Shown: piece after piece, positions 1 to 64,000 of the stretch
Layout of the letters: the number at the start of each line of letters is the position of its first letter
Numbering within the stretch: the stretch's first letter is position 1
NCBI RefSeq assembly: GCF_000189755.2
Contig: NZ_KI912183.1
Coordinates: 1,304,257-1,368,256, forward strand
Length of the DNA stretch: 64,000 nucleotides
Source: Desulfotomaculum nigrificans DSM 574
GTDB lineage: Bacteria; Bacillota; Desulfotomaculia; Desulfotomaculales; Desulfotomaculaceae
Direction: 5' to 3'
The notes under the pieces: model-generated
Told to the model about the DNA's origin: nothing
Database searches by the model: none
Seen by the model: the letters and a program-made list of their open reading frames with translations, nothing else
Made by a program: the position numbers and the translations under genes

Positions 1-2
1 TA

Positions 3-398
3 GCCGGCAGCGGCCTGCAGGATGTCTGCCGGACTCTGGGTATGCCGCCGGTACTTAGCTTCGGTACCTGCACCGATACCGGTCGTATGTCCATGCTGGT
101 GACCGAAATTGCCAACGCCCTGGGTGTAGATACCTCCGACCTGCCGGTGGCTGTTACTGCACCTCAGTATTTAGAACAAAAGGCCACCATTGATGCCCTG
201 TTCGCCCTGGCCTTCGGCATGTACACGCACCTGGCCCCCACTCCCCCGGTAACCGGCGGTCCGGAGTTGGTGAAACTGCTCACCGAAGATCTGGAGGGGC
301 TCACCGGCGGAAAAGTGGCCCTGGCCAATAATCCGGAGGAAGCCGCCAGGGGCATGGAAGCACACATTCTGAAAAAGCGGCAAGCCCTGGGCATCTAA
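3..398 (+). CDS. cooS: anaerobic carbon monoxide dehydrogenase catalytic subunit, C-terminal part (5' partial)
   Basis: The open frame enters from the left edge (first full codon at base 3) and encodes the last ~131 residues of a CooS-type Ni-Fe CO dehydrogenase, the cytoplasmic enzyme that interconverts CO and CO2. Visible family signatures are the SFGTCTDTGR segment, the following helix-rich stretch with AITAPQYLEQKA-like sequence, and the HLAPTPPVTGG segment near the C-terminus. The Ni-Fe-S ligands lie mostly upstream, outside the window. A sigma-A-type promoter for the next operon begins only 40 bases after its stop, so it is not cotranscribed with proB from a shared start. Whether it belongs to a CODH/ACS or a stand-alone CODH locus cannot be seen. 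Confidence 0.85.
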   Translation, partial: AGSGLQDVCRTLGMPPVLSFGTCTDTGRMSMLVTEIANALGVDTSDLPVAVTAPQYLEQKATIDALFALAFGMYTHLAPTPPVTGGPELVKLLTEDLEGLTGGKVALANNPEEAARGMEAHILKKRQALGI

Positions 399-440
399 CT
401 ACAATTCTCACGTTACCGGGATTTTACACTGTTCAAGACC

Positions 441-470
441 TTGACAGCTAACCTTTAACGTGACTATAAT
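441..470 (+). promoter_or_regulatory. sigma-A-type promoter of the proBAC operon
   Basis: A perfect TTGACA (441-446) and a perfect TATAAT (465-470) are separated by 18 bases. Transcription would start near 477, just ahead of the T-box leader. This is the best promoter match in the window. Confidence 0.85.
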
Positions 471-476
471 AGTGTA

Positions 477-716
477 AATTAAACATGCGGCTATGAAGGA
501 GAAAAGTAAAATTCCCATGTCTGACAGAGAGTGGGACTCGGCGGCTGGAAGGTCCCTCAGACTAAGAATTTGAAACCCCGCTCCGGAGCTGTTCGGGAAT
601 AACCGAACCGGTGGCCCCCGATATCAGGCAAAGAGGGAATGCAGGAGTTTGCCTGCATTAACGAAGGTGGTACCGCGAAAGTGAACCTTTCGTCCTTTGG
701 GACGAAAGGTTTTTTT
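477..716 (+). promoter_or_regulatory. T-box leader (predicted proline-responsive)
   Basis: The untranslated leader carries the T-box core GGTGGTACCGCG (666-677), an AGAGAG element near 517, a GGCTGGAAGG-type apical loop near 541-551 and a terminator at 686-716. In the antiterminator the TGGT bulge would pair with the ACCA end of uncharged tRNA, matching a tRNA with discriminator A. The specifier loop around 570-580 contains ACCCCG, compatible with the proline codons CCC or CCG, but the exact codon was not fixed by folding. Its position before proBAC supports proline specificity: uncharged tRNA-Pro would allow read-through into biosynthesis genes. Confidence 0.88.
686..716 (+). terminator. T-box expression-platform terminator
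   Basis: CCTTTCGTC (686-694) pairs perfectly with GACGAAAGG (701-709) and is followed by a run of seven T. It competes with the antiterminator formed by the T-box core just upstream. Confidence 0.85.
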
Positions 717-743
717 ATTTATCTTTATTCAGGAGGTGTTACC

Positions 744-1844
744 TTGGAACAGCACAAGAGAATTGTCATTAAGATCGGCAGCAGCAGCCTCACCAACCGT
801 CAGGGCTTACTGGATGAACCCCGGATGTCTGCTCTGGTCCAGGGCATTGCCTCCCTTTTTGAGAAAGGCTGGCAGCCAGTGCTGGTCTCCTCGGGAGCGG
901 TGGCTGCCGGATTGGGACATTTGGGCTGGCACCGGGCCAGCCTGACCATGCCGGAACGTCAGGCGGCCGCTGCCGTGGGGCAAGGTTTGTTAATGGAAAA
1001 ATACAATGAGCTATTCCTGACTAAAGGTATTAAAGTAGGGCAAATATTACTGACTAAAGAAGACCTGGCCGACCGGCGCCGGTACATTAATGCCCGCAAC
1101 ACTTTAAACGCCCTGCTGAACCGGGGAGTGCTACCCATTGTTAATGAAAACGACACGGTGGCCTTTGCCGAAATCCGCTTTGGTGATAACGACACCTTAA
1201 GTGCCCTGGTGGCAGGACTGGTGGAGGCAGAACTATTAATCATTCTTACCGATATTGACGGGCTGTACAGCAGCGACCCCCGGAAAGACCCTGCGGCTAA
1301 ACTGATACCGGTGGTGCGGCAGGTGGATGAAAAAATCGTGCAAGCCGCCGGCGGCAGCGGCAGCCCGGTGGGCACCGGAGGTATGCGCACCAAACTGGTG
1401 GCCGCCCGCATTGCCGCCCGCAGCGGCATCCGTACCGTGGTAACCAGTGCCGCCCATCCGGAAAATATTATTGATATTGCCGCAGGTAAACCTGCCGGCA
1501 CCAGTTTTGAACCCGCCGCCAATTACCTGAAGAGCCGTAAGCAATGGATTGCCTTTGGCAGCGTACCCAGGGGTACAGTAATGGTGGACGCCGGGGCCGC
1601 CAGGGCCATTACCAAAGACCATAAAAGTTTGTTGGCGGTGGGGGTAGTGCGGGTTAAGGGAAACTTCCCCGCCGGCAGTGTGGTCTCGGTGGTGGATGAA
1701 CAGGGCCAGGAATTGGCCCGGGGTATCTCTAACCTGTCAGCCGAGGACCTGCGTCTGGTACTCAAAAATCCCCGCTGGGGTCAGGAAGTTATTAACCGCG
1801 ACTGGCTGGTATGTGAAAGGAGTTTTGCTTATGTCAACTGTTAG
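744..1844 (+). CDS. proB: glutamate 5-kinase
   Basis: First enzyme of proline synthesis: phosphorylates L-glutamate to gamma-glutamyl phosphate in the cytoplasm. The start is taken at TTG 744, seven bases after an AGGAGGTG ribosome site (731-738), giving 366 residues, the usual family length; a longer reading from 639 would run through the T-box terminator and is rejected. An amino-acid kinase domain fills residues ~5-250, with the KIGSSSLT nucleotide loop, NENDTV substrate segment and LTDIDGLY motif. A PUA domain follows from ~275 to 355. It overlaps proA by 14 bases, indicating translational coupling. Proline feedback inhibition is known for the family but not visible here. Confidence 0.95.
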   Translation: MEQHKRIVIKIGSSSLTNRQGLLDEPRMSALVQGIASLFEKGWQPVLVSSGAVAAGLGHLGWHRASLTMPERQAAAAVGQGLLMEKYNELFLTKGIKVGQILLTKEDLADRRRYINARNTLNALLNRGVLPIVNENDTVAFAEIRFGDNDTLSALVAGLVEAELLIILTDIDGLYSSDPRKDPAAKLIPVVRQVDEKIVQAAGGSGSPVGTGGMRTKLVAARIAARSGIRTVVTSAAHPENIIDIAAGKPAGTSFEPAANYLKSRKQWIAFGSVPRGTVMVDAGAARAITKDHKSLLAVGVVRVKGNFPAGSVVSVVDEQGQELARGISNLSAEDLRLVLKNPRWGQEVINRDWLVCERSFAYVNC

Positions 1845-3078
1845 AGAACTGGCCTTAAAGGCCAAGTCCGCCTCCCGGCAACTGGCCGTTTTAGACACAG
1901 AGGCAAAAAATGAAGCCCTTAAGGCCATGGCCCAACAACTGCTGGCGGATGCTGAAACAATCCTGCGGGCCAACGAAATTGATTTAAATAACGGGCAAGC
2001 AGCCGGCCTGAGCCCCGCCCTGTTGGACCGGCTGGCCCTCACCCCTGCCCGCATCGGCGATATGGTGGAAGGTATCAGGCAGGTGGCTTCCCTGAAAGAC
2101 CCGGTGGGGGAGGTTATCGAATCCTGGGTCAGACCCAACGGCCTGGAAATTGCAAAGGTCCGGGTGCCCATGGGGGTCATTGGTATGGTTTACGAAGCCC
2201 GGCCCAATGTGACAGTGGATACCTGTGCCCTCTGCTTAAAGGCCGGCAGTGCCGTGCTGCTGCGGGGCAGTGCCAGTGCCTTAAACAGCAACCGGGCCCT
2301 GGTGTCATCCATTAAAAAGGGACTCAGTGGTACCGCCGTTCCGGTGGATGCGGTGCAATTTGTCGATACCGGGGATCGGGGTGCGGTGGACGAAATGCTG
2401 CGCTTAAACGGCCTGTTGGATTTGGTAATTCCCCGGGGCGGTGCCGGACTGATCCGGCGGGTGGTGGAAACAGCCACGGTGCCGGTGATTGAAACAGGCG
2501 TGGGCAACTGCCATGTTTATGTGGATAAAGATGCCGACCCGCAAATGGCCCTGGACATCATCTTAAATGCCAAATGCCAGCGCTACGGGGTATGCAACGC
2601 TGCGGAAACCTTACTGGTACACCGGTCCATCGCCCCCTCCTGGCTGCCCGGTGCAGTTAGGGAATTAACGGCCGCCGGAGTTGAAGTGCGGGGCTGTCCG
2701 GAGACAGTTAAATTGATCCCGGGAGTAACCCCGGCCACCGAAAGCGACTATGCCACCGAATTTCTGGCCCCCATTTTGGCAGTGCGCATTGTGGAAGATT
2801 TAGCCCAGGCCTTAGAACATATTCAAACCTATGGCACCGGCCACTCAGAAACCATCGTGACGGCCAACCAAGCAACCGCAGCCGAATTTTTACAGCGGGT
2901 AGATGCGGCAGCAGTTTATCACAATGCCTCCACCCGGTTTACCGACGGTTTTCAATACGGATTCGGGGCCGAAATCGGTATCAGCACCCAAAAACTCCAT
3001 GCCCGGGGCCCCATGGGCTTAAAGGAAATAACCAGTTATAAATATGTGGTCAAAGGAACCGGTCAGATTCGTTCATAA
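1831..3078 (+). CDS. proA: glutamate-5-semialdehyde dehydrogenase (gamma-glutamyl phosphate reductase)
   Basis: Second proline enzyme: NADPH reduction of gamma-glutamyl phosphate to glutamate semialdehyde. ATG 1831 lies behind AAAGGAG and yields 415 residues, matching the family; the open frame reaches further upstream but only inside proB. The N-terminal region carries the VPMGVIGMVYEARPNVT nucleotide-binding segment, and the catalytic cysteine lies in the KCQRYGVCNAAET stretch near residue ~250. The C-terminal RFTDGFQYGFGAEIGIST and ARGPMGL motifs are intact. It is coupled to proB by overlap and followed by proC after 31 bases. Confidence 0.95.
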   Translation: MSTVRELALKAKSASRQLAVLDTEAKNEALKAMAQQLLADAETILRANEIDLNNGQAAGLSPALLDRLALTPARIGDMVEGIRQVASLKDPVGEVIESWVRPNGLEIAKVRVPMGVIGMVYEARPNVTVDTCALCLKAGSAVLLRGSASALNSNRALVSSIKKGLSGTAVPVDAVQFVDTGDRGAVDEMLRLNGLLDLVIPRGGAGLIRRVVETATVPVIETGVGNCHVYVDKDADPQMALDIILNAKCQRYGVCNAAETLLVHRSIAPSWLPGAVRELTAAGVEVRGCPETVKLIPGVTPATESDYATEFLAPILAVRIVEDLAQALEHIQTYGTGHSETIVTANQATAAEFLQRVDAAAVYHNASTRFTDGFQYGFGAEIGISTQKLHARGPMGLKEITSYKYVVKGTGQIRS

Positions 3079-3109
3079 ATTTATAAAAGAATGGAAAGGA
3101 GGAACAGAC

Positions 3110-3952
3110 ATGCTAGCAGGTAAGACTTTCTTTTTTATCGGCGCCGGCAATATCTGTGAATCAATGGTAAAGGGACTGTTATCCACCGGCATTGTACGGC
3201 CCGGCGAGATTTGGGTTACCAACAGAAGCAATACCGAACGTTTAAACTTCCTGCGCAATTACTACGGGGTGGTACCCGTAACCGATAAAAAGTCCGCCGC
3301 CGGTCAGGCTGACGTGATCATTTTAGCCATGAAACCCCAGGATGTTTTTACCGCCCTGGAGGAACTAAAGGGTGCCGTAAACCCGGAACAACTGGTTATA
3401 TCCGTGCTGGCCGGCATACCCACCGGCCTCATTGAAGAGGGCCTGGCCGAAAAAGTGGCCGTGGTGCGGGCCATGCCAAATACCTCCTGCGCCGTGCTGG
3501 AATCAGCCACCGGCCTCACCCCCGGGCGCTACACCACACCGGAGCAGCTGGAATTGGCCCGGTCAATCTTCAGCATGGTGGGTGAAGTGGTGGTGCTGGA
3601 GGATGAAAGTTTACTGGATGCGGTGACAGGCCTGTCCGGCAGCGGCCCTGCTTATGTTTACTATATGGTAGAAGCCATGGAAAAGGCCGGTGAGGCCGCC
3701 GGCATCCCCCGGGAACAGGCGCGGCCTTTGGTTCTCAAAACATTAATGGGAGCCGCCCGGATGCTCATGGAAACCGGGGAAAAGCCGGAAACCCTGCGGC
3801 GCCAGGTGACCTCACCCAACGGCACCACCATGGCCGGTATTAATGAGCTGGAAAAGGCTAACTTTCAGCAAACCATCCGCCGGGCCATACTTAAAGCCAC
3901 CCATCGTTCCCAGGAACTTGGCCAATACCTGCAAAAAACCGCCAATGCCTAA
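3110..3952 (+). CDS. proC: pyrroline-5-carboxylate reductase
   Basis: Last proline enzyme: NAD(P)H reduction of pyrroline-5-carboxylate to proline. ATG 3110 follows AAAGGAGG at optimal spacing and gives 280 residues. The Rossmann motif GAGNICESMVKGL sits at residues ~11-23, VRAMPNTSC near the middle, and the conserved LSGSGPAY dimerisation-domain motif about two thirds along. Having all three genes in one T-box operon makes a complete glutamate-to-proline pathway. A strong terminator begins 20 bases after the stop. Confidence 0.95.
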   Translation: MLAGKTFFFIGAGNICESMVKGLLSTGIVRPGEIWVTNRSNTERLNFLRNYYGVVPVTDKKSAAGQADVIILAMKPQDVFTALEELKGAVNPEQLVISVLAGIPTGLIEEGLAEKVAVVRAMPNTSCAVLESATGLTPGRYTTPEQLELARSIFSMVGEVVVLEDESLLDAVTGLSGSGPAYVYYMVEAMEKAGEAAGIPREQARPLVLKTLMGAARMLMETGEKPETLRRQVTSPNGTTMAGINELEKANFQQTIRRAILKATHRSQELGQYLQKTANA

Positions 3953-3971
3953 ATATTCCCCACTAGCACAA

Positions 3972-3999
3972 AATCCCCGCAGGTTGCGGGGATTTTATT
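3972..3999 (+). terminator. terminator of proBAC
   Basis: ATCCCCGCA and TGCGGGGAT form a GC-rich stem with a 4-base loop followed by TTTATTT. The gene converging from the other strand ends at 3995, inside it. Confidence 0.85.
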
Positions 4000-6243
4000 T
4001 GGGGGAAATTATTTTTTTTGTCACCTGATATTTATCCAATAACTTTATAACTTCAATGGCCGGCAGCGGCCTGCTGAATAAGTAGCCCTGGGCCTCGTCA
4101 CAGCCATGTGTTTTTAGGAACTCTAACTGTTCCCCGTTCTCCACTCCTTCTGCCAGCACCCGCAGATTTAGACTCTTGCCCATAGCAATGGCCGCCTTCA
4201 TAATATTGGCCCCGTTGACGGTGTTAATGTCCCAGGTAAAAGAACGGTCTATTTTAATTTTATCGATGGGTAACTGCCTCAGGTGGCTTAAGGAAGAATA
4301 GCCTTTCCCAAAATCATCCATGGCGATTTGGATACCCATTTCCTTTAACTGTTTTAACGCAGAAATGATGTTTTGGGTATTTTGCATGGCTACGCTTTCT
4401 GTAATCTCCAGGGTCAGCCAGGCGGGGTTGAGCCCGGTTTCTTTAAGCACCTCATCAACAGTATGCACCAGATCACGCTGCCGGAACTGCCTGGCTGACA
4501 TATTTACCGCCATGAGGAATGGTGGTAACCCGGCTGCCTGCCAGGCTTTGTTCTGAACACAGGCAGTTTTTAAAACCCATTCCCCGATGGGGCCAATCAA
4601 ACCCGTACTCTCAGCCAGAGATATAAACTCATCCGGTGCCACCATACCCAGATCAGGATGTTGCCAGCGGATAAGCGCCTCCATACCGATTATCTGTCCG
4701 GTTTTTAGATCTACCTGCGGCTGGTAATAAAGTATAAACTCTTGTCGCTTCAGAGCCTGGCGCAAGCTGTTTTCCAGGATCAGAGATCTGGAGAAATTGT
4801 CATTCATATGGGAAGTGCAAACCTGGTAACCGCTGCCGCCATGATCTTTGGCATAATACATGGCGTTGTTAGCATTTTTCAGTAAACTTTCCGGATTATC
4901 TCCATGATCAGGATAAACAGCTATCCCAATACGGGCATTAACGTGCAGCTTGTGGCCATCGATATTAAAGGGTAATTGTAGCGTCTGAATTATTTCACCC
5001 GCCATGCCGGTTGCGTCTTCTATATAACTAATATTGGGCAGAACGATTATGAACTCGTCATCACCCATCCTGCCAATAAAACACCCTTTGCGTAAGCAGC
5101 TCCTTAACCGGTCCGCCACCCCCTGCAACAACCGGTCCCCCACGCTGTGGCCCAGAGTGTCATTGGTCAGCTTAAACCGGTGCAAATCAAGGAATAATAC
5201 AGCTAATCTCTGCTGGTAAAGCCGGGCTCTGGCCAACTCCTGAGCCAGTTGATTCTTAATTAACCACCGGTTAGGCAGGTTGGTCAGCGGATCATAGTAA
5301 GCCATATAATAAATCTTTTCCTCTGCATTTTTCCGCTCAGTTATATCACGATTTATAGCCAACACAATTTTTTTACCTTGTAACTCGATAACGCGGGCAT
5401 GGACTTCCACGGGCAATATAGTTTTATCCTTGCGGAAATGAGCCGATTCAAAAGCCAATTCGCCTTTGGCTAACAGTTCTTGCATCCTGGCTTCTATTAA
5501 ACTAGCAAACTCGGGTGTATCCAAATCACGTAAATTTAAACTCTTGAATTCTTCATAGCTGTAACCGTGCAACCGGCTGGCGGCCTTATTACAATAAATA
5601 ATATTGCCTTTTAAATCGTGGGCCAAAATAATATCATTGGCTTCATCCAAAAGCTTAGATTTGAATCTCAGCTCTTCCTGATACTGCTTGCGTTCCTCCT
5701 CCACGCCTATGGCTGAGGCAATGATCCCCATAATGTTCTTATCGTCCTCAGAAGGGGTGAAGTCTCTTGTATATATCACACATATAGCCCCGATGGCCAC
5801 GTCTGCTCGCTTAACAGCCCTGGCCACAAAGGTATGTATATTTAACAAATGCACATGGGGGTCTGTCTGCTTATAGTGGGATGACTGAACATGGGAGAGA
5901 AAAAAATCTCATTACTGCCCTGTTTAATCACGTCATAACAAATATGCCCGTCCGGCTTTTCTATATGATTAAAATTCGGCGGTGCATGCCAGCTGCCCAG
6001 GGAATGAAGCATATTTTGATTTAACCGGCTGTAAAAGGCATAATCTCCGGCCAATAGTTCCCCACACAGGTCAGTCAGGAGTTTTATATTAAGATCAGGA
6101 TTTACGTCAAACTTTAAAAAACACTGGTTTATGGCGGCCAGGCGATTCTTTTCCTGCCCTGTTCCACTTTCAGGTTGTTCACTGATTGACTGGTTAAAAT
6201 CCCCGGCTAATTTATTAGTCAGTAGATGCTTTGTCTTTGTCAT
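3995..6243 (-). pseudogene. GAF-PAS-GGDEF-EAL c-di-GMP signalling protein, split by a frameshift
   Basis: Two abutting frames form one cytoplasmic protein of ~750 residues. The first part (from ATG 6243, behind GGAGG) holds an N-terminal linker and the first half of a GAF domain (GHICYDVIK). The second resumes mid-GAF (RADVAIGAICVIY) and continues with a PAS domain, a GGDEF domain and an EAL domain. Restoring one base in the A run at 5900-5906 joins them as ...IFFLSHVQ...YKQTDPHV..., in line with related GAF domains. The GGDEF signature reads GDDEF, so cyclase activity may be weak. EAL motifs (MEALIRW, LEITES, DDFGKGYSSL, AEGVE) look complete, suggesting phosphodiesterase activity if translated. 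No membrane segments are seen. Slippage on the homopolymer or an assembly error could also explain the break. Confidence 0.8.
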
Positions 6244-6562
6244 AATATAATTAACCTCCGGGACATAGGGTAAGAAAGTTGAACAGTTGTCCTCCGTATT
6301 AAGTAGAAAATAGCAAAGAGGAAGCATTTCGCTTTTTCTTAGATTTTATTACAGATTACTTGCTATTGCAACTGTTCCTAAACAGCATGATTAATTCGCA
6401 ATTTTTCCTGGGTTTAAGAATAATTGTGCAGCAAAACATTCAAATGAAACATGAATCAAAGATAGGAAATCTAATAAAGTTTTGTTTTGGTATTACAGAT
6501 AGAAAAATAATACAAAATATGATAATATATTCCCATTAATTAAAATGGAGGCATGGCAGGAA
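6244..6562. other. AT-rich divergent intergenic region
   Basis: About 320 bases separating two divergent c-di-GMP transcription units. It must hold both promoters; ATGATAATAT near 6522-6531 resembles a -10 for the plus-strand genes, but no convincing -35 could be assigned. No gene, repeat or RNA was recognised. Confidence 0.4.
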
Positions 6563-6913
6563 ATGGCAAAAATCGTTAATAGTAATAAAAAGGCTGAAAT
6601 TACCATGCATATGTCGGAATTTGAAATGCCTCCCATGCAGGATGTTTTAATTGTTGGCAGAAGGGCTCCGATCGGACCGGAGGCGGCAAGGCGCATGGTG
6701 GATATATTATCTCCCGACCAATATGAGATAGTTAAGGTAGACCACCCTGCCATCGAAGCAATGGTAGTGCGCAAGGCTCTTTTTACCATGCTGCCGGCGG
6801 AAAAATTAATTGCATTTTTATTGGAAGAGGGGGGAAGGGTTGCTAACGAGTCAATAATAGTGAAAGCCCAGGTTAATATTGTACTCCAGGTTAGCAAGTC
6901 CATAGATTTATGA
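6563..6913 (+). CDS. conserved-looking small protein of unknown function
   Basis: Predicted 116 residues, not recognised. ATG 6563 is preferred over ATG 6545 because the only Shine-Dalgarno-like GGAGG (6547-6551) would lie inside the longer version. The sequence mixes alpha/beta-type segments (VLIVGRRAPIGPEAARRMVD, YEIVKVDHPAIEAMVVRKAL) with no membrane segment, cysteine cluster or signal peptide. Its stop overlaps the start of the CBS-GGDEF cyclase gene (ATGA-type overlap), so the two are translationally coupled; a role linked to that cyclase, such as a partner or sensor, is inference only. Confidence 0.6.
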   Translation: MAKIVNSNKKAEITMHMSEFEMPPMQDVLIVGRRAPIGPEAARRMVDILSPDQYEIVKVDHPAIEAMVVRKALFTMLPAEKLIAFLLEEGGRVANESIIVKAQVNIVLQVSKSIDL

Positions 6914-7773
6914 TGAGGAAAGTTTCAGAAATAATGATAAAAGACTATATTGTAATTGACTCTTTTTGGAGTATACGGCGTATTCATGATCTTGTGGACC
7001 AAACAGATATGGATTGCTTCCCTGTAGCGGATAATCACATGATTATTGGTGTACTTACAAGAAATGATTTAATAAAAGCCCATCCCAACAGAATTGCATT
7101 GGATGCCATGACGGGGAAGTTTAAGGAAATCCAAGCCAATGAATCCATCTGGAAAGCAAAAGAGGCCCTGGACATGGGAGGAGCAGACCTGCTGCTTGTT
7201 ACACACGAGGGCGAAATTGTGGGCATCCTGACAAAGCAGGTACTAAACTTTGAAATTGGCAAGCATATTGATTTACTCACAGGACTACACAAAAGTGACT
7301 ACATATTATATAAATCTCTTGAGTTCCTGGAACAGGGCAAGGAAATATCTGTAGTATTCTTTGATATCAACAATTTCGGCTGCATTAACAAAGAGTTCGG
7401 ACATGTTGTCGGAGACAGAATTTTGCAGGAAATCGCCCAGCTTTTGAAGGTTAACACCCCGGAAGAGTCTTACCTCTGCAGATATGGAGGAGACGAATTT
7501 GCCCTATTGACGGCCAATTATGCGGAAGACTGTAAGGCCTTGGCCGAAAAACTGCTGCAAATTATCAGGGAACATCAGTTCCCCAAAAATATTGATATTA
7601 GTGTTTCAGCTGGAATTGCCGGTGGAAGAAGGCGTAATGCCAGGATGACAGATATGTACGAAACAGTTTCAAACCTTATAAATATTGCCAGCCTTGCTTC
7701 CACCAAGGCTAAAAAACAACAGGACAATTTAGTACTGGGATACTGTGGGTTCATTGATGAGATTGCCATATAA
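6910..7773 (+). CDS. diguanylate cyclase with tandem CBS sensor domains
   Basis: A 287-residue cytoplasmic protein. Two CBS motifs (~residues 5-55 and 65-118) form a nucleotide-sensing module, followed by a GGDEF domain (~120-280) with an intact RYGGDEFALL active site, so it should make c-di-GMP from two GTP. No RxxD inhibitory site is seen five residues upstream of GGDEF. CBS pairs commonly bind adenine nucleotides, which suggests energy-linked control of c-di-GMP (inference). It starts at ATG 6910 or 6913, overlapping the preceding gene. It sits back to back with the disrupted EAL gene, a natural maker/breaker arrangement. Confidence 0.88.
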   Translation: MMRKVSEIMIKDYIVIDSFWSIRRIHDLVDQTDMDCFPVADNHMIIGVLTRNDLIKAHPNRIALDAMTGKFKEIQANESIWKAKEALDMGGADLLLVTHEGEIVGILTKQVLNFEIGKHIDLLTGLHKSDYILYKSLEFLEQGKEISVVFFDINNFGCINKEFGHVVGDRILQEIAQLLKVNTPEESYLCRYGGDEFALLTANYAEDCKALAEKLLQIIREHQFPKNIDISVSAGIAGGRRRNARMTDMYETVSNLINIASLASTKAKKQQDNLVLGYCGFIDEIAI

Positions 7774-7786
7774 GCAACAACACAGC

Positions 7787-7860
7787 AAACTCCCCGCCTT
7801 GGCGGGGAGTTTACTCTAGTTTATATTCAGAAAGACAGCCCGGGTAAATTTACCCGGGCT
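7787..7860 (+). terminator. two successive hairpins after the CBS-GGDEF gene
   Basis: The first hairpin pairs AAACTCCCCGCC (7787-7798) with GGCGGGGAGTTT (7801-7812). The second is a perfect 24-base palindrome at 7837-7860 centred on AAATTT with CCCGGG arms, followed by TCTTGTATT. Neither has a long T run; together they plausibly end the upstream transcript before the hydrogenase operon. Confidence 0.65.
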
Positions 7861-7921
7861 TCTTGTATTATCTGCCACATTTGGGACAAGCTAAGAGTTA
7901 GTTAGCACGGAGGTGATAGTT

Positions 7922-8485
7922 TTGCACTTGGAAGGTGATGAAAAAGAGGAAAAATTTAACCGCCTGGATCAAGTCCTGGCCGTCTATGGCCGAGACCCGG
8001 AGCAACTGATTCGTGTGCTGCAGGAAGCCCAGCATATTTTTGGCTATCTGCCCGAAGAGGTACAGGCCTACATATCGCACAAGATGGATATCCCGGTAAG
8101 TGCCGTGAACGGGGTGGTTACCTTTTACGCCCTTTTCTCCACCGAGCCAAAGGGGAAATATAACGTGAATGTATGCCTGGGTACAGCCTGCTATGTCCAG
8201 GGAGCCCAAAAGATTTACGATACCTTCCGCGACCAATTAGGGCTTAAGGATAGTGACACCACCGAAGATATGCTCTTTACCGTACGGAGCAGTCGCTGTC
8301 TCGGCGCCTGTGGTCTGGCCCCTGTCATTACCGTCAACGAAGATGTGCATGGAAAACTAACGGCCAGGGATGTGGCCGAGCTCATCGGCAGGTATAAAAA
8401 GAAGGAAGCGGCAGGTGAAAAAGATGAGGGTCAGGAACTTACAAGACCTGGAGATTATCAAGAACTGTCATCTCCCGGATCTTAA
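7922..8485 (+). CDS. hydC: NuoE-like [2Fe-2S] subunit of an electron-bifurcating/NAD(P)-linked [FeFe] hydrogenase
   Basis: A thioredoxin-like ferredoxin subunit of ~187 residues, homologous to NuoE/HndA. TTG 7922 is chosen because a perfect CGGAGGTGAT ribosome site ends just upstream; a GTG at 7913 falls within that site. The cluster cysteines occur as CLGTAC and, ~35 residues later, CLGAC. The N-terminal helical bundle (LDQVLAVYGRDPEQLIRVLQ) is typical. The last ~60 bases overlap the next gene, and the C-terminal tail is charged. It works with the two following genes as a cytosolic trimer coupling H2 to NAD(P)H and ferredoxin. Confidence 0.88.
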   Translation: MHLEGDEKEEKFNRLDQVLAVYGRDPEQLIRVLQEAQHIFGYLPEEVQAYISHKMDIPVSAVNGVVTFYALFSTEPKGKYNVNVCLGTACYVQGAQKIYDTFRDQLGLKDSDTTEDMLFTVRSSRCLGACGLAPVITVNEDVHGKLTARDVAELIGRYKKKEAAGEKDEGQELTRPGDYQELSSPGS

Positions 8486-10361
8486 TGTAAGGCTGGGTAT
8501 AGCCAGCGCAGACGGCTACCAGGTGTTATGCTGCACAGGAACCGGTTGTTCATCCAGCGGCAGTAAATCTGTCATCAAGGCCCTGAATCACCATATTAAA
8601 AGCCAGGGTTTGCAGGACCGGGTTAGGGTTTACAAAACCGGCTGCTTTGGCTTTTGTAAAATGGGGCCGATACTGCTGGTCCACCCGGGGCAAGTTTTTT
8701 ACTGCCTGGTCAGTGAAAAGGATACCGAGGACCTGGTAGTACAGCATTTTAAGAGAGGTCAGATAGTAGAAAGGCTGCTATACAAGGAACCTGCTGAGCA
8801 TAAAACCCATCTGCATATGAGGGATATCCCCTTTTTTCAGGCCCAAATGCGTATTGCCCTGCGCAACTGCGGCTTGATTAATCCCGAAGTCATTGGGGAA
8901 TATATCGCCAATGACGGGTACTTTGCCCTGTACGATGTAATTCATAATAAAAAACCGCAAGAGGTTATTGAGATTATCAGTAAATCCGGCTTAAGGGGTC
9001 GCGGCGGTGGCGGGTTTCCCACCGGTAAAAAGTGGGCCTTTACTGCTCAAGCCAAGGATTTTCCTAAATATGTGGTCTGCAATGCGGACGAAGGGGACCC
9101 CGGAGCCTTCATGGATCGCAGCATCCTGGAAGGTGACCCCCACAGCGTGCTGGAAGCCATGGCCATAGCAGGTTACAGTATTGGGGCCAACCAGGGTATC
9201 ATTTATGTCCGGGCCGAATATCCCATCGCCATAAAACGCCTGGAGCTAGCCATCAGGCAGGCCCGGGAGATGGGTTTACTGGGCAGCCGCCTTTTTGACA
9301 GTGAATTCTCCTTTGATATAGATCTTCGTTTGGGTGCCGGAGCCTTTGTCTGCGGCGAAGAAACCGCCCTGCTTAAATCAGCCATGGGCCAGCGGGGTGA
9401 ACCCCGACCCAGGCCCCCCTTCCCGGCTGTCTGCGGTTTCCGCAACAAGCCCACCCTACTTAATAATGTAGAGACCTACGCCAATGTACCCATTATTTTA
9501 AGAAAAGGCTGGGCATGGTACGCCGCTATGGGAACGGAAACCTGCAAAGGCACCAAGGTTTTTTCCATCGCCGGTAAAATTAACAACACTGGCCTCATTG
9601 AGGTCCCCATGGGCACCACCCTGCGCACCATCATTTACGATATCGGTGGCGGTATCCCCGGCGGCAGGGCATTTAAAGCCGTGCAAACCGGGGGTCCCTC
9701 CGGTGGTGTAATTCCGGCCCATCTGCTGGATACACCCATTGATTACGAATCCCTGTCCCAGGCCGGATCGATGATGGGTTCCGGCGGTTTGATTGTGATG
9801 GACGAAACCGACTGTATGGTGGACATCGCCAAGTTTTATTTGCAATTCAGCCAGGATGAATCCTGCGGCAAATGTACCCCCTGTCGAATAGGCACCAAGC
9901 GTATGTTGGAGATTATGGAACGGATTACCCAGGGCAAGGGAGAAATGAAGGATTTAGAAGAATTGGAGGAACTGGCCGGGGATATTAAGGACGCCTCCCT
10001 CTGCGGTTTAGGTCAGACCGCTCCCAATCCGGTACTTTCTACCCTGCGCTTCTTCCGGGAAGAATATATCGCCCACGTGCGGGATAAAACCTGTCCGGCA
10101 GGGGTCTGCCGGGAATTGACAGACTTTGTGGTAGATCCCGCCAAATGTATATCCTGCGGTATTTGTGCTAAGGCCTGCGGTGTTGGGGCCATCAGCGGCG
10201 AAAAGAAAAAACCCTTTTATATCGATCGACAGAAATGTATCAAATGCGGCGCCTGTCAGGCTCGCTGTCCGAAGGAGGCCATCTTTAAAGCCGCCATGGG
10301 AGGTGAAGTAACCGATGCCAACAAACCAGGAGATAACCGGACCGCGTACCCTACCCCATGA
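8424..10361 (+). CDS. hydB: NuoF-like flavoprotein subunit of the [FeFe] hydrogenase
   Basis: About 645 residues, the NAD(P)H-binding FMN subunit. Domains in order: thioredoxin-like [2Fe-2S] domain (~30-115, cysteines CCTGTGC and CFGFC); a NuoF core (~150-500) with SGLRGRGGGGFPTG and the NADH/FMN glycine-rich region, GAGAFVCGEETAL, then an SLBB part; an iron-sulfur motif SCGKCTPCRIG near ~490; and a C-terminal pair of [4Fe-4S] motifs (CISCGICAKAC and CIKCGACQARC). ATG 8424 follows GCAGGTG; GTG 8415 is the alternative. It overlaps hydC by 62 bases and hydA by 47, marking a tightly coupled operon. The layout matches bifurcating HydB of Thermotoga/Moorella type. Confidence 0.9.
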   Translation: MRVRNLQDLEIIKNCHLPDLNVRLGIASADGYQVLCCTGTGCSSSGSKSVIKALNHHIKSQGLQDRVRVYKTGCFGFCKMGPILLVHPGQVFYCLVSEKDTEDLVVQHFKRGQIVERLLYKEPAEHKTHLHMRDIPFFQAQMRIALRNCGLINPEVIGEYIANDGYFALYDVIHNKKPQEVIEIISKSGLRGRGGGGFPTGKKWAFTAQAKDFPKYVVCNADEGDPGAFMDRSILEGDPHSVLEAMAIAGYSIGANQGIIYVRAEYPIAIKRLELAIRQAREMGLLGSRLFDSEFSFDIDLRLGAGAFVCGEETALLKSAMGQRGEPRPRPPFPAVCGFRNKPTLLNNVETYANVPIILRKGWAWYAAMGTETCKGTKVFSIAGKINNTGLIEVPMGTTLRTIIYDIGGGIPGGRAFKAVQTGGPSGGVIPAHLLDTPIDYESLSQAGSMMGSGGLIVMDETDCMVDIAKFYLQFSQDESCGKCTPCRIGTKRMLEIMERITQGKGEMKDLEELEELAGDIKDASLCGLGQTAPNPVLSTLRFFREEYIAHVRDKTCPAGVCRELTDFVVDPAKCISCGICAKACGVGAISGEKKKPFYIDRQKCIKCGACQARCPKEAIFKAAMGGEVTDANKPGDNRTAYPTP

Positions 10362-12203
10362 ACGACCGGTGGGAAAACCGCCGGTAGAACTGACCGGTGA
10401 ACAGGTCACCATGTATATTAACGATGAGCCGGTGCAGGCAGACAAGGGAACCAATGTATTGGAGGCCTGCCGGGCCAACGGTTATGACGTACCCAGCCTG
10501 TGCTATATTCGGGATATTAACACTGCCGGGTTTGCATTGTGGAAATTGAAGGGAGCCGCAACCTGCAGGCTGCCTGTGTTTACCCGGTGGCAGAAGGCCT
10601 CAGGGTTCATACCCACACCCCCAGGGTGCGCAAAGCCAGGCGGCGGGTGGTGGAGCTTTTACTTTCAGAGCACAACCGGGAATGCCCCACCTGCCCCAGG
10701 AGTGCGAACTGCGAACTGCAGGCGCTGGCCCGCAAAGTGGGGGCCCGCTACGGCAAACTGGCATCCCAGCCCCGTTGTGAACCCAAGATTGTGAAAAATC
10801 CTTTCATCGTGCGGGATTATAGCAAATGCGTCAAATGCCGGCGCTGCGAGGCAGTATGTAAAAATATGCAGGGGATCGGTGTTTATGTCCCGCTCAACCG
10901 GGGTTATGAAACTATTATTGCTCCGGCCTTTGAACGTAATTTGGCGGAAGTGGCCTGCATCGCCTGCGGCCAGTGTTTACTGGCCTGCCCCACCGCTTCC
11001 CTCACCGAACGGTCGTATATTGAAGAGGTCTGGCAGGCCCTGGATGACCCGGCCAAGCATGTGGTGGTGCAGACGGCGCCAGCCATTCAGGTGAGTATCG
11101 GCGAGGAGTTTGGCCTGCCTGCGGGTACGGTGGTTTCCGGCAAACTGGCTGCATCCTTGCGGCGTCTGGGCTTTGACAGCGTCTTTTCCACCGACTTTGC
11201 CGCCGACTTGACCATTATGGAAGAGGCCCATGAATTGCTGCACAGGCTGGCAAAGGGCGGCCCGCTGCCCCTGATCTCCTCCTGCAGCCCGGGCTGGATT
11301 AAGTTTTGCGAGCACTTCTATCCCGAGTTTATTGACAATCTCTCAACCTGCAAATCTCCTATGGAAATGTTCGGGGCATTGGCTAAGACCTACTACGCTC
11401 AAAAGGCCGCTATCGATCCTAAAGACATGGTGGTGGTGGCTGTGATGCCCTGCACCGCCAAAAAATTTGAAGCCGCCAGGCCGGAAATGACAACCTATGG
11501 CTTGCGGGATGTAGACTATGTTTTAACCACTCGGGAACTGGCAAAGATGCTGCGACAGGCCGATATCAATTTAAATAAACTTCCCGAGGAAGATTTTGAC
11601 CAGCCCCTGGGCCTGTCCTCCGGCGCCGCCAACATCTTCGCCACCACCGGCGGGGTAATGGAAGCAGCCATCCGCACCGCCCTGGCCCTCACGGAAGGAA
11701 AAGAGCTGGGTCGGTTGGAATTTAAAGAATTCCGGGGCACCACCGGCATCAAAGAAGCAGAAGTGGAACTGAAAGGTCAAACCCTGCGACTGGCTGTGGC
11801 CCACGGCACCAACAATGCGAAAAAGCTAATGGAAAGATTAAAGAGGGGAGAAAAATTCCACTTTATTGAGATCATGGCCTGCGCCGGAGGCTGTGTGGGC
11901 GGCGGCGGTCAGCCCATCACCGGTGACCCGGAGAAACCGGAACTAACCCTGGAACACCGGCAGAAAAGGGCGGCCGGGTTATATGCCCTGGATCTCAGTA
12001 AGGAACTTCGGCGCTCCCATGAAAATAAGGCAGTACTGCAGGTTTATCAGGAATTCCTGGGCGAACCCATGAGTAAGAAGGCCAAAGAAATCCTCCATAC
12101 TCACTATACCGCCCGGGGTAAGCTGCCTGGCTTTAACTTTGAACATTTAGCAAAGCCCGACCCGGAAGTGCCGGTGGGCAATCCGCCGGGCTTGCTGCAC
12201 TAA
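10315..12203 (+). pseudogene. hydA: catalytic [FeFe]-hydrogenase subunit with an internal frameshift
   Basis: The H2-activating subunit, ~630 residues if intact. It starts at ATG 10315 behind GGAGGTGA and first encodes a [2Fe-2S] ferredoxin-like domain (PSLCYIRDIN), then switches frame near 10520-10522. The second frame resumes at CRVCIVEIEG and runs to the end. Compared with the family pattern IN-x-x-G-A-C-R-V-C, about 10 bases seem to be missing just before CRVC. Downstream all catalytic parts are present: HNRECPTCPRSANC, two [4Fe-4S] motifs (CVKCRRCEAVC, CIACGQCLLAC), H-cluster motifs SCSPGW, MPCTAKK and ACAGGCVGGGG, and the C-terminal small-subunit-like tail. As read, full-length protein cannot be made; true deletion, assembly error, or recoding are all possible. 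Confidence 0.85.
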
Positions 12204-12232
12204 TGAAACCCAATATAATAGCAATAAAAACA

Positions 12233-12269
12233 GAAACCCGTATCACTTTTTATGGTGGATACGGGTTTC
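12233..12269. terminator. bidirectional terminator between hydA and lysC
   Basis: GAAACCCGTATC (12233-12244) pairs with GATACGGGTTTC (12258-12269). CTTTT follows on plus and TGTTTTTATT on minus, so it can serve both converging operons. Confidence 0.85.
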
Positions 12270-12355
12270 CTTTTGGGATTTGATTAACTGTTGCTACCCT
12301 TTTGGGTTAGCCTCTTTTACCAGGTGCTACTTAGATTAAGGGGGTTGGGAATTCT

Positions 12356-13594
12356 CTACTTACCGTATTTTTTAGCTTCTTCTAAATCATGCAGCCTAAA
12401 TTTTTTATGCAGGGCTTTAACGGCCTTTTCTGTTTCGGCCCGCTTAATCACACAGGATACCTTGATCTCGGAGGTAGTGATCATCTCCAGGTTGATTCCT
12501 TCATCAGCCAGGGCCTCAAACATATCGGCAGCCACGCCGGGGTGGGAAATCATGCCGGCCCCGACGATAGATACCTTGGCCACATCTTCATCATGGGTGT
12601 AGCTTTTAAAGCCCACTTCCTCCCGGATCTCTTCTATAATTTGCAGGGCCTTGCGCAGGTCATCCCGGGTGGTGGTGAAGCCGATGTCGTTCATGTTGTT
12701 GCGCATGGCGCTTTGAATGATCATATCTACGTTAATGTTTTGGGCGGATAAGGCCTTAAAGATTTTCTTGGCTACGCCCGGTTGATCCGGCACATCAAAC
12801 AATCCGATTTTAACTACGTTATAATCATAGGCTACGCCGCTAACTACTGGTGCATTTTCCATATCCGGTGCCTCCTCGACAATTGTACCTTCCCTGTGGT
12901 CAAAACTGGTGCGCACATGCAGGGGAATACCATATTGTTTAGCCACTTCTACCGACCGGGGGTGCAGTACCTGGGCCCCCAGGCTGGCCAGCTCCAGCAT
13001 TTCATCAAAGGAGATCCGTTCCAGCTTGCTGGCTTCCGGGACCAGCCGGGGGTCGGTGGTATAAACTCCGTCCACATCGGTAAAGATTTCGCAGACATCG
13101 GCCTGCAGAGCCGCGGCCAGGGCCACTGCCGTGGTATCCGAGCCACCCCGGCCCAGGGTGGTAATATCGTTATGGGAGTTAACCCCCTGGAAACCGGCCA
13201 CCACCACAATCCGGCCCTGGGCCAGTTCCTCACCGATACGATCGGTGGTAATATCCAATATCTTTGCCTTGGTATGCACATCATCGGTATAGATACCCAC
13301 TTGCGCACCGGTCAGGGACACCACATCCACTCCCAGGTCTTTAATAGCCATGGCCAAAAGGGCAATGGATACTTGCTCCCCGGTGGACAGCAGCATGTCC
13401 ATTTCCCGCTCAGAGGGGTTATCAGTAACCTGTTTCATTAATTCAATTAACTCATCGGTGGTATCGCCCATGGCCGATACCACCACCACCACTTGATTTC
13501 CTCTTTGCTGTTCCTCCACCACCCGGCGGGCCACCCGCTTGATCCGCTCCGGGTTGGCCACCGAGCTGCCGCCAAACTTTTTCACAACCAGCAT
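12356..13594 (-). CDS. lysC: aspartate kinase
   Basis: Phosphorylates L-aspartate at the head of the lysine/threonine/methionine branch. ATG 13594, ten bases after AGAGGT, gives 412 residues; an in-frame ATG at 13639 lacks a ribosome site. The kinase domain (~1-250) shows KKFGGSSV at its N-terminus and the FTDVDGVYTTDPR motif; two ACT domains (~265-400) provide the expected allosteric control by lysine and/or threonine. It is the last gene of an ACT-hom-thrB-lysC run and ends at a bidirectional terminator shared with hydA. Confidence 0.94.
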   Translation of the reverse strand: MLVVKKFGGSSVANPERIKRVARRVVEEQQRGNQVVVVVSAMGDTTDELIELMKQVTDNPSEREMDMLLSTGEQVSIALLAMAIKDLGVDVVSLTGAQVGIYTDDVHTKAKILDITTDRIGEELAQGRIVVVAGFQGVNSHNDITTLGRGGSDTTAVALAAALQADVCEIFTDVDGVYTTDPRLVPEASKLERISFDEMLELASLGAQVLHPRSVEVAKQYGIPLHVRTSFDHREGTIVEEAPDMENAPVVSGVAYDYNVVKIGLFDVPDQPGVAKKIFKALSAQNINVDMIIQSAMRNNMNDIGFTTTRDDLRKALQIIEEIREEVGFKSYTHDEDVAKVSIVGAGMISHPGVAADMFEALADEGINLEMITTSEIKVSCVIKRAETEKAVKALHKKFRLHDLEEAKKYGK

Positions 13595-13641
13595 TCTGTT
13601 CACTACCTCTCTGCGCGTTAATCCTTTAACATAGTACATTA

Positions 13642-14559
13642 TTAATTAAACCATATTATTTGCGCTCCATCAATGGTTGGAATGAGAACTTTTGTGTGGC
13701 AATTTACCCCTGCTTGTTTAAATGAATGCTGCATGGACGCCGCCACAGCTTCCTCGGCCCCGCAGGTTAAGGCAATTACCGTTGGTCCGGCCCCGCTTAA
13801 GGTAACATTTAAGGCTCCGGCCTGCCGGGCCGCCGCCATAACCTCCTTCATCCCCGGTACCAGATTGGCTCGGTGAGGCTGATGCAATACGTCCTGCCCG
13901 GCAACTTGTAATAAATCCAAACGTTTTTCACACAGGGCGCCCACCAGGAGAGCCGCCCGGCTTAAGTTAAAAACGGCCTCCTGCAGGCTAACTCTTTGGG
14001 GCAGCACTTCCCGGGCTGCCCGGGTGGATAATGGGAAATCGGGAATGGCCACCACGGTATTTAAACCGGCCGGAGGATCGATTCTCAGGTAATGTACCTT
14101 ACTGTCCTGCAGCACGGAAATAACAATGCCCCCCAGCAAAGCCGGGGCCACATTATCCGGGTGACCTTCCAGTTCGGTTGCCAATTCCAGCAGTCTTTCC
14201 TGAGATAGTCTTTCACAAGTTAACCGGTTAGCTGCCGTCAGACCTCCCACGATGGCCGCAGCACTGCTGCCCAACCCCCGGGAAGTGGGAATTTTATTCA
14301 CCAGTTTAATGGTTAAGCCAGGTACCGGCTGGCCCAGTTCGGCGTAGACCCGCCGGGCTGCCCGGTAAACAATGTTCTGCTCGTCACGGCTGATGTCCAT
14401 GGCTCCTTCGCCTTCAACTTCTATTGACAGTTTATCCCCGGATATGGACATATATATTTCGTTATACAGATTCAGGGCCATGCCCAGGCAATCAAAACCC
14501 GGGCCCATGTTGGCAGTGGTAGCAGGTACTGCTACACGGACTGTTTTATGCATGCCCAT
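13642..14559 (-). CDS. thrB: homoserine kinase
   Basis: GHMP-family kinase making O-phosphohomoserine for threonine synthesis. 305 residues from ATG 14559 behind GGAAGGAG. The N-terminal VPATTANMGPGFDCLGMA, the phosphate loop PTSRGLGSSAAAI and the C-terminal LSGAGPT are all present. It overlaps hom by 14 bases, so the pair is translationally coupled. No threonine synthase gene lies in this window. Confidence 0.95.
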   Translation of the reverse strand: MGMHKTVRVAVPATTANMGPGFDCLGMALNLYNEIYMSISGDKLSIEVEGEGAMDISRDEQNIVYRAARRVYAELGQPVPGLTIKLVNKIPTSRGLGSSAAAIVGGLTAANRLTCERLSQERLLELATELEGHPDNVAPALLGGIVISVLQDSKVHYLRIDPPAGLNTVVAIPDFPLSTRAAREVLPQRVSLQEAVFNLSRAALLVGALCEKRLDLLQVAGQDVLHQPHRANLVPGMKEVMAAARQAGALNVTLSGAGPTVIALTCGAEEAVAASMQHSFKQAGVNCHTKVLIPTIDGAQIIWFN

Positions 14560-15853
14560 TGTCTTCTCCTTCCACTCGGATAACGTTGGCCACTTCTAAG
14601 ACTGAGGAAAGCTGCTTGAGATCCATTAAAGCATCCTGCACATTTTGTTCCTGCACTTTATGGGTAATTAACACCAATTCGGCCGTTTTACCGGTGGCAC
14701 CCTTTTGAATTACTGATTTCAGGCTTACCTCTTTATTGCCAAAGATCAGGGCCACCGAGGCCAGCACGCCCGGTTTGTCTGCCACCTTAAGCCTGATATA
14801 GTATTTGCTGAAGGTCTCACCGATGTCTAACACCGGTTTATGGTCAAAACAGGTGCAGCCGATAAAACCAGGCACGCCCTGCATAATATCCCTGGCCGCA
14901 TCCATAATATCCGCCACCACAGCACTGGCAGTGGGCAGCTCGCCGGCTCCTTTGCCGTAAAACATGGTATCGCCGACGGCATTACCCCGCACGAAAACAG
15001 CGTTAAATACATCTCCTACGGCAGCTAAGGGATGATGCTTGGGTATAAAGGTGGGGTGAACCCGCACTTCTATGCCGTCAGGCCGGTTTTTGGCAATGCC
15101 TAAAAGTTTAATCACATACCCCAGTTCGTCAGCAAAGGTTATGTCATCAGCAGTTATGCCGGTGATCCCCTCGGTATGCACTTTACTTAACGGCACCCTG
15201 GTGTTAAAGGCAATGGAGGCCAGAATGGCAATTTTTCTGGCGGCGTCAAAGCCGCCCACATCAGCCGTGGGGTCCGCCTCGGCATAACCTTTAGCCTGGG
15301 CTTCGGCCAGTACTTGGGCAAAGCCGCTGCCCTCCCGGGTCATCTTAGTTAGCATATAATTGGTGGTACCGTTTATGATGCCGAAGACTTCTTCTATGCG
15401 GTTACCGGCCAGGCTTTGTTTTAAGGTGCGAATAATAGGAATACCCCCGGCTACACTGGCCTCAAAGAGTAAATCACAGTTATATTTTTTAGCTGTCTCA
15501 AATAATACCTGTCCGTACTCAGCCACCATATCCTTATTGGCGGTGACCACGCTCTTACCGTTGCTAAGCGCTGCCAGCACATAATCCAGGGTAGGGTTAG
15601 TGCCTCCTAAAACTTCCACCACAATTTTAATTTCCGGATCACCGGTAATTTCATTCAGGTCGGTGGTCAGGATTCCTGCCGGCAGTTCAATGCCCCGGTC
15701 CTTGGCTAAACTTCGCACCAGAATCTTTTTAATTTCCAGCCGGGCACCTATCCGCTGTTGAATACTCTCTCTATTTTCTTGTAAGATGCGAAATACACCC
15801 CGGCCCACCGTGCCTAAACCTAATAAACCAATTTTAATTATCTGCCGCTCCAT
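14546..15853 (-). CDS. hom: homoserine dehydrogenase
   Basis: Reduces aspartate semialdehyde to homoserine. 435 residues: NAD(P)-binding domain with GLLGLGTVGRGV at residues ~9-20, catalytic domain with GGIPIIRTLKQSLAGN and NGTTNYMLT, and a C-terminal ACT domain (~350-425) for feedback by threonine. The start at ATG 15853 has only a weak ribosome site (AAAGGGGAT). It lies between the ACT regulator upstream and thrB downstream in one operon. Confidence 0.95.
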   Translation of the reverse strand: MERQIIKIGLLGLGTVGRGVFRILQENRESIQQRIGARLEIKKILVRSLAKDRGIELPAGILTTDLNEITGDPEIKIVVEVLGGTNPTLDYVLAALSNGKSVVTANKDMVAEYGQVLFETAKKYNCDLLFEASVAGGIPIIRTLKQSLAGNRIEEVFGIINGTTNYMLTKMTREGSGFAQVLAEAQAKGYAEADPTADVGGFDAARKIAILASIAFNTRVPLSKVHTEGITGITADDITFADELGYVIKLLGIAKNRPDGIEVRVHPTFIPKHHPLAAVGDVFNAVFVRGNAVGDTMFYGKGAGELPTASAVVADIMDAARDIMQGVPGFIGCTCFDHKPVLDIGETFSKYYIRLKVADKPGVLASVALIFGNKEVSLKSVIQKGATGKTAELVLITHKVQEQNVQDALMDLKQLSSVLEVANVIRVEGEDNGHA

Positions 15854-15876
15854 AGGAATCCCCTTTCACTATCTTT

Positions 15877-16323
15877 CTAATTTTGCCCCACTATGCGTAC
15901 GTCCTGTACACCCGGCACACCTCTGATAATAGCCAGCAAATCTTCTAAATCCTGCTTCATTTCGGCTGTTTCGATGGACAGGGTAGCATTGGCCAGGCCC
16001 TGCAACGGTAAGTTTTGGTTAATGGTTAAGATACTCCCCTTGACAGAAGCAATGCTGTTTAATACTGTAGAAAGTACGCCGGGCCGGTGTTCCAATAAAA
16101 GCGCCAGCGTCACAATTTTGCCCTTACTCCATTGATGGAAGGGGAAAACTTTATCTTTGTACTTATAAAAGGCACTGCGGCTCAAATCTACTTTTTCCAC
16201 CGCTTCGTTAACGGTGTGAGCCGCCCCCTTAAGCAACAGCTCTTTGGCCATAACGGTTTTGAGTATAGCTTCCGGCAGTATATCTTCTTGTACCAAATAA
16301 AATGTTGGTTCCTTTTTATTCAC
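15877..16323 (-). CDS. ACT domain protein of the PheB type (UPF0735-like)
   Basis: 148 residues. The N-terminal half (residues ~10-65) has a helix-turn-helix-like segment ([19 protein letters not shown]) and the C-terminal half (~70-145) an ACT domain ([16 protein letters not shown]). Family members resemble Bacillus PheB, whose function is uncertain. The start is GTG 16323 with GGAGG seven bases upstream. As first gene before hom and thrB under its own promoter, it is a candidate amino-acid-sensing regulator of this operon; that is inference from domains and position. Confidence 0.82.
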
Positions 16324-16388
16324 CGCAGGGCCTCCCTATAGTTTATTTTAGTCTATTTTGAGTGGATAATTATCCGCCCATGGTAGAC

Positions 16389-16417
16389 ATTATAGCATGC
16401 TTAAATTTAGCCGGCAA
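16389..16417 (-). promoter_or_regulatory. sigma-A-type promoter of the ACT-hom-thrB-lysC operon
   Basis: Read on minus: TTGCCG (16417-16412), 17-base spacer, TATAAT (16394-16389). Transcription would start near 16382. The perfect palindrome GGATAATTATCC (16364-16375) lies in the first ~20 transcribed bases and could be an operator. Confidence 0.75.
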
Positions 16418-16579
16418 ATGCTGTTTATTACCATGATTATTTATTTAACAAAATGTTCGTTAGCAAACGCCGGTTTACTTGGTTTCGCTTTCTCTACCTT
16501 GGTTGTAATTAAATGGAATAAAATCTAAATAGCAAAATATGCTTGAACAATTTTAATATTTCCATTTACCACGAATAAC

Positions 16580-16698
16580 TTGTAAATTAATATGGTTTTG
16601 CTATAATATTCACAAGGTTTGCCGGTTACCATTATGACCATTTACTTCCCCCTTTTATATAGAAGATTTATTCCCCCCTACCAAGGGGATTTTTTTTT
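16580..16698 (+). ncRNA. candidate small RNA between the hom operon and spoIVA
   Basis: On plus, TTGTAA (16580-16585), a 16-base spacer and TATAAT (16602-16607) form a good promoter. About 70 bases on, CCCCT/AGGGG make a short GC stem (16676-16689) followed by nine T (16690-16698). No open reading frame of note lies between, so a transcript of ~85 nt is predicted. It matches no RNA family I recognise. Confidence 0.45.
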
Positions 16699-16708
16699 CT
16701 AAATACAC

Positions 16709-16749
16709 AAGAACCCCGCACTCTGGGCCAGGGACCCTGCGGGGTTCTT
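16709..16749 (-). terminator. terminator-like hairpin after spoIVA
   Basis: AAGAACCCCGCA (16709-16720) pairs perfectly with TGCGGGGTTCTT (16738-16749). The T tract is weak on either strand, but it lies just 12 bases from the spoIVA stop. Confidence 0.7.
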
Positions 16750-16760
16750 ATGGTTTATTT

Positions 16761-18239
16761 TTAAATGATGATACAAATCAGACCGCCACTACCTTCGTTA
16801 ACAATGCGCTGCAGGGTTTCTTGCAGCTTAACTTGCGCATTTTCCGGCATCCGGTGCAGTTTATTTTGGATGCCCTCACGGACCAGGTCATGCAAGGTTT
16901 TGCCAAAGATCTCAGACTCCCAGATCTTTTGCGGGTTCTCATCGAAACCGGCCAGCATGTACTGCACCAGTTCCTCACATTGTTTTTCAGTGCCGATGAT
17001 GGGTGTAATTTCGGTGGTGATATCCGCTCTGATTATATGCAGGGACGGGGCACTGGCCTTTAGTTTGACCCCAAATCTGTTGCCCTGGCGGATCAGTTCC
17101 GGTTCTTCCAGGTTCATCTCATCCAGCCGCGGCGTTACTACCCCGTAGCCGGTATCCCGAACTTCCTGTAAAGCAGTGGCTACCTTGTCGTATTCACGTT
17201 TAGCCACAGATAAGTCCTTAACTAACCGGAACAGGTGATGGTCGCCTTCAATTTCAAAGCCGGTTTCCTCAGCCAAAACACGGTAAAACAGATCGGGTTG
17301 TGCCACCATATCAATGGAGGCGGAGCCGGTACCCATATCCATATGTTTCAGGTTTACCTGGTGTACAAAGTCATAACTGTCTAAACTGGTGACAGCGGTT
17401 TCAATATCTCTCAGGCGGCGCACATGACGCACAGTATCCTTAACGGCATCCTCAAAGCTCTGGCGTAGCCAGTGTTTGCTGTCCAACTCTTCAATCCAAA
17501 GGGGCAGACTGATATTGACTTCATTCACCGGGAATTCATATAAAACTTGCTCTAAAATCTTTAAAATATCCTGCTGGTTCAATTCCGCACAATCAACGGC
17601 AAGTACCGGAACATCATATCTTTCGGTCAATTCAGCGGCCAGTTGTTGAGTTTCCGGAGCCTGGGGCCGAATTGAGTTAAGCAAAATAATAAAGGGCTTG
17701 TTGATGTCCTTTAATTCCTCCACCACTCTTTCTTCGGCATCAACATAGTTTTCCCTGGGAATGTCGGTGATGGTACCGTCGGTGGTTACCACTATACCGA
17801 TGGTGGAGTGCTCGGAGATAACCTTGCGGGTACCAATTTCGGCGGCTTCCTGGAAAGGAATGGGTTCTTCATACCAGGGGGTGGTCACCATCCGCGGACC
17901 ATCTTCTTCTTCATAGCCCAGGGCCCCCACTACCCGGTAGCCCACGCAATCTACTAAACGCATTCTCACCTTAAGGCCCTGGTTAACGGCAATTTCCACC
18001 GCCTCATTGGGTACAAACTTGGGTTCCGTAGTCATGATGGTTCTGCCTGCCCCGCTCTGGGGCAACTCATCCTTTGCCCGCTCTTTATCATATACGTTTT
18101 TTATGTTAGGAATTACGGTTAATTCCATAAATCTTTTAATGAATGTGGATTTACCGGTCCGCACGCCGCCGACCACGCCGAGGTAGATATCTCCCCCGGT
18201 CCGCTCCGCTATATCGCGGAAGATATCCAGTTTGTCCAT
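16761..18239 (-). CDS. spoIVA: stage IV sporulation protein A, spore coat morphogenetic ATPase
   Basis: 492 residues, full family length. SpoIVA polymerises on the outer forespore membrane using ATP and forms the base of the spore coat. The Walker A segment GVVGGVRTGKSTFIKRF lies at residues ~22-38, and TTDGTITDIPRENY follows in the switch region; a long helical middle region and the conserved C-terminus complete the protein. The start ATG 18239 follows GAAGGAGGG. It should be under mother-cell sigma-E, but no convincing sigma-E promoter was identified upstream. Genes gpsA, plsY and der follow in the order usual for clostridia. Confidence 0.95.
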   Translation of the reverse strand: MDKLDIFRDIAERTGGDIYLGVVGGVRTGKSTFIKRFMELTVIPNIKNVYDKERAKDELPQSGAGRTIMTTEPKFVPNEAVEIAVNQGLKVRMRLVDCVGYRVVGALGYEEEDGPRMVTTPWYEEPIPFQEAAEIGTRKVISEHSTIGIVVTTDGTITDIPRENYVDAEERVVEELKDINKPFIILLNSIRPQAPETQQLAAELTERYDVPVLAVDCAELNQQDILKILEQVLYEFPVNEVNISLPLWIEELDSKHWLRQSFEDAVKDTVRHVRRLRDIETAVTSLDSYDFVHQVNLKHMDMGTGSASIDMVAQPDLFYRVLAEETGFEIEGDHHLFRLVKDLSVAKREYDKVATALQEVRDTGYGVVTPRLDEMNLEEPELIRQGNRFGVKLKASAPSLHIIRADITTEITPIIGTEKQCEELVQYMLAGFDENPQKIWESEIFGKTLHDLVREGIQNKLHRMPENAQVKLQETLQRIVNEGSGGLICIII

Positions 18240-18639
18240 AAGCGCTTATCCCTCCTTCAAATATCCTAAAGTATTTAGGGAATCTTTATATTGAAATACT
18301 GCATCCCTCCCCCGCGATAATGGCCAGCTCTGACCGGAAGACTCAACACATTGGCAGGAAGCGAGGATAGTCCCCTCTTCCTGAATTTTTTTCCAGTGGC
18401 ATACATTAACATTAATATATATATGACTGACTAATTATTTTATGACTAAATTATTGTAATGAAACATACATTTGGCAGGTATATGATATTATCCTTAGTT
18501 TTAAGCATATTTTAAATTTGTCCCTTTATGACTGTGCAGCATAACATTTCATTGGGAAAATTGATAAATATTGTCACACCTATCAGTCACGTTCCATATA
18601 TTGGACTATAAAAAATTAACTTAAAGGAGCGATTAACTG
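18240..18639. other. 400-base divergent intergenic region with an orphan terminator
   Basis: AT-rich spacer between spoIVA (-) and a small plus-strand gene. At 18356-18382 AGGAAG-CGAGGA pairs with TCCCCTCTTCCT (two mismatches), followed by seven T (18386-18392), a plus-strand terminator with no recognised gene before it. The sequence CATATATT (18595-18602) ahead of the small gene resembles a sigma-E -10, but no matching -35 was found. Confidence 0.4.
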
Positions 18640-18822
18640 ATGGGATACGGATTTGGTCCCGGGGTTGGTAAGCCCGGCAAGAAGCCGGTACAGGAAAAGC
18701 ATCCGGTTAAACCGCCTGTGGCAGAAAAACCGCCAGCCCCCAATAAGCCGAAAAAAGCTAATAAACCGCCTTTCCCCTTTGATTTTGGTGCATTTATTCC
18801 CGGTAACAAGTGGAATAAATAA
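18640..18822 (+). CDS. small proline/lysine-rich protein, possibly spore-associated
   Basis: 60 residues, starting at ATG 18640 behind AAAGGAG. The composition is striking: a Gly-rich N-terminus (MGYGFGPGVGKPGKK), then a Pro/Lys/Ala tract with KPP-type repeats, ending in a hydrophobic FPFDFGAFIPG patch. There is no membrane segment. It has its own terminator and lies divergently from spoIVA, which hints at a spore-coat or cortex role; the family was not recognised and the function is unknown. Confidence 0.65.
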   Translation: MGYGFGPGVGKPGKKPVQEKHPVKPPVAEKPPAPNKPKKANKPPFPFDFGAFIPGNKWNK

Positions 18823-18843
18823 ATCTGGTGGAAGAAATAAAAA

Positions 18844-18876
18844 AGCAGGGCCTGCGACCGGTCCTGCTAGTTTTTT
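18844..18876 (+). terminator. terminator of the small Pro/Lys-rich gene
   Basis: AGCAGG (18844-18849) pairs with CCTGCT (18863-18868), followed by AGTTTTTT. Confidence 0.7.
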
Positions 18877-18904
18877 AAGAAAGGTTTATGATACTTCTTG
18901 ATAT

Positions 18905-19945
18905 TTAATTATGCAAAGTCCAACTGATATTGCCACCCGTCACTTCTTCCAATTCCAGTTTTTTGCCCCGGCTCATTAAATTAAGTACGGCTTCCCGGGG
19001 GGTCAGGTTGTTAAAGAGGACCTGGTAGATCTGGTCGGTAATAGGCATCTCGATTCCCTGGCGCCGGGCCAATTGCCAGGCCACTTTGGTGGTTCTGACT
19101 CCCTCCACCACCATCTGCACGCTGGCCACCGCTTCGGCTAAGGATTTGCCTTTACCAATCTCAATACCGCACCGGCGGTTACGGCTGTGCATACTGGTGC
19201 AGGTAACAATCAGGTCACCTACTCCGGCCAGGCCGGCAAAGGTTAGCAAATTGGCTCCCATACTAAAGCCCAGGCGGGTAATTTCTGCCAGTCCCCGGGT
19301 CATCATAGCCGCCTTGGTGTTGTCGCCAAAGCCCAGTCCGTCCGCCACTCCGGTACCCAGGGCAATGATGTTCTTTAAGGCGCCGCCCAGCTCCACCCCC
19401 ACCACGTCCGGGTTAGTGTATACTCTAAAATTGGGTGACATAAACAGGTCCTGGACCAATTCAGCGGTGGCCAGGTTACGGGAGGCTGCCACCACTGCAG
19501 TGGGGATATTGCGACCCACTTCTTCGGCGTGGCTGGGGCCGGAAAGTACCACGTAACGGTCGAGAGCCGCTTCTCCTGCTTCCTCAGCGTAAACCTGGGA
19601 CAGTCTTAAAAGTGTGCTTTCATCTAAACCCTTGGCCACATTAATGATGGTGGCATCAGGTCGGATCAAAGGCCATGATTTGATTAGTAAATCCCTGAAA
19701 CAGTGGGATGGTACAGCAAACACCACCACTTGCGCATCAAATAATACCTTTTCTAAGTCGGTCTCTGCCGTAATCCCGGGGTGTAGAGTGATACCCGGCA
19801 GGTACCGGCTATTTTCTCCCTGGTTGATCAGGTCGGCCAGTTCCTGCCGGCGGGACCAGAGAACCACCCTCATATTCTTCTGGGCTAAGACTAAGGCCAG
19901 GGCGGTGGCCCAACTGCCGGCTCCGACCATGGCGACTTTGGTCAC
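18905..19945 (-). CDS. gpsA: NAD(P)-dependent glycerol-3-phosphate dehydrogenase
   Basis: 346 residues. Makes sn-glycerol 3-phosphate from dihydroxyacetone phosphate for phospholipids. The N-terminal Rossmann motif [11 protein letters not shown], the VAKGL segment and the GNNTKAA-like [14 protein letters not shown] active-site helix are present. The start is GTG 19945 behind GGGGGGAG. It is followed closely upstream on the strand by plsY (15 bases), which uses its product, so the two form a phospholipid-synthesis pair. Confidence 0.95.
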
Positions 19946-19960
19946 ACTTCTCCCCCCTAT

Positions 19961-20563
19961 CTATGATTTCTTCTGTCCGACTTTAAACTCAGTACCGGCC
20001 ATTAATCTCTTTATGTTAGACCGGTGTTTAAATATGGCCAGGGCGGCCACCAGAACGGCAAACAGTAAGTAATACTTGCTATAGTTTAAGACGGCCATCC
20101 AAACAGGGATAGTAATGGCTGCCATAATAGAAGCCAGCGAAACATAGCGGCTAAGGGCCAGGGTGAGCAGCCAAACCAGCAGGCACAGCAGCAAAGCTTT
20201 GGGGGCGATGGCCAGCACCGCCCCGGCACCGGTGGCGATAATCTTGCCCCCTTTAAAGCCCAGCCAAACAGGCCAGCTATGACCGGCCATGGCCGCGACG
20301 GCCGCCGCCAGTACCATCAGGTCGGTCTGGCCGGTTTGTTTGGCCAATAAAACAGCTGCCGCCCCCTTTAACACATCCAGGCAAAAAACAATAATGCCGG
20401 GACCTTTACCCAGGGTCCGCCAGACATTGGTGGTGCCGATATTGCCACTGCCGTATTGGCGGATATCGATCCCTTTCCACAGGCGGGCCAGCAAGTAGCC
20501 GAAGGGAATGGAGCCCATTAAATAGGCTGCCAAAATAATTAGTAAGGTAGTTAAACTAAACAA
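19961..20563 (-). CDS. plsY: glycerol-3-phosphate acyltransferase PlsY
   Basis: Integral membrane acyltransferase that puts the first acyl chain on glycerol 3-phosphate from acyl phosphate. 200 residues from TTG 20563, seven bases after GGAGGA; a longer frame reaches into the intergenic repeat and is rejected. Multiple hydrophobic segments are seen; conserved motifs are GSIPFGYLLARLWKGIDIR, YGSGNIGTTN and the GFKGGKIIATGAG region. It sits in the der-plsY-gpsA-spoIVA order. Confidence 0.93.
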   Translation of the reverse strand: MFSLTTLLIILAAYLMGSIPFGYLLARLWKGIDIRQYGSGNIGTTNVWRTLGKGPGIIVFCLDVLKGAAAVLLAKQTGQTDLMVLAAAVAAMAGHSWPVWLGFKGGKIIATGAGAVLAIAPKALLLCLLVWLLTLALSRYVSLASIMAAITIPVWMAVLNYSKYYLLFAVLVAALAIFKHRSNIKRLMAGTEFKVGQKKS

Positions 20564-20607
20564 AACCGACTCCTCCGAAAAAACTCTTGTTAAATAACAA
20601 TCAACAA

Positions 20608-20733
20608 GACCCCAAAGCCCTTTCCCAAAGTCAAAAAGCGAACAGCGAACAGCGAAAAGCAGGACCCCAGAGGAATACCCCATCGGCCAATAGCTAACAG
20701 CTAATGGCTAACGGCTAGACCCCAGAGCAATGC
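20608..20733. repeat. heptad-type intergenic repeat, copy 1
   Basis: Contains GACCCCAAAG, a run of 7-base units (AGCGAAC, AGCGAAC, AGCGAAA at 20637-20657), CAGGACCCCAGAGGAATACC, a second run of AGCTAAC-like units and another GACCCCAGAG. Same building blocks, in either orientation, recur at 29832, 32944, 43505, 48687 and 61084. It lies between plsY and der. Confidence 0.75.
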
Positions 20734-20740
20734 CTGTAAG

Positions 20741-22069
20741 CTACTGCTGCTCCTTCCCTTCCCTTTTACGCGGGAAAATCCTAATGGGTGTACCTTCAAA
20801 GCCGTAGTTTTCTCTAAGCTGGTTTTCCAGGTACCGCTCATAGGAAAAATGCATCAGCTCCGGTTCGTTGACAAATAAAATGAAAGTAGGTGGCTTGACA
20901 CCGCCCTGGGTGGCATAGAATATCTTCAATTTTTTATGCTTGTCCCCGGGCGGCGGGGTGGCCTGGGTGGCCTCGCGGATCAGGTTGTTCAGGTCCGCAG
21001 TTGGTATCCGCCGGCCGGCCTGTTCGGCCACAAAGTCCACCATTTCCAATACTTTAGGTACTCTTTGTTTGGTTAAGGCCGAGATATACAGGGTAGGGGC
21101 ATAGCTTAAAAAGGACAGTTCCTCCCTGATTTTCTTTTCAAACTTGTTCATAGTCTTATCATCTTTTTCAATTAGATCCCATTTATTAACCACCAGGATA
21201 ATGGCCTTACCTTTTTCATGGGCATAGCCCACAATCCTTTTATCCTGCTCGGTTACCCCTTCGGTGGCGTCCAGCAGCATGAGGGCCACGTCACAACGAT
21301 CTATGGCCCTGAGGGCCCGCACCACACTGTATCTCTCGGCGGGCAGGTCAATCCGGTTACGGCGCCGCATACCGGCGGTATCCACAATTACATAGCTCTT
21401 ACCGTTGCGTTCAAAGGGTGAATCAATGGCGTCTCTGGTGGTGCCGGGGATATTACTTACGATAACCCGTTCTTCCCCTAAAATGGCATTAACCAGGGAT
21501 GACTTACCCACGTTGGGTCGACCTATGACGGCAATGCGGATGGTATCCGGCGGGTAGGGATCTTCCTCCTGTTCCGGCAGCAATTTAACCAGCTCATCCA
21601 GCAAATCACCGGTGTTTAATCCCTCGGCAGCAGAAATAGGAATGGGATCACCCAACCCCAGCCGGTAAAAGTCATAATAGGGGATTTTGGCCAGGTCAAA
21701 CTGTTCTACCTTGTTGGCGGCCAGCAGCACCGGTTTATCCGTTAGGCGCAGCACCTTTGCTACTTCTTCATCGGTGGTGGTTAACCCGGCCCGGGCATCC
21801 ACCACAAAAATAACGGCATCGGCCTCGCGCATGGCCAGTTCAGCTTGTTTTCTAATTTGTGAGGTAATGACATCTTCAGCAAAATCCAATCCCCCGGTGT
21901 CAACCAGGGTAAATTCACGTCCCTGCCACTCGGCATCTTGATAAAGCCGGTCCCGGGTCACGCCGGGCATGTCCTCAACAATGGCAATCCGGGACCCCAC
22001 AATACGGTTAAACAACATGGACTTACCCACGTTAGGGCGGCCCACAATGGCAACAATCGGTTTGGGCAA
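20741..22069 (-). CDS. der: ribosome biogenesis GTPase Der
   Basis: 442 residues, essential double-GTPase needed for 50S assembly. Two G domains: the first starts [16 protein letters not shown] with DTGGL and NKVE; the second (~177 onward) has [20 protein letters not shown] and NKWD; a KH-like C-terminal domain ends in a basic tail. The first P-loop has Met where Thr is usual after GKS, which should not abolish binding. The start is TTG 22069 with a weak ribosome site (AGAAGGGGG). Confidence 0.95.
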
Positions 22070-22127
22070 AGGGTTGTTCCCCCTTCTCTGTATTTTCTGT
22101 CTACAGTTTGACCGGCCGGGCCGGGCT

Positions 22128-23438
22128 TTAATCCGCCAGTATAGTCTCCACCATCTGCTGCGGGCCCGTTACCGCCCTGACCGGTACTTTCAGCCAGTGT
22201 TCTATATCGGCTAAAGTTAGATCATCCAAAAACACGTCTTCTTCGTCCCGCAGCACCACCGAGGGTAATATCAAAAAGTCCCCGATGTCTTTACCGGTCA
22301 GAGCATCAATGATATCCTGACCGGTGAGCAGGCCGGTGACAGTTACAGTTTCACCAAAAAATTTATTTGGCACCACCACCAGCTTTACCTTAAGCCCTTT
22401 AATTTGATTTAACCGGTCAGCCACCTGCTGCAATATTTTAGCGGCGGATACACCTGTAACCATGGTCACGGTGCGGGGCTTTAGCATCTGCCGGGGCAGG
22501 TCCTGCTCAGCCAGTTCCCATTCATCCCAAAAAAGCCGTACCAGGCCCACCCCGTTTTCCGTCTGGGGAAAATCAGCGTAATACTCAGCCGGGGGAATGG
22601 GTTTTTCGGCCAACAGGAAAAATTCATCTGAGGCATAGACAAAGGGATAATCCCACCGGGCCAGAAATTTCTGCCGGTAATTTTCTACGGTAGCCACAAC
22701 TCCGGCCGCTTCTTCTTTAGTAAATGTTCTTATAGTATGCAGGCCTTCCCGGAATTTTGTTATTCCCACCGGCACCACCGCCAGGGAATGCACCCGGGGC
22801 CAGAGACCGGCCAGGTCAGTTATGGTGCGCTCCATTTCCTGGCCATCGTTGACCCCCGGGCACAATACCGCTTGGGTATGCATTTCTATGCCACCGGCGG
22901 CCAATTGCCGTAATTGATCCATAATCTTACCGGCATGCCGGTTATTCAACATGCGGCGTCTTAGTTCGGGGTTGGTGGTGTGTACCGAGATGTATAACGG
23001 GCCCATTTTTTGGTGGATGATTCTTTGCAATTCCTCGTCTTTTACGTTAGTCAAGGAAATAAAGTTGCCCTGCCAAAAGGAAAGGCGGTAATCATCATCC
23101 CTGATATATAAAGTGGGCCTCATATTAGGGGCCATTTGATCCACAAAGCAAAACATGCAGCGGTTATGGCAGGTCCTGGTGGGACCAAAGGCATGCTCAC
23201 CAAAATCTAAGCCCAGGTCCTCTTCATAATCCTTCTCAATCTCCAGTTCCCAGGCCTCTCCTGCACCGGTTAACACCCCGGCCACCAGTTCTTCCGCGGC
23301 TATGAGAAAACGATAGTCGATGATGTCCCGGACCGGCTGCCGGTTAATGGATAACAGCCTGTCCCCGGGCTTTAGCCCCAGTTCGGCGGCAATACTGTTT
23401 GGTTCTACGGCGGTAATTAATAATCCCTGGTTTTTCAT
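22128..23438 (-). CDS. radical SAM protein with PDZ and DUF512 domains
   Basis: 436 residues. An N-terminal PDZ-like segment ([25 protein letters not shown]), then a radical-SAM cluster motif [12 protein letters not shown] at residues ~90-101, an [10 protein letters not shown] segment, and a C-terminal DUF512 region. Family members are widespread in Firmicutes and cyanobacteria but their substrate is not established. The start is ATG 23438 behind AGGGAGAT. It lies directly upstream of der in a likely operon. Confidence 0.85.
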
Positions 23439-23507
23439 AAATTATCTCCCTGTGGACGTACTGCCTCAATTATCCACCATCCACCACGCATTAGTCAAGG
23501 TGTTGCC

Positions 23508-23690
23508 TTAGTGTTGCACAATCAAGTAGGTGCCATTCCCCAGGTCATGGACCATGGCATGTAAAATATTGGCCATCAGACGGGCCAGTCTTTCCCGTTC
23601 TGCCTCATCACCGGCAATAATTACCGGGATGTCCCCCTTCACCTTATCCGGGTCAAGGGTAATGGCAGCAACTATGGTATCTTTACTCAC
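23508..23690 (-). CDS. capping complex subunit for YIEGIA
   Basis: 60 residues from GTG 23690, eight bases after GGAGG. It resembles the small protein that accompanies YIEGIA-domain membrane proteins (VAAITLDPDKVKGDIPVIIAGDEAERERLA). It is soluble with no cysteine motif. Its gene follows the YIEGIA gene by 20 bases, and the pairing itself supports the call. Molecular function is not known to me. Confidence 0.75.
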   Translation of the reverse strand: MSKDTIVAAITLDPDKVKGDIPVIIAGDEAERERLARLMANILHAMVHDLGNGTYLIVQH

Positions 23691-23710
23691 CTTTAACGCC
23701 TCCCCCGCTA

Positions 23711-24601
23711 TTAATCTGCCGCATAGCGGCCGGCCTTCGATTTCAACGGGCGAGATCCGGAGCTTTCCAGTACCGGCGTCCTTTTCACAGCGGCAATGAG
23801 GGCCTTCATATCCGGTTCGTTAGGTAAAATATAAAATCCTACCTCACCGGTATCAAGGTCTTTGCGCAGTATGGGAGTGAATTCCGGTGTGTCAATATCT
23901 TTCTTGACCCCTAAAATGGTGGCAGCCGTATAAGCAATGGCCTGTCTTTGCCCCATATCGTGAATGGCCGCCCGGGCGTCATCGTTTTTCGGCTTAATTA
24001 TCACGCCCAATGCCTCTTTTTGTATTTTCTCGCGGCTATCCTTCAGGCCCACGGCCATGATACCGATGTGATTAACATGCAGTATATTATTCTTAAAACT
24101 AATTTCCGCCGGTACTACTTCACAAATGTTACCTATGACATCACCGGTCTTGAAAACTAAACTTATTATGATCAGCAAAATTCCTCCTGTCACCCCGGCC
24201 ACCGGGCCTAAAAACCAGGCCGTGAGGGCAGACAAAAAGGCAGTAATCATGACTAAGTAATTGCGGGCCTCAAAAGTTCTGGCAATGCCTTCTATATAAT
24301 TTTTGCCCCGCTGTACCAGTTCAGCCTCTTCCAGGCTTTCCAGGGTTTGCCGTTCCATATTTCTTATTTCCCTGAACTGCTGGGCGGCCAGAGCCAAAAA
24401 AGTAAAGGCGGCATAATCCTGTTTTAACAGGGCCGGTACAGCAATGGCACCCAAAGCAGAGGCAATAAAGCCCAGTGAAAGGTGGGTCACAAAGCCATGG
24501 GGGTAGCCGGGGTACTGCCGATAGTCCACTCTTATCAGCACTACCCGGGTGAGAAAACCCGTTGCAATGCCAATACCGGTGACCACAAGGTATTTCTCCA
24601 T
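23711..24601 (-). CDS. YIEGIA family membrane protein
   Basis: 296 residues. Carries the diagnostic NYIEGIARTFEARNY stretch around residues 103-117. Hydrophobic segments near 4-22, 40-60, 68-85 and two around 115-150 suggest four or five membrane spans, followed by a soluble C-terminal domain of ~140 residues. Families of this type occur in spore-forming Firmicutes and the locus is next to spoIIP, so a sporulation role is plausible but unproven. Confidence 0.78.
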   Translation of the reverse strand: MEKYLVVTGIGIATGFLTRVVLIRVDYRQYPGYPHGFVTHLSLGFIASALGAIAVPALLKQDYAAFTFLALAAQQFREIRNMERQTLESLEEAELVQRGKNYIEGIARTFEARNYLVMITAFLSALTAWFLGPVAGVTGGILLIIISLVFKTGDVIGNICEVVPAEISFKNNILHVNHIGIMAVGLKDSREKIQKEALGVIIKPKNDDARAAIHDMGQRQAIAYTAATILGVKKDIDTPEFTPILRKDLDTGEVGFYILPNEPDMKALIAAVKRTPVLESSGSRPLKSKAGRYAAD

Positions 24602-24635
24602 TAAATCACCACTCTCGCAGGTTGTCCATAACTCA

Positions 24636-24665
24636 AAAGATTGCCGCCCGGGGGCGGCAATCTTT
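24636..24665 (-). terminator. terminator of spoIIP
   Basis: AAAGATTGCCGCC (24636-24648) pairs with GGCGGCAATCTTT (24653-24665) immediately past the spoIIP stop; T/A tract short. Confidence 0.75.
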
Positions 24666-24666
24666 G

Positions 24667-25944
24667 CTAATCCTCTGTTACATCGTCCCGATGATCTATT
24701 ACGGCCCGGTCGGCCTGATCATGATAGGCCTGCTGCGTTATCTTACTGTCCCGGGGTTTTTTAGCGGCGCCGGTTCTTTTCTTAACGGGCCCCAGGTAGT
24801 TGGTAAATTCTTTGCCAATGCTGCTCAAGCGGTCGCCGACTCCTTTCAGACTGCCGGTGCTTATTAATAGGAAGCCGCCGCCCAGCACCAGAGTTAAACC
24901 TAAAATCCAACCCACAGCCCGCCAGCCGCTGCGACCGGCTGCTCTATCGGTTAAAGCTGACCTGCCGGTCGGCCCTGTGGCCGGGCCGCCCTGGATACCC
25001 AGGACAGTGGGCACAGCATCGGCAAATAAGGCTATCCCCCGTTCGGCTTCACCCTTGGTGTTGGTATGGGTACCTGCTTCTATCAATAAGGCAGTGGGAG
25101 ATAAGTCCTGGTTGTAATTACCCCTGGCCATAAAGATCTCTTTGACAATACCGGGATGTACCTTATTGGCGTAGGCCATCATTCTTTTGGCAAAATCCAG
25201 GTTGGCTTGCATATTGGGATTTTGCCGACCTACTACCAATCTTAATTTACTTACATCCTTGTTGGCAATGGTAGCTCTGTAGTAACCGGCGTCGGGAATG
25301 CCATCCCGGTGCACGTCAAATATGGCAATGGGATTTTGTTTCAGCAACCTCATGGCGGTTGGCCGGGAACGCTGGTAAGCCGAGTTATCATGGGGGTCAT
25401 GGGGTGTCTTATCATATAAAACATTGCTGCCGGTTTTTTGCCGCAGTTTATTGACAAAGGACTGCCCCACGCCGTAGATACCGCCCTTAAAGGGAATATT
25501 GGCGGAACCGTCGCTGGGTACATAGGCCTCATCGGTGTGGGTGTGATAAACCCCCACCGTACCTTTTTTAGCGGTGGCTGCAGCCAGGGCCAGATTTTCA
25601 TCGTTGAAATAGCCAATCCAGGCCAGCAAATCTTTATCGTAGCCCAGCGATTTGGCCACGGCCTTGTCCCGGTCCACGTTGATCACCCGGTAATGTTTAC
25701 CTTCATAATTGATAATCTCGTCTCCTACGGCTACACCCCGGCAAACCTGGCTGATGACATTTCCCTTTTCGTCCATAATGTTAACTGCTTTACCCACCAG
25801 GTGGTCAGGCTCTTCGCTGCTCAAAATAGAAGCCGGGTTCCAGGCCGGTACTATCCGGGGAGCCAAATCCAGGTGACTGACAATACCCAGGCCTGCCAAC
25901 AATATGCCTACACTTAAGATAATGGCAAAGGATTTAGTCTTCAA
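24667..25944 (-). CDS. spoIIP: stage II sporulation protein P (peptidoglycan amidase/endopeptidase) family
   Basis: 425 residues from TTG 25944, nine bases after GGAGG; GTG 25953 overlaps that site. An N-terminal membrane segment (~residues 5-25) precedes the extracellular catalytic domain with zinc-site-like motifs VYHTHTDEAY, DVHRDG and LIEAGTHTN; a second hydrophobic span lies near the C-terminus (AVGWILGLTLVLGGGFLL). SpoIIP cuts septal peptidoglycan so the mother cell can engulf the forespore. The start overlaps the DUF1614 gene by 11 bases. Confidence 0.88.
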   Translation of the reverse strand: MKTKSFAIILSVGILLAGLGIVSHLDLAPRIVPAWNPASILSSEEPDHLVGKAVNIMDEKGNVISQVCRGVAVGDEIINYEGKHYRVINVDRDKAVAKSLGYDKDLLAWIGYFNDENLALAAATAKKGTVGVYHTHTDEAYVPSDGSANIPFKGGIYGVGQSFVNKLRQKTGSNVLYDKTPHDPHDNSAYQRSRPTAMRLLKQNPIAIFDVHRDGIPDAGYYRATIANKDVSKLRLVVGRQNPNMQANLDFAKRMMAYANKVHPGIVKEIFMARGNYNQDLSPTALLIEAGTHTNTKGEAERGIALFADAVPTVLGIQGGPATGPTGRSALTDRAAGRSGWRAVGWILGLTLVLGGGFLLISTGSLKGVGDRLSSIGKEFTNYLGPVKKRTGAAKKPRDSKITQQAYHDQADRAVIDHRDDVTED

Positions 25945-26737
25945 GACGATCACCCTCCTTACTGTCCAGGGCTTTTTGGGTCCCGCTGTCCAGGTTTATC
26001 CTTTGCTCCCGGTCGGCCGGCATTTTATCCCGCTCCTGACTTTCTCTAAACTCGGGCTTTTTTAAACCGGCCAACAGGGCATCCGGTTTGCCTTTAGAGG
26101 AAGGCCCCCCCTGCAGTCTTTCTCTGGTCTCCCCAATCAGATCGGCCAGTAGAATGGCCAAAATTCCCGAAATAACAATGGCATCAAAAACTCCGGCCCC
26201 GCCAATACTCTTGGTGGCATTGACAGCATTGTTCCGCAGCATATAACCATAATTAGCCAGGTCCGCCAATATTACCCCCAGAGTGGCCCCAATGAAGGCA
26301 CTGCGGCGGGAACGTCCGGCGATATAGGCAATAACTGCGGCAACTATGGGATAAAGGTAGAGGGCATCCACAAAACCATAGCGACCCGCCGGTTCGGGTA
26401 GTCCGGTCATTAGCCGGGAACCGATAAACCAGATGGCCAGAGCAGTTAAGGCGGTGGCTAAAAGTGCCCGTCCCACCTCTTTGCCGGTACCGGCCCTGGC
26501 CAGCAGGTAGATGGATAAAGCCACCGGAATCACAGCCCCACCCAGGTTAACTGTCATGGGCACCCGCAGACCCGGAATGGGAATATCAATAAAGCTGCCC
26601 ACGATAATGGCCAGGATGACGCCCAGGGCTCCTTTATCGGATAATCTCATCCGGTCCAGGGCCCGCTGTGCCAGGCCAAAATAAATCAGCAGTGATACCG
26701 CAATCAGCACAATAAGTCCCAGCGGAAAACGTGTCAT
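25934..26737 (-). CDS. DUF1614 family membrane protein
   Basis: 267 residues with about seven predicted membrane spans over residues 1-210 (LIVLIAVSLLIYFGLA, LGVILAIIVGSF and others) and a hydrophilic, highly charged C-terminal tail. It contains SIGGAGVFDAIVISGILA, a segment typical of the family. Function is unknown. It overlaps spoIIP, which suggests a linked role in sporulation or envelope work. Confidence 0.78.
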   Translation of the reverse strand: MTRFPLGLIVLIAVSLLIYFGLAQRALDRMRLSDKGALGVILAIIVGSFIDIPIPGLRVPMTVNLGGAVIPVALSIYLLARAGTGKEVGRALLATALTALAIWFIGSRLMTGLPEPAGRYGFVDALYLYPIVAAVIAYIAGRSRRSAFIGATLGVILADLANYGYMLRNNAVNATKSIGGAGVFDAIVISGILAILLADLIGETRERLQGGPSSKGKPDALLAGLKKPEFRESQERDKMPADREQRINLDSGTQKALDSKEGDRLED

Positions 26738-26825
26738 AAGCCTGCCTCCTTGAATTCATTTCTTTATAATCTAAAAAATAGATTGCCCTGTGATGGGTAT
26801 TTTATACAGGGTTTGCCATGGACAT

Positions 26826-26855
26826 AAAAAAACGGCTGCCATTTAAGGCAGTCGT
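26826..26855 (-). terminator. terminator, minus strand
   Basis: Read on minus, ACGACTGCC and GGCAGCCGT form a stem with a 6-base loop followed by TTTTTT (26831-26826). It closes transcription coming from the ispH/rpsA side and separates it from the DUF1614-spoIIP unit. Confidence 0.8.
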
Positions 26856-26901
26856 TGACCTAAAAGTTTAGCCTCTTTAAGTTTGGTTTGCTTATCTAGC
26901 C

Positions 26902-27118
26902 GCAGGGACTTCTATTATCCACCGTTCACCCCGATCTCCGCACCGAAAAGACTAGGACTCACTTCCGGGCAAAAACCGGTCGCCCTCCACGCGCCGTCCT
27001 GGCGCGATCGGGCTAACGCGCACTTCCTGTGCGCGTTCCCAGTTTTCTGCCCTCCGTTCGTCAAGTCTTTTGGCGGTGCTCCGATAGGGGTTCACTCTTG
27101 GATAACAGAAGTCCCTGC
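26902..27118. repeat. 217-base inverted-repeat element (MITE-like or structured RNA)
   Basis: The ends GCAGGGACTTCTATTATCC (26902-26920) and GGATAACAGAAGTCCCTGC (27100-27118) are inverted repeats with one mismatch, and pairing continues inward imperfectly (AAAAGACT/AGTCTTTT and more) to a central hairpin of GCGCAC/GTGCGC type near 27017-27037. A shorter relative is at 53282-53343. The two frames that span it are shadows of the palindrome. No target-site duplication was identified. Confidence 0.7.
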
Positions 27119-27152
27119 TTACTTCTTGCTTTTTAATTTCTACCAATAAATA

Positions 27153-29168
27153 TTACTTGTTATCTTTAAACATGTCTCCAAATACGTCACCGAGGGTCAG
27201 GTTATCTTCTTTGGGTGCTTCCACCTTGGGCTCTGGGTTTTCTGGCTTGCGGGAACGGTTTTCCCGGGCGGGACGTGCTTCGCCGTTCACCTCGCGGATG
27301 GAGAGGCGAATGCGTTTTTCTGCCGGGTCAACGCTCAGTACCTTAACGTCAATTTCTTCGCCCTCGGTTACCACTTCATCCGGCTTGGCAACATGGCGGT
27401 CGGCCAGGTGAGAAATGTGTACCAGGCCTTCCACGCCGGGTTCCAGTTGGACAAAGGCGCCAAAGGGAGCCAGGCGTACAACTTTAGCTTTAACCACCGC
27501 ACCCACAGGGTATTTTTCTTCCACGTTATCCCAGGGGTTGGGCAAAATTTGTTTCCGGCCCAGGGAAATCTTTTCGTTTTCCCGGTCTACCTTCAATACC
27601 ATTACCTCTATCTCATCACCCACATTAACCACCTCGGAAGGATGGTTAATGCGGTACCAGCTCATTTCGGAAATATGCAATAAGCCATCCAGACCGCCCA
27701 GGTCAACAAAGGCACCAAAGTTGGTTAAACGGCGAACAATACCTTTAACGGTTTGGCCCTCCTGGATGCTGGCCAGCAGTTCTGCGCGCTTGCGGGCATA
27801 TTGTTCCTCCAGTACGGCTTTACGGGAAACCACAACTTTCTTCCGCTGCTTGTTCATTTCAATAACCCGTACTTCAACTTCCTGGTTCAGGTATTTGGAG
27901 AGATCTTCCACATAACCACGATCCACCAGGGAAGCAGGCAGGAAGGCACGCACCCCAATATCTACGATGAGACCGCCTTTAACCACTTCTCTTACTACAC
28001 CTTTAATGACTGTGCCATTTTCCATGGCTTGCTCCAGGCTACCCCAGGCCTTTTCAGCATCGGCCCGCACCTTGGAGAGAATTAACTTACCTTCATTATC
28101 TTCGGCTTTAACCACCATGCACTCTATTTCATCCCCCACCTTGACTACGTCCTGGGGATTATCCACCTCATAACAGGCCAGTTCTTTGCGGGGTACAACA
28201 CCTTCGGATTTTGCTCCCACATCTACCATCACTTCGTCAGGGCCAACCTGCACCACAACGCCCTTGATTAATTCGCCGGCCTGGGGAGACTTAACCTCCA
28301 TGGCATCTTTCATTTCTTCTTCACCATTGGTCATCTGGTCCAGCTCTTTCATCCTTCTTTTAACCTCCTCTATAATTGCGTCAGGTGTTGAAGCACCCGC
28401 TGTCAGCCCTGCCGTCTTTACTCCCCGGAACCATTCCTCCTGCAGTTCGGCTGCTGATTCCACATGATAGGTGGGAGTTCCTGATTCCCGGCATATCTTG
28501 GCTAATTTTTTAGTATTGGCACTTTCTCTGCCTCCTACCACCACCATTACATCTACCTGCTTGGCTAACTCCAAGGCGGCTCGCTGGCGTTCGCCTGTGG
28601 CCAAACAAATGGTGTTGCGGGCGTCAACTTCGACTCCTTGTTGTTTAAGGGCTTCAACCACTCCCTGGTAGTTAGCGACCGGCTGGGTTGTTTGGGCCAC
28701 CAGGCCTACCTTGGAATGATCAACCTGACTAATTTGATCAGCATTTTCAATTACTATTCCTTTGCCCCCGCTCCAACCCAGGATACCCTGTACCTCCGGG
28801 TGGCCCGGATCACCAACGATATAAACGGGCAGACCCTTTTCGGCCATTTCACGGGCAAATTTTTGTGCCCTGCCCACAAAGGGACAGGTTGCGTCTATTA
28901 TTTTTATACCTTTGTCGGCAGCCTGGCGGAATACTTCCGGACTCACGCCATGGGATCTGATAATGACCGTGCCCCCGTCAACCTGATCCAGGCTGTTGAT
29001 CTCCTTAATTCCCTTTTGGGCCAGGTCTTGTACCACCCGGGGATTATGGATTAACGGCCCCAGCGTATAAATAGGGCCCTTCTCCTCTGCGGCAGCGGCT
29101 AGGGTCATTTCGATGGCCCGCTTTACGCCGTAACAAAAACCTGCCTTACCGGCCACCCTGACCTCCAC
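27153..29168 (-). CDS. ispH-rpsA: bifunctional 4-hydroxy-3-methylbut-2-enyl diphosphate reductase / ribosomal protein S1
   Basis: 671 residues, a clostridial-type fusion. Residues ~1-285 are IspH, the last enzyme of the MEP isoprenoid pathway, with cluster cysteines in AGFCYGVKRA, DATCPFV and NTICLATGERQ. Residues ~300-650 hold four S1 RNA-binding repeats (GVVPRKEL, GLIVDIGVRAFLPAS, GAFVDLGGLDGLLHIS, GAFVQLEPGVEGLVHIS), then a charged tail. GTG 29168 is preferred: it gives a typical IspH N-terminus and an AGAAGGTGAT site at good spacing; ATG 29174 is closer to that site. Last gene of the aro-cmk-plsC operon. Confidence 0.93.
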   Translation of the reverse strand: MEVRVAGKAGFCYGVKRAIEMTLAAAAEEKGPIYTLGPLIHNPRVVQDLAQKGIKEINSLDQVDGGTVIIRSHGVSPEVFRQAADKGIKIIDATCPFVGRAQKFAREMAEKGLPVYIVGDPGHPEVQGILGWSGGKGIVIENADQISQVDHSKVGLVAQTTQPVANYQGVVEALKQQGVEVDARNTICLATGERQRAALELAKQVDVMVVVGGRESANTKKLAKICRESGTPTYHVESAAELQEEWFRGVKTAGLTAGASTPDAIIEEVKRRMKELDQMTNGEEEMKDAMEVKSPQAGELIKGVVVQVGPDEVMVDVGAKSEGVVPRKELACYEVDNPQDVVKVGDEIECMVVKAEDNEGKLILSKVRADAEKAWGSLEQAMENGTVIKGVVREVVKGGLIVDIGVRAFLPASLVDRGYVEDLSKYLNQEVEVRVIEMNKQRKKVVVSRKAVLEEQYARKRAELLASIQEGQTVKGIVRRLTNFGAFVDLGGLDGLLHISEMSWYRINHPSEVVNVGDEIEVMVLKVDRENEKISLGRKQILPNPWDNVEEKYPVGAVVKAKVVRLAPFGAFVQLEPGVEGLVHISHLADRHVAKPDEVVTEGEEIDVKVLSVDPAEKRIRLSIREVNGEARPARENRSRKPENPEPKVEAPKEDNLTLGDVFGDMFKDNK

Positions 29169-29219
29169 ATACATCACCTTCTATTCTCAGGTAAGTTTAC
29201 CCATAAAGCAAAAGCAAAA

Positions 29220-29798
29220 TTATTTTGCCAGTGTAGCTATTGTTCCCATAACCTGATCGCTTATTTGCTCCAGTTCCCCTTTACCCGGCTTGCTGTGCCA
29301 GAGGTCAGGAATATAAATGGGCTTGCCTACCACTACGGTGACCCGGGAAAAGAAGCCCCTGGTGCCCTTGACCGCCACCGGCAGCAGCGGAGCATCAGCC
29401 TTAAAGGCCAGCAAGGCCGCCCCCAGGTGGGGCTTTTGTATCTCCCCGGTTTTACTACGGGTACCTTCGGGAAAAATCCCCACCACCCGGCCGGCGTGCA
29501 GCAGTTCCAGGGCTGTACGGATAGCCTGGCGATCAGATTTTTCACGGTTTACCGGAAAGGCTCCCAATTGACGAATTAACATGCCCAGCAGGGCATTCCT
29601 AAATAATTCTATCTTGGCCATGAAATGCACCTGACGGTTTAAGGCACAACCCACCACCACCGGGTCCAGGTTGCTGACGTGGTTAGCCACCACCACCACT
29701 CCGCCCTGGGCAGGTAAATTTTCCAGACCAATCACCCGCCACCGCCGCCAGAACAGCAGAATGAAGCGGATGACGGTGCGGAGAAACCAGTAAAGCAT
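29220..29798 (-). CDS. plsC: 1-acyl-sn-glycerol-3-phosphate acyltransferase
   Basis: 192 residues from ATG 29798 behind GGAGGC; the longer frame runs into the repeat upstream. Adds the second acyl chain to make phosphatidate. An N-terminal membrane anchor (LYWFLRTVIRFILLFW) precedes the catalytic NHVSNLD motif at ~residues 38-44 and FPEGTRS near the middle. Located between cmk and ispH-rpsA, as in other clostridia. Confidence 0.93.
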   Translation of the reverse strand: MLYWFLRTVIRFILLFWRRWRVIGLENLPAQGGVVVVANHVSNLDPVVVGCALNRQVHFMAKIELFRNALLGMLIRQLGAFPVNREKSDRQAIRTALELLHAGRVVGIFPEGTRSKTGEIQKPHLGAALLAFKADAPLLPVAVKGTRGFFSRVTVVVGKPIYIPDLWHSKPGKGELEQISDQVMGTIATLAK

Positions 29799-29831
29799 AA
29801 AAAGCCTCCGTTTGCTATGGGTATTTCTCTT

Positions 29832-29943
29832 GGGTATTCCTTTGGGGTCGGCTGTTAGCTGTTGGCTGTTAGCTTTTAGACTAATAGGCATTTCTTTTGG
29901 GTCCTGTTATTAGACTCTTAAGCCTTCATTTTGGGTCCTGTTG
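29832..29943. repeat. heptad-type intergenic repeat, copy 2
   Basis: TATTCCTTTGGGGTCG is followed by GCTGTTA/GCTGTTG/GCTGTTA units with 7-base period (29851-29871), then two further TTTTGGGTCCTG modules. Lies between plsC and cmk. Confidence 0.75.
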
Positions 29944-29962
29944 CCGGGGGATTAGCTGACCC

Positions 29963-30628
29963 CTAAGGATTACCTATAAGCTTAATAATTTCTTTTACCA
30001 CCTCATCGATGCTCAGGTTTGAACTATCGATGATGGTGGCGTCTGCGGCGGCCACCAGGGGGGATACTTCCCGGTGGCTGTCGATGTAATCCCGCTCTTC
30101 AATTTCTTTGATTAGTTTAGCAATATCTATAGTATATCCTTTATTTGCCAATTCCTTGGCCCGGCGGTTAGCTCGTTCTTCGGCGGAGGCAGTGAGAAAA
30201 ATTTTAATATCAGCCTGGGGCAACACCACCGTGCCAATATCCCGGCCGTCCATAACCACCCCTGTTTCGCTGGCCATCCGCCGCTGTTGTTCCACTAATA
30301 TTGCTCTTACTCCCGGCACTTTAGCCACCAGGGACACATGACGGGATACTTCCGGGGAACGAATTTCCTCTGTCACGTCTTCCCCGTCCAGCAGTACCAG
30401 TTGTTTGGCACCGGGCACTAATTCTATCTTGGTGCGGCGGGCCAAAGCGGTTAACTGTTCATGATCGGTGAGGTCAAGGCCCTCTCTTAAGGCCTTTAAG
30501 GTCACTGCCCGGTACATGGCCCCTGTATCAATATAAAGTAAGCCCAGTTGCCGGGCAACTAATTTAGCCACAGTGCTTTTGCCGGCCCCGGCCGGGCCGT
30601 CTATGGCTACACATGTTTTGTTGCGCAA
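29963..30628 (-). CDS. cmk: cytidylate kinase
   Basis: 221 residues from TTG 30628, eight bases after GGAGG. Phosphorylates CMP/dCMP. The P-loop IDGPAGAGKSTVAK is at residues ~9-22, with DTGAMYRA and the DGRDIGTVVLP segment following. Part of the aro-cmk-plsC-ispH/rpsA series, though a terminator after aroA may separate it. Confidence 0.95.
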   Translation of the reverse strand: MRNKTCVAIDGPAGAGKSTVAKLVARQLGLLYIDTGAMYRAVTLKALREGLDLTDHEQLTALARRTKIELVPGAKQLVLLDGEDVTEEIRSPEVSRHVSLVAKVPGVRAILVEQQRRMASETGVVMDGRDIGTVVLPQADIKIFLTASAEERANRRAKELANKGYTIDIAKLIKEIEERDYIDSHREVSPLVAAADATIIDSSNLSIDEVVKEIIKLIGNP

Positions 30629-30711
30629 GCTTGCAACCTCCAGTAAATTACCTTGGACATACCTTTAAATTTTTCGACATTCAGATAAAAATTCCTTTTT
30701 TTTAAAGAAAA

Positions 30712-30739
30712 AGCCAGAAGAGGAAATACTCTTCCGGCT
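30712..30739 (-). terminator. terminator after aroA
   Basis: Read on minus, AGCCGGAAGAG pairs with CTCTTCTGGCT (one wobble) and is followed by TTTTTCTTT. It sits between aroA and cmk and would at least partly uncouple them. Confidence 0.8.
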
Positions 30740-30742
30740 GTA

Positions 30743-32032
30743 TTATTCTACCGCCAGTGATTTTAATGCATCCGCAAAACCTGGGAAACTGACCGGTATA
30801 CACTGGGCTTCTTTGATTACGGTGCGCCCCCGGGCGGCCAGGCCGGCTACGGCCATGGCCATGGCGATGCGGTGATCGCCGTGGCTGTCCACCACTGCTC
30901 CGGTTAGGGGTTTACCGCCTTTTATAATCAATCCGTCCGGTAGTTCCTCCACCGCCGCCCCCAGTTTTGTTAGTTCGCCGGCCACTGTGGCCAGGCGGTT
31001 GCTTTCCTTTACTTTCAGTTCAGCGGCATCCCGGATGACGGTGGTGCCCCGGGCGCAGGCGGCGGCCACCGCAATAATAGGAATTTCATCGATTAACCGG
31101 GGGATCAGGTTACCGGAGATCTCTGTTCCCTGCAGGTCGCTACCTTTAACTCTAATGTCCGCCACCGGCTCGCCACACTGGTCCCGCAGGTTTAACAATT
31201 CCACCTGGCCGCCCATGTTCTTTAGAACTTCTAACAATCCATCCCTGGTGGGGTTGACCCCAACTCCCCTGATGGTTACTTCCGAGCCAGGTAAAATAGC
31301 TGCGGCTACCATTAGAAAGGCAGCTGAGGAAATATCTCCGGGTACCACCACCTGGCGGCCTTTTAATTCCGGTCGGCCCTTTATGGTTACTGTGGTACCC
31401 TCCTGCTTTATATCAGCCCCAAAGCTCTTTAGCATGCGTTCGGTATGGTCCCGGGATATAGTGGGTTCGGTTACTGAGGTTTCCCCCTGGGCAAACAGCC
31501 CCGCCAGCAGGATGGCTGACTTAACCTGGGCACTGGCCACCGGCGATTGATAGTTTAAGGGCTTTAGTTGGCCGCCCCGGATAGCCAGGGGTAACAGGTT
31601 GTTGTTATCCCGGCCAATAAACTTGGCCCCCATGCCGGCCAGAGGAGTGGTAACCCTGGCCATGGGTCGCCGGCTTAGGGATGCATCGCCGGTAATAATG
31701 CTGCAAAAGGACTGGCCGGCCAGAATCCCCAACATCAGCCGGGTGGTGGTGCCGGAATTTCCGGCATCTAAAATGGTAACCGGCTCCTGCAGCCCGTTTA
31801 AACCAACCCCCTGGATGGTTAAACAGCCGTTGTCCGGTCCTTCAACAGGCACCCCCAGGGCCCTGAAGCAACGTACCGTAGACAGGCAATCCTCACCCGT
31901 CAGAAAATTCTCCACCCGGGTGGTTCCCCGGGCCAGGGCCCCTAACATGACGGCCCGGTGGGAGATGGATTTGTCCCCGGGGACAGCAGTTTCGCCTTTT
32001 AATTGCTTTATTTGGTTAATGGTAAGTTCCAT
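30743..32032 (-). CDS. aroA: 3-phosphoshikimate 1-carboxyvinyltransferase (EPSP synthase)
   Basis: 429 residues from ATG 32032 (GCGGTGAT upstream); an ATG at 32047 lacks a ribosome site. Transfers the enolpyruvyl group from PEP to shikimate 3-phosphate. Motifs: [10 protein letters not shown] at residues ~18-27, [26 protein letters not shown], and the C-terminal [12 protein letters not shown]. It starts just inside the tyrA stop region and belongs to the aroF-tyrA-aroA operon. Confidence 0.95.
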
Positions 32033-32036
32033 GTTA

Positions 32037-32912
32037 TCACCGCTCATTCAGATAGGTCCTATTCTCCGCCAGGGACATCCTGACTTCTCTGGCCCGTTCC
32101 AGCACAGCCACTAAAGCCGTTTGATCGAAATTATTAATGGCCAGTTCCATCTCTGCCAACTGGCGGCGGAATTGTCTTACCGCCTTTAATACCATGTCCC
32201 GGTTGGTCAGTAAAATATCCCGCCACATGTTGGCATTGGCAGCGGCAATTCTGGTGGTATCCCGGAATCCTCCGGCGGCCAACTGCAGCAGCATATCGGA
32301 TGATGGTTCCGCCGCTACGGTATTTACCAGAGTAGCGGCCAAAAGATGGGGCAGGTGACTGATCATCGCCACCAGGCGGTCATGCTGCTCGGCTGCCAGT
32401 TCCACCGGATGGGCCCCCATCTCTTTAACCAGCCTTTTAAGTTTTTGCAAGGCAACCGGGTCAAAGTTTTTCGTTGGTGTGAGTATGTAGGAAGCCCCCT
32501 GAAAAAGGTCTCCCCTGGCCCCGGCTACCCCGCTTACTTCCAGTCCGGCCATGGGATGCCCGCCAATAAAATGGACCCCGGCGGGCAGCATCTTTTCGGC
32601 CCGCTCTACCAGCCGCCCCTTGACACTGCCCACATCGGTAATTATCGTTCCGGGGGTCAGGAAGGGAACCGCCATTTCCAAAACCCCCAGGGTAACCCCG
32701 ACAGGGGTAGCCAATATGAAAAGATCCGCTGCCGGTAAGGCTTCTACCAGGCTGGCGGCCCGGTGAACGGCTCCCATGGTTACGGCCAAATTGAGGTTGT
32801 CCCGGTTAGGGTCCACCCCCACCACTTCTGCGGCCAACCGACGCTCAGTTAAGGCCAGCCCCAGGGATCCGCCAATCAAGCCGACACCGGCGATGACGAC
32901 TTTTTTGAACAG
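32037..32912 (-). CDS. tyrA: prephenate dehydrogenase with a CTG start
   Basis: Oxidatively decarboxylates prephenate towards tyrosine; ~291 residues. The NAD motif reads [12 protein letters not shown], and the first ATG/GTG/TTG in frame (TTG 32879) falls inside it, which would destroy the fold. Upstream the frame is open to a stop at 32925-32927 and contains CTG 32912, eight bases after GGAGG (32925-32921), giving (M)[14 protein letters not shown], a typical N-terminus. I therefore annotate a CTG start. GGHPMAG and the helical C-terminal domain are intact; no ACT domain is present. Confidence 0.88.
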
Positions 32913-32943
32913 AAGAAGCGCCTCCTATTTTCTTTTGACTTAC

Positions 32944-33045
32944 AGGTATTTCTTTGGGGTCCTGTTGTTAGACTCTGCAGTATTTCTTAAGGGTCCTGTT
33001 TTTTAGTCCAACAACAGGACCATTAAGCTTGACCCTTTAGTCCGG
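32944..33045. repeat. heptad-family intergenic repeat, copy 3
   Basis: Contains TATTTCTTTGGGGTCCTG, TATTTCTTAAGGGTCCTG and an inverted copy; CTTAAGGGTCCTGTT and AACAGGACCATTAAG can form a hairpin (32987-33028). The 7-base tract is reduced here. Lies between tyrA and aroF. Confidence 0.7.
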
Positions 33046-33055
33046 GCCAATAGGT

Positions 33056-34084
33056 CTAGCCCTCCAGACTACCCATTCTCTTTCCGAACACCCCGGCCAC
33101 ATCTTTCAGCTGTTGCATTAAGGCATGGAAATTCTCGGGTGTTAGGGATTGGGGGCCATCGCACAGGGCTTCAGCCGGGTTGGGGTGTACCTCAATTAAC
33201 AGGCCATCGGCCCCGGCAGCTACAGCAGCCAGGCTCATGGGAGCCACAAACCGCCATTTACCCAGGGCGTGGCTGGGGTCAACAATGACCGGCAGGTGAG
33301 ACAGGTATTTAACCACCGGCACCGCACCCAGATCCAGGGTGTTTCTGGTAAAGTTTTCAAAGGTGCGGATACCTCTCTCGCACAAAATAACGTTGTAATT
33401 TCCCCCGGCCATAATATATTCGGCGGCCATCAGCCATTCCTCAATGGTGGCTGAGGCTCCCCGCTTTAACAGCACCGGCTTATTCACCTTGGCCACTTCC
33501 CTTAACAGGAAGAAATTTTGCATGTTACGGGTACCAATTTGCAGTACATCAGCGTAGTGGGCCACCATGGGCAAGGTGCCGGCATCCATAACTTCCGTCA
33601 CGATCTTTAACCCGGTTTTTTCCCGTGCTTCGGCCAGCAACTTTAACCCTGCTTCCTCCAGCCCCTGGAAGGAATAAGGTGAAGTGCGGGGTTTAAAGGC
33701 ACCCCCCCTTAACAGGGTGGCTCCGGCAGCCTTAACCAGCTGCGCTGCCTCCAAAAGCTGTTCCCGGCTTTCCACGGCACAGGGACCAGCCATAACTTGA
33801 ATATTCCCACCGCCAATCTCCAGGTCCCCCACTTTAACAATGGTATCCTGTTCCTTAAATGCTCGACTGGCCAGTTTATATGGCTGCAAAACGGGCACCA
33901 CACTTTCCACCTCGGGCATGGCTTCCAGGGCTAGATCCCTCATCCTGGTTTTATCGCCAATGGCACCAATAATGGTTCTTTCCACACCCTGGGACAGGTG
34001 TATTTGAAAACCGGCTCGCTTCAGCCGTTCTAATACTGCATCAACATGCTTACTGTCAGCTTTCTGGCTCATTACTACAATCAT
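33056..34084 (-). CDS. aroF: 3-deoxy-7-phosphoheptulonate synthase (type I-beta DAHP synthase)
   Basis: 342 residues from ATG 34084 behind AAGGAGG. Condenses PEP with erythrose 4-phosphate, the entry step of aromatic synthesis. An N-terminal ferredoxin-like regulatory domain (~1-70) precedes the barrel (~80-335), with [33 protein letters not shown] and DPSHALGK. First gene of the operon; a leader peptide with Trp codons and a terminator precede it, so its transcription is probably attenuated. Confidence 0.95.
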
Positions 34085-34146
34085 TAGTTTTCCTCCTTCC
34101 TTGTCCATCCAAGGCCTACCATCCTTAATATAACCATAAGATTAAA

Positions 34147-34177
34147 TAAAAAAGACACCTTTTTAAGAGTGGTGCCT
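34147..34177 (-). terminator. leader terminator (attenuator) of the aroF operon
   Basis: Read on minus, AGGCACC (34177-34171) pairs with GGTGTCT (34159-34153; one wobble) and is followed by TTTTTATTT. A competing hairpin is possible: TGTCTAT (34195-34189) with ATAGGCA (34179-34173), which removes the terminator's left arm. Confidence 0.7.
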
Positions 34178-34210
34178 ATCCTGTAAAAATAGACATGACT
34201 ACCCCCTTTC

Positions 34211-34240
34211 CTACCATACTAACCATTCTACGTTTTTCAT
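34211..34240 (-). CDS. aroF leader peptide with two Trp codons (predicted)
   Basis: A nine-codon frame, MKNVEWLVW, on the minus strand, with ATG 34240 about ten bases after a GGGGGGA ribosome site and a stop at 34211. Trp is at positions 6 and 9. It precedes an antiterminator/terminator pair upstream of aroF, the architecture of transcription attenuation: ribosome stalling at Trp codons under starvation would favour read-through. Pairing of the start region (ACATGA) with TCATGT just before the antiterminator would serve as the protector. A second tiny frame, MSIFTG, begins at 34196. Prediction only. Confidence 0.55.
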   Translation of the reverse strand: MKNVEWLVW

Positions 34241-34359
34241 GTTAACACGGTCCCCCCGTGGATGGCAATTAGCTTATGAAAATTTGGCAACATTTTTTGC
34301 ATTTTTAAGACGGTCTAATGTTACAATAGACTGGAGAATTATTGAAAGGGGTATAGAAA

Positions 34360-35550
34360 ATGGTATTGTCTGATAAAATTGCTGCTTATCTAAGCAATGC
34401 TTCCTGGATCCGCAAAATGTTTGAAGAAGGAGATCGTCTGCGGAAAATTCACGGAGCAGATAAGGTATATGATTTTACTCTGGGCAATCCTTCCGTGGAG
34501 CCACCGGAAAAATTCCGTGATGAATTAAAAAAGTTAGCTCTCAACCCGGTGCCGGGTATGCACCGCTATATGAGTAATGCGGGGTATCCGGAAACCCGGG
34601 CAGCCGTGGCCGAAGTACTGGCGGAACAATCCGGCCTGCCCTTTAATGCCAGCCATGTGGTAATGACCGTGGGAGCCGGAGGTGGCTTAAACATAGTGCT
34701 GAAAGCCATTCTGAACCCCGGTGACGAGGTTATTGCCCTGTCCCCCTATTTCGTAGAATATGGTTTTTATGTGGACAACCACGGCGGGGTATTAAAGGTG
34801 GTACCCACCAATGATCAATTCTTACCAGATCTGACGGCCATAAATGAGGCCATTGGGCCCAAAACCAGAGCCATCATCATTAACTCACCCAACAACCCCA
34901 CCGGGGTGGTGTATCCCGCTGAAATCCTCACTGGCCTGGGTGATTTATTAGACCAAAAATCTCAGGAATTTGGTCGTCCTATTTTCGCACTTTCTGATGA
35001 ACCATATGCCAAAATTGTATTTGAAGGAACCCAGGTCCCCTCGGTATTTAAACACATTACCAATGCCATCCTGGTAACCTCTCACAGTAAGGACCTGGCC
35101 CTGCCGGGTGAACGGATTGGCTATGTGGCGGTCAGTCCCAAAATTAACGAGGTGGACCGGCTGGTGGAAGGCCTGGTGTTCTGCAACCGTACCCTGGGCT
35201 TCGTAAATGCTCCGGCCCTGATGCAGCGGTTGGTGGCCGGCTTACAGCGGGAGTCGGTGGATATAGCGGAATATCAGGAGAAACGGGACCTGCTGTACAA
35301 TCATCTGACCGGGCTGGGTTTTGAAATGGTGAAACCCCAGGGGGCTTTTTACCTGTTTCCCAAGTCCCCGGTGGCTGATGATGTAGAATTTACCAGAAAA
35401 GCCCTGGCCCATAATATTCTGGTGGTACCCGGCAGCGGCTTTGGAACACCGGGTTATTTCAGGCTGGCTTATTGTATCGATAAGGAGATTATTGAAAGGT
35501 CGTTCCCGGCCTGGACTGCTCTGGCCCGGGAATTAGGCCTGAAGGGATAG
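34360..35550 (+). CDS. class I pyridoxal-phosphate aminotransferase (aspartate aminotransferase-like)
   Basis: 396 residues, from ATG 34360 behind GAAAGGGG. Fold type I aminotransferase: substrate-binding LGNPSVEPP near residue 42, the NSPNNPTGVVY motif, DEPYAKIVFE, and the PLP lysine in SHSKDLALPGERIGY. Substrate specificity cannot be fixed from sequence; aspartate, alanine or aromatic amino acids are possible, and the aromatic-gene context fits the last option. It is transcribed divergently from the aroF operon. Confidence 0.85.
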   Translation: MVLSDKIAAYLSNASWIRKMFEEGDRLRKIHGADKVYDFTLGNPSVEPPEKFRDELKKLALNPVPGMHRYMSNAGYPETRAAVAEVLAEQSGLPFNASHVVMTVGAGGGLNIVLKAILNPGDEVIALSPYFVEYGFYVDNHGGVLKVVPTNDQFLPDLTAINEAIGPKTRAIIINSPNNPTGVVYPAEILTGLGDLLDQKSQEFGRPIFALSDEPYAKIVFEGTQVPSVFKHITNAILVTSHSKDLALPGERIGYVAVSPKINEVDRLVEGLVFCNRTLGFVNAPALMQRLVAGLQRESVDIAEYQEKRDLLYNHLTGLGFEMVKPQGAFYLFPKSPVADDVEFTRKALAHNILVVPGSGFGTPGYFRLAYCIDKEIIERSFPAWTALARELGLKG

Positions 35551-35581
35551 CCGACTGCCAAACACTTGGTAAACAAACCTG

Positions 35582-35613
35582 AACCCAGATCTATGATAAG
35601 GTCTGGGTTTTTT
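35582..35613 (+). terminator. terminator of the aminotransferase gene
   Basis: AACCCAGA (35582-35589) pairs with TCTGGGTT (35602-35609), followed by TTTTTGTTTTTTTT. Confidence 0.88.
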
Positions 35614-35710
35614 GTTTTTTTTAATTAGGTTGTAACATTTCTCACACCAGTGTCTTATTATGTAGCAGGCAGTAGCCTATCAAAAATAAAAATTCAGAGG
35701 AGGATGTGTA

Positions 35711-35821
35711 ATGGCTGACGGCTGCGGATACTGGGGTAACAACTTTGCGTTTATCATTTTCTTAATTCTTATTCTGTTGTTCTTCGGTCAAGGTTTCGGC
35801 TTCTATGGCGCAGAAAAATAG
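35711..35821 (+). CDS. tiny transmembrane protein, YjcZ-like (copy 1)
   Basis: 36 residues, ATG 35711 behind AGAGGAGGA. A short polar start (MADGCGYWGNN) leads into one hydrophobic span (FAFIIFLILILLFFG) and a Gly/aromatic tail (QGFGFYGAEK). It resembles the YjcZ/tiny-TM sporulation-associated proteins of Bacillus. First of three tandem paralogues, each with its own strong ribosome site. Confidence 0.8.
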   Translation: MADGCGYWGNNFAFIIFLILILLFFGQGFGFYGAEK

Positions 35822-35909
35822 TCTTGAAAGTGTAACGCTTTGCTACAGTCTTCCATAATATGGAGTGTGGGTACTCACAAAAAAATCTAAATCAAGGAGG
35901 ATTTAAAAA

Positions 35910-36026
35910 ATGTCTGACAACTGCGGATACGGGTACTATGGTAACAACTTTGCTTTTATTATTTTCTTGATTCTCATCCTGTTGTTCTTCGGTCAAGGTT
36001 TCGGCTTCTACGGCGCAGAGAAATAG
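35910..36026 (+). CDS. tiny transmembrane protein, YjcZ-like (copy 2)
   Basis: 38 residues, ATG 35910 behind AAGGAGG. Nearly identical to copy 1 from NNFAFIIF to the C-terminus (FGFYGAEK); it differs by a short Tyr/Gly insertion at the N-terminus (CGYGYYGNN). DNA identity to copy 1 is high over the membrane span, implying recent tandem duplication. Confidence 0.8.
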   Translation: MSDNCGYGYYGNNFAFIIFLILILLFFGQGFGFYGAEK

Positions 36027-36063
36027 TTAAAACCTTTAATAAACTTCAAGGAGGGCATACTTA

Positions 36064-36177
36064 ATGGGTTACGGTTACGGCGGTTACTATGGCCACAATT
36101 TTGCTTTTATCATCTTCTTAATTCTTATCCTGCTGCTCTTCGGTAACGGCTATGGCTGCTACGGCGCTCAAAAGTAA
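36064..36177 (+). CDS. tiny transmembrane protein, YjcZ-like (copy 3)
   Basis: 37 residues, ATG 36064 behind GGAGGG. Same design, MGYGYGGYYGHN then FAFIIFLILILLLFG and a diverged tail (NGYGCYGAQK). Its MGYGYGG start is the most YjcZ-like of the three. A GC-rich hairpin follows, so the three genes probably share a terminator. Confidence 0.8.
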   Translation: MGYGYGGYYGHNFAFIIFLILILLLFGNGYGCYGAQK

Positions 36178-36192
36178 GTAAACATTAAGTAA

Positions 36193-36212
36193 GCCGGGGT
36201 AAAAACCCCGGC
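36193..36212 (+). terminator. hairpin after the tiny-TM cluster
   Basis: GCCGGGGT and ACCCCGGC form a perfect stem with a 4-base loop; only ACTTTTAT follows, so the T tract is weak. It also faces the end of aroH on the other strand. Confidence 0.65.
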
Positions 36213-36234
36213 CTTACACTTTTATGTGAGTTTG

Positions 36235-36603
36235 TTAATGGACTAAATCAGGTCTCAGGTTTATGGCCTGACGTAAATACACATGTTTCATTTCCTTTTG
36301 CCCCTTGCTTGTATTAACGTGAACCAGTACCCTAATACATTTAGGCAGGGCACCCACTACATCTGATTCAAGGGCACACATTAAGGGCACATAATCCCAC
36401 CCCATGGCACGGGCTGCCCGAGCCGGAAAAGCCGCGTTTAAATCAGGGGTGACAGTAAAGAATACACTGCAAATATCCTCTATGTTAATTTGATTTTGCT
36501 CTAAAATACTGCGCAATAACTCCTGCGTGGCGTCAAATATCTCCTGGGCCTCATTCCGTTCTACCGTAGTAGCCCCCCTGATTCCTCTCACAAAAAATGC
36601 CAT
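36235..36603 (-). CDS. aroH: chorismate mutase, AroH type
   Basis: 122 residues, the usual size of the Bacillus AroH trimer subunit, which converts chorismate to prephenate. Motifs: VRGIRGATTVERN at residues 5-17 (active-site Arg), FTVTPDLNAAFPARAAR and VPLMCALE. It begins 18 bases after the HutP-like gene, so the two are cotranscribed. Together with aroF, tyrA and aroA nearby it supplies prephenate for TyrA. Confidence 0.94.
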   Translation of the reverse strand: MAFFVRGIRGATTVERNEAQEIFDATQELLRSILEQNQINIEDICSVFFTVTPDLNAAFPARAARAMGWDYVPLMCALESDVVGALPKCIRVLVHVNTSKGQKEMKHVYLRQAINLRPDLVH

Positions 36604-36621
36604 CCTACGTTACCTCCCATA

Positions 36622-37044
36622 CTACAAACTTGATACCGCCCGGTGTCCTAAGCCAATGGCAACTTCATCCAGATGCAAGAGGCCAACGCCAAAAAATACC
36701 GCTACACTGATATGATCTGCCTGCCGGGCAATGCCTATTTTGCCCCCTACATTTAAGCCTACTGCCTTGGGCATAATCATGGAAAGGGCCTCTCTGGTGG
36801 CACCGGCCACCGCCCCCTCATCTGCATGCACCTCTTTAATTACTCCCTCTCTTTTGGCAGCCACAACCGCTCGTTCAATTATCCGATTAACCGAGGAAAT
36901 AAAATCACCACCGTAATCCACTGCGGCAGTACGAATGCCCTCATTTAAAAATTTAGCCTTGTATTCTTTCTCCTGTTCTCTGGTCTCGGTCATAGACATT
37001 TCAATGGCTACGCGGGCCACTTTCTTGCTGCCTGGAAAACTCAA
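36622..37044 (-). CDS. HutP family protein (predicted RNA-binding antiterminator)
   Basis: 140 residues from TTG 37044 behind AGGGAGGG. The middle and C-terminal parts match the HutP family: AAKREGVIKEVHADEGAVAGA and ISVAVFFGVGLLHLDEVAIGLGHRAV. Bacillus HutP binds leader RNA in the presence of histidine and Mg2+ and blocks termination of the hut operon. Here no hut genes are near; the partner gene is aroH, so a different amino-acid target is possible (inference). Confidence 0.78.
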   Translation of the reverse strand: MSFPGSKKVARVAIEMSMTETREQEKEYKAKFLNEGIRTAAVDYGGDFISSVNRIIERAVVAAKREGVIKEVHADEGAVAGATREALSMIMPKAVGLNVGGKIGIARQADHISVAVFFGVGLLHLDEVAIGLGHRAVSSL

Positions 37045-37149
37045 GTTACACCCTCCCTAACAAAAATAGCGCTCCCAAATGAAGCACTAATGTCTTTGTT
37101 CCCCTGTCGGCTGCCTGTATTATATTACAGCCCAGGGTAATTTTCAACT

Positions 37150-37611
37150 TTATTGCTTTTCAGTGCTTAATAATTTGACTTGACCCAGAGATACCACCGT
37201 CTGGCAGGCTGTTATTTCTACGCCCTTTTTAGGGTAAACCACATTGTCAGAAGTATCTAAAACCTTAATTTTAACTTCGTGCCGGTAAAAGGCAGTATCT
37301 ATTTCCACCGTATCTCCTGCCGCCACCGGTATTGTTACATAGGGATGGCTAAAGTCGGCTTTAACTTTCCCGTTAACCAGAACTTTAACCCTGGGCATAC
37401 CGGAGAAATTGACTAATTGCAAGATCAATGAACTCCGGGGAACCTCAGCCGATACGGTCACCGTTTGGGCATCAGACCCTACCTGGTTGATCACTTGATT
37501 AAAGGGTAAGCCAGCCACCAGGAAATGGTAAGCCAGTAATAGCCCAAGCCCCACCATGATCACACCCAGCAAGTATTTTTCTGCCCGACTTCCCAGATGG
37601 TACTTTCTCAT
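37150..37611 (-). CDS. membrane-anchored protein of unknown function
   Basis: About 153 residues from ATG 37611 behind AGGAGG; not recognised. One hydrophobic anchor (LLGVIMVGLGLLLAYHFLVAG, about residues 14-34) follows a short basic N-terminus, then an all-beta-looking extracytoplasmic domain with repeated Val/Thr strands (VTVSAEVPRSSLILQLVNF, VKVLVNGKVKADF). It could be an envelope protein with an Ig-like fold. Confidence 0.65.
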   Translation of the reverse strand: MRKYHLGSRAEKYLLGVIMVGLGLLLAYHFLVAGLPFNQVINQVGSDAQTVTVSAEVPRSSLILQLVNFSGMPRVKVLVNGKVKADFSHPYVTIPVAAGDTVEIDTAFYRHEVKIKVLDTSDNVVYPKKGVEITACQTVVSLGQVKLLSTEKQ

Positions 37612-37665
37612 GCCACCGCCTCCTACCTTTGATTGTATATGCGGTGGCATGGTAAATTATTACTT

Positions 37666-38121
37666 TTAACGGCTATTATATTTTCTTTCCAGCAATGATC
37701 GGTAAACTCGCATTTCTTCGGCTACCCGGAAGAGCAGCCTCTCCACATCGTAGCGGGTGAGGGCCAGGTTAGGCGGGTCAATGATTTCAATTTTACGAAA
37801 GTCATCCCGGGCAATGAATTTAACTACATCTTCCAGTGTCTCTGCCCGAATTTGCAGCACCACCGGGGCATAGGCCACCTCGGCGTTAATTACTTCATCA
37901 TGGACCAGGTAGACTTCGGAACTCACATCGATTTCCTCAACTTGAATACCTTGAATGGGCACATTACGAAAAATAGCTACCTGCTGTTCCCGGAGCTCTT
38001 CAGCAATTTTATCGCTGGGTTTTCCCCCGAACAAAAAACGACCGGGCTTACCAACGCCTCTAAAATCTAATCTAACCCTGACTCTCAAGGGGCGGTGCAT
38101 TTCTTCACTGGCTAAGTTCAA
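37666..38121 (-). CDS. uncharacterised soluble protein
   Basis: About 151 residues from TTG 38121, six bases after GAGGAGG; not recognised. A basic beta-rich start (RPLRVRVRLDFRGVGKPGRF) is followed by an acidic central region and a C-terminal helix (DVERLLFRVAEEMRVYRSLLERK). No membrane segments, cysteines or catalytic motif seen. It follows on the same strand as the anchored protein, 54 bases apart. Confidence 0.6.
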   Translation of the reverse strand: MNLASEEMHRPLRVRVRLDFRGVGKPGRFLFGGKPSDKIAEELREQQVAIFRNVPIQGIQVEEIDVSSEVYLVHDEVINAEVAYAPVVLQIRAETLEDVVKFIARDDFRKIEIIDPPNLALTRYDVERLLFRVAEEMRVYRSLLERKYNSR

Positions 38122-38185
38122 AGAAAACCCTCCTCGCATGGCTTGACTTAAAGTTATTCTATCCAGCGAGGCAAAATCCTGCTAA

Positions 38186-38428
38186 CTATTGCCAACGGAT
38201 ATTCTTTGACCCACAAACAGGGCACATATCAAAATATTTTTCCGGTTCTTCAAAGGCCATCTGGGCATCGTCTAAACTGGCGCCCTGACATTCCATGGTG
38301 GTAATACAGCCTTCGGCATCAAAGTTGGCCAGCAAACCATAAGGCGGTGCGCCGGCTGTGTCCGAGCTGGGTGGAAACAGGGTACTGGCCAGATTTTCGC
38401 TGTTACCACAGTTTGCACAGTAAGGCAT
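38186..38428 (-). CDS. small zinc-ribbon-like protein
   Basis: 80 residues from ATG 38428 behind GGAGGG. A CANC pair at residues 4-7 and a CPVC pair near the C-terminus could bind one zinc ion; the stretch between is acidic. Not assigned to a family. It overlaps no neighbour and is 29 bases from rluB. Confidence 0.65.
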   Translation of the reverse strand: MPYCANCGNSENLASTLFPPSSDTAGAPPYGLLANFDAEGCITTMECQGASLDDAQMAFEEPEKYFDMCPVCGSKNIRWQ

Positions 38429-38457
38429 GGCTATCCCTCCAGAATATTTAGGGTAGA

Positions 38458-39174
38458 TTATATTATGCTCCAAAGTTTCTTTAATTCTACTTCTGTGAGG
38501 GGTCTAAACTGGCCAGGTTTTAAACCTTCCAATACCAGAGGCCCAACTCTGATTCTTTTCAGCCGCAGTACCGGGTGACCAATGTGTTCGCACATGCGCC
38601 GCACCTGCCGGTTGCGGCCTTCATGAATGGTTATTTCTAATAACGCCCGGTTGTCCCGGACGCCGGCTAACCTTACCTGGGCCGGGGCGGTGGGACCATC
38701 TGCCAGTACCAGGCCCCGGGCCATGGCCTTTAGCTTAGCCGGTTCAGGGACCCCCTCCACCCGTACCAGGTAGGTTTTAGGTACCTTATGTTTAGGGTGA
38801 GTCAGGGCATTGGTGAGTTCACCATCATTGGTCAGCAGCAGCAGCCCTTCGGAATCATAATCCAGCCGCCCCACCGGATATACCCGCTGCTCTATTCCTT
38901 CCAGCAAGTCGATAACTGTCTTCCTGCCCCTCTCATCATGCAAGGTGGTGACGTAACCCCTGGGCTTATTAAGCATAAAATATACCTTGGGCTGGCTGGC
39001 AGTTACCGGCTGGCCGTTTACCTCAATTTTATCCTTAGCCGCATCCACCTTGGTGCCCAGTGCCGTAACTGCTTTACCGTTGACCTTGACCTTTCCCGCC
39101 ACAATTAATTCTTCGCAACGGCGCCGGGAAGCAATGCCTGCCCGGGCCAAAACTTTTTGTAAACGTTCTTCCAT
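38458..39174 (-). CDS. rluB: 23S rRNA pseudouridine synthase (RluB/RsuA family)
   Basis: 238 residues from ATG 39174 (the AGGAG site is ~13 bases away; an in-frame ATG at 39210 is the alternative). An S4 RNA-binding domain (residues ~1-60: RLQKVLARAGIASRR) precedes the catalytic domain with GRLDYDSEGLLLLTNDG, whose Asp is the nucleophile, and RVYPVGRLD. Modifies uridine in 23S rRNA. Follows the spm genes in a typical order. Confidence 0.92.
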   Translation of the reverse strand: MEERLQKVLARAGIASRRRCEELIVAGKVKVNGKAVTALGTKVDAAKDKIEVNGQPVTASQPKVYFMLNKPRGYVTTLHDERGRKTVIDLLEGIEQRVYPVGRLDYDSEGLLLLTNDGELTNALTHPKHKVPKTYLVRVEGVPEPAKLKAMARGLVLADGPTAPAQVRLAGVRDNRALLEITIHEGRNRQVRRMCEHIGHPVLRLKRIRVGPLVLEGLKPGQFRPLTEVELKKLWSII

Positions 39175-39232
39175 TATTTTACTTGGTCTCCTCTTTTTAC
39201 TTAATAGCATACCCCCGACTAAGATTATACAA

Positions 39233-39763
39233 TCAAAACATAACTTTACAAATCACGATTGATGCCACCAGGGTGGTAAAATCTGCGGTGAGACCGGAGA
39301 TGATGGCGTAACGATATTTTTTTATGCCTACCGAACCAAAGTATAAGGTTAGCACATAAAAGGTGGTATCACTGGACCCCTGCATGGTGGATACCAGACG
39401 GCCGATAAAGCTGTCCGGGCCGTGGGTTTTAATTAGTTCAGTGGCAATACCCAGGGCTGCCCCACCGGACAGGGGGCGCATTACGGCATGGGGTATGATG
39501 TCTGCCGGCACCCCCAGTAAATTCAGTGCCGGGGCCAGCCAGGAAGCCACCAGTTCCATGGCTCCGGAAGCCCGAAATATACTAACTGCCACCAACATGG
39601 CGGTGAGATAAGGGATGGTTTTAACCGCCGTAGCAAACCCGGCTTCCGCCCCCTCCACAAAGGTTTCAAATACCGGCACCCGCTTAATAAAGGCGGCCAA
39701 GGGAATTACCAGCAGCATCACCGGAATGGCCCAGCGGGAGATTTGGTTAATTATTTCATACAT
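39233..39763 (-). CDS. spmB: spore maturation protein B
   Basis: 176 residues, integral membrane protein of the nucleoside-recognition (Gate) family. The spans include WAIPVMLLVIPLAAF and YLTAMLVAVSIF; MRPLSGGAALG and MQGSSDTTFYVLT are characteristic. SpmB works with SpmA in spore core dehydration and heat resistance. A hairpin separates it from spmA. Confidence 0.93.
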   Translation of the reverse strand: MYEIINQISRWAIPVMLLVIPLAAFIKRVPVFETFVEGAEAGFATAVKTIPYLTAMLVAVSIFRASGAMELVASWLAPALNLLGVPADIIPHAVMRPLSGGAALGIATELIKTHGPDSFIGRLVSTMQGSSDTTFYVLTLYFGSVGIKKYRYAIISGLTADFTTLVASIVICKVMF

Positions 39764-39841
39764 TGGCTGCCCACCACCTGTCAGGTTAAATAAATGGTTG
39801 TCCTATGATAAAAACCTATGAGGCGGACAAACCCTTTAGAA

Positions 39842-39870
39842 CAAAACAAAAGCCCGGCCTTTTCCGGGTA
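39842..39870 (-). terminator. terminator between spmA and spmB
   Basis: Read on minus, CCCGG and CCGGG pair around AAAAGG, followed by CTTTTGTTTTGT. A short stem; may only attenuate. Confidence 0.65.
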
Positions 39871-39872
39871 GA

Positions 39873-40460
39873 TTACCTGTATTTATAAATTCCGCGCAAA
39901 ATGCGGTCCGCTATGATGGCCACAGTCATACCGCAAAAAGTAGCAAATACGGTGGTACCTACTATTTCGGTGGGATCCTGGCTGCCGTATAACAGCCGGA
40001 TACCAATGATGGTGGTTGGTATTAAGGTGATGCAGCCGGTATTAAGGGCTAAAAAGGTACACATGGCCTCCGAGGCGGTATCCGGCCGGTGCCGGTTTAA
40101 TTTCTGCAGTTCCTGCATGGCAATCAGGCCCATGGGTGTGGCAGCATTGCCCAAGCCCAGAATATTGGCACTGAGGTTCATGACAATGGCGCCCATGGCC
40201 GGATGGTCTTTAGGTACGCCGGGGAATAAAAATCTCATCACCGGCCTAACCAGCCTGGCCAGGGCCTGTACCAACCCGGCCGCCTCCGCCAGTTTCATTA
40301 TGCCCAGCCAAAAAGTAATAATGGCAATTAAGCTAAGGGAAGTTTTAACCGCCACCTGAGCTCCGTCTAAGGCAGCCCTGGTGACTACCTCAATGTGGCC
40401 CTGCACCCCGGCCACAATTATGCCGAACACAATCATGCCCAGCCAAACGTAATTAACCAA
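39873..40460 (-). CDS. spmA: spore maturation protein A
   Basis: 195 residues from TTG 40460 behind GGGGGAG; the longer frame has no support. Multi-span membrane protein with the Gate-family signature NLSANILGLGNAATPMGL and FLALNTGCITLIPTTIIGIR. Partner of SpmB in late sporulation. Confidence 0.92.
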   Translation of the reverse strand: MVNYVWLGMIVFGIIVAGVQGHIEVVTRAALDGAQVAVKTSLSLIAIITFWLGIMKLAEAAGLVQALARLVRPVMRFLFPGVPKDHPAMGAIVMNLSANILGLGNAATPMGLIAMQELQKLNRHRPDTASEAMCTFLALNTGCITLIPTTIIGIRLLYGSQDPTEIVGTTVFATFCGMTVAIIADRILRGIYKYR

Positions 40461-40514
40461 TGATCTCCCCCCCTTGATCCTTCTACTCCTGATCTTATGA
40501 GGGAGGTTGGCCAA

Positions 40515-42263
40515 TTAGAACTGTTTGTCCACCGGCAGGTAAATGGAGAAACGGGTCCCCTGTCCTACTTTGCTGTCCACTTCCACCCGGCCTTTATGCC
40601 GGTCCACAATGGCATAAGAGATGGACAAACCCAAACCCGTACCTTTATCCTTGGTAGTATAAAAGGGGGTGCCAATTTTATCCAAATCCTCCGGGGGAAT
40701 GCCCGGGCCGTTGTCAATGACATCAACACGTATTTCCCTGGTATCCGCCTGATAACTGCTGGCCAGGGTTAAGGTACCGCCCTGACCCAGGGCCTGTAAG
40801 GCATTTTGGCACAGGTTCAACAGCACTTGTTTAATCTGGGCACTGTCAATTACAAGCGGCGGTACCTCCCGGAGGTCAGTTAAAACTTTAGTACCCTGCA
40901 GAAATGCCTGGTTCTCAAAAATACGCACGAAGTTCTTAATTAAATCGTTAACGGAACACACCTGCATCTTAGGGGGCGTCGGCCTGGCCAACTGGAGGAA
41001 GTTATTGATAAAACTATCGGCCTGATCAATCTCTTGGATCATAATTTCCACATATTCCTTAAAGGGGTTGTTTTGCTCCCCTATTTTCTCCTTCATTAAC
41101 TGGGCAAAACCCCTTACTGAAGTCAGGGGGTTACGGATTTCGTGGGCCATACCCGCTGCCATTTGCCCCACCACCGCCAGTTTTTCCTGTTCTCTGATTC
41201 TGGCTTCCTGGCGGCGAAGGTCGGTTACATCGGTAAAGATACCAATGGCACCGTTAATATTGTTGTTTTCATCCCTTAAAACACTTGTATTGACCAGTAA
41301 TATTTTGTCGTGCAAGTGGTTTCTGCATTTACACTCAATATTGGTAAAGGGTTTTCCTTCCCGTATGGTCTTATTTAAGAGGGATTCTTTGCGGGGGCAG
41401 TTTTTTAATAAATTTTCAATACTTTTACCGCCCGCTTCGTCCGGGGGGATGCACCATATCCTTTGGGCAGCGGCATTAAAGAAGGTAACTACTCCGTCTT
41501 TGTTTAGGATGATAACCCCCTGGGACATGTCGTTAAAGATAACATCCCGCTGCTGTACCAATTGGCTTAACGTCTTCCTGATGTCTTTTAATTGCCTTTC
41601 CGTCAAAAATTGCCGGAGGCCTGCTTCCACCGCTTTGGCCACCGCCACCATTAAGCTAAAGGTGTAGGGACTTTCTGAACCACACGGGGTAGAGATGGTA
41701 ATGACGGCTGCTATATTACCATAACTGTCTAAGATGGGCGCCCCCACACAGGACCAGCGGTGAAAGGTCCTGACATAATGCTCCGCCCCGATAACCGCCA
41801 GGGGCTTACCCGTCTGCAAAACGGAACCAATGCCGTTGTTGCCCACTAACCTTTCTGTCACACATACCCCTGGATAAAAGGGAAAATTTAAACCATTTCG
41901 TTCGGTATCTTGATCACTGCGGACTTCTAAAATATACCCCTCACAATCGGCAACAGTAATGGTATAAGTGGAACTGTGAGCGCTTACCGTTCTTTCGATG
42001 GTTTGGAAATGTGGTTCCAGTAAGGAAAATATGTCCTGCAACCGGGACCGTCTCCGGGCCAGCTCTCTCTCGGGTAATTTGACAATATCTTTAATTTGAT
42101 AAGGATTAATACCCATTTCTTTACACCTTTGCCAGGCGGCAAAGGTTTCGTGAAAAACTGTGCCGGTGTCCACCGGCTCACCGTTAATAAATTCCTGCCA
42201 TTTGGCATAGAGCATCGATTGGTTTAGATGAGGAACCGAAACCAACCTATCGAAATCACTCAC
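40515..42263 (-). CDS. GAF/PAS sensor histidine kinase
   Basis: About 582 residues from GTG 42263, a little after a GGGGGT site. An N-terminal AcoR/FhlA-like GAF region (~60-210, with GNNGIGSVLQTGKPL), a PAS domain (~235-345, RDVIFNDMSQGVIILNKDG), the HisKA phospho-acceptor motif MAAGMAHEIRNPLTSVRGF at ~370, and an HATPase domain with NLCQNALQAL, DNGPGI and GTGLGLSI. No membrane spans, so it senses a cytoplasmic signal. The kinase core resembles sporulation kinases feeding Spo0A (inference). No response regulator is adjacent. Confidence 0.9.
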   Translation of the reverse strand: MSDFDRLVSVPHLNQSMLYAKWQEFINGEPVDTGTVFHETFAAWQRCKEMGINPYQIKDIVKLPERELARRRSRLQDIFSLLEPHFQTIERTVSAHSSTYTITVADCEGYILEVRSDQDTERNGLNFPFYPGVCVTERLVGNNGIGSVLQTGKPLAVIGAEHYVRTFHRWSCVGAPILDSYGNIAAVITISTPCGSESPYTFSLMVAVAKAVEAGLRQFLTERQLKDIRKTLSQLVQQRDVIFNDMSQGVIILNKDGVVTFFNAAAQRIWCIPPDEAGGKSIENLLKNCPRKESLLNKTIREGKPFTNIECKCRNHLHDKILLVNTSVLRDENNNINGAIGIFTDVTDLRRQEARIREQEKLAVVGQMAAGMAHEIRNPLTSVRGFAQLMKEKIGEQNNPFKEYVEIMIQEIDQADSFINNFLQLARPTPPKMQVCSVNDLIKNFVRIFENQAFLQGTKVLTDLREVPPLVIDSAQIKQVLLNLCQNALQALGQGGTLTLASSYQADTREIRVDVIDNGPGIPPEDLDKIGTPFYTTKDKGTGLGLSISYAIVDRHKGRVEVDSKVGQGTRFSIYLPVDKQF

Positions 42264-42338
42264 TCCGCTACCCCCATTCCCAAAAAATAACACCTATGGT
42301 GATTTCGACAATTCAGACTATATTTCCTTTAATTGGAT

Positions 42339-42364
42339 TAAAAAAGTGGGGTATCCCCCACTTT
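42339..42364 (-). terminator. terminator of the ytfJ unit
   Basis: Read on minus, AAAGTGGGG and CCCCACTTT form a stem around GATA, followed by TTTTTTAAT. Confidence 0.85.
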
Positions 42365-42376
42365 ATGTTAAAAATT

Positions 42377-42820
42377 TTATATGACCGGTTGTGTTGACCC
42401 GGTGGCATTACCACGTTTAAACATGCTTTGTACTTGATTTAATAGTTGTGGCGCCACATCTATCAAACGATCAAATAATGCATGACTGTCATCCACAGGT
42501 AGGAAGCGTATTTGGCCGTTGCCAACCACTAAAAATCCCATGGGCTGTACTGAAACCCCGGCACCGCTGCCGCCGCCAAAGGGTGCGCCCGACCCTTCTG
42601 CTTCTTTATTGCCACTATTGTTTCCACTACCATTGCTATTACTGCCGGCTGCGTATTCTCCGCCACCGGCTGCAAATCCGCAGGCTACCCGGGATATAGG
42701 AATAATCACACTGCCATCGGGAGTTTCCACAGGATCACCAACTACGGTATTTACATCAACCATTTCCTTGATACTCTCCATGGCAGTTTTCATCAGGCCT
42801 TCTATGGGATGCTCTGCCAA
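42377..42820 (-). CDS. ytfJ: GerW family sporulation protein YtfJ
   Basis: 147 residues from TTG 42820, eight bases after GGGGGGTGA. The N-terminus MAEHPIEGLMKTAMESIKEMV and VIIPISRVACGFAAGGGEY are family hallmarks; a Gly/Ser/Asn-rich linker (residues ~55-85) precedes PMGFLVV. YtfJ is linked to spore germination. Its start lies inside the end of the DUF2953 gene. Confidence 0.9.
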   Translation of the reverse strand: MAEHPIEGLMKTAMESIKEMVDVNTVVGDPVETPDGSVIIPISRVACGFAAGGGEYAAGSNSNGSGNNSGNKEAEGSGAPFGGGSGAGVSVQPMGFLVVGNGQIRFLPVDDSHALFDRLIDVAPQLLNQVQSMFKRGNATGSTQPVI

Positions 42821-43469
42821 TTTTATTCACCCCCCGTCTTGTTACCAGCTTCTGCAATATTTTTATACCGGTAACCATAATATTGCCAACTCGAATTTCA
42901 AATATGCAATCCAAGGTGGTGGTAAACCCTTGTTTTCGGAAATTAGGTTCCACTGTTAAAACCGGCCGCTCCCCGCCGGGGGCTATTTTTTGGTAAAATA
43001 TGGAGGTAAGGCTGCCTTTTACAGCCCAGGCCAGCCCCGCCAACATACCGGTGGCCGCGGCGTCCGGCGTACCGATATCGGTACGCCAATTAAAGGATTT
43101 AACTCGCAGGTGTTTTAAAAACTTAAGGATATCCTCCGGTAAAGCTTTCATAAAGGGCCACCACTGTTTAAAGGTGCTGAGGGCCTCCTGGATGTTCTTA
43201 ATGGTAAATTCTTTATTGCAGCCTATCAGTTCGAGGGAGTCATCCCCGCCGGTTTCCAGCTCGGTGCGGGTGGCTAAGGTGAAACCTGAAAGTTTTTGCT
43301 GCAGGACTATAACAGGCACCTCTATTCTGTATTTAATAAATCCCCCGAACAAAAAAAAGTCCATGCTCAGGATATCATCCTCTTGCCAGCGAAAATATTT
43401 CAAATGTACTCTCAGGTAGGAAAGTAAGACCAAAGTCAGCAACAGACCCACACCCAAAAGTACATACAT
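42756..43469 (-). CDS. DUF2953 membrane-anchored protein (YtfI-like)
   Basis: 237 residues with an N-terminal membrane segment (MYVLLGVGLLLTLVLLSYL) and a soluble domain beyond; middle signatures include SFNWRTDIGTPDAAATGM and LTVEPNFR. DUF2953 proteins regularly pair with YtfJ. The 65-base overlap with ytfJ gives the C-terminus a basic tail and couples translation. Function unknown. Confidence 0.82.
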   Translation of the reverse strand: MYVLLGVGLLLTLVLLSYLRVHLKYFRWQEDDILSMDFFLFGGFIKYRIEVPVIVLQQKLSGFTLATRTELETGGDDSLELIGCNKEFTIKNIQEALSTFKQWWPFMKALPEDILKFLKHLRVKSFNWRTDIGTPDAAATGMLAGLAWAVKGSLTSIFYQKIAPGGERPVLTVEPNFRKQGFTTTLDCIFEIRVGNIMVTGIKILQKLVTRRGVNKIGRASHRRPDENCHGEYQGNG

Positions 43470-43504
43470 GGTTAAAAGACATCCTTTCGCTTATACTGTG
43501 ATTC

Positions 43505-43752
43505 TTATGGGTCCCGTCTTGGCTTATGGGCTTTTCTTTGGGGTCCTGTCTTTAGACTCATACTGTTTTTCTTTTGGGTCCTGCTGTTGGCTATTGGCTG
43601 TTGGCCTTCAGCCAGCTGCTGACGACTAACGACTAGACCCCAAAGGAATACTTCTTCGGCCAAGACAGGACCGCAGAGGAATTACCCTTGAGGCTAATGG
43701 CAGGACCACAAAGGAATACCCTTTAGTCTAACAGCTGACCCTTAAGTATTAC
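43505..43752. repeat. heptad-family intergenic repeat, copy 4 (largest, inverted)
   Basis: About 250 bases containing several TTTTGGGGTCCTG modules on the left and CAGGACC-ACAAAGGAATACC modules inverted on the right, with GCTGTTGGCTATTGGCTGTTGG between. GTCCCGTCTTGGC (43511-43523) pairs with GCCAAGACAGGAC (43659-43671) with one mismatch, so a large stem-loop is possible. Lies between the DUF2953 gene and the lipoprotein gene. Confidence 0.75.
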
Positions 43753-43759
43753 CCTCAAG

Positions 43760-44614
43760 CTATGGCGCTCCTATGGTGCCGGGTAGCAGGGTTACAGGTA
43801 CCGATACCACCTCTTTTTCTACTGCACCATTGCCGGTGATAAAGGCTTCTACGGTGCCCTTCTCTTCAGCGGTGGGCATGGTGAAACTGACCATGGTATT
43901 AAAACTGCCGTTGACCACTTGTACCGGTTTTTCTACCAGGGTTAAGCCACCGGCGTTTTTAACCCTTATCCTAACGGTGCCTGTTATTCCTTTGGCCGTA
44001 CCTGACACCTGTAAGGGGCTTTTCACCGGCTCACCGGCTCTGGGTGAGGTAAGCTGTAAGCCTTTAGCCGCAGGCTGCTGGTTTGGGGTAACTTTGTGTT
44101 GGGCCGGGGAAGTGGCCCGGGGTGTGGTGGGAGCGGCACCGGTGCCCGCCGACTTATCCCGCTCAACTTCAAAACTAATGGCCCTGATGGTTCTATCCAG
44201 GGTAAAGGTGGCCACAATTGGTTTGGATGATTGTGATTTTTGACCGGTGGCAGTCGACGGGGTATATTTTAACTTAACATTAACCCAGTCAAAGTCGTTG
44301 GCTGGCACCCGCCGCTGAATATCGGTGATTTTCACACTGCTGCCGATGGGCAAGCTGGCTTGACTAATAACAACATAGTTGGTGCCATTAACATTGGTCC
44401 AGGTGGCAAAGTTGCTGTCCTTTAAGTTTTTAGCCATGGCCCGTACTATCTCGGGAGCCTGATCATAGTCAATGGTTTTAAAGGAAATGCTGGAAACATC
44501 GGGAACCACAATGGTTTTTGGCTCCGGGGCAGGTGCAGGTTTCTTAGCCGGGGAACAACCAAGGGGTATCAGACTAACCAAAAGCAAACATAAAAACGTG
44601 GTCAATTTTCGCAT
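43760..44614 (-). CDS. lipoprotein with a Gmad2 immunoglobulin-like domain
   Basis: 284 residues from ATG 44614 behind GGAGGAAT. A type II signal peptide (MRKLTTFLCLLLVSLIPLGC) puts the lipidated Cys at residue 20. A middle domain (~45-165) is unassigned; a Pro/Thr/Gln linker leads to a C-terminal Gmad2 domain (~200-280: LTSPRAGEPVKSPLQVSGTA), a fold linked to spore germination and envelope proteins. Surface-exposed; role unknown. Confidence 0.8.
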   Translation of the reverse strand: MRKLTTFLCLLLVSLIPLGCSPAKKPAPAPEPKTIVVPDVSSISFKTIDYDQAPEIVRAMAKNLKDSNFATWTNVNGTNYVVISQASLPIGSSVKITDIQRRVPANDFDWVNVKLKYTPSTATGQKSQSSKPIVATFTLDRTIRAISFEVERDKSAGTGAAPTTPRATSPAQHKVTPNQQPAAKGLQLTSPRAGEPVKSPLQVSGTAKGITGTVRIRVKNAGGLTLVEKPVQVVNGSFNTMVSFTMPTAEEKGTVEAFITGNGAVEKEVVSVPVTLLPGTIGAP

Positions 44615-44690
44615 AGATATTCCTCCAATAAGATATTTTATTAATATTTTTAGCAATTATTGGAGAAATATGCGTATTTGAGGAAAAGTT

Positions 44691-45221
44691 TTATTCCACC
44701 AAAAAATCATCCAGAGGCGGAAGCTGGCTTAAGTCCTTTAAACCGAAATATTTCAGAAATTCCTTGGTCGTCCCGTAAAGAACCGGTCTACCCGGGCCCT
44801 CGCGCCTGCCTTTTTCCTCAATTAGATTTCGTTCCAGCAGTGTATTGATGGGTGAGTCAACCTTGACACCCCGGATTAATTCTAATTCTGCCCTGGTAAT
44901 GGGCTGGCGATAGGCAATGATGGCCAGGGTTTCCACCGCTGCTTTGGATAGGCCGTGATTGCTGCGCTGGTTGTAAAGACGTTCCACATAGGGGGCAAAT
45001 TCACCTTTGGTACACATCTGCCAGGTGCCGGCGGCCTCTACCAATTGCAGACCGCCGGACCTGGCTTGATATTCTGCGGCCAATTCCTTTAGCAATTCTT
45101 CGGCATCCGCTAAATCAATCTCCACAATCCGGGCCAGGGTTTGTACCGTCAGGGGTTCGCTGGCCACAAAAAGCAGCACCTCCAAAGCAGATTTGGCTTG
45201 TTCCCTAAACAACACCGGCAT
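44691..45221 (-). CDS. scpB: segregation and condensation protein B
   Basis: 176 residues. Winged-helix kleisin partner of SMC-ScpA, needed for chromosome segregation: ALEVLLFVASEPLTVQ at the start, LSKAAVETLAIIAYRQPITR in the middle, and GRPVLYGTT at the end. In related genomes scpB directly follows scpA; here the IS607-type element lies between them, and only a weak ribosome site (AGGCAGAAG) remains. The coding frame is intact. Confidence 0.93.
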   Translation of the reverse strand: MPVLFREQAKSALEVLLFVASEPLTVQTLARIVEIDLADAEELLKELAAEYQARSGGLQLVEAAGTWQMCTKGEFAPYVERLYNQRSNHGLSKAAVETLAIIAYRQPITRAELELIRGVKVDSPINTLLERNLIEEKGRREGPGRPVLYGTTKEFLKYFGLKDLSQLPPLDDFLVE

Positions 45222-45244
45222 CTTCTGCCTGGTTCAAAAAAGTT

Positions 45245-45600
45245 CACAATACCTAACAATAAGTTAGATTTTTGTAAACCCGGCCCCCCATGACCAGGCT
45301 TTACACCTCCACGAAAAATTTTCCCTGGGGTGACTGGTGGCCTCGGCCCCGGGAGTCTCACCCGGACGGAAAAACAGTGCTTTACGGGCGCAAAACGCGG
45401 CCATATGGAAAACCACGGGGTTTCCGTCTTGCGTTGACCGTCCAGCAAAAGCCTTGCGGCTCTGCTTCCCGCGATCTGTTAGATGCGGCCTACCGGTTGT
45501 TCCCGTACTCCGGCTAAACGGGGTCACCTACTTGATAAAGCAAGGTGTTTCAAGTCATGCCAGACAGAGTGAAACGATTCCTGTTTGTAACGGGTCAAAC
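45245..45600 (-). ncRNA. candidate omega/reRNA region of the IS607 element
   Basis: The sequence from the 3' end of tnpB to the element end is GC-rich, non-coding on the minus strand and full of short inverted repeats, the place where TnpB guide RNAs are encoded in IS200/IS605 and IS607 elements. The small CTAAC/GTTAG stem marks its distal part. Guide boundary not determinable by eye. Confidence 0.4.
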
Positions 45601-47232
45601 CGTTGTGTACAGAAATCTTTCCGTCCAGCCGCTTGAAGAGTTGCTTCACCTTTCGGGTCATCCCTCTTCCTTCCCCAGGCAAGGAATTTACCTTTTGACT
45701 CAGTTTCTCTTTGACGGCCTGAACTTTCTGCTTTAACTCTTTGGTTATGTACTCTTTGAAACCGATTGCCCGGCGGGCGACGACCAATGCCGCGGCGTGG
45801 TGGATAATTATGCCGTAACGCGCCATGTATTTGTAATAGCCGATGGTGGACGTGTGCGCCGGCCAGACTTGCTTTACACCGACGCCTTCTTTGAAGGCTT
45901 TACGGATGACGGCCTCGACCATCTTCTTGAACGGAAAATTGGCCGCCATGCGGTTGAATTTCCGGTTGGTGTCAAAACGGTCTTTGCCGAAGTCCAGGCT
46001 CTCTAAAGCGATGGGTTTGCCTAAAGTTTTAGCTGTGTCCACCACTACTTTGGCAAGCACGCCAATTAAGTACGTGCGCCGGAAGCCCCGGCTGTAGGAC
46101 AATTCGGGTACCTTGATGTAAAGAAACCCGTTCGGGTGCATGGTTATCTGAAATTCCCCGGCGAATTTGTGCAGTGCTTTCGGATATGGTACGGTGAAAC
46201 TTTCCGGCCAGGGCGCGGGCTGTCCGGTGTAACCGACGTTGGCCAGCGCTGCTCCGTCGGGGTTGGTGTCTGCACCCAGGTAACCATGGTTGGGGTTGGT
46301 CACTAAAACGGGGGCTGTAACGGCAAAGGTGATGTGCACCCTATACCGGCTGTCCCTACCTTTGATTAGCTCCACAGTGTAAGGCACACCTGATAAGAGC
46401 AACTCCAGCACTTTTTGCCGGTGCTTCTCAGGCAGCCAGAGCTTGCCCGTTACCCGGGGGGCCCTGGTCATTATGGGTCTACCCTTCTTGTCTGTCCCTT
46501 TCTGTTCGGACAGGTGAGAGATGGTCACAGACAGGGTGAACTCTCCATTATGCCAGCTTATTTTGAGATTCGGGTTGCCGCCTTTGGTCTCGTCGCCGCG
46601 GGCGTACAGCCTGTCCTGCCGGGCCTGCCGCCATTCTTCTCTCGAAACCCTGCCTCTGCACACTCGCTTCCACAGAGAACGGCTTCCGAAAATTACTTTT
46701 GGTATGGTGCCGTTGTCCCGGTGGACCTTTAGCTCGTCCAGCTTGTCAGCCAGCTTTTTTACCCTGGCTTTGCGGCCGTGTACGGTGTGCTTAAAGTCCT
46801 CGATTTTAGCCGGATTGTTTGCTTTAACAGCCCTGTCCAGGTCTTTTTCTGCCCAACTGAGTTTTTTCTTGGCACGGGCTAACTTTGCTTCTGTTTCTTC
46901 GATCTCCAATACAAGCAGCTCTTTTTGCGATTCAATTACGGCTTTGGCCTTCAGTATGGCGTCGTCGCAATAGCGGGAGTTTATGCCGAATGTTCCTTGA
47001 CCCTGCTTCTTTAGCTCTTGGCGGGAATTATCTTCCTGTAACCGGTTGAAGGCCCAGCGGGTGCAGGAGCAGAACAGCCGCATCTCGGTGTCTAATGGGT
47101 CCTCCATCCCGCGGCTCCACTTTTGAGAGCGGAAGGCAGGGTAGACCTCTGGAAAAATTCGCCGCAGACGGTGCAGCTTATGCCGCCGCCAGTCTTAGTC
47201 GGCTTCTTCTTGTTGTTCTTCCGTTTTTTCAC
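45524..47232 (-). pseudogene. tnpB: TnpB-like RuvC nuclease, frameshifted near its N-terminus
   Basis: From GTG 47232 (nine bases after GGAGG, overlapping tnpA by 38 bases) the frame encodes a Lys-rich start and a CTVCGEFF stretch, then stops. Adding one T to the A run at 47153-47157 (minus-strand T5) joins it to the main frame (PEVYPAFRSQKWSRGMEDPLD), which runs to 45524, about 569 residues in all. RuvC parts: LGADTNPDGAALA and IALESLDFGKDR look normal, but the third motif reads IIIHHAAALVVARR with no Asp, and there is no C-terminal zinc-finger CxxC. It could be a variant nuclease or an inactive, possibly repressor-like one. Confidence 0.75.
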
Positions 47233-47860
47233 TTTGAGATGCCTCCGCTATCAGTTCCCGAAAACCCTGCCTGACCTTCTTCACGCCCCTGGCGCCATAC
47301 AGCCGGGCCGAAAAAGACGTGACTATTGCCAATAAGTCCCTGACCAATTCGGATTGTGCGTCTTCCGGCTCTTTTTCAGCTATGGCTGCGATTTCTACGC
47401 CACAGTACCTTAAATGCCGCTCAATGTACGAATACCCGAACCGGGCCAGCCGGTCGGGATATTCGATAATTAGTTTTTTGTACTCACCCCGCTCGGCCAA
47501 CTTGAGCATGTTTGTCAGACCGCGGCGTTTTTGGTTTAAACCGCTGGCTACGTCCGTTAATTCCGCTTTGACGTTAAATTTGCGTTCTCGGGCATATTGG
47601 CGCAACCGTTCCATCTGCCGGTCCAGGTTGCCCGCATCGGTCTGCTTTTTAGTGGATACCCGGGCGTAAAGCACAACTGCTTCTTGACTATCAGTTAATT
47701 GACCGGACTGCAAAAGCCTGTTGAGTTCGTCCATGGAGTACCGGCGCTGACCGCCAGGTAAACGGACAGGCTTAATCAAGCCTTGCTTCTCCCAGTTGCG
47801 CAGGCTGTTCGGATGTACACCTAATTTCTTTGCCGCTTTGCTTATAGTTAATAGTTCCAT
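47195..47860 (-). CDS. tnpA: IS607 family serine recombinase TnpA
   Basis: 221 residues. A MerR-type helix-turn-helix (TISKAAKKLGVHPNSLRNWEK, residues ~5-25) precedes the resolvase domain with the catalytic Ser in LYARVSTKKQ near ~70, TDVASGLNQKRRGL and YPDRLARFG. The order HTH first, recombinase second defines the IS607 class. Intact, so the element could still move in principle. Confidence 0.92.
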   Translation of the reverse strand: MELLTISKAAKKLGVHPNSLRNWEKQGLIKPVRLPGGQRRYSMDELNRLLQSGQLTDSQEAVVLYARVSTKKQTDAGNLDRQMERLRQYARERKFNVKAELTDVASGLNQKRRGLTNMLKLAERGEYKKLIIEYPDRLARFGYSYIERHLRYCGVEIAAIAEKEPEDAQSELVRDLLAIVTSFSARLYGARGVKKVRQGFRELIAEASQSEKTEEQQEEAD

Positions 47861-47891
47861 AAATTTATTATATTATATTTGTCATGTTTTG

Positions 47892-48674
47892 TTAAGGTTT
47901 GTCGGAAATAAGGTAGCTGTTACAAACCTCCTCTGTTCTTGCTGGTAGGCAACGGGAGATGATGATCTCGCCGAAAGGTTCCTCTTGACTTGCATTTATC
48001 TGGCCCAGCTTTAGCAGCTCTAAAACAGCCAGAAAAGTAACGATAATCTCAATCCGGCTGCTGGTTTGCTTAAAAATTTGGGAAAAGGAGAGTCCCTGGG
48101 GGTACAATACCAGCATGGCCATTAATTGACGCATTTTGTCAGGTGTTTGGATCTCTTCCCTGGTGATCTCCCCGGGGATGGATAAATCCGCTCCGGCCCG
48201 GGCCAGCACCTGGTGTAAAGCCTGCAGAAGCTTTTCCAGGGACAAACCGACCAGAGGATTTCTGGGTTTAAATAAGTGTTGGTACATCTCCACGGAATTG
48301 TTCCTTACATAAACCTTACCCACCTGTCTTTCCTGACTCTTCAGGTAGGAGGCCGCTTCTTTAAATTTTCGATACTCCAGCAGCCGCTGCACCAATTCCT
48401 CCCTGGGGTCGGGGCCTTCCTCTTCACCCGATGCATTATTTTTAGCCGCCCGGGGCAACAGCATCCGCGCCTTAATGGATATTAAGGTAGCGGCCATTAC
48501 CAGAAACTCGCTGGCAACATCCATATCCAGTTGCTGCATCTTTTCCAGATACTCCAAATACTGGGCAGTAATTTGGGCGATGGGGATGTCGTAAATGTTT
48601 ATTTGATCTTTATCAATCAGGTGCAATAAAAGATCCAGCGGTCCTTCAAAGGATGAAAGCTTGACGGAGTACAT
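47892..48674 (-). CDS. scpA: segregation and condensation protein A
   Basis: 260 residues. Kleisin that bridges SMC heads: N-terminal FEGPLDLLLHLIDKDQINIYDI, AATLISIKARMLLPR in the middle, and a winged-helix C-terminus (IEIIVTFLAVLELLKLG). It stops two bases before the boundary assigned to the IS607 element, with its own C-terminus apparently intact. The ribosome site is weak. Confidence 0.93.
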   Translation of the reverse strand: MYSVKLSSFEGPLDLLLHLIDKDQINIYDIPIAQITAQYLEYLEKMQQLDMDVASEFLVMAATLISIKARMLLPRAAKNNASGEEEGPDPREELVQRLLEYRKFKEAASYLKSQERQVGKVYVRNNSVEMYQHLFKPRNPLVGLSLEKLLQALHQVLARAGADLSIPGEITREEIQTPDKMRQLMAMLVLYPQGLSFSQIFKQTSSRIEIIVTFLAVLELLKLGQINASQEEPFGEIIISRCLPARTEEVCNSYLISDKP

Positions 48675-48686
48675 GTCTCACTGGCC

Positions 48687-48809
48687 TTTCTTTGGGGTCG
48701 GGCTTTTTCGCTGTTCGCTTTTCGCTATTCGCCTTTCGCTTTAAAACGGATGTCCAAAAGCGAATGACGAATAGCGAATGGCGAACAACTAACCCAAGAG
48801 GAATACCCT
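48687..48809. repeat. heptad-type intergenic repeat, copy 5
   Basis: TTTCTTTGGGGTCGGG leads into CGCTGTT/CGCTTTT/CGCTATT/CGCCTTT units with 7-base period, then an inverted set (GCGAATGACGAATAGCGAAT, GGCGAAC) and CCCAAGAGGAATACC. The two arms can pair. Lies between scpA and trpS. Confidence 0.78.
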
Positions 48810-49799
48810 TTAGCCAAAAACCGCTTCCCTTACTTCTTCCATGGTTTTTCTGGCTACCGCCCTGGCCCTGGCGGCCCCATCTTGCAGGATTTCTTCTAGG
48901 TAGCCTTTTTTAGACAGTATTTCATTTCTGCGTTCCCGAATTGGTCCCTGGGCCTGCTCCAGGGCGATGGCCAGTTGTTTTTTACAGGCCACGCAGCCAA
49001 TACTGCCGGCCCGGCATTGGGCCTCCAGTTCGGATAACTGCGGGGCATTATATACACCATGGAATTTATGCACCACACAAACTTCCGGATGGCCCGGGTC
49101 GGTTTTACGGATGCGGGCGGGATCGGTAACCATTAAATTGACATTTTTCTTAATTTCGTCAGGATCAGCACCAATAGAGATAACGTTGCCGTAGCTTTTA
49201 CTCATTTTGGCCCCGTCGACCCCCGGCAGGGTAGCAATTTTTTTATGAACCACGGCCTGGGGCTCCGGAAAGACAGGCTTAAACAAGTTATTAAAGCGGC
49301 GGGCTACTTCCCTGGTTAATTCTACATGGGGAAATTGGTCTTCCCCCACCGGTACAGCGGTGGCCTTATACATGAGAATGTCCGCCGCCTGCAACAAAGG
49401 GTAGCCCAGAAAACCGTAGGTATTAATATCCTTACCCATAGCGCCAAATTTTTGAATTTGGTCTTTATAAGTAGGCACCCGCTCCAACCAGGACAGGGGT
49501 GTTATCATGGAAAATATCAAGTGTAATTCGGCGTGTTCTATAACATCAGATTGGGCAAATATAACACTTTTCTCCGGGTCCAAGCCGGAAGCCAGCCAAT
49601 CGGCCACCATTTCTAGGGTATTTTGGCGAATAAATTTAGCCTCTTCCCAACCGGTAGTCAGTGCGTGCCAGTTGGCAATGAAGAAAAAGCATTGGTATTC
49701 ATCCTGCAGCTCAACCCAGTTATTTAATACATTTTGGTGACCCAAATGCAGGCGGCCGGTGGGTCGCATACCGCTTAAGATAATTCCCTTTTTAGACAT
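48810..49799 (-). CDS. trpS: tryptophan--tRNA ligase
   Basis: 329 residues, class I synthetase. PTGRLHLGHQN carries the HIGH-equivalent motif (HLGH) near residue 15, and GAKMSKSYGN the KMSKS motif. The Cys-containing segment CRAGSIGCVACKKQ lies near the C-terminus. No T-box precedes it. It follows the M50 protease gene by 20 bases and is itself followed by scpA. Confidence 0.95.
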   Translation of the reverse strand: MSKKGIILSGMRPTGRLHLGHQNVLNNWVELQDEYQCFFFIANWHALTTGWEEAKFIRQNTLEMVADWLASGLDPEKSVIFAQSDVIEHAELHLIFSMITPLSWLERVPTYKDQIQKFGAMGKDINTYGFLGYPLLQAADILMYKATAVPVGEDQFPHVELTREVARRFNNLFKPVFPEPQAVVHKKIATLPGVDGAKMSKSYGNVISIGADPDEIKKNVNLMVTDPARIRKTDPGHPEVCVVHKFHGVYNAPQLSELEAQCRAGSIGCVACKKQLAIALEQAQGPIRERRNEILSKKGYLEEILQDGAARARAVARKTMEEVREAVFG

Positions 49800-49819
49800 A
49801 GCAATACTCCCTTTGCGTA

Positions 49820-50443
49820 TTATAGAGGCACTCGGGCAATGATTACAGCCAGAGCATTTAACATGTTCATAATAGGATTGATAAAAAAGTTTAAAACAGG
49901 ATTTAGGAGGCCTAAAATAATTAAAAACAATAATATGGCCGATCCATATCGTTCAAGGTTATCGAGCCATTCCTGGCGCCCGGGTAAGATACCCGCCAAA
50001 ATTTTTGAGCCATCCAGGGGGGGCATAGGCAGAAAATTAAAGACCGCCAGGATAACGTTAATATAAATAAAGTACTGTAATATAGCAAACAAATTCCCGG
50101 CGGGCGTTAACAAACCAAACAAAACAGTGCCCAGTATGGCCAACAGCATGTTGGTTACCGGGCCGGCCAGGGATACCAGCATCATCCCCTTTTTAGGATG
50201 ATCAAAGTTCCATGGATTCACCGGCACCGGTTTGGCCCAACCGAAACCGGCTAAAAATAGCAGCAGGGTACCGATAGGATCAAGGTGCTTGAGGGGATTG
50301 AGGGTCAGCCGACCCATGTTTTTGGCCGTATTATCGCCTAACTTGTGAGCCACCCAGGCATGGGCAAACTCGTGAAAGGTTAAGGCCAATAATATAGGCA
50401 GCGCCATTAAGACTAGCTCCCTGGCGGAAGGAAAATTAAACAC
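49820..50443 (-). CDS. site-2 protease family (M50) membrane metalloprotease
   Basis: 207 residues from GTG 50443 behind AAAGGA; overlaps the upstream gene's stop by 8 bases. The zinc motif HEFAH lies in [17 protein letters not shown] at ~residues 20-36, with [14 protein letters not shown] later, within several membrane spans. Such small M50 proteins lack PDZ domains; substrates are unknown. Confidence 0.88.
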
Positions 50444-53168
50444 TTTGTTTCGTTCCTTTCGATTTATTACCCTTTTTACCCTGGCCGGGCTGACTTCCCG
50501 GCGCCCTTTGCGGTTGCGGAGGATTAGGTTCTATCTTGGGGGCATTATGCTTTTCCAGATAAGCCCGCACGTAGGCCAATTCCTCTTCCCTGGTTTGGAC
50601 CAGACCATCTAACCTGGCCTGCCATACCGAGTCCAGGGCCCGCCGATATAAGGGACCCGGTTTAAAACCCATATCCCTAATATCCTTGCCATTGACGGTG
50701 GGCTTATGTTTGTGTACCGATTCCATTACCAGCCTGAACCGGCGAATGGCATTTTTATCTTCCAACAGGGTTAAAAACAGGGGGTAGGCTTCCCTGGGTA
50801 AAGTCTGGACAATTTTATTTAAAGCCGAGAGCGGCACATCCTCGGGGGCGGATAACCTGCGCAAAGCTTCCCGCCAGTGGGCGATGGTATCCAAAACCTT
50901 ATCTGTTTGCCGACGGCCCAGGTTATATCGCTGGCATATTTGGTAAGCTGTGTCCTGGGTGGTCCAGTGCAAAATAGCTAAAAAGTAAGGCAGCCATTTT
51001 TCCGCCGGTTCCGCCCAACCCCAATTGCGCAGAATCATTAAAGCCTGGGGCATTTCGCTGATCACCGGCTGCACTTCCCAGAAGGTTATCTCCGGGAACA
51101 GGTAATCCCAAACACCCAGCTCAGACATACGGTCCAGCATATGTTCCGGATCCGCTTCTTCCAGTATGCTTTTGAGCTCACCCCACATGCGCTCGGTGGA
51201 CAGCCGGGCGATAACTTTTTCCCGTACAGCCTCTTTAATGAGGCGCATGGTTTGGGGCTCAATGGCCATATCGTATCTTTGCTCAAACCGGATGGCCCGC
51301 AGGATGCGGGTAGGGTCCTCCACAAAGCTTAAATTATGCAATACCCGAATGGCCCCGATTTGCAAGTCTTCCCGGCCGTTGAAGTAATCCACCAGCTCCC
51401 CGAAACGCCCGGGGTTTAAAGCCACCGCCATGGCATTAATGGTAAAGTCCCGGCGGTAAAGATCATGTCTCAGGGAGGATTGTTCCACCTGGGGCAGTGC
51501 CGCCGGGTACTCATAATATTCAACCCTGGCGGTTACCACATCCACCCAGTAGCCATCCGGAAAAATTATTTCGGCCGTGCCGAACTTTTCATGGGTGCGT
51601 ACCCGGCCGCCCAGTACTGCGGCCAGCTGGTTGGCCATCAAAATGCCGTTACCTTCCACCACTAAATCTACGTCGAAGTTTTCAACTTTGAGCAGTACAT
51701 CCCTAACCAGACCGCCCACGGCATAGACCTGATAATTCAGCTTGTCTGCCACTTCACCGGCCTTAGTTAGTATATTCATGATCCGGCCAGGTAACACCCG
51801 TTGCATATCCGGCCTAATATTGGTAGTTTTCGTTGCCAGCACACTTTTATGCGTATAGGTGGTGGAGTAGCGACCCTTAAATCCCTCATGCAGGGTCTGT
51901 AAAACATCGGTTCTGGACACGATGCCCACCACCTTATCCCCTTCCACCACCGGCAGCCGGCCAATATCCTTTTCAATCATTAAATCCTGCACTTCATTAA
52001 TGGTCATATCCTTAGTGGCGGTGATGACGTTGACGGTCATATAGCCTTTCACCGGGGCATGCCCCAGACCATGATGGGTGGCTTTCTCCACATCACGGCG
52101 GGAAATTACGCCCACCAGTTTACCGTCCTTAATCACCGGCAGACCGGTATGACCGTAGCGCAGCATTATCTTACCCGCTTCCTCAATGGTGGTCTCGGGG
52201 AACACCATTTTAACCGGGCTGGACATAATGTCCTTAACTGTCAGGGGCGGCCTTACCTTTTCTTTGATAATTGCCAGCAGTTCCTCCGCCACCTGGTCCA
52301 CTGTTTTACCCTTGACGGTGGCAGAAGCAGCCGCCGGGTGCCCGCCGCCGCCAAACTGCTCCATTACTTCTTTGCAGTTTACTTCCTTCAGGGCGCAGCG
52401 TCCTACCAAATGCACCCGGTCTTCCATTTCCACCACGGTGAAGACCGCGTCAATTTGCTCGATCTCCGCCAGTTTATGAGTAAGCAGGGCGAGACCACCC
52501 ACAAATTCTTCCACACTACCCCGGGCCACCAAAACTTTGGTGCCATTAATCTGGTGATGTTCCGCCGATACCAGTAGTTTCTTTAACAAGGCCTTTTGAT
52601 CCGGGGTTAAGGGACGGCCAAGAAAATCAGCCACCACCGCTAAATTAGCCCCTTGCTCCAGCAAGAAGGCTGCCGCCCGGATATCCCTGGGGGTGGTATT
52701 GGTAAACACCAGGCACCCGGTATCTTCATAGATACCCAGGGCCATAATGGTGGCTTCCAGGGGGGTGATCTCCAATCCCTGGGCCCTGATGCGCTCAATC
52801 AGCAATGTGGTGCAAGCCCCTACCGGTTCTACCACCTCCACTTTACCGCAGACATCCCCGGCTGCCCGGGGGTGGTGGTCATAAATATGTACCTCCACAT
52901 GGGGCCGGTTAAACAGTTCCTTTAGTTTAGAAACCCGGCCGGGGCTTTTGGTATCCACCATAATCAGCCGCTTTACTTTATCAATGTTAATATCCTTAAT
53001 GGTGCGAACGTTTCTCAGGGTATCTTTATGCAGGGCCAGAAACTCCTCAACATTGCGAGATAATTTGCCTGGAAATATTAATTCTGCTCCCGGATAGAGT
53101 TTTTGGGCCGCCACCAGGGAGGCTAAGCCATCCAGATCGGTATTAACGTGAGTGGTGATAATCTCCAT
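50436..53168 (-). CDS. DHH-CBS-tRNA nucleotidyltransferase fusion (A-adding/CCA type)
   Basis: 910 residues. In order: DHH/DHHA1 phosphoesterase domain (~1-305, with NTDLDGLAS, YDHHPRA and GGGGHPAAASA), two CBS domains (~315-435, IMSSPVKMV and YMTVNVITA), and a poly(A)-polymerase-type nucleotidyltransferase domain (~475-620: VGGLVRDVLL, DVDLVVEGNG, RRDFTINAMA) with a helical RNA-binding part. This layout is known for bacterial A-adding enzymes that act with a separate CC-adding enzyme. A basic, Pro/Gln-rich tail closes it. Confidence 0.88.
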   Translation of the reverse strand: MEIITTHVNTDLDGLASLVAAQKLYPGAELIFPGKLSRNVEEFLALHKDTLRNVRTIKDINIDKVKRLIMVDTKSPGRVSKLKELFNRPHVEVHIYDHHPRAAGDVCGKVEVVEPVGACTTLLIERIRAQGLEITPLEATIMALGIYEDTGCLVFTNTTPRDIRAAAFLLEQGANLAVVADFLGRPLTPDQKALLKKLLVSAEHHQINGTKVLVARGSVEEFVGGLALLTHKLAEIEQIDAVFTVVEMEDRVHLVGRCALKEVNCKEVMEQFGGGGHPAAASATVKGKTVDQVAEELLAIIKEKVRPPLTVKDIMSSPVKMVFPETTIEEAGKIMLRYGHTGLPVIKDGKLVGVISRRDVEKATHHGLGHAPVKGYMTVNVITATKDMTINEVQDLMIEKDIGRLPVVEGDKVVGIVSRTDVLQTLHEGFKGRYSTTYTHKSVLATKTTNIRPDMQRVLPGRIMNILTKAGEVADKLNYQVYAVGGLVRDVLLKVENFDVDLVVEGNGILMANQLAAVLGGRVRTHEKFGTAEIIFPDGYWVDVVTARVEYYEYPAALPQVEQSSLRHDLYRRDFTINAMAVALNPGRFGELVDYFNGREDLQIGAIRVLHNLSFVEDPTRILRAIRFEQRYDMAIEPQTMRLIKEAVREKVIARLSTERMWGELKSILEEADPEHMLDRMSELGVWDYLFPEITFWEVQPVISEMPQALMILRNWGWAEPAEKWLPYFLAILHWTTQDTAYQICQRYNLGRRQTDKVLDTIAHWREALRRLSAPEDVPLSALNKIVQTLPREAYPLFLTLLEDKNAIRRFRLVMESVHKHKPTVNGKDIRDMGFKPGPLYRRALDSVWQARLDGLVQTREEELAYVRAYLEKHNAPKIEPNPPQPQRAPGSQPGQGKKGNKSKGTKQSV

Positions 53169-53236
53169 GAGTTCCCCCCCAACTTCTAAGGTGCTCCATG
53201 CTAAATAAATCCAATTATATCATAACAACAATAAAG

Positions 53237-53262
53237 AAAAAAAGCACCCTTTAAGGAGTGCT
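53237..53262 (-). terminator. terminator after lysA
   Basis: Read on minus, AGCACTCCT pairs with AGGGTGCT around TTAA, followed by TTTTTTTC. It lies between lysA and the nucleotidyltransferase gene. Confidence 0.8.
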
Positions 53263-53281
53263 GAGTATCTGAAACGTTAAA

Positions 53282-53343
53282 GGCATTTCTGTTATCCGCA
53301 CGGTGCTTCCGATAGGTCGCTCTCTTAGGATAACAGAAATACC
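53282..53343. repeat. short relative of the 26902-27118 inverted-repeat element
   Basis: GGCATTTCTGTTATCC (53282-53297) and GGATAACAGAAATACC (53328-53343) are inverted repeats with one mismatch. The interior CGGTGCTTCCGATAGG matches CGGTGCTCCGATAGG of the longer element at 27074-27088. It looks like an internally shortened derivative. Confidence 0.65.
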
Positions 53344-53376
53344 TTGCATGTTAGATCAATTTTACCTTCTAAGAAG

Positions 53377-54717
53377 CTACCGAGAGGACGCCAGTTTAAC
53401 CACAGAGGAACGAAGGCGCTCGGGTATCACATCATTACGGATTAAGTCGGCATAGTCCTCCCGCCGGACAATTAAGTCAGCCTTACCGCCACCCACCAGC
53501 ACCATGGCCGGTCGGGGCAGGCGGTTGTAATTCATGGACATGGAATAGTTATAGGCACCGGTGCTGGCCACCGCCAGTATGTCACCGGCTTGTAAAGCCG
53601 GCAGTTCAATGTCCCAAATCAGCATATCACCGGACTCGCAGCATTTACCGGCAATAGAGACCTTTTCCGTATTTGCTTCCGTCATGCGATTGGCCGCACA
53701 GGCTTCATATTTAGCTTGGTAAAGGGCTGGCCGGGGGTTATCACCCATGCCTCCGTCCACCGAAACGTATTTTCTGATGCCGGGAATATCCTTGATAGCC
53801 CCCACGGTATACAGGGTGGTGCCGGCGGGCCCGGAGATGGATCGGCCCGGTTCTACTATAATCTTTGGTAAGGGTAAATTGTACCGGGCGGCTCTGGCCT
53901 TTAATGCTCCCATCATAATATCAGCGTATTCTTTCACCGGTCTGGGTTCATCACCCTGGCAGTAGTAAATCCCCAGGCCGCCACCCAAATCCAATTCCTC
54001 GGTTAAATATCCCGTGGCCCGGTAAACATCCTGGACAAAGTCCATCATTACCTCGGCGGCATGGGCATAGGACTGCAGCTCAAAGATTTGCGAACCAATA
54101 TGGCAGTGGAAGCCCTTTAGTTCCACATTGTTTAACTCCAGGCAACGCTTCACAGCCGCCATGGCCATCCCGTTTTCTATGGCTAAACCAAATTTGGAAT
54201 CAATTTGGCCGGTTTTAATATATTCATGGGTGTGTGCTTCCACACCGGGACTCAGCCGGATGATGATCTTAGCCCTGGTCGCCAATTCGCCGGCAATTTG
54301 ATTAAGCAGTTCCAGTTCGTACAAGTTATCTACTACAATGCGGCCAACTTTATATTCCAGAGCTTGCCTGAGCTCCTCCGGAGATTTGTTGTTGCCGTGG
54401 AAGTATACTCTATGCATGGGGAAGCGAGCCATGGCTGCGGTGTATAGTTCACCACCGGAAACAACATCTAAACCCAATCCCTCTTGCTCGACAATGGTGC
54501 AGACGGCTAAATTGGTCAGGGTTTTACTGGCATAAATTACTTCCGCACCGTATTCTTCGGTAAAGGCCCGGTAGTAATCACGGCAGTTTTGCCTGAACAG
54601 GGCTTCATCAATAACGTATAACGGGGTGCCAAACCTTTGGGCCAATTCAACGGTGTCACAGCCACCGATCTCCAAATGTCCTTTATGATTAACTTTCATG
54701 GTCCCTAATAGTCTCAT
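53377..54717 (-). CDS. lysA: diaminopimelate decarboxylase
   Basis: 446 residues from ATG 54717 behind GGGAGGAG. PLP enzyme making lysine from meso-diaminopimelate. Motifs: VIYASKTLTNLAV (PLP lysine) near residue 60, GFHCHIGSQIF, DLGGGLGI and EPGRSISGPAG. Upstream leader has a stem (GCGG-CCAAGG/CCTTGG-CCGC, near 54811-54836) but no lysine riboswitch that I can recognise. TTGACA near 54876-54881 could be its -35. Confidence 0.94.
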   Translation of the reverse strand: MRLLGTMKVNHKGHLEIGGCDTVELAQRFGTPLYVIDEALFRQNCRDYYRAFTEEYGAEVIYASKTLTNLAVCTIVEQEGLGLDVVSGGELYTAAMARFPMHRVYFHGNNKSPEELRQALEYKVGRIVVDNLYELELLNQIAGELATRAKIIIRLSPGVEAHTHEYIKTGQIDSKFGLAIENGMAMAAVKRCLELNNVELKGFHCHIGSQIFELQSYAHAAEVMMDFVQDVYRATGYLTEELDLGGGLGIYYCQGDEPRPVKEYADIMMGALKARAARYNLPLPKIIVEPGRSISGPAGTTLYTVGAIKDIPGIRKYVSVDGGMGDNPRPALYQAKYEACAANRMTEANTEKVSIAGKCCESGDMLIWDIELPALQAGDILAVASTGAYNYSMSMNYNRLPRPAMVLVGGGKADLIVRREDYADLIRNDVIPERLRSSVVKLASSR

Positions 54718-54947
54718 ATGTTCTCCTCCCAAACCATATTACGTCCGTAATGGCTATTTCTGTCACAGTATCAAAGTTCCTTATTATGGAAGCAAATGTG
54801 CAATATAAATTAAGCGGTCCAAGGGTTCCTTGGGCCGCCAAACGTGCATATCTAAGCACTATTTGATCGTGTCAATTATAGCACAGCGAAAAAAAGAGGG
54901 TCAAGTACCACGCCGTTGAATGCTGTATACTTATCGGCATCAAATAA

Positions 54948-55487
54948 TTAAATAGTTAAATCAAAATCTAATGCAAACCTTTTAATATCTGGATGGCTTA
55001 CTGTTAAAAATGAGCTGCTTTCAGGTGAGAGCAGTAAATTAAACATGCGTTGTAGGTCTTCCTGGCTCATCACGCCAGTTGTTCTGGCACATCCCAAAAC
55101 TCCCAGGGTCCTGATAACTTTTATATTATATTTTTGACAGGCTTTTCTTACTTGGGAGTCATTAGACACACAAAGCAACCCTTTCTCAAAAGCATTACAT
55201 ACAAGGTGCTTATCCGCCGCAGACAATTCTTTTTGTTCTCTGGATAATCTGGCATATAAATTGTAGCCCTCTGCTTTTTCAATAACCACTTTCCGATACC
55301 TGATGTTTTTGTGAATCTCCTTGAATTGTTCATCGTCCAACAATTCAGAAATTACTTCCGCAGGAATACAAACTTCAGAAAAAATCTTGTTTAAGATATA
55401 CAATCCATGAACTTCGTAAAGATCAAATAAGACATTGGCATCCACAATCACAGAACGGTTAAAGAACTGTTTCAGGTGTTCTTTCAT
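54948..55487 (-). CDS. PIN domain protein, possible toxin
   Basis: 179 residues. The PIN RNase fold is indicated by acidic residues in VIVDANVLFDLYE (N-terminal Asp), VISELLDDE, SAADKHLV and VSNDSQVRK, in the expected order. The frame overlaps the end of the XRE/ImmA-like gene by 29 bases, so the two are coupled. GC is visibly lower than the flanking housekeeping genes. With a partner that binds DNA and has a peptidase motif, a toxin-antitoxin or stress module is likely, but not proven. Confidence 0.7.
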   Translation of the reverse strand: MKEHLKQFFNRSVIVDANVLFDLYEVHGLYILNKIFSEVCIPAEVISELLDDEQFKEIHKNIRYRKVVIEKAEGYNLYARLSREQKELSAADKHLVCNAFEKGLLCVSNDSQVRKACQKYNIKVIRTLGVLGCARTTGVMSQEDLQRMFNLLLSPESSSFLTVSHPDIKRFALDFDLTI

Positions 55488-56601
55488 TCTCTATAACCCA
55501 TTCCTTAACCATTTTTCTAGCTTGTAGTAAGGGTATTTCCAGAACCTCGCAAATTTTATTAACAGTGATTTTATCACGCAGGTATAAATCTTTGATCAAC
55601 TCAATCCAATAGCTGTCCTTATTAATCGGTGCTATTGGCCTTGGTTCTGCTTGGGCGTACCCTTTTTTCTTGAGATAACCAATATGGATGCCCTTTTGGT
55701 CTTTACTAATAATGCCATAGTAATGAAGCGCATAAATTAAGCACATGGCACTTACCCGCAGATGTCTTTTGTGCTCCAATACTTCGGAAAGGAAAAAGGG
55801 TTTTTCTTTGTATGATTTCTTGTACCTTTTTATGATGTTACGGGGTACCAAAAAACACATGGCAAAGTGGTTGGCTATTTCCTCGTTAATGTCTTTTTGC
55901 CTGCCGTAAAATAAACAAGAAATATCGCCGGTATATTGGTTCCTATGGAAAATAAGGTGCCCCAGTTCGTGCACAGCACTGAATATTTTCCTCTCCTCCG
56001 GAATATTTTCATCGTTGTTTAAGACGATAAAACTGCCATGTTCAGGGGAGTAGGCAGAAACAGCAAAGATTTTATCATTGTGGAAAGGACAAGCTAGAAG
56101 GTTAATATCTTTCTCCTGAAAAACTTTATAAATATTTTCCGGTATAATATCACTTATCCCAAATTCCTCTCTCTTTTTTAGTGCTATCTCTTCTATGATT
56201 TCTTTTTCTTCAAGGTTAAGTTTTTTTCCGGCAGTTTTTAGATTGTATGATTCGGGCACCATGGCCAGTTTTCGTTCTGACATGGCCAATATTTCTAAAA
56301 CTGTGCTTATCTTACGGTTAATTCTGGACGACAGAATATCGTTGAAGTTCTCTTTGGGATTATCAGCCCTGAACATGAAGGACAATTCGTTGTGTTCTTC
56401 GGCAAGAAAATATTCCAATGGCTTATTAAAGTATCTTGCCAAAACTGCCAGTTTCCCACTGTCTATAATTTGCTTACCTTTAATGTAGTTGCTCATGGTT
56501 TGCCGGGTTACATTAATTAGCTCGGCTAGCTGCTCCAAAGAAACATTGTGGCTGTTTCGTAAATTATCTATGTTACGTCCAATAATAACTGCTATTTCCA
56601 T
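55459..56601 (-). CDS. XRE-type HTH with ImmA/IrrE metallopeptidase domain
   Basis: 380 residues from ATG 56601 behind GGAGGGATG; the longer frame to 56739 has no site. A helix-turn-helix (VSLEQLAELINVTRQTMSNY, residues ~20-40) leads to an ImmA/IrrE domain with the zinc motif HELGH in FSAVHELGHLIFHRN (~210) and EEIANHFAMCFLVP, then a helical C-terminus (VNKICEVLEIPLLQARK). Such proteins often cleave or inactivate repressors in stress or mobile-element switching. Operonic with a PIN protein; AT-rich, suggesting transfer. Confidence 0.85.
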   Translation of the reverse strand: MEIAVIIGRNIDNLRNSHNVSLEQLAELINVTRQTMSNYIKGKQIIDSGKLAVLARYFNKPLEYFLAEEHNELSFMFRADNPKENFNDILSSRINRKISTVLEILAMSERKLAMVPESYNLKTAGKKLNLEEKEIIEEIALKKREEFGISDIIPENIYKVFQEKDINLLACPFHNDKIFAVSAYSPEHGSFIVLNNDENIPEERKIFSAVHELGHLIFHRNQYTGDISCLFYGRQKDINEEIANHFAMCFLVPRNIIKRYKKSYKEKPFFLSEVLEHKRHLRVSAMCLIYALHYYGIISKDQKGIHIGYLKKKGYAQAEPRPIAPINKDSYWIELIKDLYLRDKITVNKICEVLEIPLLQARKMVKEWVIENERTPETVL

Positions 56602-56699
56602 AAAGCATCCCTCCGGTAAATATATTTTACATTTATTTATAAAGTTATTCAATAATACGTAAAAATATTTACCGCAGGAATTTGCTAAACAAAATTGTG

Positions 56700-57049
56700 A
56701 GCAATTGGGATAGTCTATAAGCCGTTGTGGCTTCACCACTCTCTCTTATAGATAGGTCTCTGTTCAGAGACAACTGCTATCAACAAATTTCCTCGAACGC
56801 ACCGTTCTTAGCCTGCCCTGACCTTCGGCCTTTCTCTTTTTACGAGCACTATGGCCTCTGCTGATTTCTGCCGACTTAGCCGAATATAACAGCCTCAAAT
56901 GTGATTAGTGTACCTCAGGTCGGGAATTTGCTTCCAGCTTCTTTCAGATTCCACCTCACGATGGACACCCTTGCTCTTGGCTAATAGTTGGTGTTGCCAA
57001 CCCCTGTTCTGGACTTTCACCATAGAGCTATCGCCTATGCCGGGCATAC
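56700..57049 (-). mobile_element. group IIC intron remnant (5' part, no reverse transcriptase)
   Basis: Read on minus from 57049, the sequence begins GTATGCCCGGCATAGGC and continues with GGTGAAAGTCC, CAAGGGTGTCCATCGTGAGG and GGAATCTGAAAGAAGC, close to domain I of group IIC introns such as those of Bacillus halodurans and Oceanobacillus. Comparable sequence runs for ~350 bases and then fades. No reverse-transcriptase frame and no domain V was found. It starts two bases past a strong terminator hairpin, the known target of IIC introns. Confidence 0.75.
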
Positions 57050-57050
57050 C

Positions 57051-57091
57051 ACTAAGAAATCCCTGCCGCCTCGCAAGGCAGCAGGGATTTC
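57051..57091 (-). terminator. terminator hairpin of the small upstream gene, intron target
   Basis: AAGAAATCCCTGC and GCAGGGATTTCTT form a stem around CGCCTCGCAAG-type loop. It directly follows the small gene's stop on the minus strand and directly precedes the intron remnant, which has taken the place of the T tract. Confidence 0.8.
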
Positions 57092-57256
57092 TTAGCTGGA
57101 CTTAGTTGTTGGCCGGTTATTTAGTTGGTTTCTATTATTGCGTTTTTTAGCAGCTTTCACGCCGGGGGCAATTTCGCCTGGTTTGCCATATTTAGCCCAT
57201 AGCTCCTTGAGTTCATCGGTAGACAACACATAGTCGTGGACTTGATTGTCAGCCAA
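57092..57256 (-). CDS. small protein of 54 residues
   Basis: Too short for a usual scan but well supported: TTG 57256 lies ten bases after GGGAGAGG, and a perfect terminator follows the stop. Sequence starts MADNQVHDYVLSTDELKELW and ends in a Lys/Arg/Asn-rich tail (AAKKRNNRNQLNNRPTTKSS). No membrane segment. An in-frame GTG at 57265 is a less likely start. Function unknown; perhaps a nucleic-acid-binding or small acid-soluble-type protein. Confidence 0.6.
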   Translation of the reverse strand: MADNQVHDYVLSTDELKELWAKYGKPGEIAPGVKAAKKRNNRNQLNNRPTTKSS

Positions 57257-57358
57257 AACAAACACCCCTCTCCCAACGACTTGTTTTTAAAACCGAAACT
57301 ATTTCCTTATTTTATACGTGAGGGAAATTTAATTCAACAGGTAAATTTTTGCATTTAA

Positions 57359-58264
57359 TTAGCTTACTGATTCTTTCTTTGGGCCGGTGGTGTCCGGGAT
57401 GAAAGAGGTAATGGCTACCCCGGCTAATATCATGGCACCGCCGATAAAAAAGTTTGTTTCTAAATGTTCATTAAGAATAAGCCAACCCAGCAGGGAGCCC
57501 AGTACCGGCTGCACAAAGAAAAATATAGCTGCCGAAGAAGCATCCATCAGCTCGAAACCTTTATTCCAAAAGTAAAAGGCGCCGGCTGTGGAGACAATGC
57601 CCAGATAGAGAATACCTAACCAAACCCAGTGGTTGGCCAAAGGGTGGGCCGGCAGTTTGGTTAACTCCCAAAGGGATAAGGGACCGGTAAAAACCACCCC
57701 AAACAGAGAGGCGTATAATGTTACGGCCAGGGATGAGTATTTCCGGGTGGCTATTTTCCCCAGTACCGAATATAAAGCCCAACTTACGGCCGCCAGCACC
57801 AGAAATAAGTTTCCCGCCAAGCTGCCACCGGCCAAATCCTCGCCGCCAATACCCACCACCACTCCTACCCCGGCGGTGGCTATTACCAGGGCGATAATTT
57901 TGGTCAGGGTTATTTTTTCTTTTAACAAGAGTACCCCAAATATGACGATAAAGGCCGGTGAGGCAGAGGTGATGACTGCCCCCATGTGGGCCGAGGATAG
58001 CCAGGTGCCGGCAAATTGAGCACCAATGGAGACGGTGTAGCCGATAAAGCCCAACCAGGCCATTAATTTAATATCCTCTTTGGCCACCGGTTTATCCCGG
58101 GTGGCCAAGAAAATTAACCCTAATACAACAGAGGCAATAATGAACCTTAAAACCACCAGGGTCAGGGGAGGTACAAAGTCTAACACATATTTACTTACCA
58201 CATACATACCGCCCCAAATACCGGCGGCCAGAGACAGGTAAAAGGCACCCAACAATTTTTCCAT
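57359..58264 (-). CDS. EamA/DMT family transporter
   Basis: 301 residues from ATG 58264 behind AGAGGT, with about ten hydrophobic spans arranged as two EamA repeats (~5-145 and ~155-290). Typical segments are LVVLRFIIASVVLG and AAIFFFVQPVLGSLLGWLI. Probably exports small metabolites such as amino acids; substrate unknown. Confidence 0.88.
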   Translation of the reverse strand: MEKLLGAFYLSLAAGIWGGMYVVSKYVLDFVPPLTLVVLRFIIASVVLGLIFLATRDKPVAKEDIKLMAWLGFIGYTVSIGAQFAGTWLSSAHMGAVITSASPAFIVIFGVLLLKEKITLTKIIALVIATAGVGVVVGIGGEDLAGGSLAGNLFLVLAAVSWALYSVLGKIATRKYSSLAVTLYASLFGVVFTGPLSLWELTKLPAHPLANHWVWLGILYLGIVSTAGAFYFWNKGFELMDASSAAIFFFVQPVLGSLLGWLILNEHLETNFFIGGAMILAGVAITSFIPDTTGPKKESVS

Positions 58265-58355
58265 ACAGCTAACCTCTTTCAACAGATATTACAAATAGAC
58301 ATTATAAAGTAACCCTGGCCAGTACCAGGGTATTTAAGTTTATTACCGAAGGAAA

Positions 58356-58601
58356 TTAATGAGGGGGGTGAAATTTACAAGGACCGCTGTTTAAATATAG
58401 TATCCAGCGTTTGGCCTCCATTACTCTTTTTTCCAAATTTCTCACCAGGGGAGCCAGTTCTTGCACCGAGTAACTCCCCTGGGGACGGTGGTTAAAGACA
58501 TCCAGTAATACCTTTTCAATTTGTTCGGCGGTATAACCCAGGGCCTGCATAGAAAGCATGGCCCGCTCAATGCGCCAGAGTAGCTCCAGGCGTTCAGACA
58601 T
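58356..58601 (-). CDS. small uncharacterised protein
   Basis: 81 residues, ATG 58601 with only a weak ribosome site. Helical, charged composition (LELLWRIERAMLSMQ, LAPLVRNLEKRVMEAKRW), no membrane span. Not recognised; lies alone between the transporter and tex. Confidence 0.5.
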   Translation of the reverse strand: MSERLELLWRIERAMLSMQALGYTAEQIEKVLLDVFNHRPQGSYSVQELAPLVRNLEKRVMEAKRWILYLNSGPCKFHPPH

Positions 58602-58755
58602 CTTACGCCACGTCCTTTTCCGCGGGGCATAATTACATATATATTATACATGTTTTTCGCTAATATTTTAAGTCCCTTTTGGAAAAAGAACAAACTTTTA
58701 GAAATACTCATGTATTCCGATAAGTCCTTGGCTAACTGATAACATAAGTACCAGC

Positions 58756-60915
58756 CTAGGACAACTTCATACTCAGGGCCACCCGTCCCCTTTCCAGATC
58801 AACTGACAGCACTCTGACATCCACTATGTCCCCCACTGCCACCACATCCAGCGGGTGGCGGAATGGGCGGTCGCTTAGCTCAGAGCGGTGGACCAATCCA
58901 TCATTTTTCAAACCAATGTCCACAAAGGCACCAAAGTCCACTACGTTGCGCACAGTTCCTTTTAAGACCATGCCGGGCTGTAAGTCCTCTATTTTTAATA
59001 CATCTGTACGGAACAGGGGGCCGGGTAAATCTTCCCGGGGGTCCCGGCCGGGCCGCAGCAGCCCGTCAATTATATCCCTCAGGGTTGGTACGCCTGTTGC
59101 CAACATTTTGGCGGTTTCCTCCACATTAATCTTACTTAACTTGGACCTGATCTCCGGGCTGCCCAGGTCAGATTCGTCACAGCCGATTTGCTGCAGCAGT
59201 TTTTGGGCCACCGGATAGGACTCCGGGTGAATACCGGTATTATCCAGGGGGTTGACACCGCCGGGAATCCGCAAGAACCCGACACTTTGTTCAAAGGCTT
59301 TGGGTCCCAGCCGGGGAACTTTTTTGAGCTGACTGCGTTCTTTAAACTGACCGTTTTCCTCCCGATATTTGACGATATTATTGGCCACGGTGGAGTTGAT
59401 ACCGGAAACATAGGACAGCAGGGAAGGTGAAGCTGTATTTAAGTCCACCCCCACCATATTCACCGCTGATTCCACTACCCCTTTGAGGCTTTCCTCCAAC
59501 CGCTTGGGTGCCACATCGTGTTGGTATTGCCCCACGCCGATGGACCTGGGCTCAATTTTTACCAACTCGGCCAGGGGGTCCTGCAATCTTCTGGCAATGG
59601 AAACGGCACTGCGCTGGGCCACATCCAGCTCCGGAAATTCTTTAGCCGCCAATTCAGAAGCTGAGTACACGCTGGCTCCGGCTTCATTAACAATGATATA
59701 TTTAACATTTGACCAACCCTGGTCCTGAATCAGCTCCGCCACAAACTGCTCGGTTTCCCTGGAAGCTGTACCGTTACCAATGGCAATAATATCAACCTTA
59801 TATTTATCCACCAGGCGGATAATTTCCGTTCTGGATTCCGCCACTTTGTTTTGGGGTGGGGTAGGGTAAATTACCCCTACCTCCAGGAGTTTACCGGTGG
59901 CGTCTACTACCGCCCACTTGCAGCCGGTGCGATAGGCAGGGTCCAGACCTAAAACAACTTTCCCTTTAACCGGCGGCTGCAGCAACAGCTGGCGCAGGTT
60001 TTTGGAGAATACCGTGATGGCCTGTTCTTCCCCTTTATCGGTTAGCTGGTTGCGGATATCCCGTTCCACTGTGGGAGCTAAAAGTCTGCGGTAACCGTCT
60101 TGCACGGCGGCCTTAAGTAAGTCCGCGGCCCCGGATTTAGCCGGAATCCACCGGCGGTTAAGCTGCTCTAAAATTACATCCTCGTTAACCTCGATTTTTA
60201 CCCTTAAAATATCTTCTTTTTCGCCCCGGTTAATGGCCAAAATTCGGTGCGGCGGTACAAATTTAACCGGTTCCCGGTGTTCGTAGTACATGCGGTAAAC
60301 TCCCCGCTCATCAGCAGCCTGGTCTTTTACCTCGGTAACCAGTTCCCCGCGCCGGAAGGTAAATTCCCGGACCCAGCCCCTGGTTTCCGGGTCGTCCGAC
60401 ACCATTTCCGCCACAATGTCCATGGCCCCTTGCAAAGCCTCTTCTCCATTGTTAACCCCGGCATCCGGATTAACGTAGTTTAATGCTTCCGCAGCCGGGT
60501 CAGCCCCCGGAGGGGCCTGGAATAACCACCGGGCCAGGGGCTCCAGGCCTTTTTCCCTGGCCACACTGGCCCGGGTTTTTCTTTTGGGCCGGAAGGGCTG
60601 GTACAAATCCTCCACGGCGGTAACTGTCTCGGCAGCTAAAATGGCTTGTTTCAGTTCTTCCGTCAATTTACCCTGTTCTTCAATGGAATGAATGACCTCT
60701 TCTTTACGTTTAGCCAGGTTACGTAAAGAAGTCATTCTTTCCTCAATCTTTCTGATTTGCACCTCATCCAGTTCGCCGGTAACTTCTTTACGGTAACGGG
60801 CAATGAAGGGCACGGTGTTGCCATCATCTAAAAGCTTAACGGTTTGTGCCACCTGTTTTTCTCCAATGGCCAACTCCCGGGCTATTTGTTTATACATAAT
60901 AGTTTCATCTGACAC
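58756..60915 (-). CDS. tex: Tex family RNA-binding transcription accessory protein
   Basis: 719 residues. N-terminal Tex domain (VPFIARYRKEVTGELDE at ~35-51), an RNase H-like YqgF fold (VLGLDPAYRTGCKWAVVD), helix-hairpin-helix motifs (LNTASPSLLSYVSGI, LKKVPRLGPKAFEQSVGFL) and a C-terminal S1 domain (VDFGAFVDIGLKNDGLVHRS). Binds nucleic acids and influences transcription. GTG 60915 is used; the AAAGGAGC site is rather far (~14 bases), so the exact start is uncertain. Confidence 0.93.
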   Translation of the reverse strand: MSDETIMYKQIARELAIGEKQVAQTVKLLDDGNTVPFIARYRKEVTGELDEVQIRKIEERMTSLRNLAKRKEEVIHSIEEQGKLTEELKQAILAAETVTAVEDLYQPFRPKRKTRASVAREKGLEPLARWLFQAPPGADPAAEALNYVNPDAGVNNGEEALQGAMDIVAEMVSDDPETRGWVREFTFRRGELVTEVKDQAADERGVYRMYYEHREPVKFVPPHRILAINRGEKEDILRVKIEVNEDVILEQLNRRWIPAKSGAADLLKAAVQDGYRRLLAPTVERDIRNQLTDKGEEQAITVFSKNLRQLLLQPPVKGKVVLGLDPAYRTGCKWAVVDATGKLLEVGVIYPTPPQNKVAESRTEIIRLVDKYKVDIIAIGNGTASRETEQFVAELIQDQGWSNVKYIIVNEAGASVYSASELAAKEFPELDVAQRSAVSIARRLQDPLAELVKIEPRSIGVGQYQHDVAPKRLEESLKGVVESAVNMVGVDLNTASPSLLSYVSGINSTVANNIVKYREENGQFKERSQLKKVPRLGPKAFEQSVGFLRIPGGVNPLDNTGIHPESYPVAQKLLQQIGCDESDLGSPEIRSKLSKINVEETAKMLATGVPTLRDIIDGLLRPGRDPREDLPGPLFRTDVLKIEDLQPGMVLKGTVRNVVDFGAFVDIGLKNDGLVHRSELSDRPFRHPLDVVAVGDIVDVRVLSVDLERGRVALSMKLS

Positions 60916-61083
60916 GGTAATAATTTTTCACGCTCCTTTAGAGTCATTGCCAAAAATAGAGTATTCAACATCAAATCTCTGCCTTCCTGCTAAATATTGT
61001 AACCAGCAGGTTATTTTTCCCATATTCTAAAGCAGATTTTCCAGTCTAACCAACCACCTAATTTAATGCCGCCCCTTGACTAA

Positions 61084-61138
61084 TACTGCTTTTCTTTGGG
61101 GTCCCGCTGTTAGCTGTTAGCTGTTGGCTTTTGGCTTG
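61084..61138. repeat. heptad-type intergenic repeat, copy 6
   Basis: TGCTTTTCTTTGGGGTCCC is followed by GCTGTTA/GCTGTTA/GCTGTTG units with 7-base period and GCTTTTGGCTTGC. Lies between tex and the activase gene. Confidence 0.75.
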
Positions 61139-61141
61139 CAG

Positions 61142-61176
61142 ACAGAAAATGCCCGTTATTAACGGGCATTTTCTGT
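61142..61176. terminator. perfect-stem terminator after the activase gene
   Basis: ACAGAAAATGCCCGTT and AACGGGCATTTTCTGT pair over 16 bases around ATT, directly beside the gene's stop. A T tract is built into the stem on either strand. Confidence 0.8.
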
Positions 61177-62163
61177 TTAGCTTACGCTGCCGGCTGTTTG
61201 CTCCACTGATACAGCATTGGACCACTTGCCGCAGCGGTCTCCCCAGCGGGCGATAATCTTGCCCGCCTCGGCCATCTCGATAACTTCACACAGGTTGGGG
61301 CAGCCGTCACATTCAAAGGAACCTGCTTTATATTCCATGTCGGCTACGCCAAAACCTTTAAACCTGGTGGGCACACCCCTGGCCACGGCTTCCTTAGCCA
61401 ATAAAGCGGCCCCCACGGCACCCATCACATTGAAGTATTTGGGCACAATTACTTCCATGCCTAAGGCCCGTTCAAAGGCCCGCCTCATGCCGGCATTGGC
61501 CGCCACCCCACCCTGGAATGCCACCGGCGCCAGGATTTCTTTCCCTTTACCCACATTATTCAGGTAGTTTCGCACCAGCGCTTCACAGAGGCCGGCTAAA
61601 ATGTCTTCCAGATTAAAGCCCATTTGCTGTTTGTGAATCATGTCTGACTCGGCAAAAACAGCACAGCGGCCGGCTATCCGGACAGGAGTCTTGCCTTGTA
61701 AAGCCAGGTCCCCAAATTCTTCAATGGCAATGTTTAATCGGCTGGCCTGTTGATCCAAAAAGCTCCCGGTACCGGCGGCACATACTGTGTTCATGGCAAA
61801 ATCAGCCACTACACCATTGCGCAGGATAATGATTTTACTATCCTGGCCCCCTATTTCCAAAACTGTTTGTACCCCCGGCACCAGATGACTGGCGGCCACG
61901 GCATGGGCGGTGATTTCATTTTTCACCGCATCCGCCCCCACCACAATACCGGTTAGCTGGCGTCCGCTACCGGTGGTGCCAACCCCCCGGATCACGGTTT
62001 GCTGGGGCAATGCTTCTCTTATTTGCCTTAAACCCCGCTGGACAGTGGCCACCGGCTGCCCGTTGGTACGCAGGTACAGGCTTTCTAATACATTGGTATC
62101 ATCATCCATAAAAACAATATTGGTGCTGACAGATCCTACATCAATGCCAAGGTAACCTTTCAC
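61177..62163 (-). CDS. acyl-CoA dehydratase activase (2-hydroxyacyl-CoA dehydratase activator type)
   Basis: 328 residues, ASKHA-fold ATPase. GIDVGSVSTNIV at residues ~5-16, EIGGQDSKII, MNTVCAAGTGSFLDQQA (first cluster Cys) and a C-terminal Cys cluster (FECDGCPNLCEVIE). Activators of this family deliver an electron to 2-hydroxyacyl-CoA dehydratases with ATP; BcrA/BadF subunits are related. GTG 62163 overlaps the preceding stop by one base. Function with its two neighbours is likely, but its acceptor enzyme is not identified. Confidence 0.85.
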   Translation of the reverse strand: MKGYLGIDVGSVSTNIVFMDDDTNVLESLYLRTNGQPVATVQRGLRQIREALPQQTVIRGVGTTGSGRQLTGIVVGADAVKNEITAHAVAASHLVPGVQTVLEIGGQDSKIIILRNGVVADFAMNTVCAAGTGSFLDQQASRLNIAIEEFGDLALQGKTPVRIAGRCAVFAESDMIHKQQMGFNLEDILAGLCEALVRNYLNNVGKGKEILAPVAFQGGVAANAGMRRAFERALGMEVIVPKYFNVMGAVGAALLAKEAVARGVPTRFKGFGVADMEYKAGSFECDGCPNLCEVIEMAEAGKIIARWGDRCGKWSNAVSVEQTAGSVS

Positions 62164-63263
62164 TAGGAAGTTAAAGCCTCCTTTTGCTCGTGCTTTCTAT
62201 GCAGTAAATCCACAAAAGCTTCCAACCGGGTGATCATGCCGGCCTCGCCGGAATGTTCATCCATAATCAGGGTCATGGTGGGCATACCGGTGTCTTCACT
62301 GACCCGGGGTAAAATACTCTGGGCCACTATTTCCGGCATACAGGTAAAGGGTAAAATTTGAATGGCCCCGTCAAAGCCCTGCCGGGCATACCACACCGCG
62401 CTGCCCACCGTTTCCTCACCATGTCCCCCCACAAAGTGGTTCAGATAGGGTGAGGCCACCTTTCTAAACCGCTGGCTGCTGCGGACATTTTTTAACAGAC
62501 CCATGAACAGGTGGTCGTTGATCCATTCACTGAGCATGATGGAGCGATCCACCTCAACACCCATTTGGCCCAGATGCCGCTCTATGTTTTGATTGGCAAA
62601 GGGCTCCAGCAGGGTATAAATCTCCCCAATGACCGCCACTTTTAAAACAGGCCGGTTTTTATCCACCGGCACCGCCTGCATAATTTCCCTGGCCCGGTTT
62701 AAGGCCGCAGGCAAAGTACCGGGGCTATCGGCCCGGTCAATTTCGTCTATGGCTTGTTTTAAGGCCCGGTCGGTGGCCCCGGCTTTTAACTCCCGGGGCC
62801 GGATTTGATAAGACATTCTCTCAATTTCGTCAGTGGCCCTGGCCTTTAAATAGCCATAACGAATGGCATTAATCACTTTAATCCAGGGACGGTTACCGGT
62901 GATCTGCCGGATGCGGGTCAATAGTTCGCCAATATGTTTTTCCGGCGGTTCCAGCACCACCAGGTGATAGTCTACAGCCAGATCCTTTAATATTTCATGC
63001 TCCACATAGGCGTAATAACCAAAACGGCAGGGGCCGCAGCCCCCGGCCATCATAATGGTATCCGCCCCCTGTTCCTTGACCTCCAGGAAGTTGCCTATGT
63101 TTAACTTAAGGGGCAGGCAGGCAAATTCCGGGGCATTTTTAGCCCCCAGGGTCAAGGTGCGCTTACTGCAGGGTGGTGGCACCACCACGTCAATGTCCAG
63201 GTATTTAAACATGGCCTTGAGGGGCACATACATATAACCCATGTGCGGAAAAGTTACTTTCAT
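62163..63263 (-). CDS. 2-hydroxyacyl-CoA dehydratase/DUF2229-type CoA activase-related protein
   Basis: 366 residues. Conserved features: PCSKRTLTLGAKNAPEFACLP with clustered Cys, AGGCGPCRFGYYA with possible cluster ligands, and the C-terminal INDHLF... FTCMPE and LIMDEHSGEAGMITRLEAF motifs. The last motif recurs, as SINLDEHTGEAGVITRLEA, in the next gene. It overlaps that gene by 4 bases and the activase by 1, so all three are coupled. Related to HgdB-like subunits; precise reaction unknown. Confidence 0.8.
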   Translation of the reverse strand: MKVTFPHMGYMYVPLKAMFKYLDIDVVVPPPCSKRTLTLGAKNAPEFACLPLKLNIGNFLEVKEQGADTIMMAGGCGPCRFGYYAYVEHEILKDLAVDYHLVVLEPPEKHIGELLTRIRQITGNRPWIKVINAIRYGYLKARATDEIERMSYQIRPRELKAGATDRALKQAIDEIDRADSPGTLPAALNRAREIMQAVPVDKNRPVLKVAVIGEIYTLLEPFANQNIERHLGQMGVEVDRSIMLSEWINDHLFMGLLKNVRSSQRFRKVASPYLNHFVGGHGEETVGSAVWYARQGFDGAIQILPFTCMPEIVAQSILPRVSEDTGMPTMTLIMDEHSGEAGMITRLEAFVDLLHRKHEQKEALTS

Positions 63264-64000
63264 CCGGCTGTCCTCCTCCAGCGTACCATATCCAAAAAGG
63301 CCTCTAACCTGGTGATAACGCCGGCTTCTCCGGTATGCTCGTCCAGGTTAATACTCATAAAAGGAATTTTTCCTTCCCGCCGGATATACCGCTCGATTAA
63401 TTCTCCGGTCATGGAATCCGGCCCGCAGGCAAAGGCCGCCACATGAATTATGCCGTCCACTTTTCCTTGCCTTTGATACTCCAGGGCCCCGCCGGTCATG
63501 CGCCGGGATAGGGTCCAGAAGAGCTTTTTGGGCAGCCTGCTCACACCCTGATTTACCATTTGCTCGGTAAGATTATCCGGCGTAAGTACCCTGGCCCCGG
63601 CTTTTTTGAGCCTGCCGATAATGTTCATGCTGATAAAGGGATCGTATATATTATAGGGGTGGCCAATTACGGCCAGGGTAAGATCAGCATTGTTATCAGC
63701 CTGCGGTGCCTCTTTACCTGCCAGCACCTGCATGGCTTCCTCCGGCAGCAGGCCCTGTTCCAAAAGTTTAATGTATCGGTTATGCACCTGTCTGGCCTGC
63801 CGGTAAGCCAGCCAGCTTTGCAGGGGGCTCTTGCCGAAAACAGCCCCCACTTGCCAGATAAATTGATTAATGTCCCGGCTGCTTTTTCTCATATTAACAG
63901 CAGTGTCAATAACCGGGGGCAGGCCGGGAATATTTTGTTTAACCATATCGGGAAAACCCAGGAATTTGGGACAAATATATTCCCTGCGGGCTACACTGAC
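63260..64000 (-). CDS. acyl-CoA dehydratase activase-related protein (5' partial, runs off window)
   Basis: The frame is open to base 64000 with no start in the upstream ~50 bases that stands out (it reads ARREYICPKFLGFP before MVKQN), so the true start is beyond the window. At least 246 residues are seen. It has HPYNIYDPFISMNI, FACGPDSMTGELI and a final SINLDEHTGEAGVITRLEAF segment. Belongs to the DUF2229/HgdC-linked family and is coupled to the following gene. Confidence 0.8.
   Translation of the reverse strand, partial: VSVARREYICPKFLGFPDMVKQNIPGLPPVIDTAVNMRKSSRDINQFIWQVGAVFGKSPLQSWLAYRQARQVHNRYIKLLEQGLLPEEAMQVLAGKEAPQADNNADLTLAVIGHPYNIYDPFISMNIIGRLKKAGARVLTPDNLTEQMVNQGVSRLPKKLFWTLSRRMTGGALEYQRQGKVDGIIHVAAFACGPDSMTGELIERYIRREGKIPFMSINLDEHTGEAGVITRLEAFLDMVRWRRTAG

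Follow-up and report, generated by a model that had tools for sequence, protein, structure and literature searches.

A HutP-family protein encoded beside aroH as the probable regulator of a repeat-bearing aroF leader in Desulfotomaculum nigrificans

Introduction

What decides whether transcription proceeds into the aroF-tyrA-aroA operon of Desulfotomaculum nigrificans DSM 574? An earlier note on this DNA had assigned the region ahead of aroF to ribosome-mediated attenuation at a nine-codon Trp-codon frame, MKNVEWLVW. TRAP, a regulator of trp leaders, recognizes about 9-11 NAG triplets with spacers of 2-3 nt, and in the hut leader of Bacillus subtilis the NAG triplets recur with a period of 7. 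Here, the aroF leader was analyzed within a window of 64 kb, the whole stretch of DNA considered, and compared with 113 genomes of the order, which also constitute the class-level sample, and with 398 genomes sampled from the phylum.

Results

Layout of the aroF leader

The features of the leader and its surroundings are collected in Table 1. A promoter, repeats, a strong Shine-Dalgarno sequence, a short frame and a terminator are all common upstream of aroF in the nine genomes of the genus; the nearest named AroF homologues are those of Desulforamulus putei (86%) and D. aeronauticus (81%), which puts the window within or beside Desulforamulus. The terminator AGGCACC/GGTGTCT with its T run, described earlier, is present ahead of aroF as a stem of seven pairs (34177-34171 with 34159-34153, one G-U) with an 11-base loop followed by five more T, and it was not called by a stricter scan with a loop limit of 8. 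The letters TGTCTAT and ATAGGCA, put forward as an antiterminator, are likewise there and can pair. A promoter-like pair of hexamers (at least 9 of 12) lies 7-8 nt before the first repeat in eight of the nine genomes of the genus; among 69 leaders such a pair ends 3-20 nt before unit 1 in 26 (1.7 expected), half of them at 7-8 nt, in a control which, like the shuffle controls for repeat count, strand, fold and mini-ORF given below, takes no account of relatedness. This arrangement suggests a transcript start at about the first UAGNAYGG repeat.

The promoter position bears directly on the proposed leader peptide. The letters of MKNVEWLVW exist as described and appear not to make a usable leader ORF; the first two letters of its ATG are also the final two of the -10 hexamer. 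Because the ATG sits on this hexamer, both the start codon and the strong ribosome site ascribed to the frame are located 5' of the probable transcript start; the ACATGA half of a second pairing that had been suggested, ACATGA/TCATGT, also overlaps the -10 box. Judged from the promoter position, the peptide is probably not transcribed. Its two Trp codons, earlier taken for control codons, each belong to the AUGG of a repeat, and its stop is the third UAG; a transcribed leader ORF with conserved control codons, as in trp-type attenuators, was not found. A comparison with relatives had been named as the check: 23 of the 71 hutP-positive leaders having the repeat offer any in-frame start codon within 45 nt, and apart from the V-E-W that stems from the repeat their peptides have little in common. 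One relative, G007 (L003), has an ATG at the equivalent spot, again on the -10 box, which opens a longer frame (MEFVEWLAMVFF...), and the repeat UAGNAYGG is kept where a frame of the MKNVEWLVW type is absent. On this comparison of sequences, it is the conserved RNA repeat that gives rise to the apparent Trp-codon leader as a by-product. The earlier reading was right about an attenuator with a terminator and probably right that translation of a short frame is involved, and wrong about the frame.

Table 1 Features of the window (positions in the window)
Feature	Position	Strand	Remark
HutP-family protein, proposed RNA-binding regulator	36622..37044	-	PF09021; 2.5 kb upstream of the aroF leader
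aroH, chorismate mutase	36235..36603	-	directly 3' of hutP
Three repeat units at hutP stop/aroH start	36624-36617, 36607-36600, 36563-36556	-	
Promoter-like TTGCCA-18 bp-TAACAT	TTGCCA 34268-34263, TAACAT 34244-34239	-	7-8 nt 5' of repeat unit 1
MKNVEWLVW frame claimed earlier	34211..34240	-	ATG 34240 to TAG 34211; judged non-functional as leader peptide
Repeat unit 1, UAGAAUGG	34223..34230	-	close to the inferred transcript 5' end
Repeat unit 2, UAGUAUGG	34214..34221	-	
Third UAG of cluster	34211..34213	-	adjoins the mini-ORF ribosome site
Shine-Dalgarno AAGGGGG of conserved mini-ORF	34202..34208	-	
Mini-ORF MSIFTG, six codons	34176..34196	-	stop overlaps terminator left arm
Intrinsic terminator AGGCACC/GGTGTCT + T run	34148..34177	-	
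Extra repeat unit AAGGAUGG, then UAG	34119..34126	-	near aroF start
aroF, DAHP synthase	33056..34084	-	gene 1 of aroF-tyrA-aroA
tyrA, prephenate dehydrogenase	32037..32879	-	
aroA, EPSP synthase	30743..32047	-	
674-aa ORF	27153-29177	-	IspH-like part, then ribosomal protein S1-type repeats (by eye)
TwoAYGGAY RNA (Rfam RF01731)	26933-27086	-	46.7 bits; just 3' of aro-cmk-ispH/rpsA gene row
T-box leader	484-700	+	107.7 bits
Group II intron D1-D4 match	56795-56965	-	

A one-stranded RNA repeat with a period of eight

Examination of 219 sites gave the repeat unit as NAGNAYGG; a G stands before it in 85%, and UAG often comes after it. From one unit to the next the spacing is 8 in 58 cases and 9 in eight, every other value being met at most five times, and 220 repeats lie on the sense strand versus 7 on the antisense strand. 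Three NAG triplets at an exact period of 8 occur in 47 of 75 leaders from genomes with hutP versus 1 of 28 from genomes without it; any other exact period from 4 to 12 is found in at most 8 of the 75, period 7 in three. Individual leaders deviate from the strict form: the UAG spacings in the window are 9 and 8 instead of 8 and 8, G019 has two clear clusters of three NAG triplets, and in G026 the first three NAGs are spaced wider. Over both strands of the whole 64-kb window, at least two NAGNAYGG units within 60 nt were present only in the aroF leader and at the hutP-aroH junction.

The repeat accompanies a HutP-family gene

The protein encoded upstream of aroF matches the HutP family, PF09021, with an E value of 4.6e-50 and 169.6 bits (curated cut-off 25). 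At its junction with aroH, the UAG of the first repeat unit is the hutP stop codon and the second unit spans the aroH start. HutP proteins above the cut-off were identified in 79 of the 113 genomes of the order, ten of the 113 also possessing a second, lower-scoring HutP. The main hutP and the best aroF are located on one contig in 62 of the 79 genomes, and in all 62 hutP is upstream on the same strand, within 1 kb in 22, within 5 kb in 40 and within 12 kb in 58. Of 38 hutP loci in the order, 34 have aroH directly after hutP, and 18 have no repeat unit in the 100 nt around the hutP end.

At least two units precede aroF in 68 of 72 genomes with a main hutP versus 3 of 28 without, a comparison that excludes G101 (contig end) and G023 (T-box paralogue). 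At the level of genera the figures are 32 of 33 versus 2 of 15 (Fisher p 7e-9, not phylogeny-corrected). The mean number of NAGNAYGG units ahead of aroF is 2.93 in 75 hutP-positive upstream regions (0.24 in shuffles) versus 0.43 in 28 hutP-negative ones, in a set that counts G109 twice and leaves out L290 (G044, no aroF start) and G043, G047, G051 and G069 (no listed best aroF). We consider the repeat, its period, its strand and its tie to the AroH-linked HutP paralogue well supported by sequence comparison.

Exceptions occur on both sides. The three genomes of genus g48 contain HutP, yet carry only 1, 0 and 0 units ahead of aroF. The hutP-negative genomes with at least two units are G056, G057 and G039; those of G056 and G057 are stray units in coding sequence or at a start codon, with no tandem. 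In genus g16, period-8 sites stand at a LivJ-type gene in G038 (L207/L324) and at aroF in G039 (L208/L258), and despite these good sites no HutP was detected in either genome by PF09021 or by profile A1, which was built from 30 of the 79 main HutPs. A contig end was considered as an explanation for the absence of HutP from G039 and did not hold up, and the exception stands. trpE of G039 has a NAG-repeat leader and is preceded by neither hutP nor aroH.

Sites at other genes and in other groups

Across the 113 genomes of the order, the double-repeat pattern TAGNAYGGNAGNAYGG gave 79 matches versus 17 with a reversed control. By our reading, 59 of the 79 precede genes that fall into nine classes represented two or more times and led by DAHP synthase, the proteins behind 12 matches having been scanned with Pfam or NCBIfam and the others classed by visible N-terminal similarity or by their position ahead of aroF. 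The genes comprise 21 for DAHP synthase, 11 for the lactate-permease family, six for DctP binding proteins, six for GHMP-kinase/beta-RFAP-synthase-like proteins, four for SSF symporters, four for LivJ-type and two for TrpX-type binding proteins, three for AMP-dependent ligases, two for phenylacetate-CoA ligases and one for a hydroxyacid dehydrogenase; the remaining 19 matches are in ORFs or unclassified. The gene with a GHMP-kinase fold, which in the copy scanned (L198) shows weak similarity to beta-RFAP synthase, follows a double repeat at L197, L198, L298, L302, L306 and L323, in several genera.

Of the 398 phylum genomes, 257 have a PF09021 protein. Among 28 phylum loci beyond the order, selected by highest score and not at random, aroH is next to hutP in 27. 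Repeats lie ahead of aroF in L338, L349 and L354 and ahead of hutP in L336, L343 and L348, and four named Thermoanaerobacter loci (L044, L046, L047, L049) have UAGAACGG at -27 and UAGAAUGG at -19 of aroF. Most other aroF loci outside the order, as retrieved by the AroF homologue search, have no repeat.

A predicted HutP fold with an altered histidine site

Five AlphaFold models of the window HutP were obtained, the best with a pLDDT of 82.5 and the rest between 68.6 and 49.0. Compared with solved HutP, the model gave Z 17.6 over 127 residues at 2.1 Å, which predicts a HutP fold. PDB sequence searches with the window HutP and with profile A1 found no HutP, and the link to the solved protein is made through Pfam, the fold search and hhalign against hut-type HutP (probability 93%). 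Seven hut-type HutPs were combined in profile A2, which matches solved HutP 1wmq_A with E 3.7e-53 and keeps both HxxxH and EHE. In the profile alignment, the invariant Gly76 and Gly80 of A1 align with the invariant histidines of A2. GxxxG is present in 38 of 38 AroH-type sequences from the order and 28 of 28 from the phylum, and none has HxxxH, whose histidines we take to be ligands of the L-His/metal site. The fate of His138, presumably the third histidine of that site, was judged by eye, as the hhalign alignment ends before it.

Two loci with a hut-type protein (L363 and L364) carry five NAG triplets at an exact period of 7 between hutP2 and the next gene, beside a terminator-like stem; by eye, that gene looks like a hut gene of the imidazolonepropionase type. 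Both genomes carry the hut-type period-7 and the period-8 aro systems together. Of the nine hut-type loci looked at, these two have a period-7 NAG run ahead of a hut gene; six have no such run near the gene, and in L366 the run lies only in a simple CAG repeat. No period-7 NAG cluster within a terminator ahead of hut genes, as expected of a hut antiterminator, is present at the window aroF.

A mini-ORF that ends on the terminator

The conserved short frame of the window is MSIFTG, further downstream than MKNVEWLVW. Fold and mini-ORF tests covered 61 of the 75 hutP-positive regions, namely those with a cluster and then a terminator as recognized by script; eight others have a cluster and no terminator by the rules used, some with a stem lacking a good T run, and one has no tandem. 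A start codon occurs 3-13 nt after the Shine-Dalgarno sequence in 59 of the 61 leaders (30 expected), and the mini-ORF stop falls at -2 to +4 of the terminator stem in 44 (7.4 expected with the spacer shuffled) and away from it in 17. The peptides are not conserved, ranging from MKT to MFLWSG, and the start and stop positions are; fixed positions with variable codons are the pattern expected if a terminating ribosome masks the terminator arm and the identity of the codons is immaterial. L008 (G006) has a bare start-stop mini-ORF (ATGTAA) after a strong Shine-Dalgarno sequence upstream of aroF, with no short peptide. In several transporter leaders, no clear mini-ORF accompanies the cluster and the terminator.

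Predicted pairing of the Shine-Dalgarno region with the terminator left arm is 0.57 versus 0.15 in shuffles of the 61 leaders, while total upstream pairing of the arm is 0.62 in both. A long hairpin is predicted in the window leader at 85 nt. A GAAUGA/UCAUUC pairing was seen by eye in three LivJ-type leaders and is missing from most predicted partial-transcript folds.

Discussion

We consider it likely, though well short of certain, that the aroF leader is an attenuator controlled through a mini-ORF by the HutP-family protein encoded upstream beside aroH. The transcript would begin at about the first UAGNAYGG repeat, and an effector-activated oligomer of the HutP paralogue would bind clusters of three NAG triplets at a period of 8, the last NAG abutting the Shine-Dalgarno sequence of a mini-ORF, which in most leaders has 3-9 codons. 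As long as the site is free, ribosomes would translate the mini-ORF and stop on the terminator left arm, allowing read-through into aroF-tyrA-aroA; once the protein sits on the site, the mini-ORF would stay untranslated, the terminator would form and the operon would be off. Where the repeats cover the start of a gene, as they do at aroH and, in relatives, at several genes for transporters and CoA ligases, they may act by direct translational repression. Binding of the paralogue to the repeats, the effector, the direction of control and the mini-ORF step are inferred. Repression rather than activation is suggested by the leader geometry together with the sites that cover ribosome sites or start codons elsewhere, at Lactate_perm, SSF symporter and AMP-ligase genes and at aroH. 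The effector would probably be an aromatic amino acid or a pathway intermediate; since in the same genomes Phe has a T-box (at aroF2-pheA) and Trp has TRAP, tyrosine or a common aromatic signal is the natural guess.

Other readings keep the leader and change what acts on it. Closest to ours is one in which the HutP paralogue and its site are as proposed, but the protein acts on an antiterminator formed by the Shine-Dalgarno region and the terminator arm and not via ribosomes. The excess of predicted pairing between these two segments and the long hairpin at 85 nt speak for it; total upstream pairing of the arm equals that in shuffles, however, and the fixed start and stop of the mini-ORF would go unexplained, so we regard it as unlikely. 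Conversely, the ribosome could be the sensor, pausing for charged tRNA at an aromatic codon of the mini-ORF (often codon 4, Phe or Trp) while the repeats serve otherwise. Many mini-ORFs do contain such a codon (MSIFTG, MSNWLK, MFLWSG, MYIFK) and the positions of their starts and stops are conserved, but one family has MKT, MIT, MFT and MYT, others have MSN or M alone, the aromatic codon shifts among Phe, Trp and Tyr, and the repeats and the link to HutP are left without explanation, which makes this improbable. Sensing of tryptophan at MKNVEWLVW by classical attenuation can draw on two UGG codons before the stop, a terminator 3' of them, an aromatic operon and the longer frame of G007; the overlap of its ATG with the -10 hexamer, the poor conservation of the frame and the survival of the repeats even where the frame is lost leave it hardly credible.

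The remaining two readings replace HutP as the partner of the repeats. That they are DNA operators of a transcription factor might be thought from their place just behind promoters in the leaders; they are confined, however, to one strand, lie 3' of the -10 box, cover start codons and ribosome sites at other genes, and are linked to a gene of an RNA-binding family. We find this very improbable, and the strand bias led us to reject it. All nine genomes of the genus have a gene for TRAP and, as at aroF, its sites are NAG-based, but the longest NAG chain with 2-3 nt spacers contains 1-3 triplets in the nine aroF leaders versus 6-8 in the six trpE leaders measured among the nine genomes, and a fixed AYGG is not a known feature of TRAP sites. 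Neither the number nor the spacing of the NAG triplets at aroF is that of a TRAP site, and binding of TRAP there was rejected on the chain length, its likelihood being close to negligible. At the trpE leader L124 Rfam reports nothing, and TRAP is read there from NAG spacing and the presence of TRAP. A T-box (RF00230) or other Rfam RNA at the aroF leader was rejected as well, since positions 34050-34320 gave no Rfam match at E up to 1. The earlier contrast with the T-box or TRAP control usual for aromatic operons in Firmicutes stands, neither of which appears to act at this aroF.

Controlled as proposed, the leader would share features with several known systems. With HutP and the hut leader of B. 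subtilis it has in common the protein family, the predicted fold and the coupling of an intrinsic terminator to NAG triplets clustered in threes. In contrast to hut-type systems, the aro leaders have a period of 8 with AYGG between the triplets, whereas the two hut-type loci found here have a period of 7; the aro site lies at the ribosome site of a mini-ORF, upstream of the terminator and not within it; the protein has GxxxG (66 of 66 AroH-type sequences) in place of HxxxH; its neighbour is aroH and not a hut gene; and control is probably by repression, not by antitermination. TRAP-controlled trp leaders also place NAG-type repeats ahead of aromatic operons, at trpE in the same genomes, but differ in spacing, number and flanking bases of the repeat and in the protein family. 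A short frame adjoining a terminator recalls trp-leader-type attenuators, yet here there is no conserved run of control codons, it is the stop that is positioned, and a putative protein site seems to control whether ribosomes gain access. Finally, a DAHP synthase paralogue is controlled in the same genome by the leader of aroF2-pheA (pheA named by eye), where Rfam reports T-boxes; that leader is a tRNA-sensing RNA, unlike the aroF leader, which has no Rfam match.

A wider proposal, that the AroH-linked HutP paralogue, having lost the histidine site, is a Bacillota-wide post-transcriptional regulator of aromatic synthesis and uptake, with NAG-N5 clusters, an aromatic effector and a mini-ORF switch, seems to us plausible and slightly favoured by the evidence. 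Among the matches listed in the open-access literature, of which parts of PMC7430163, PMC8934654 and PMC12456014 were drawn on, none by its title assigns HutP a role in aromatic metabolism, none links HutP with aroH, with Desulfotomaculum or with antitermination and UAG, and none describes a protein-gated mini-ORF attenuator; subscription reports could exist. If the proposal is true, a family known for one histidine operon would have a second, widespread role in the control of aromatic amino acids, working alongside TRAP and T-boxes within one cell, at sites that can be predicted, and many bacteria would control their aromatic synthesis genes in a way that has gone unrecognized.
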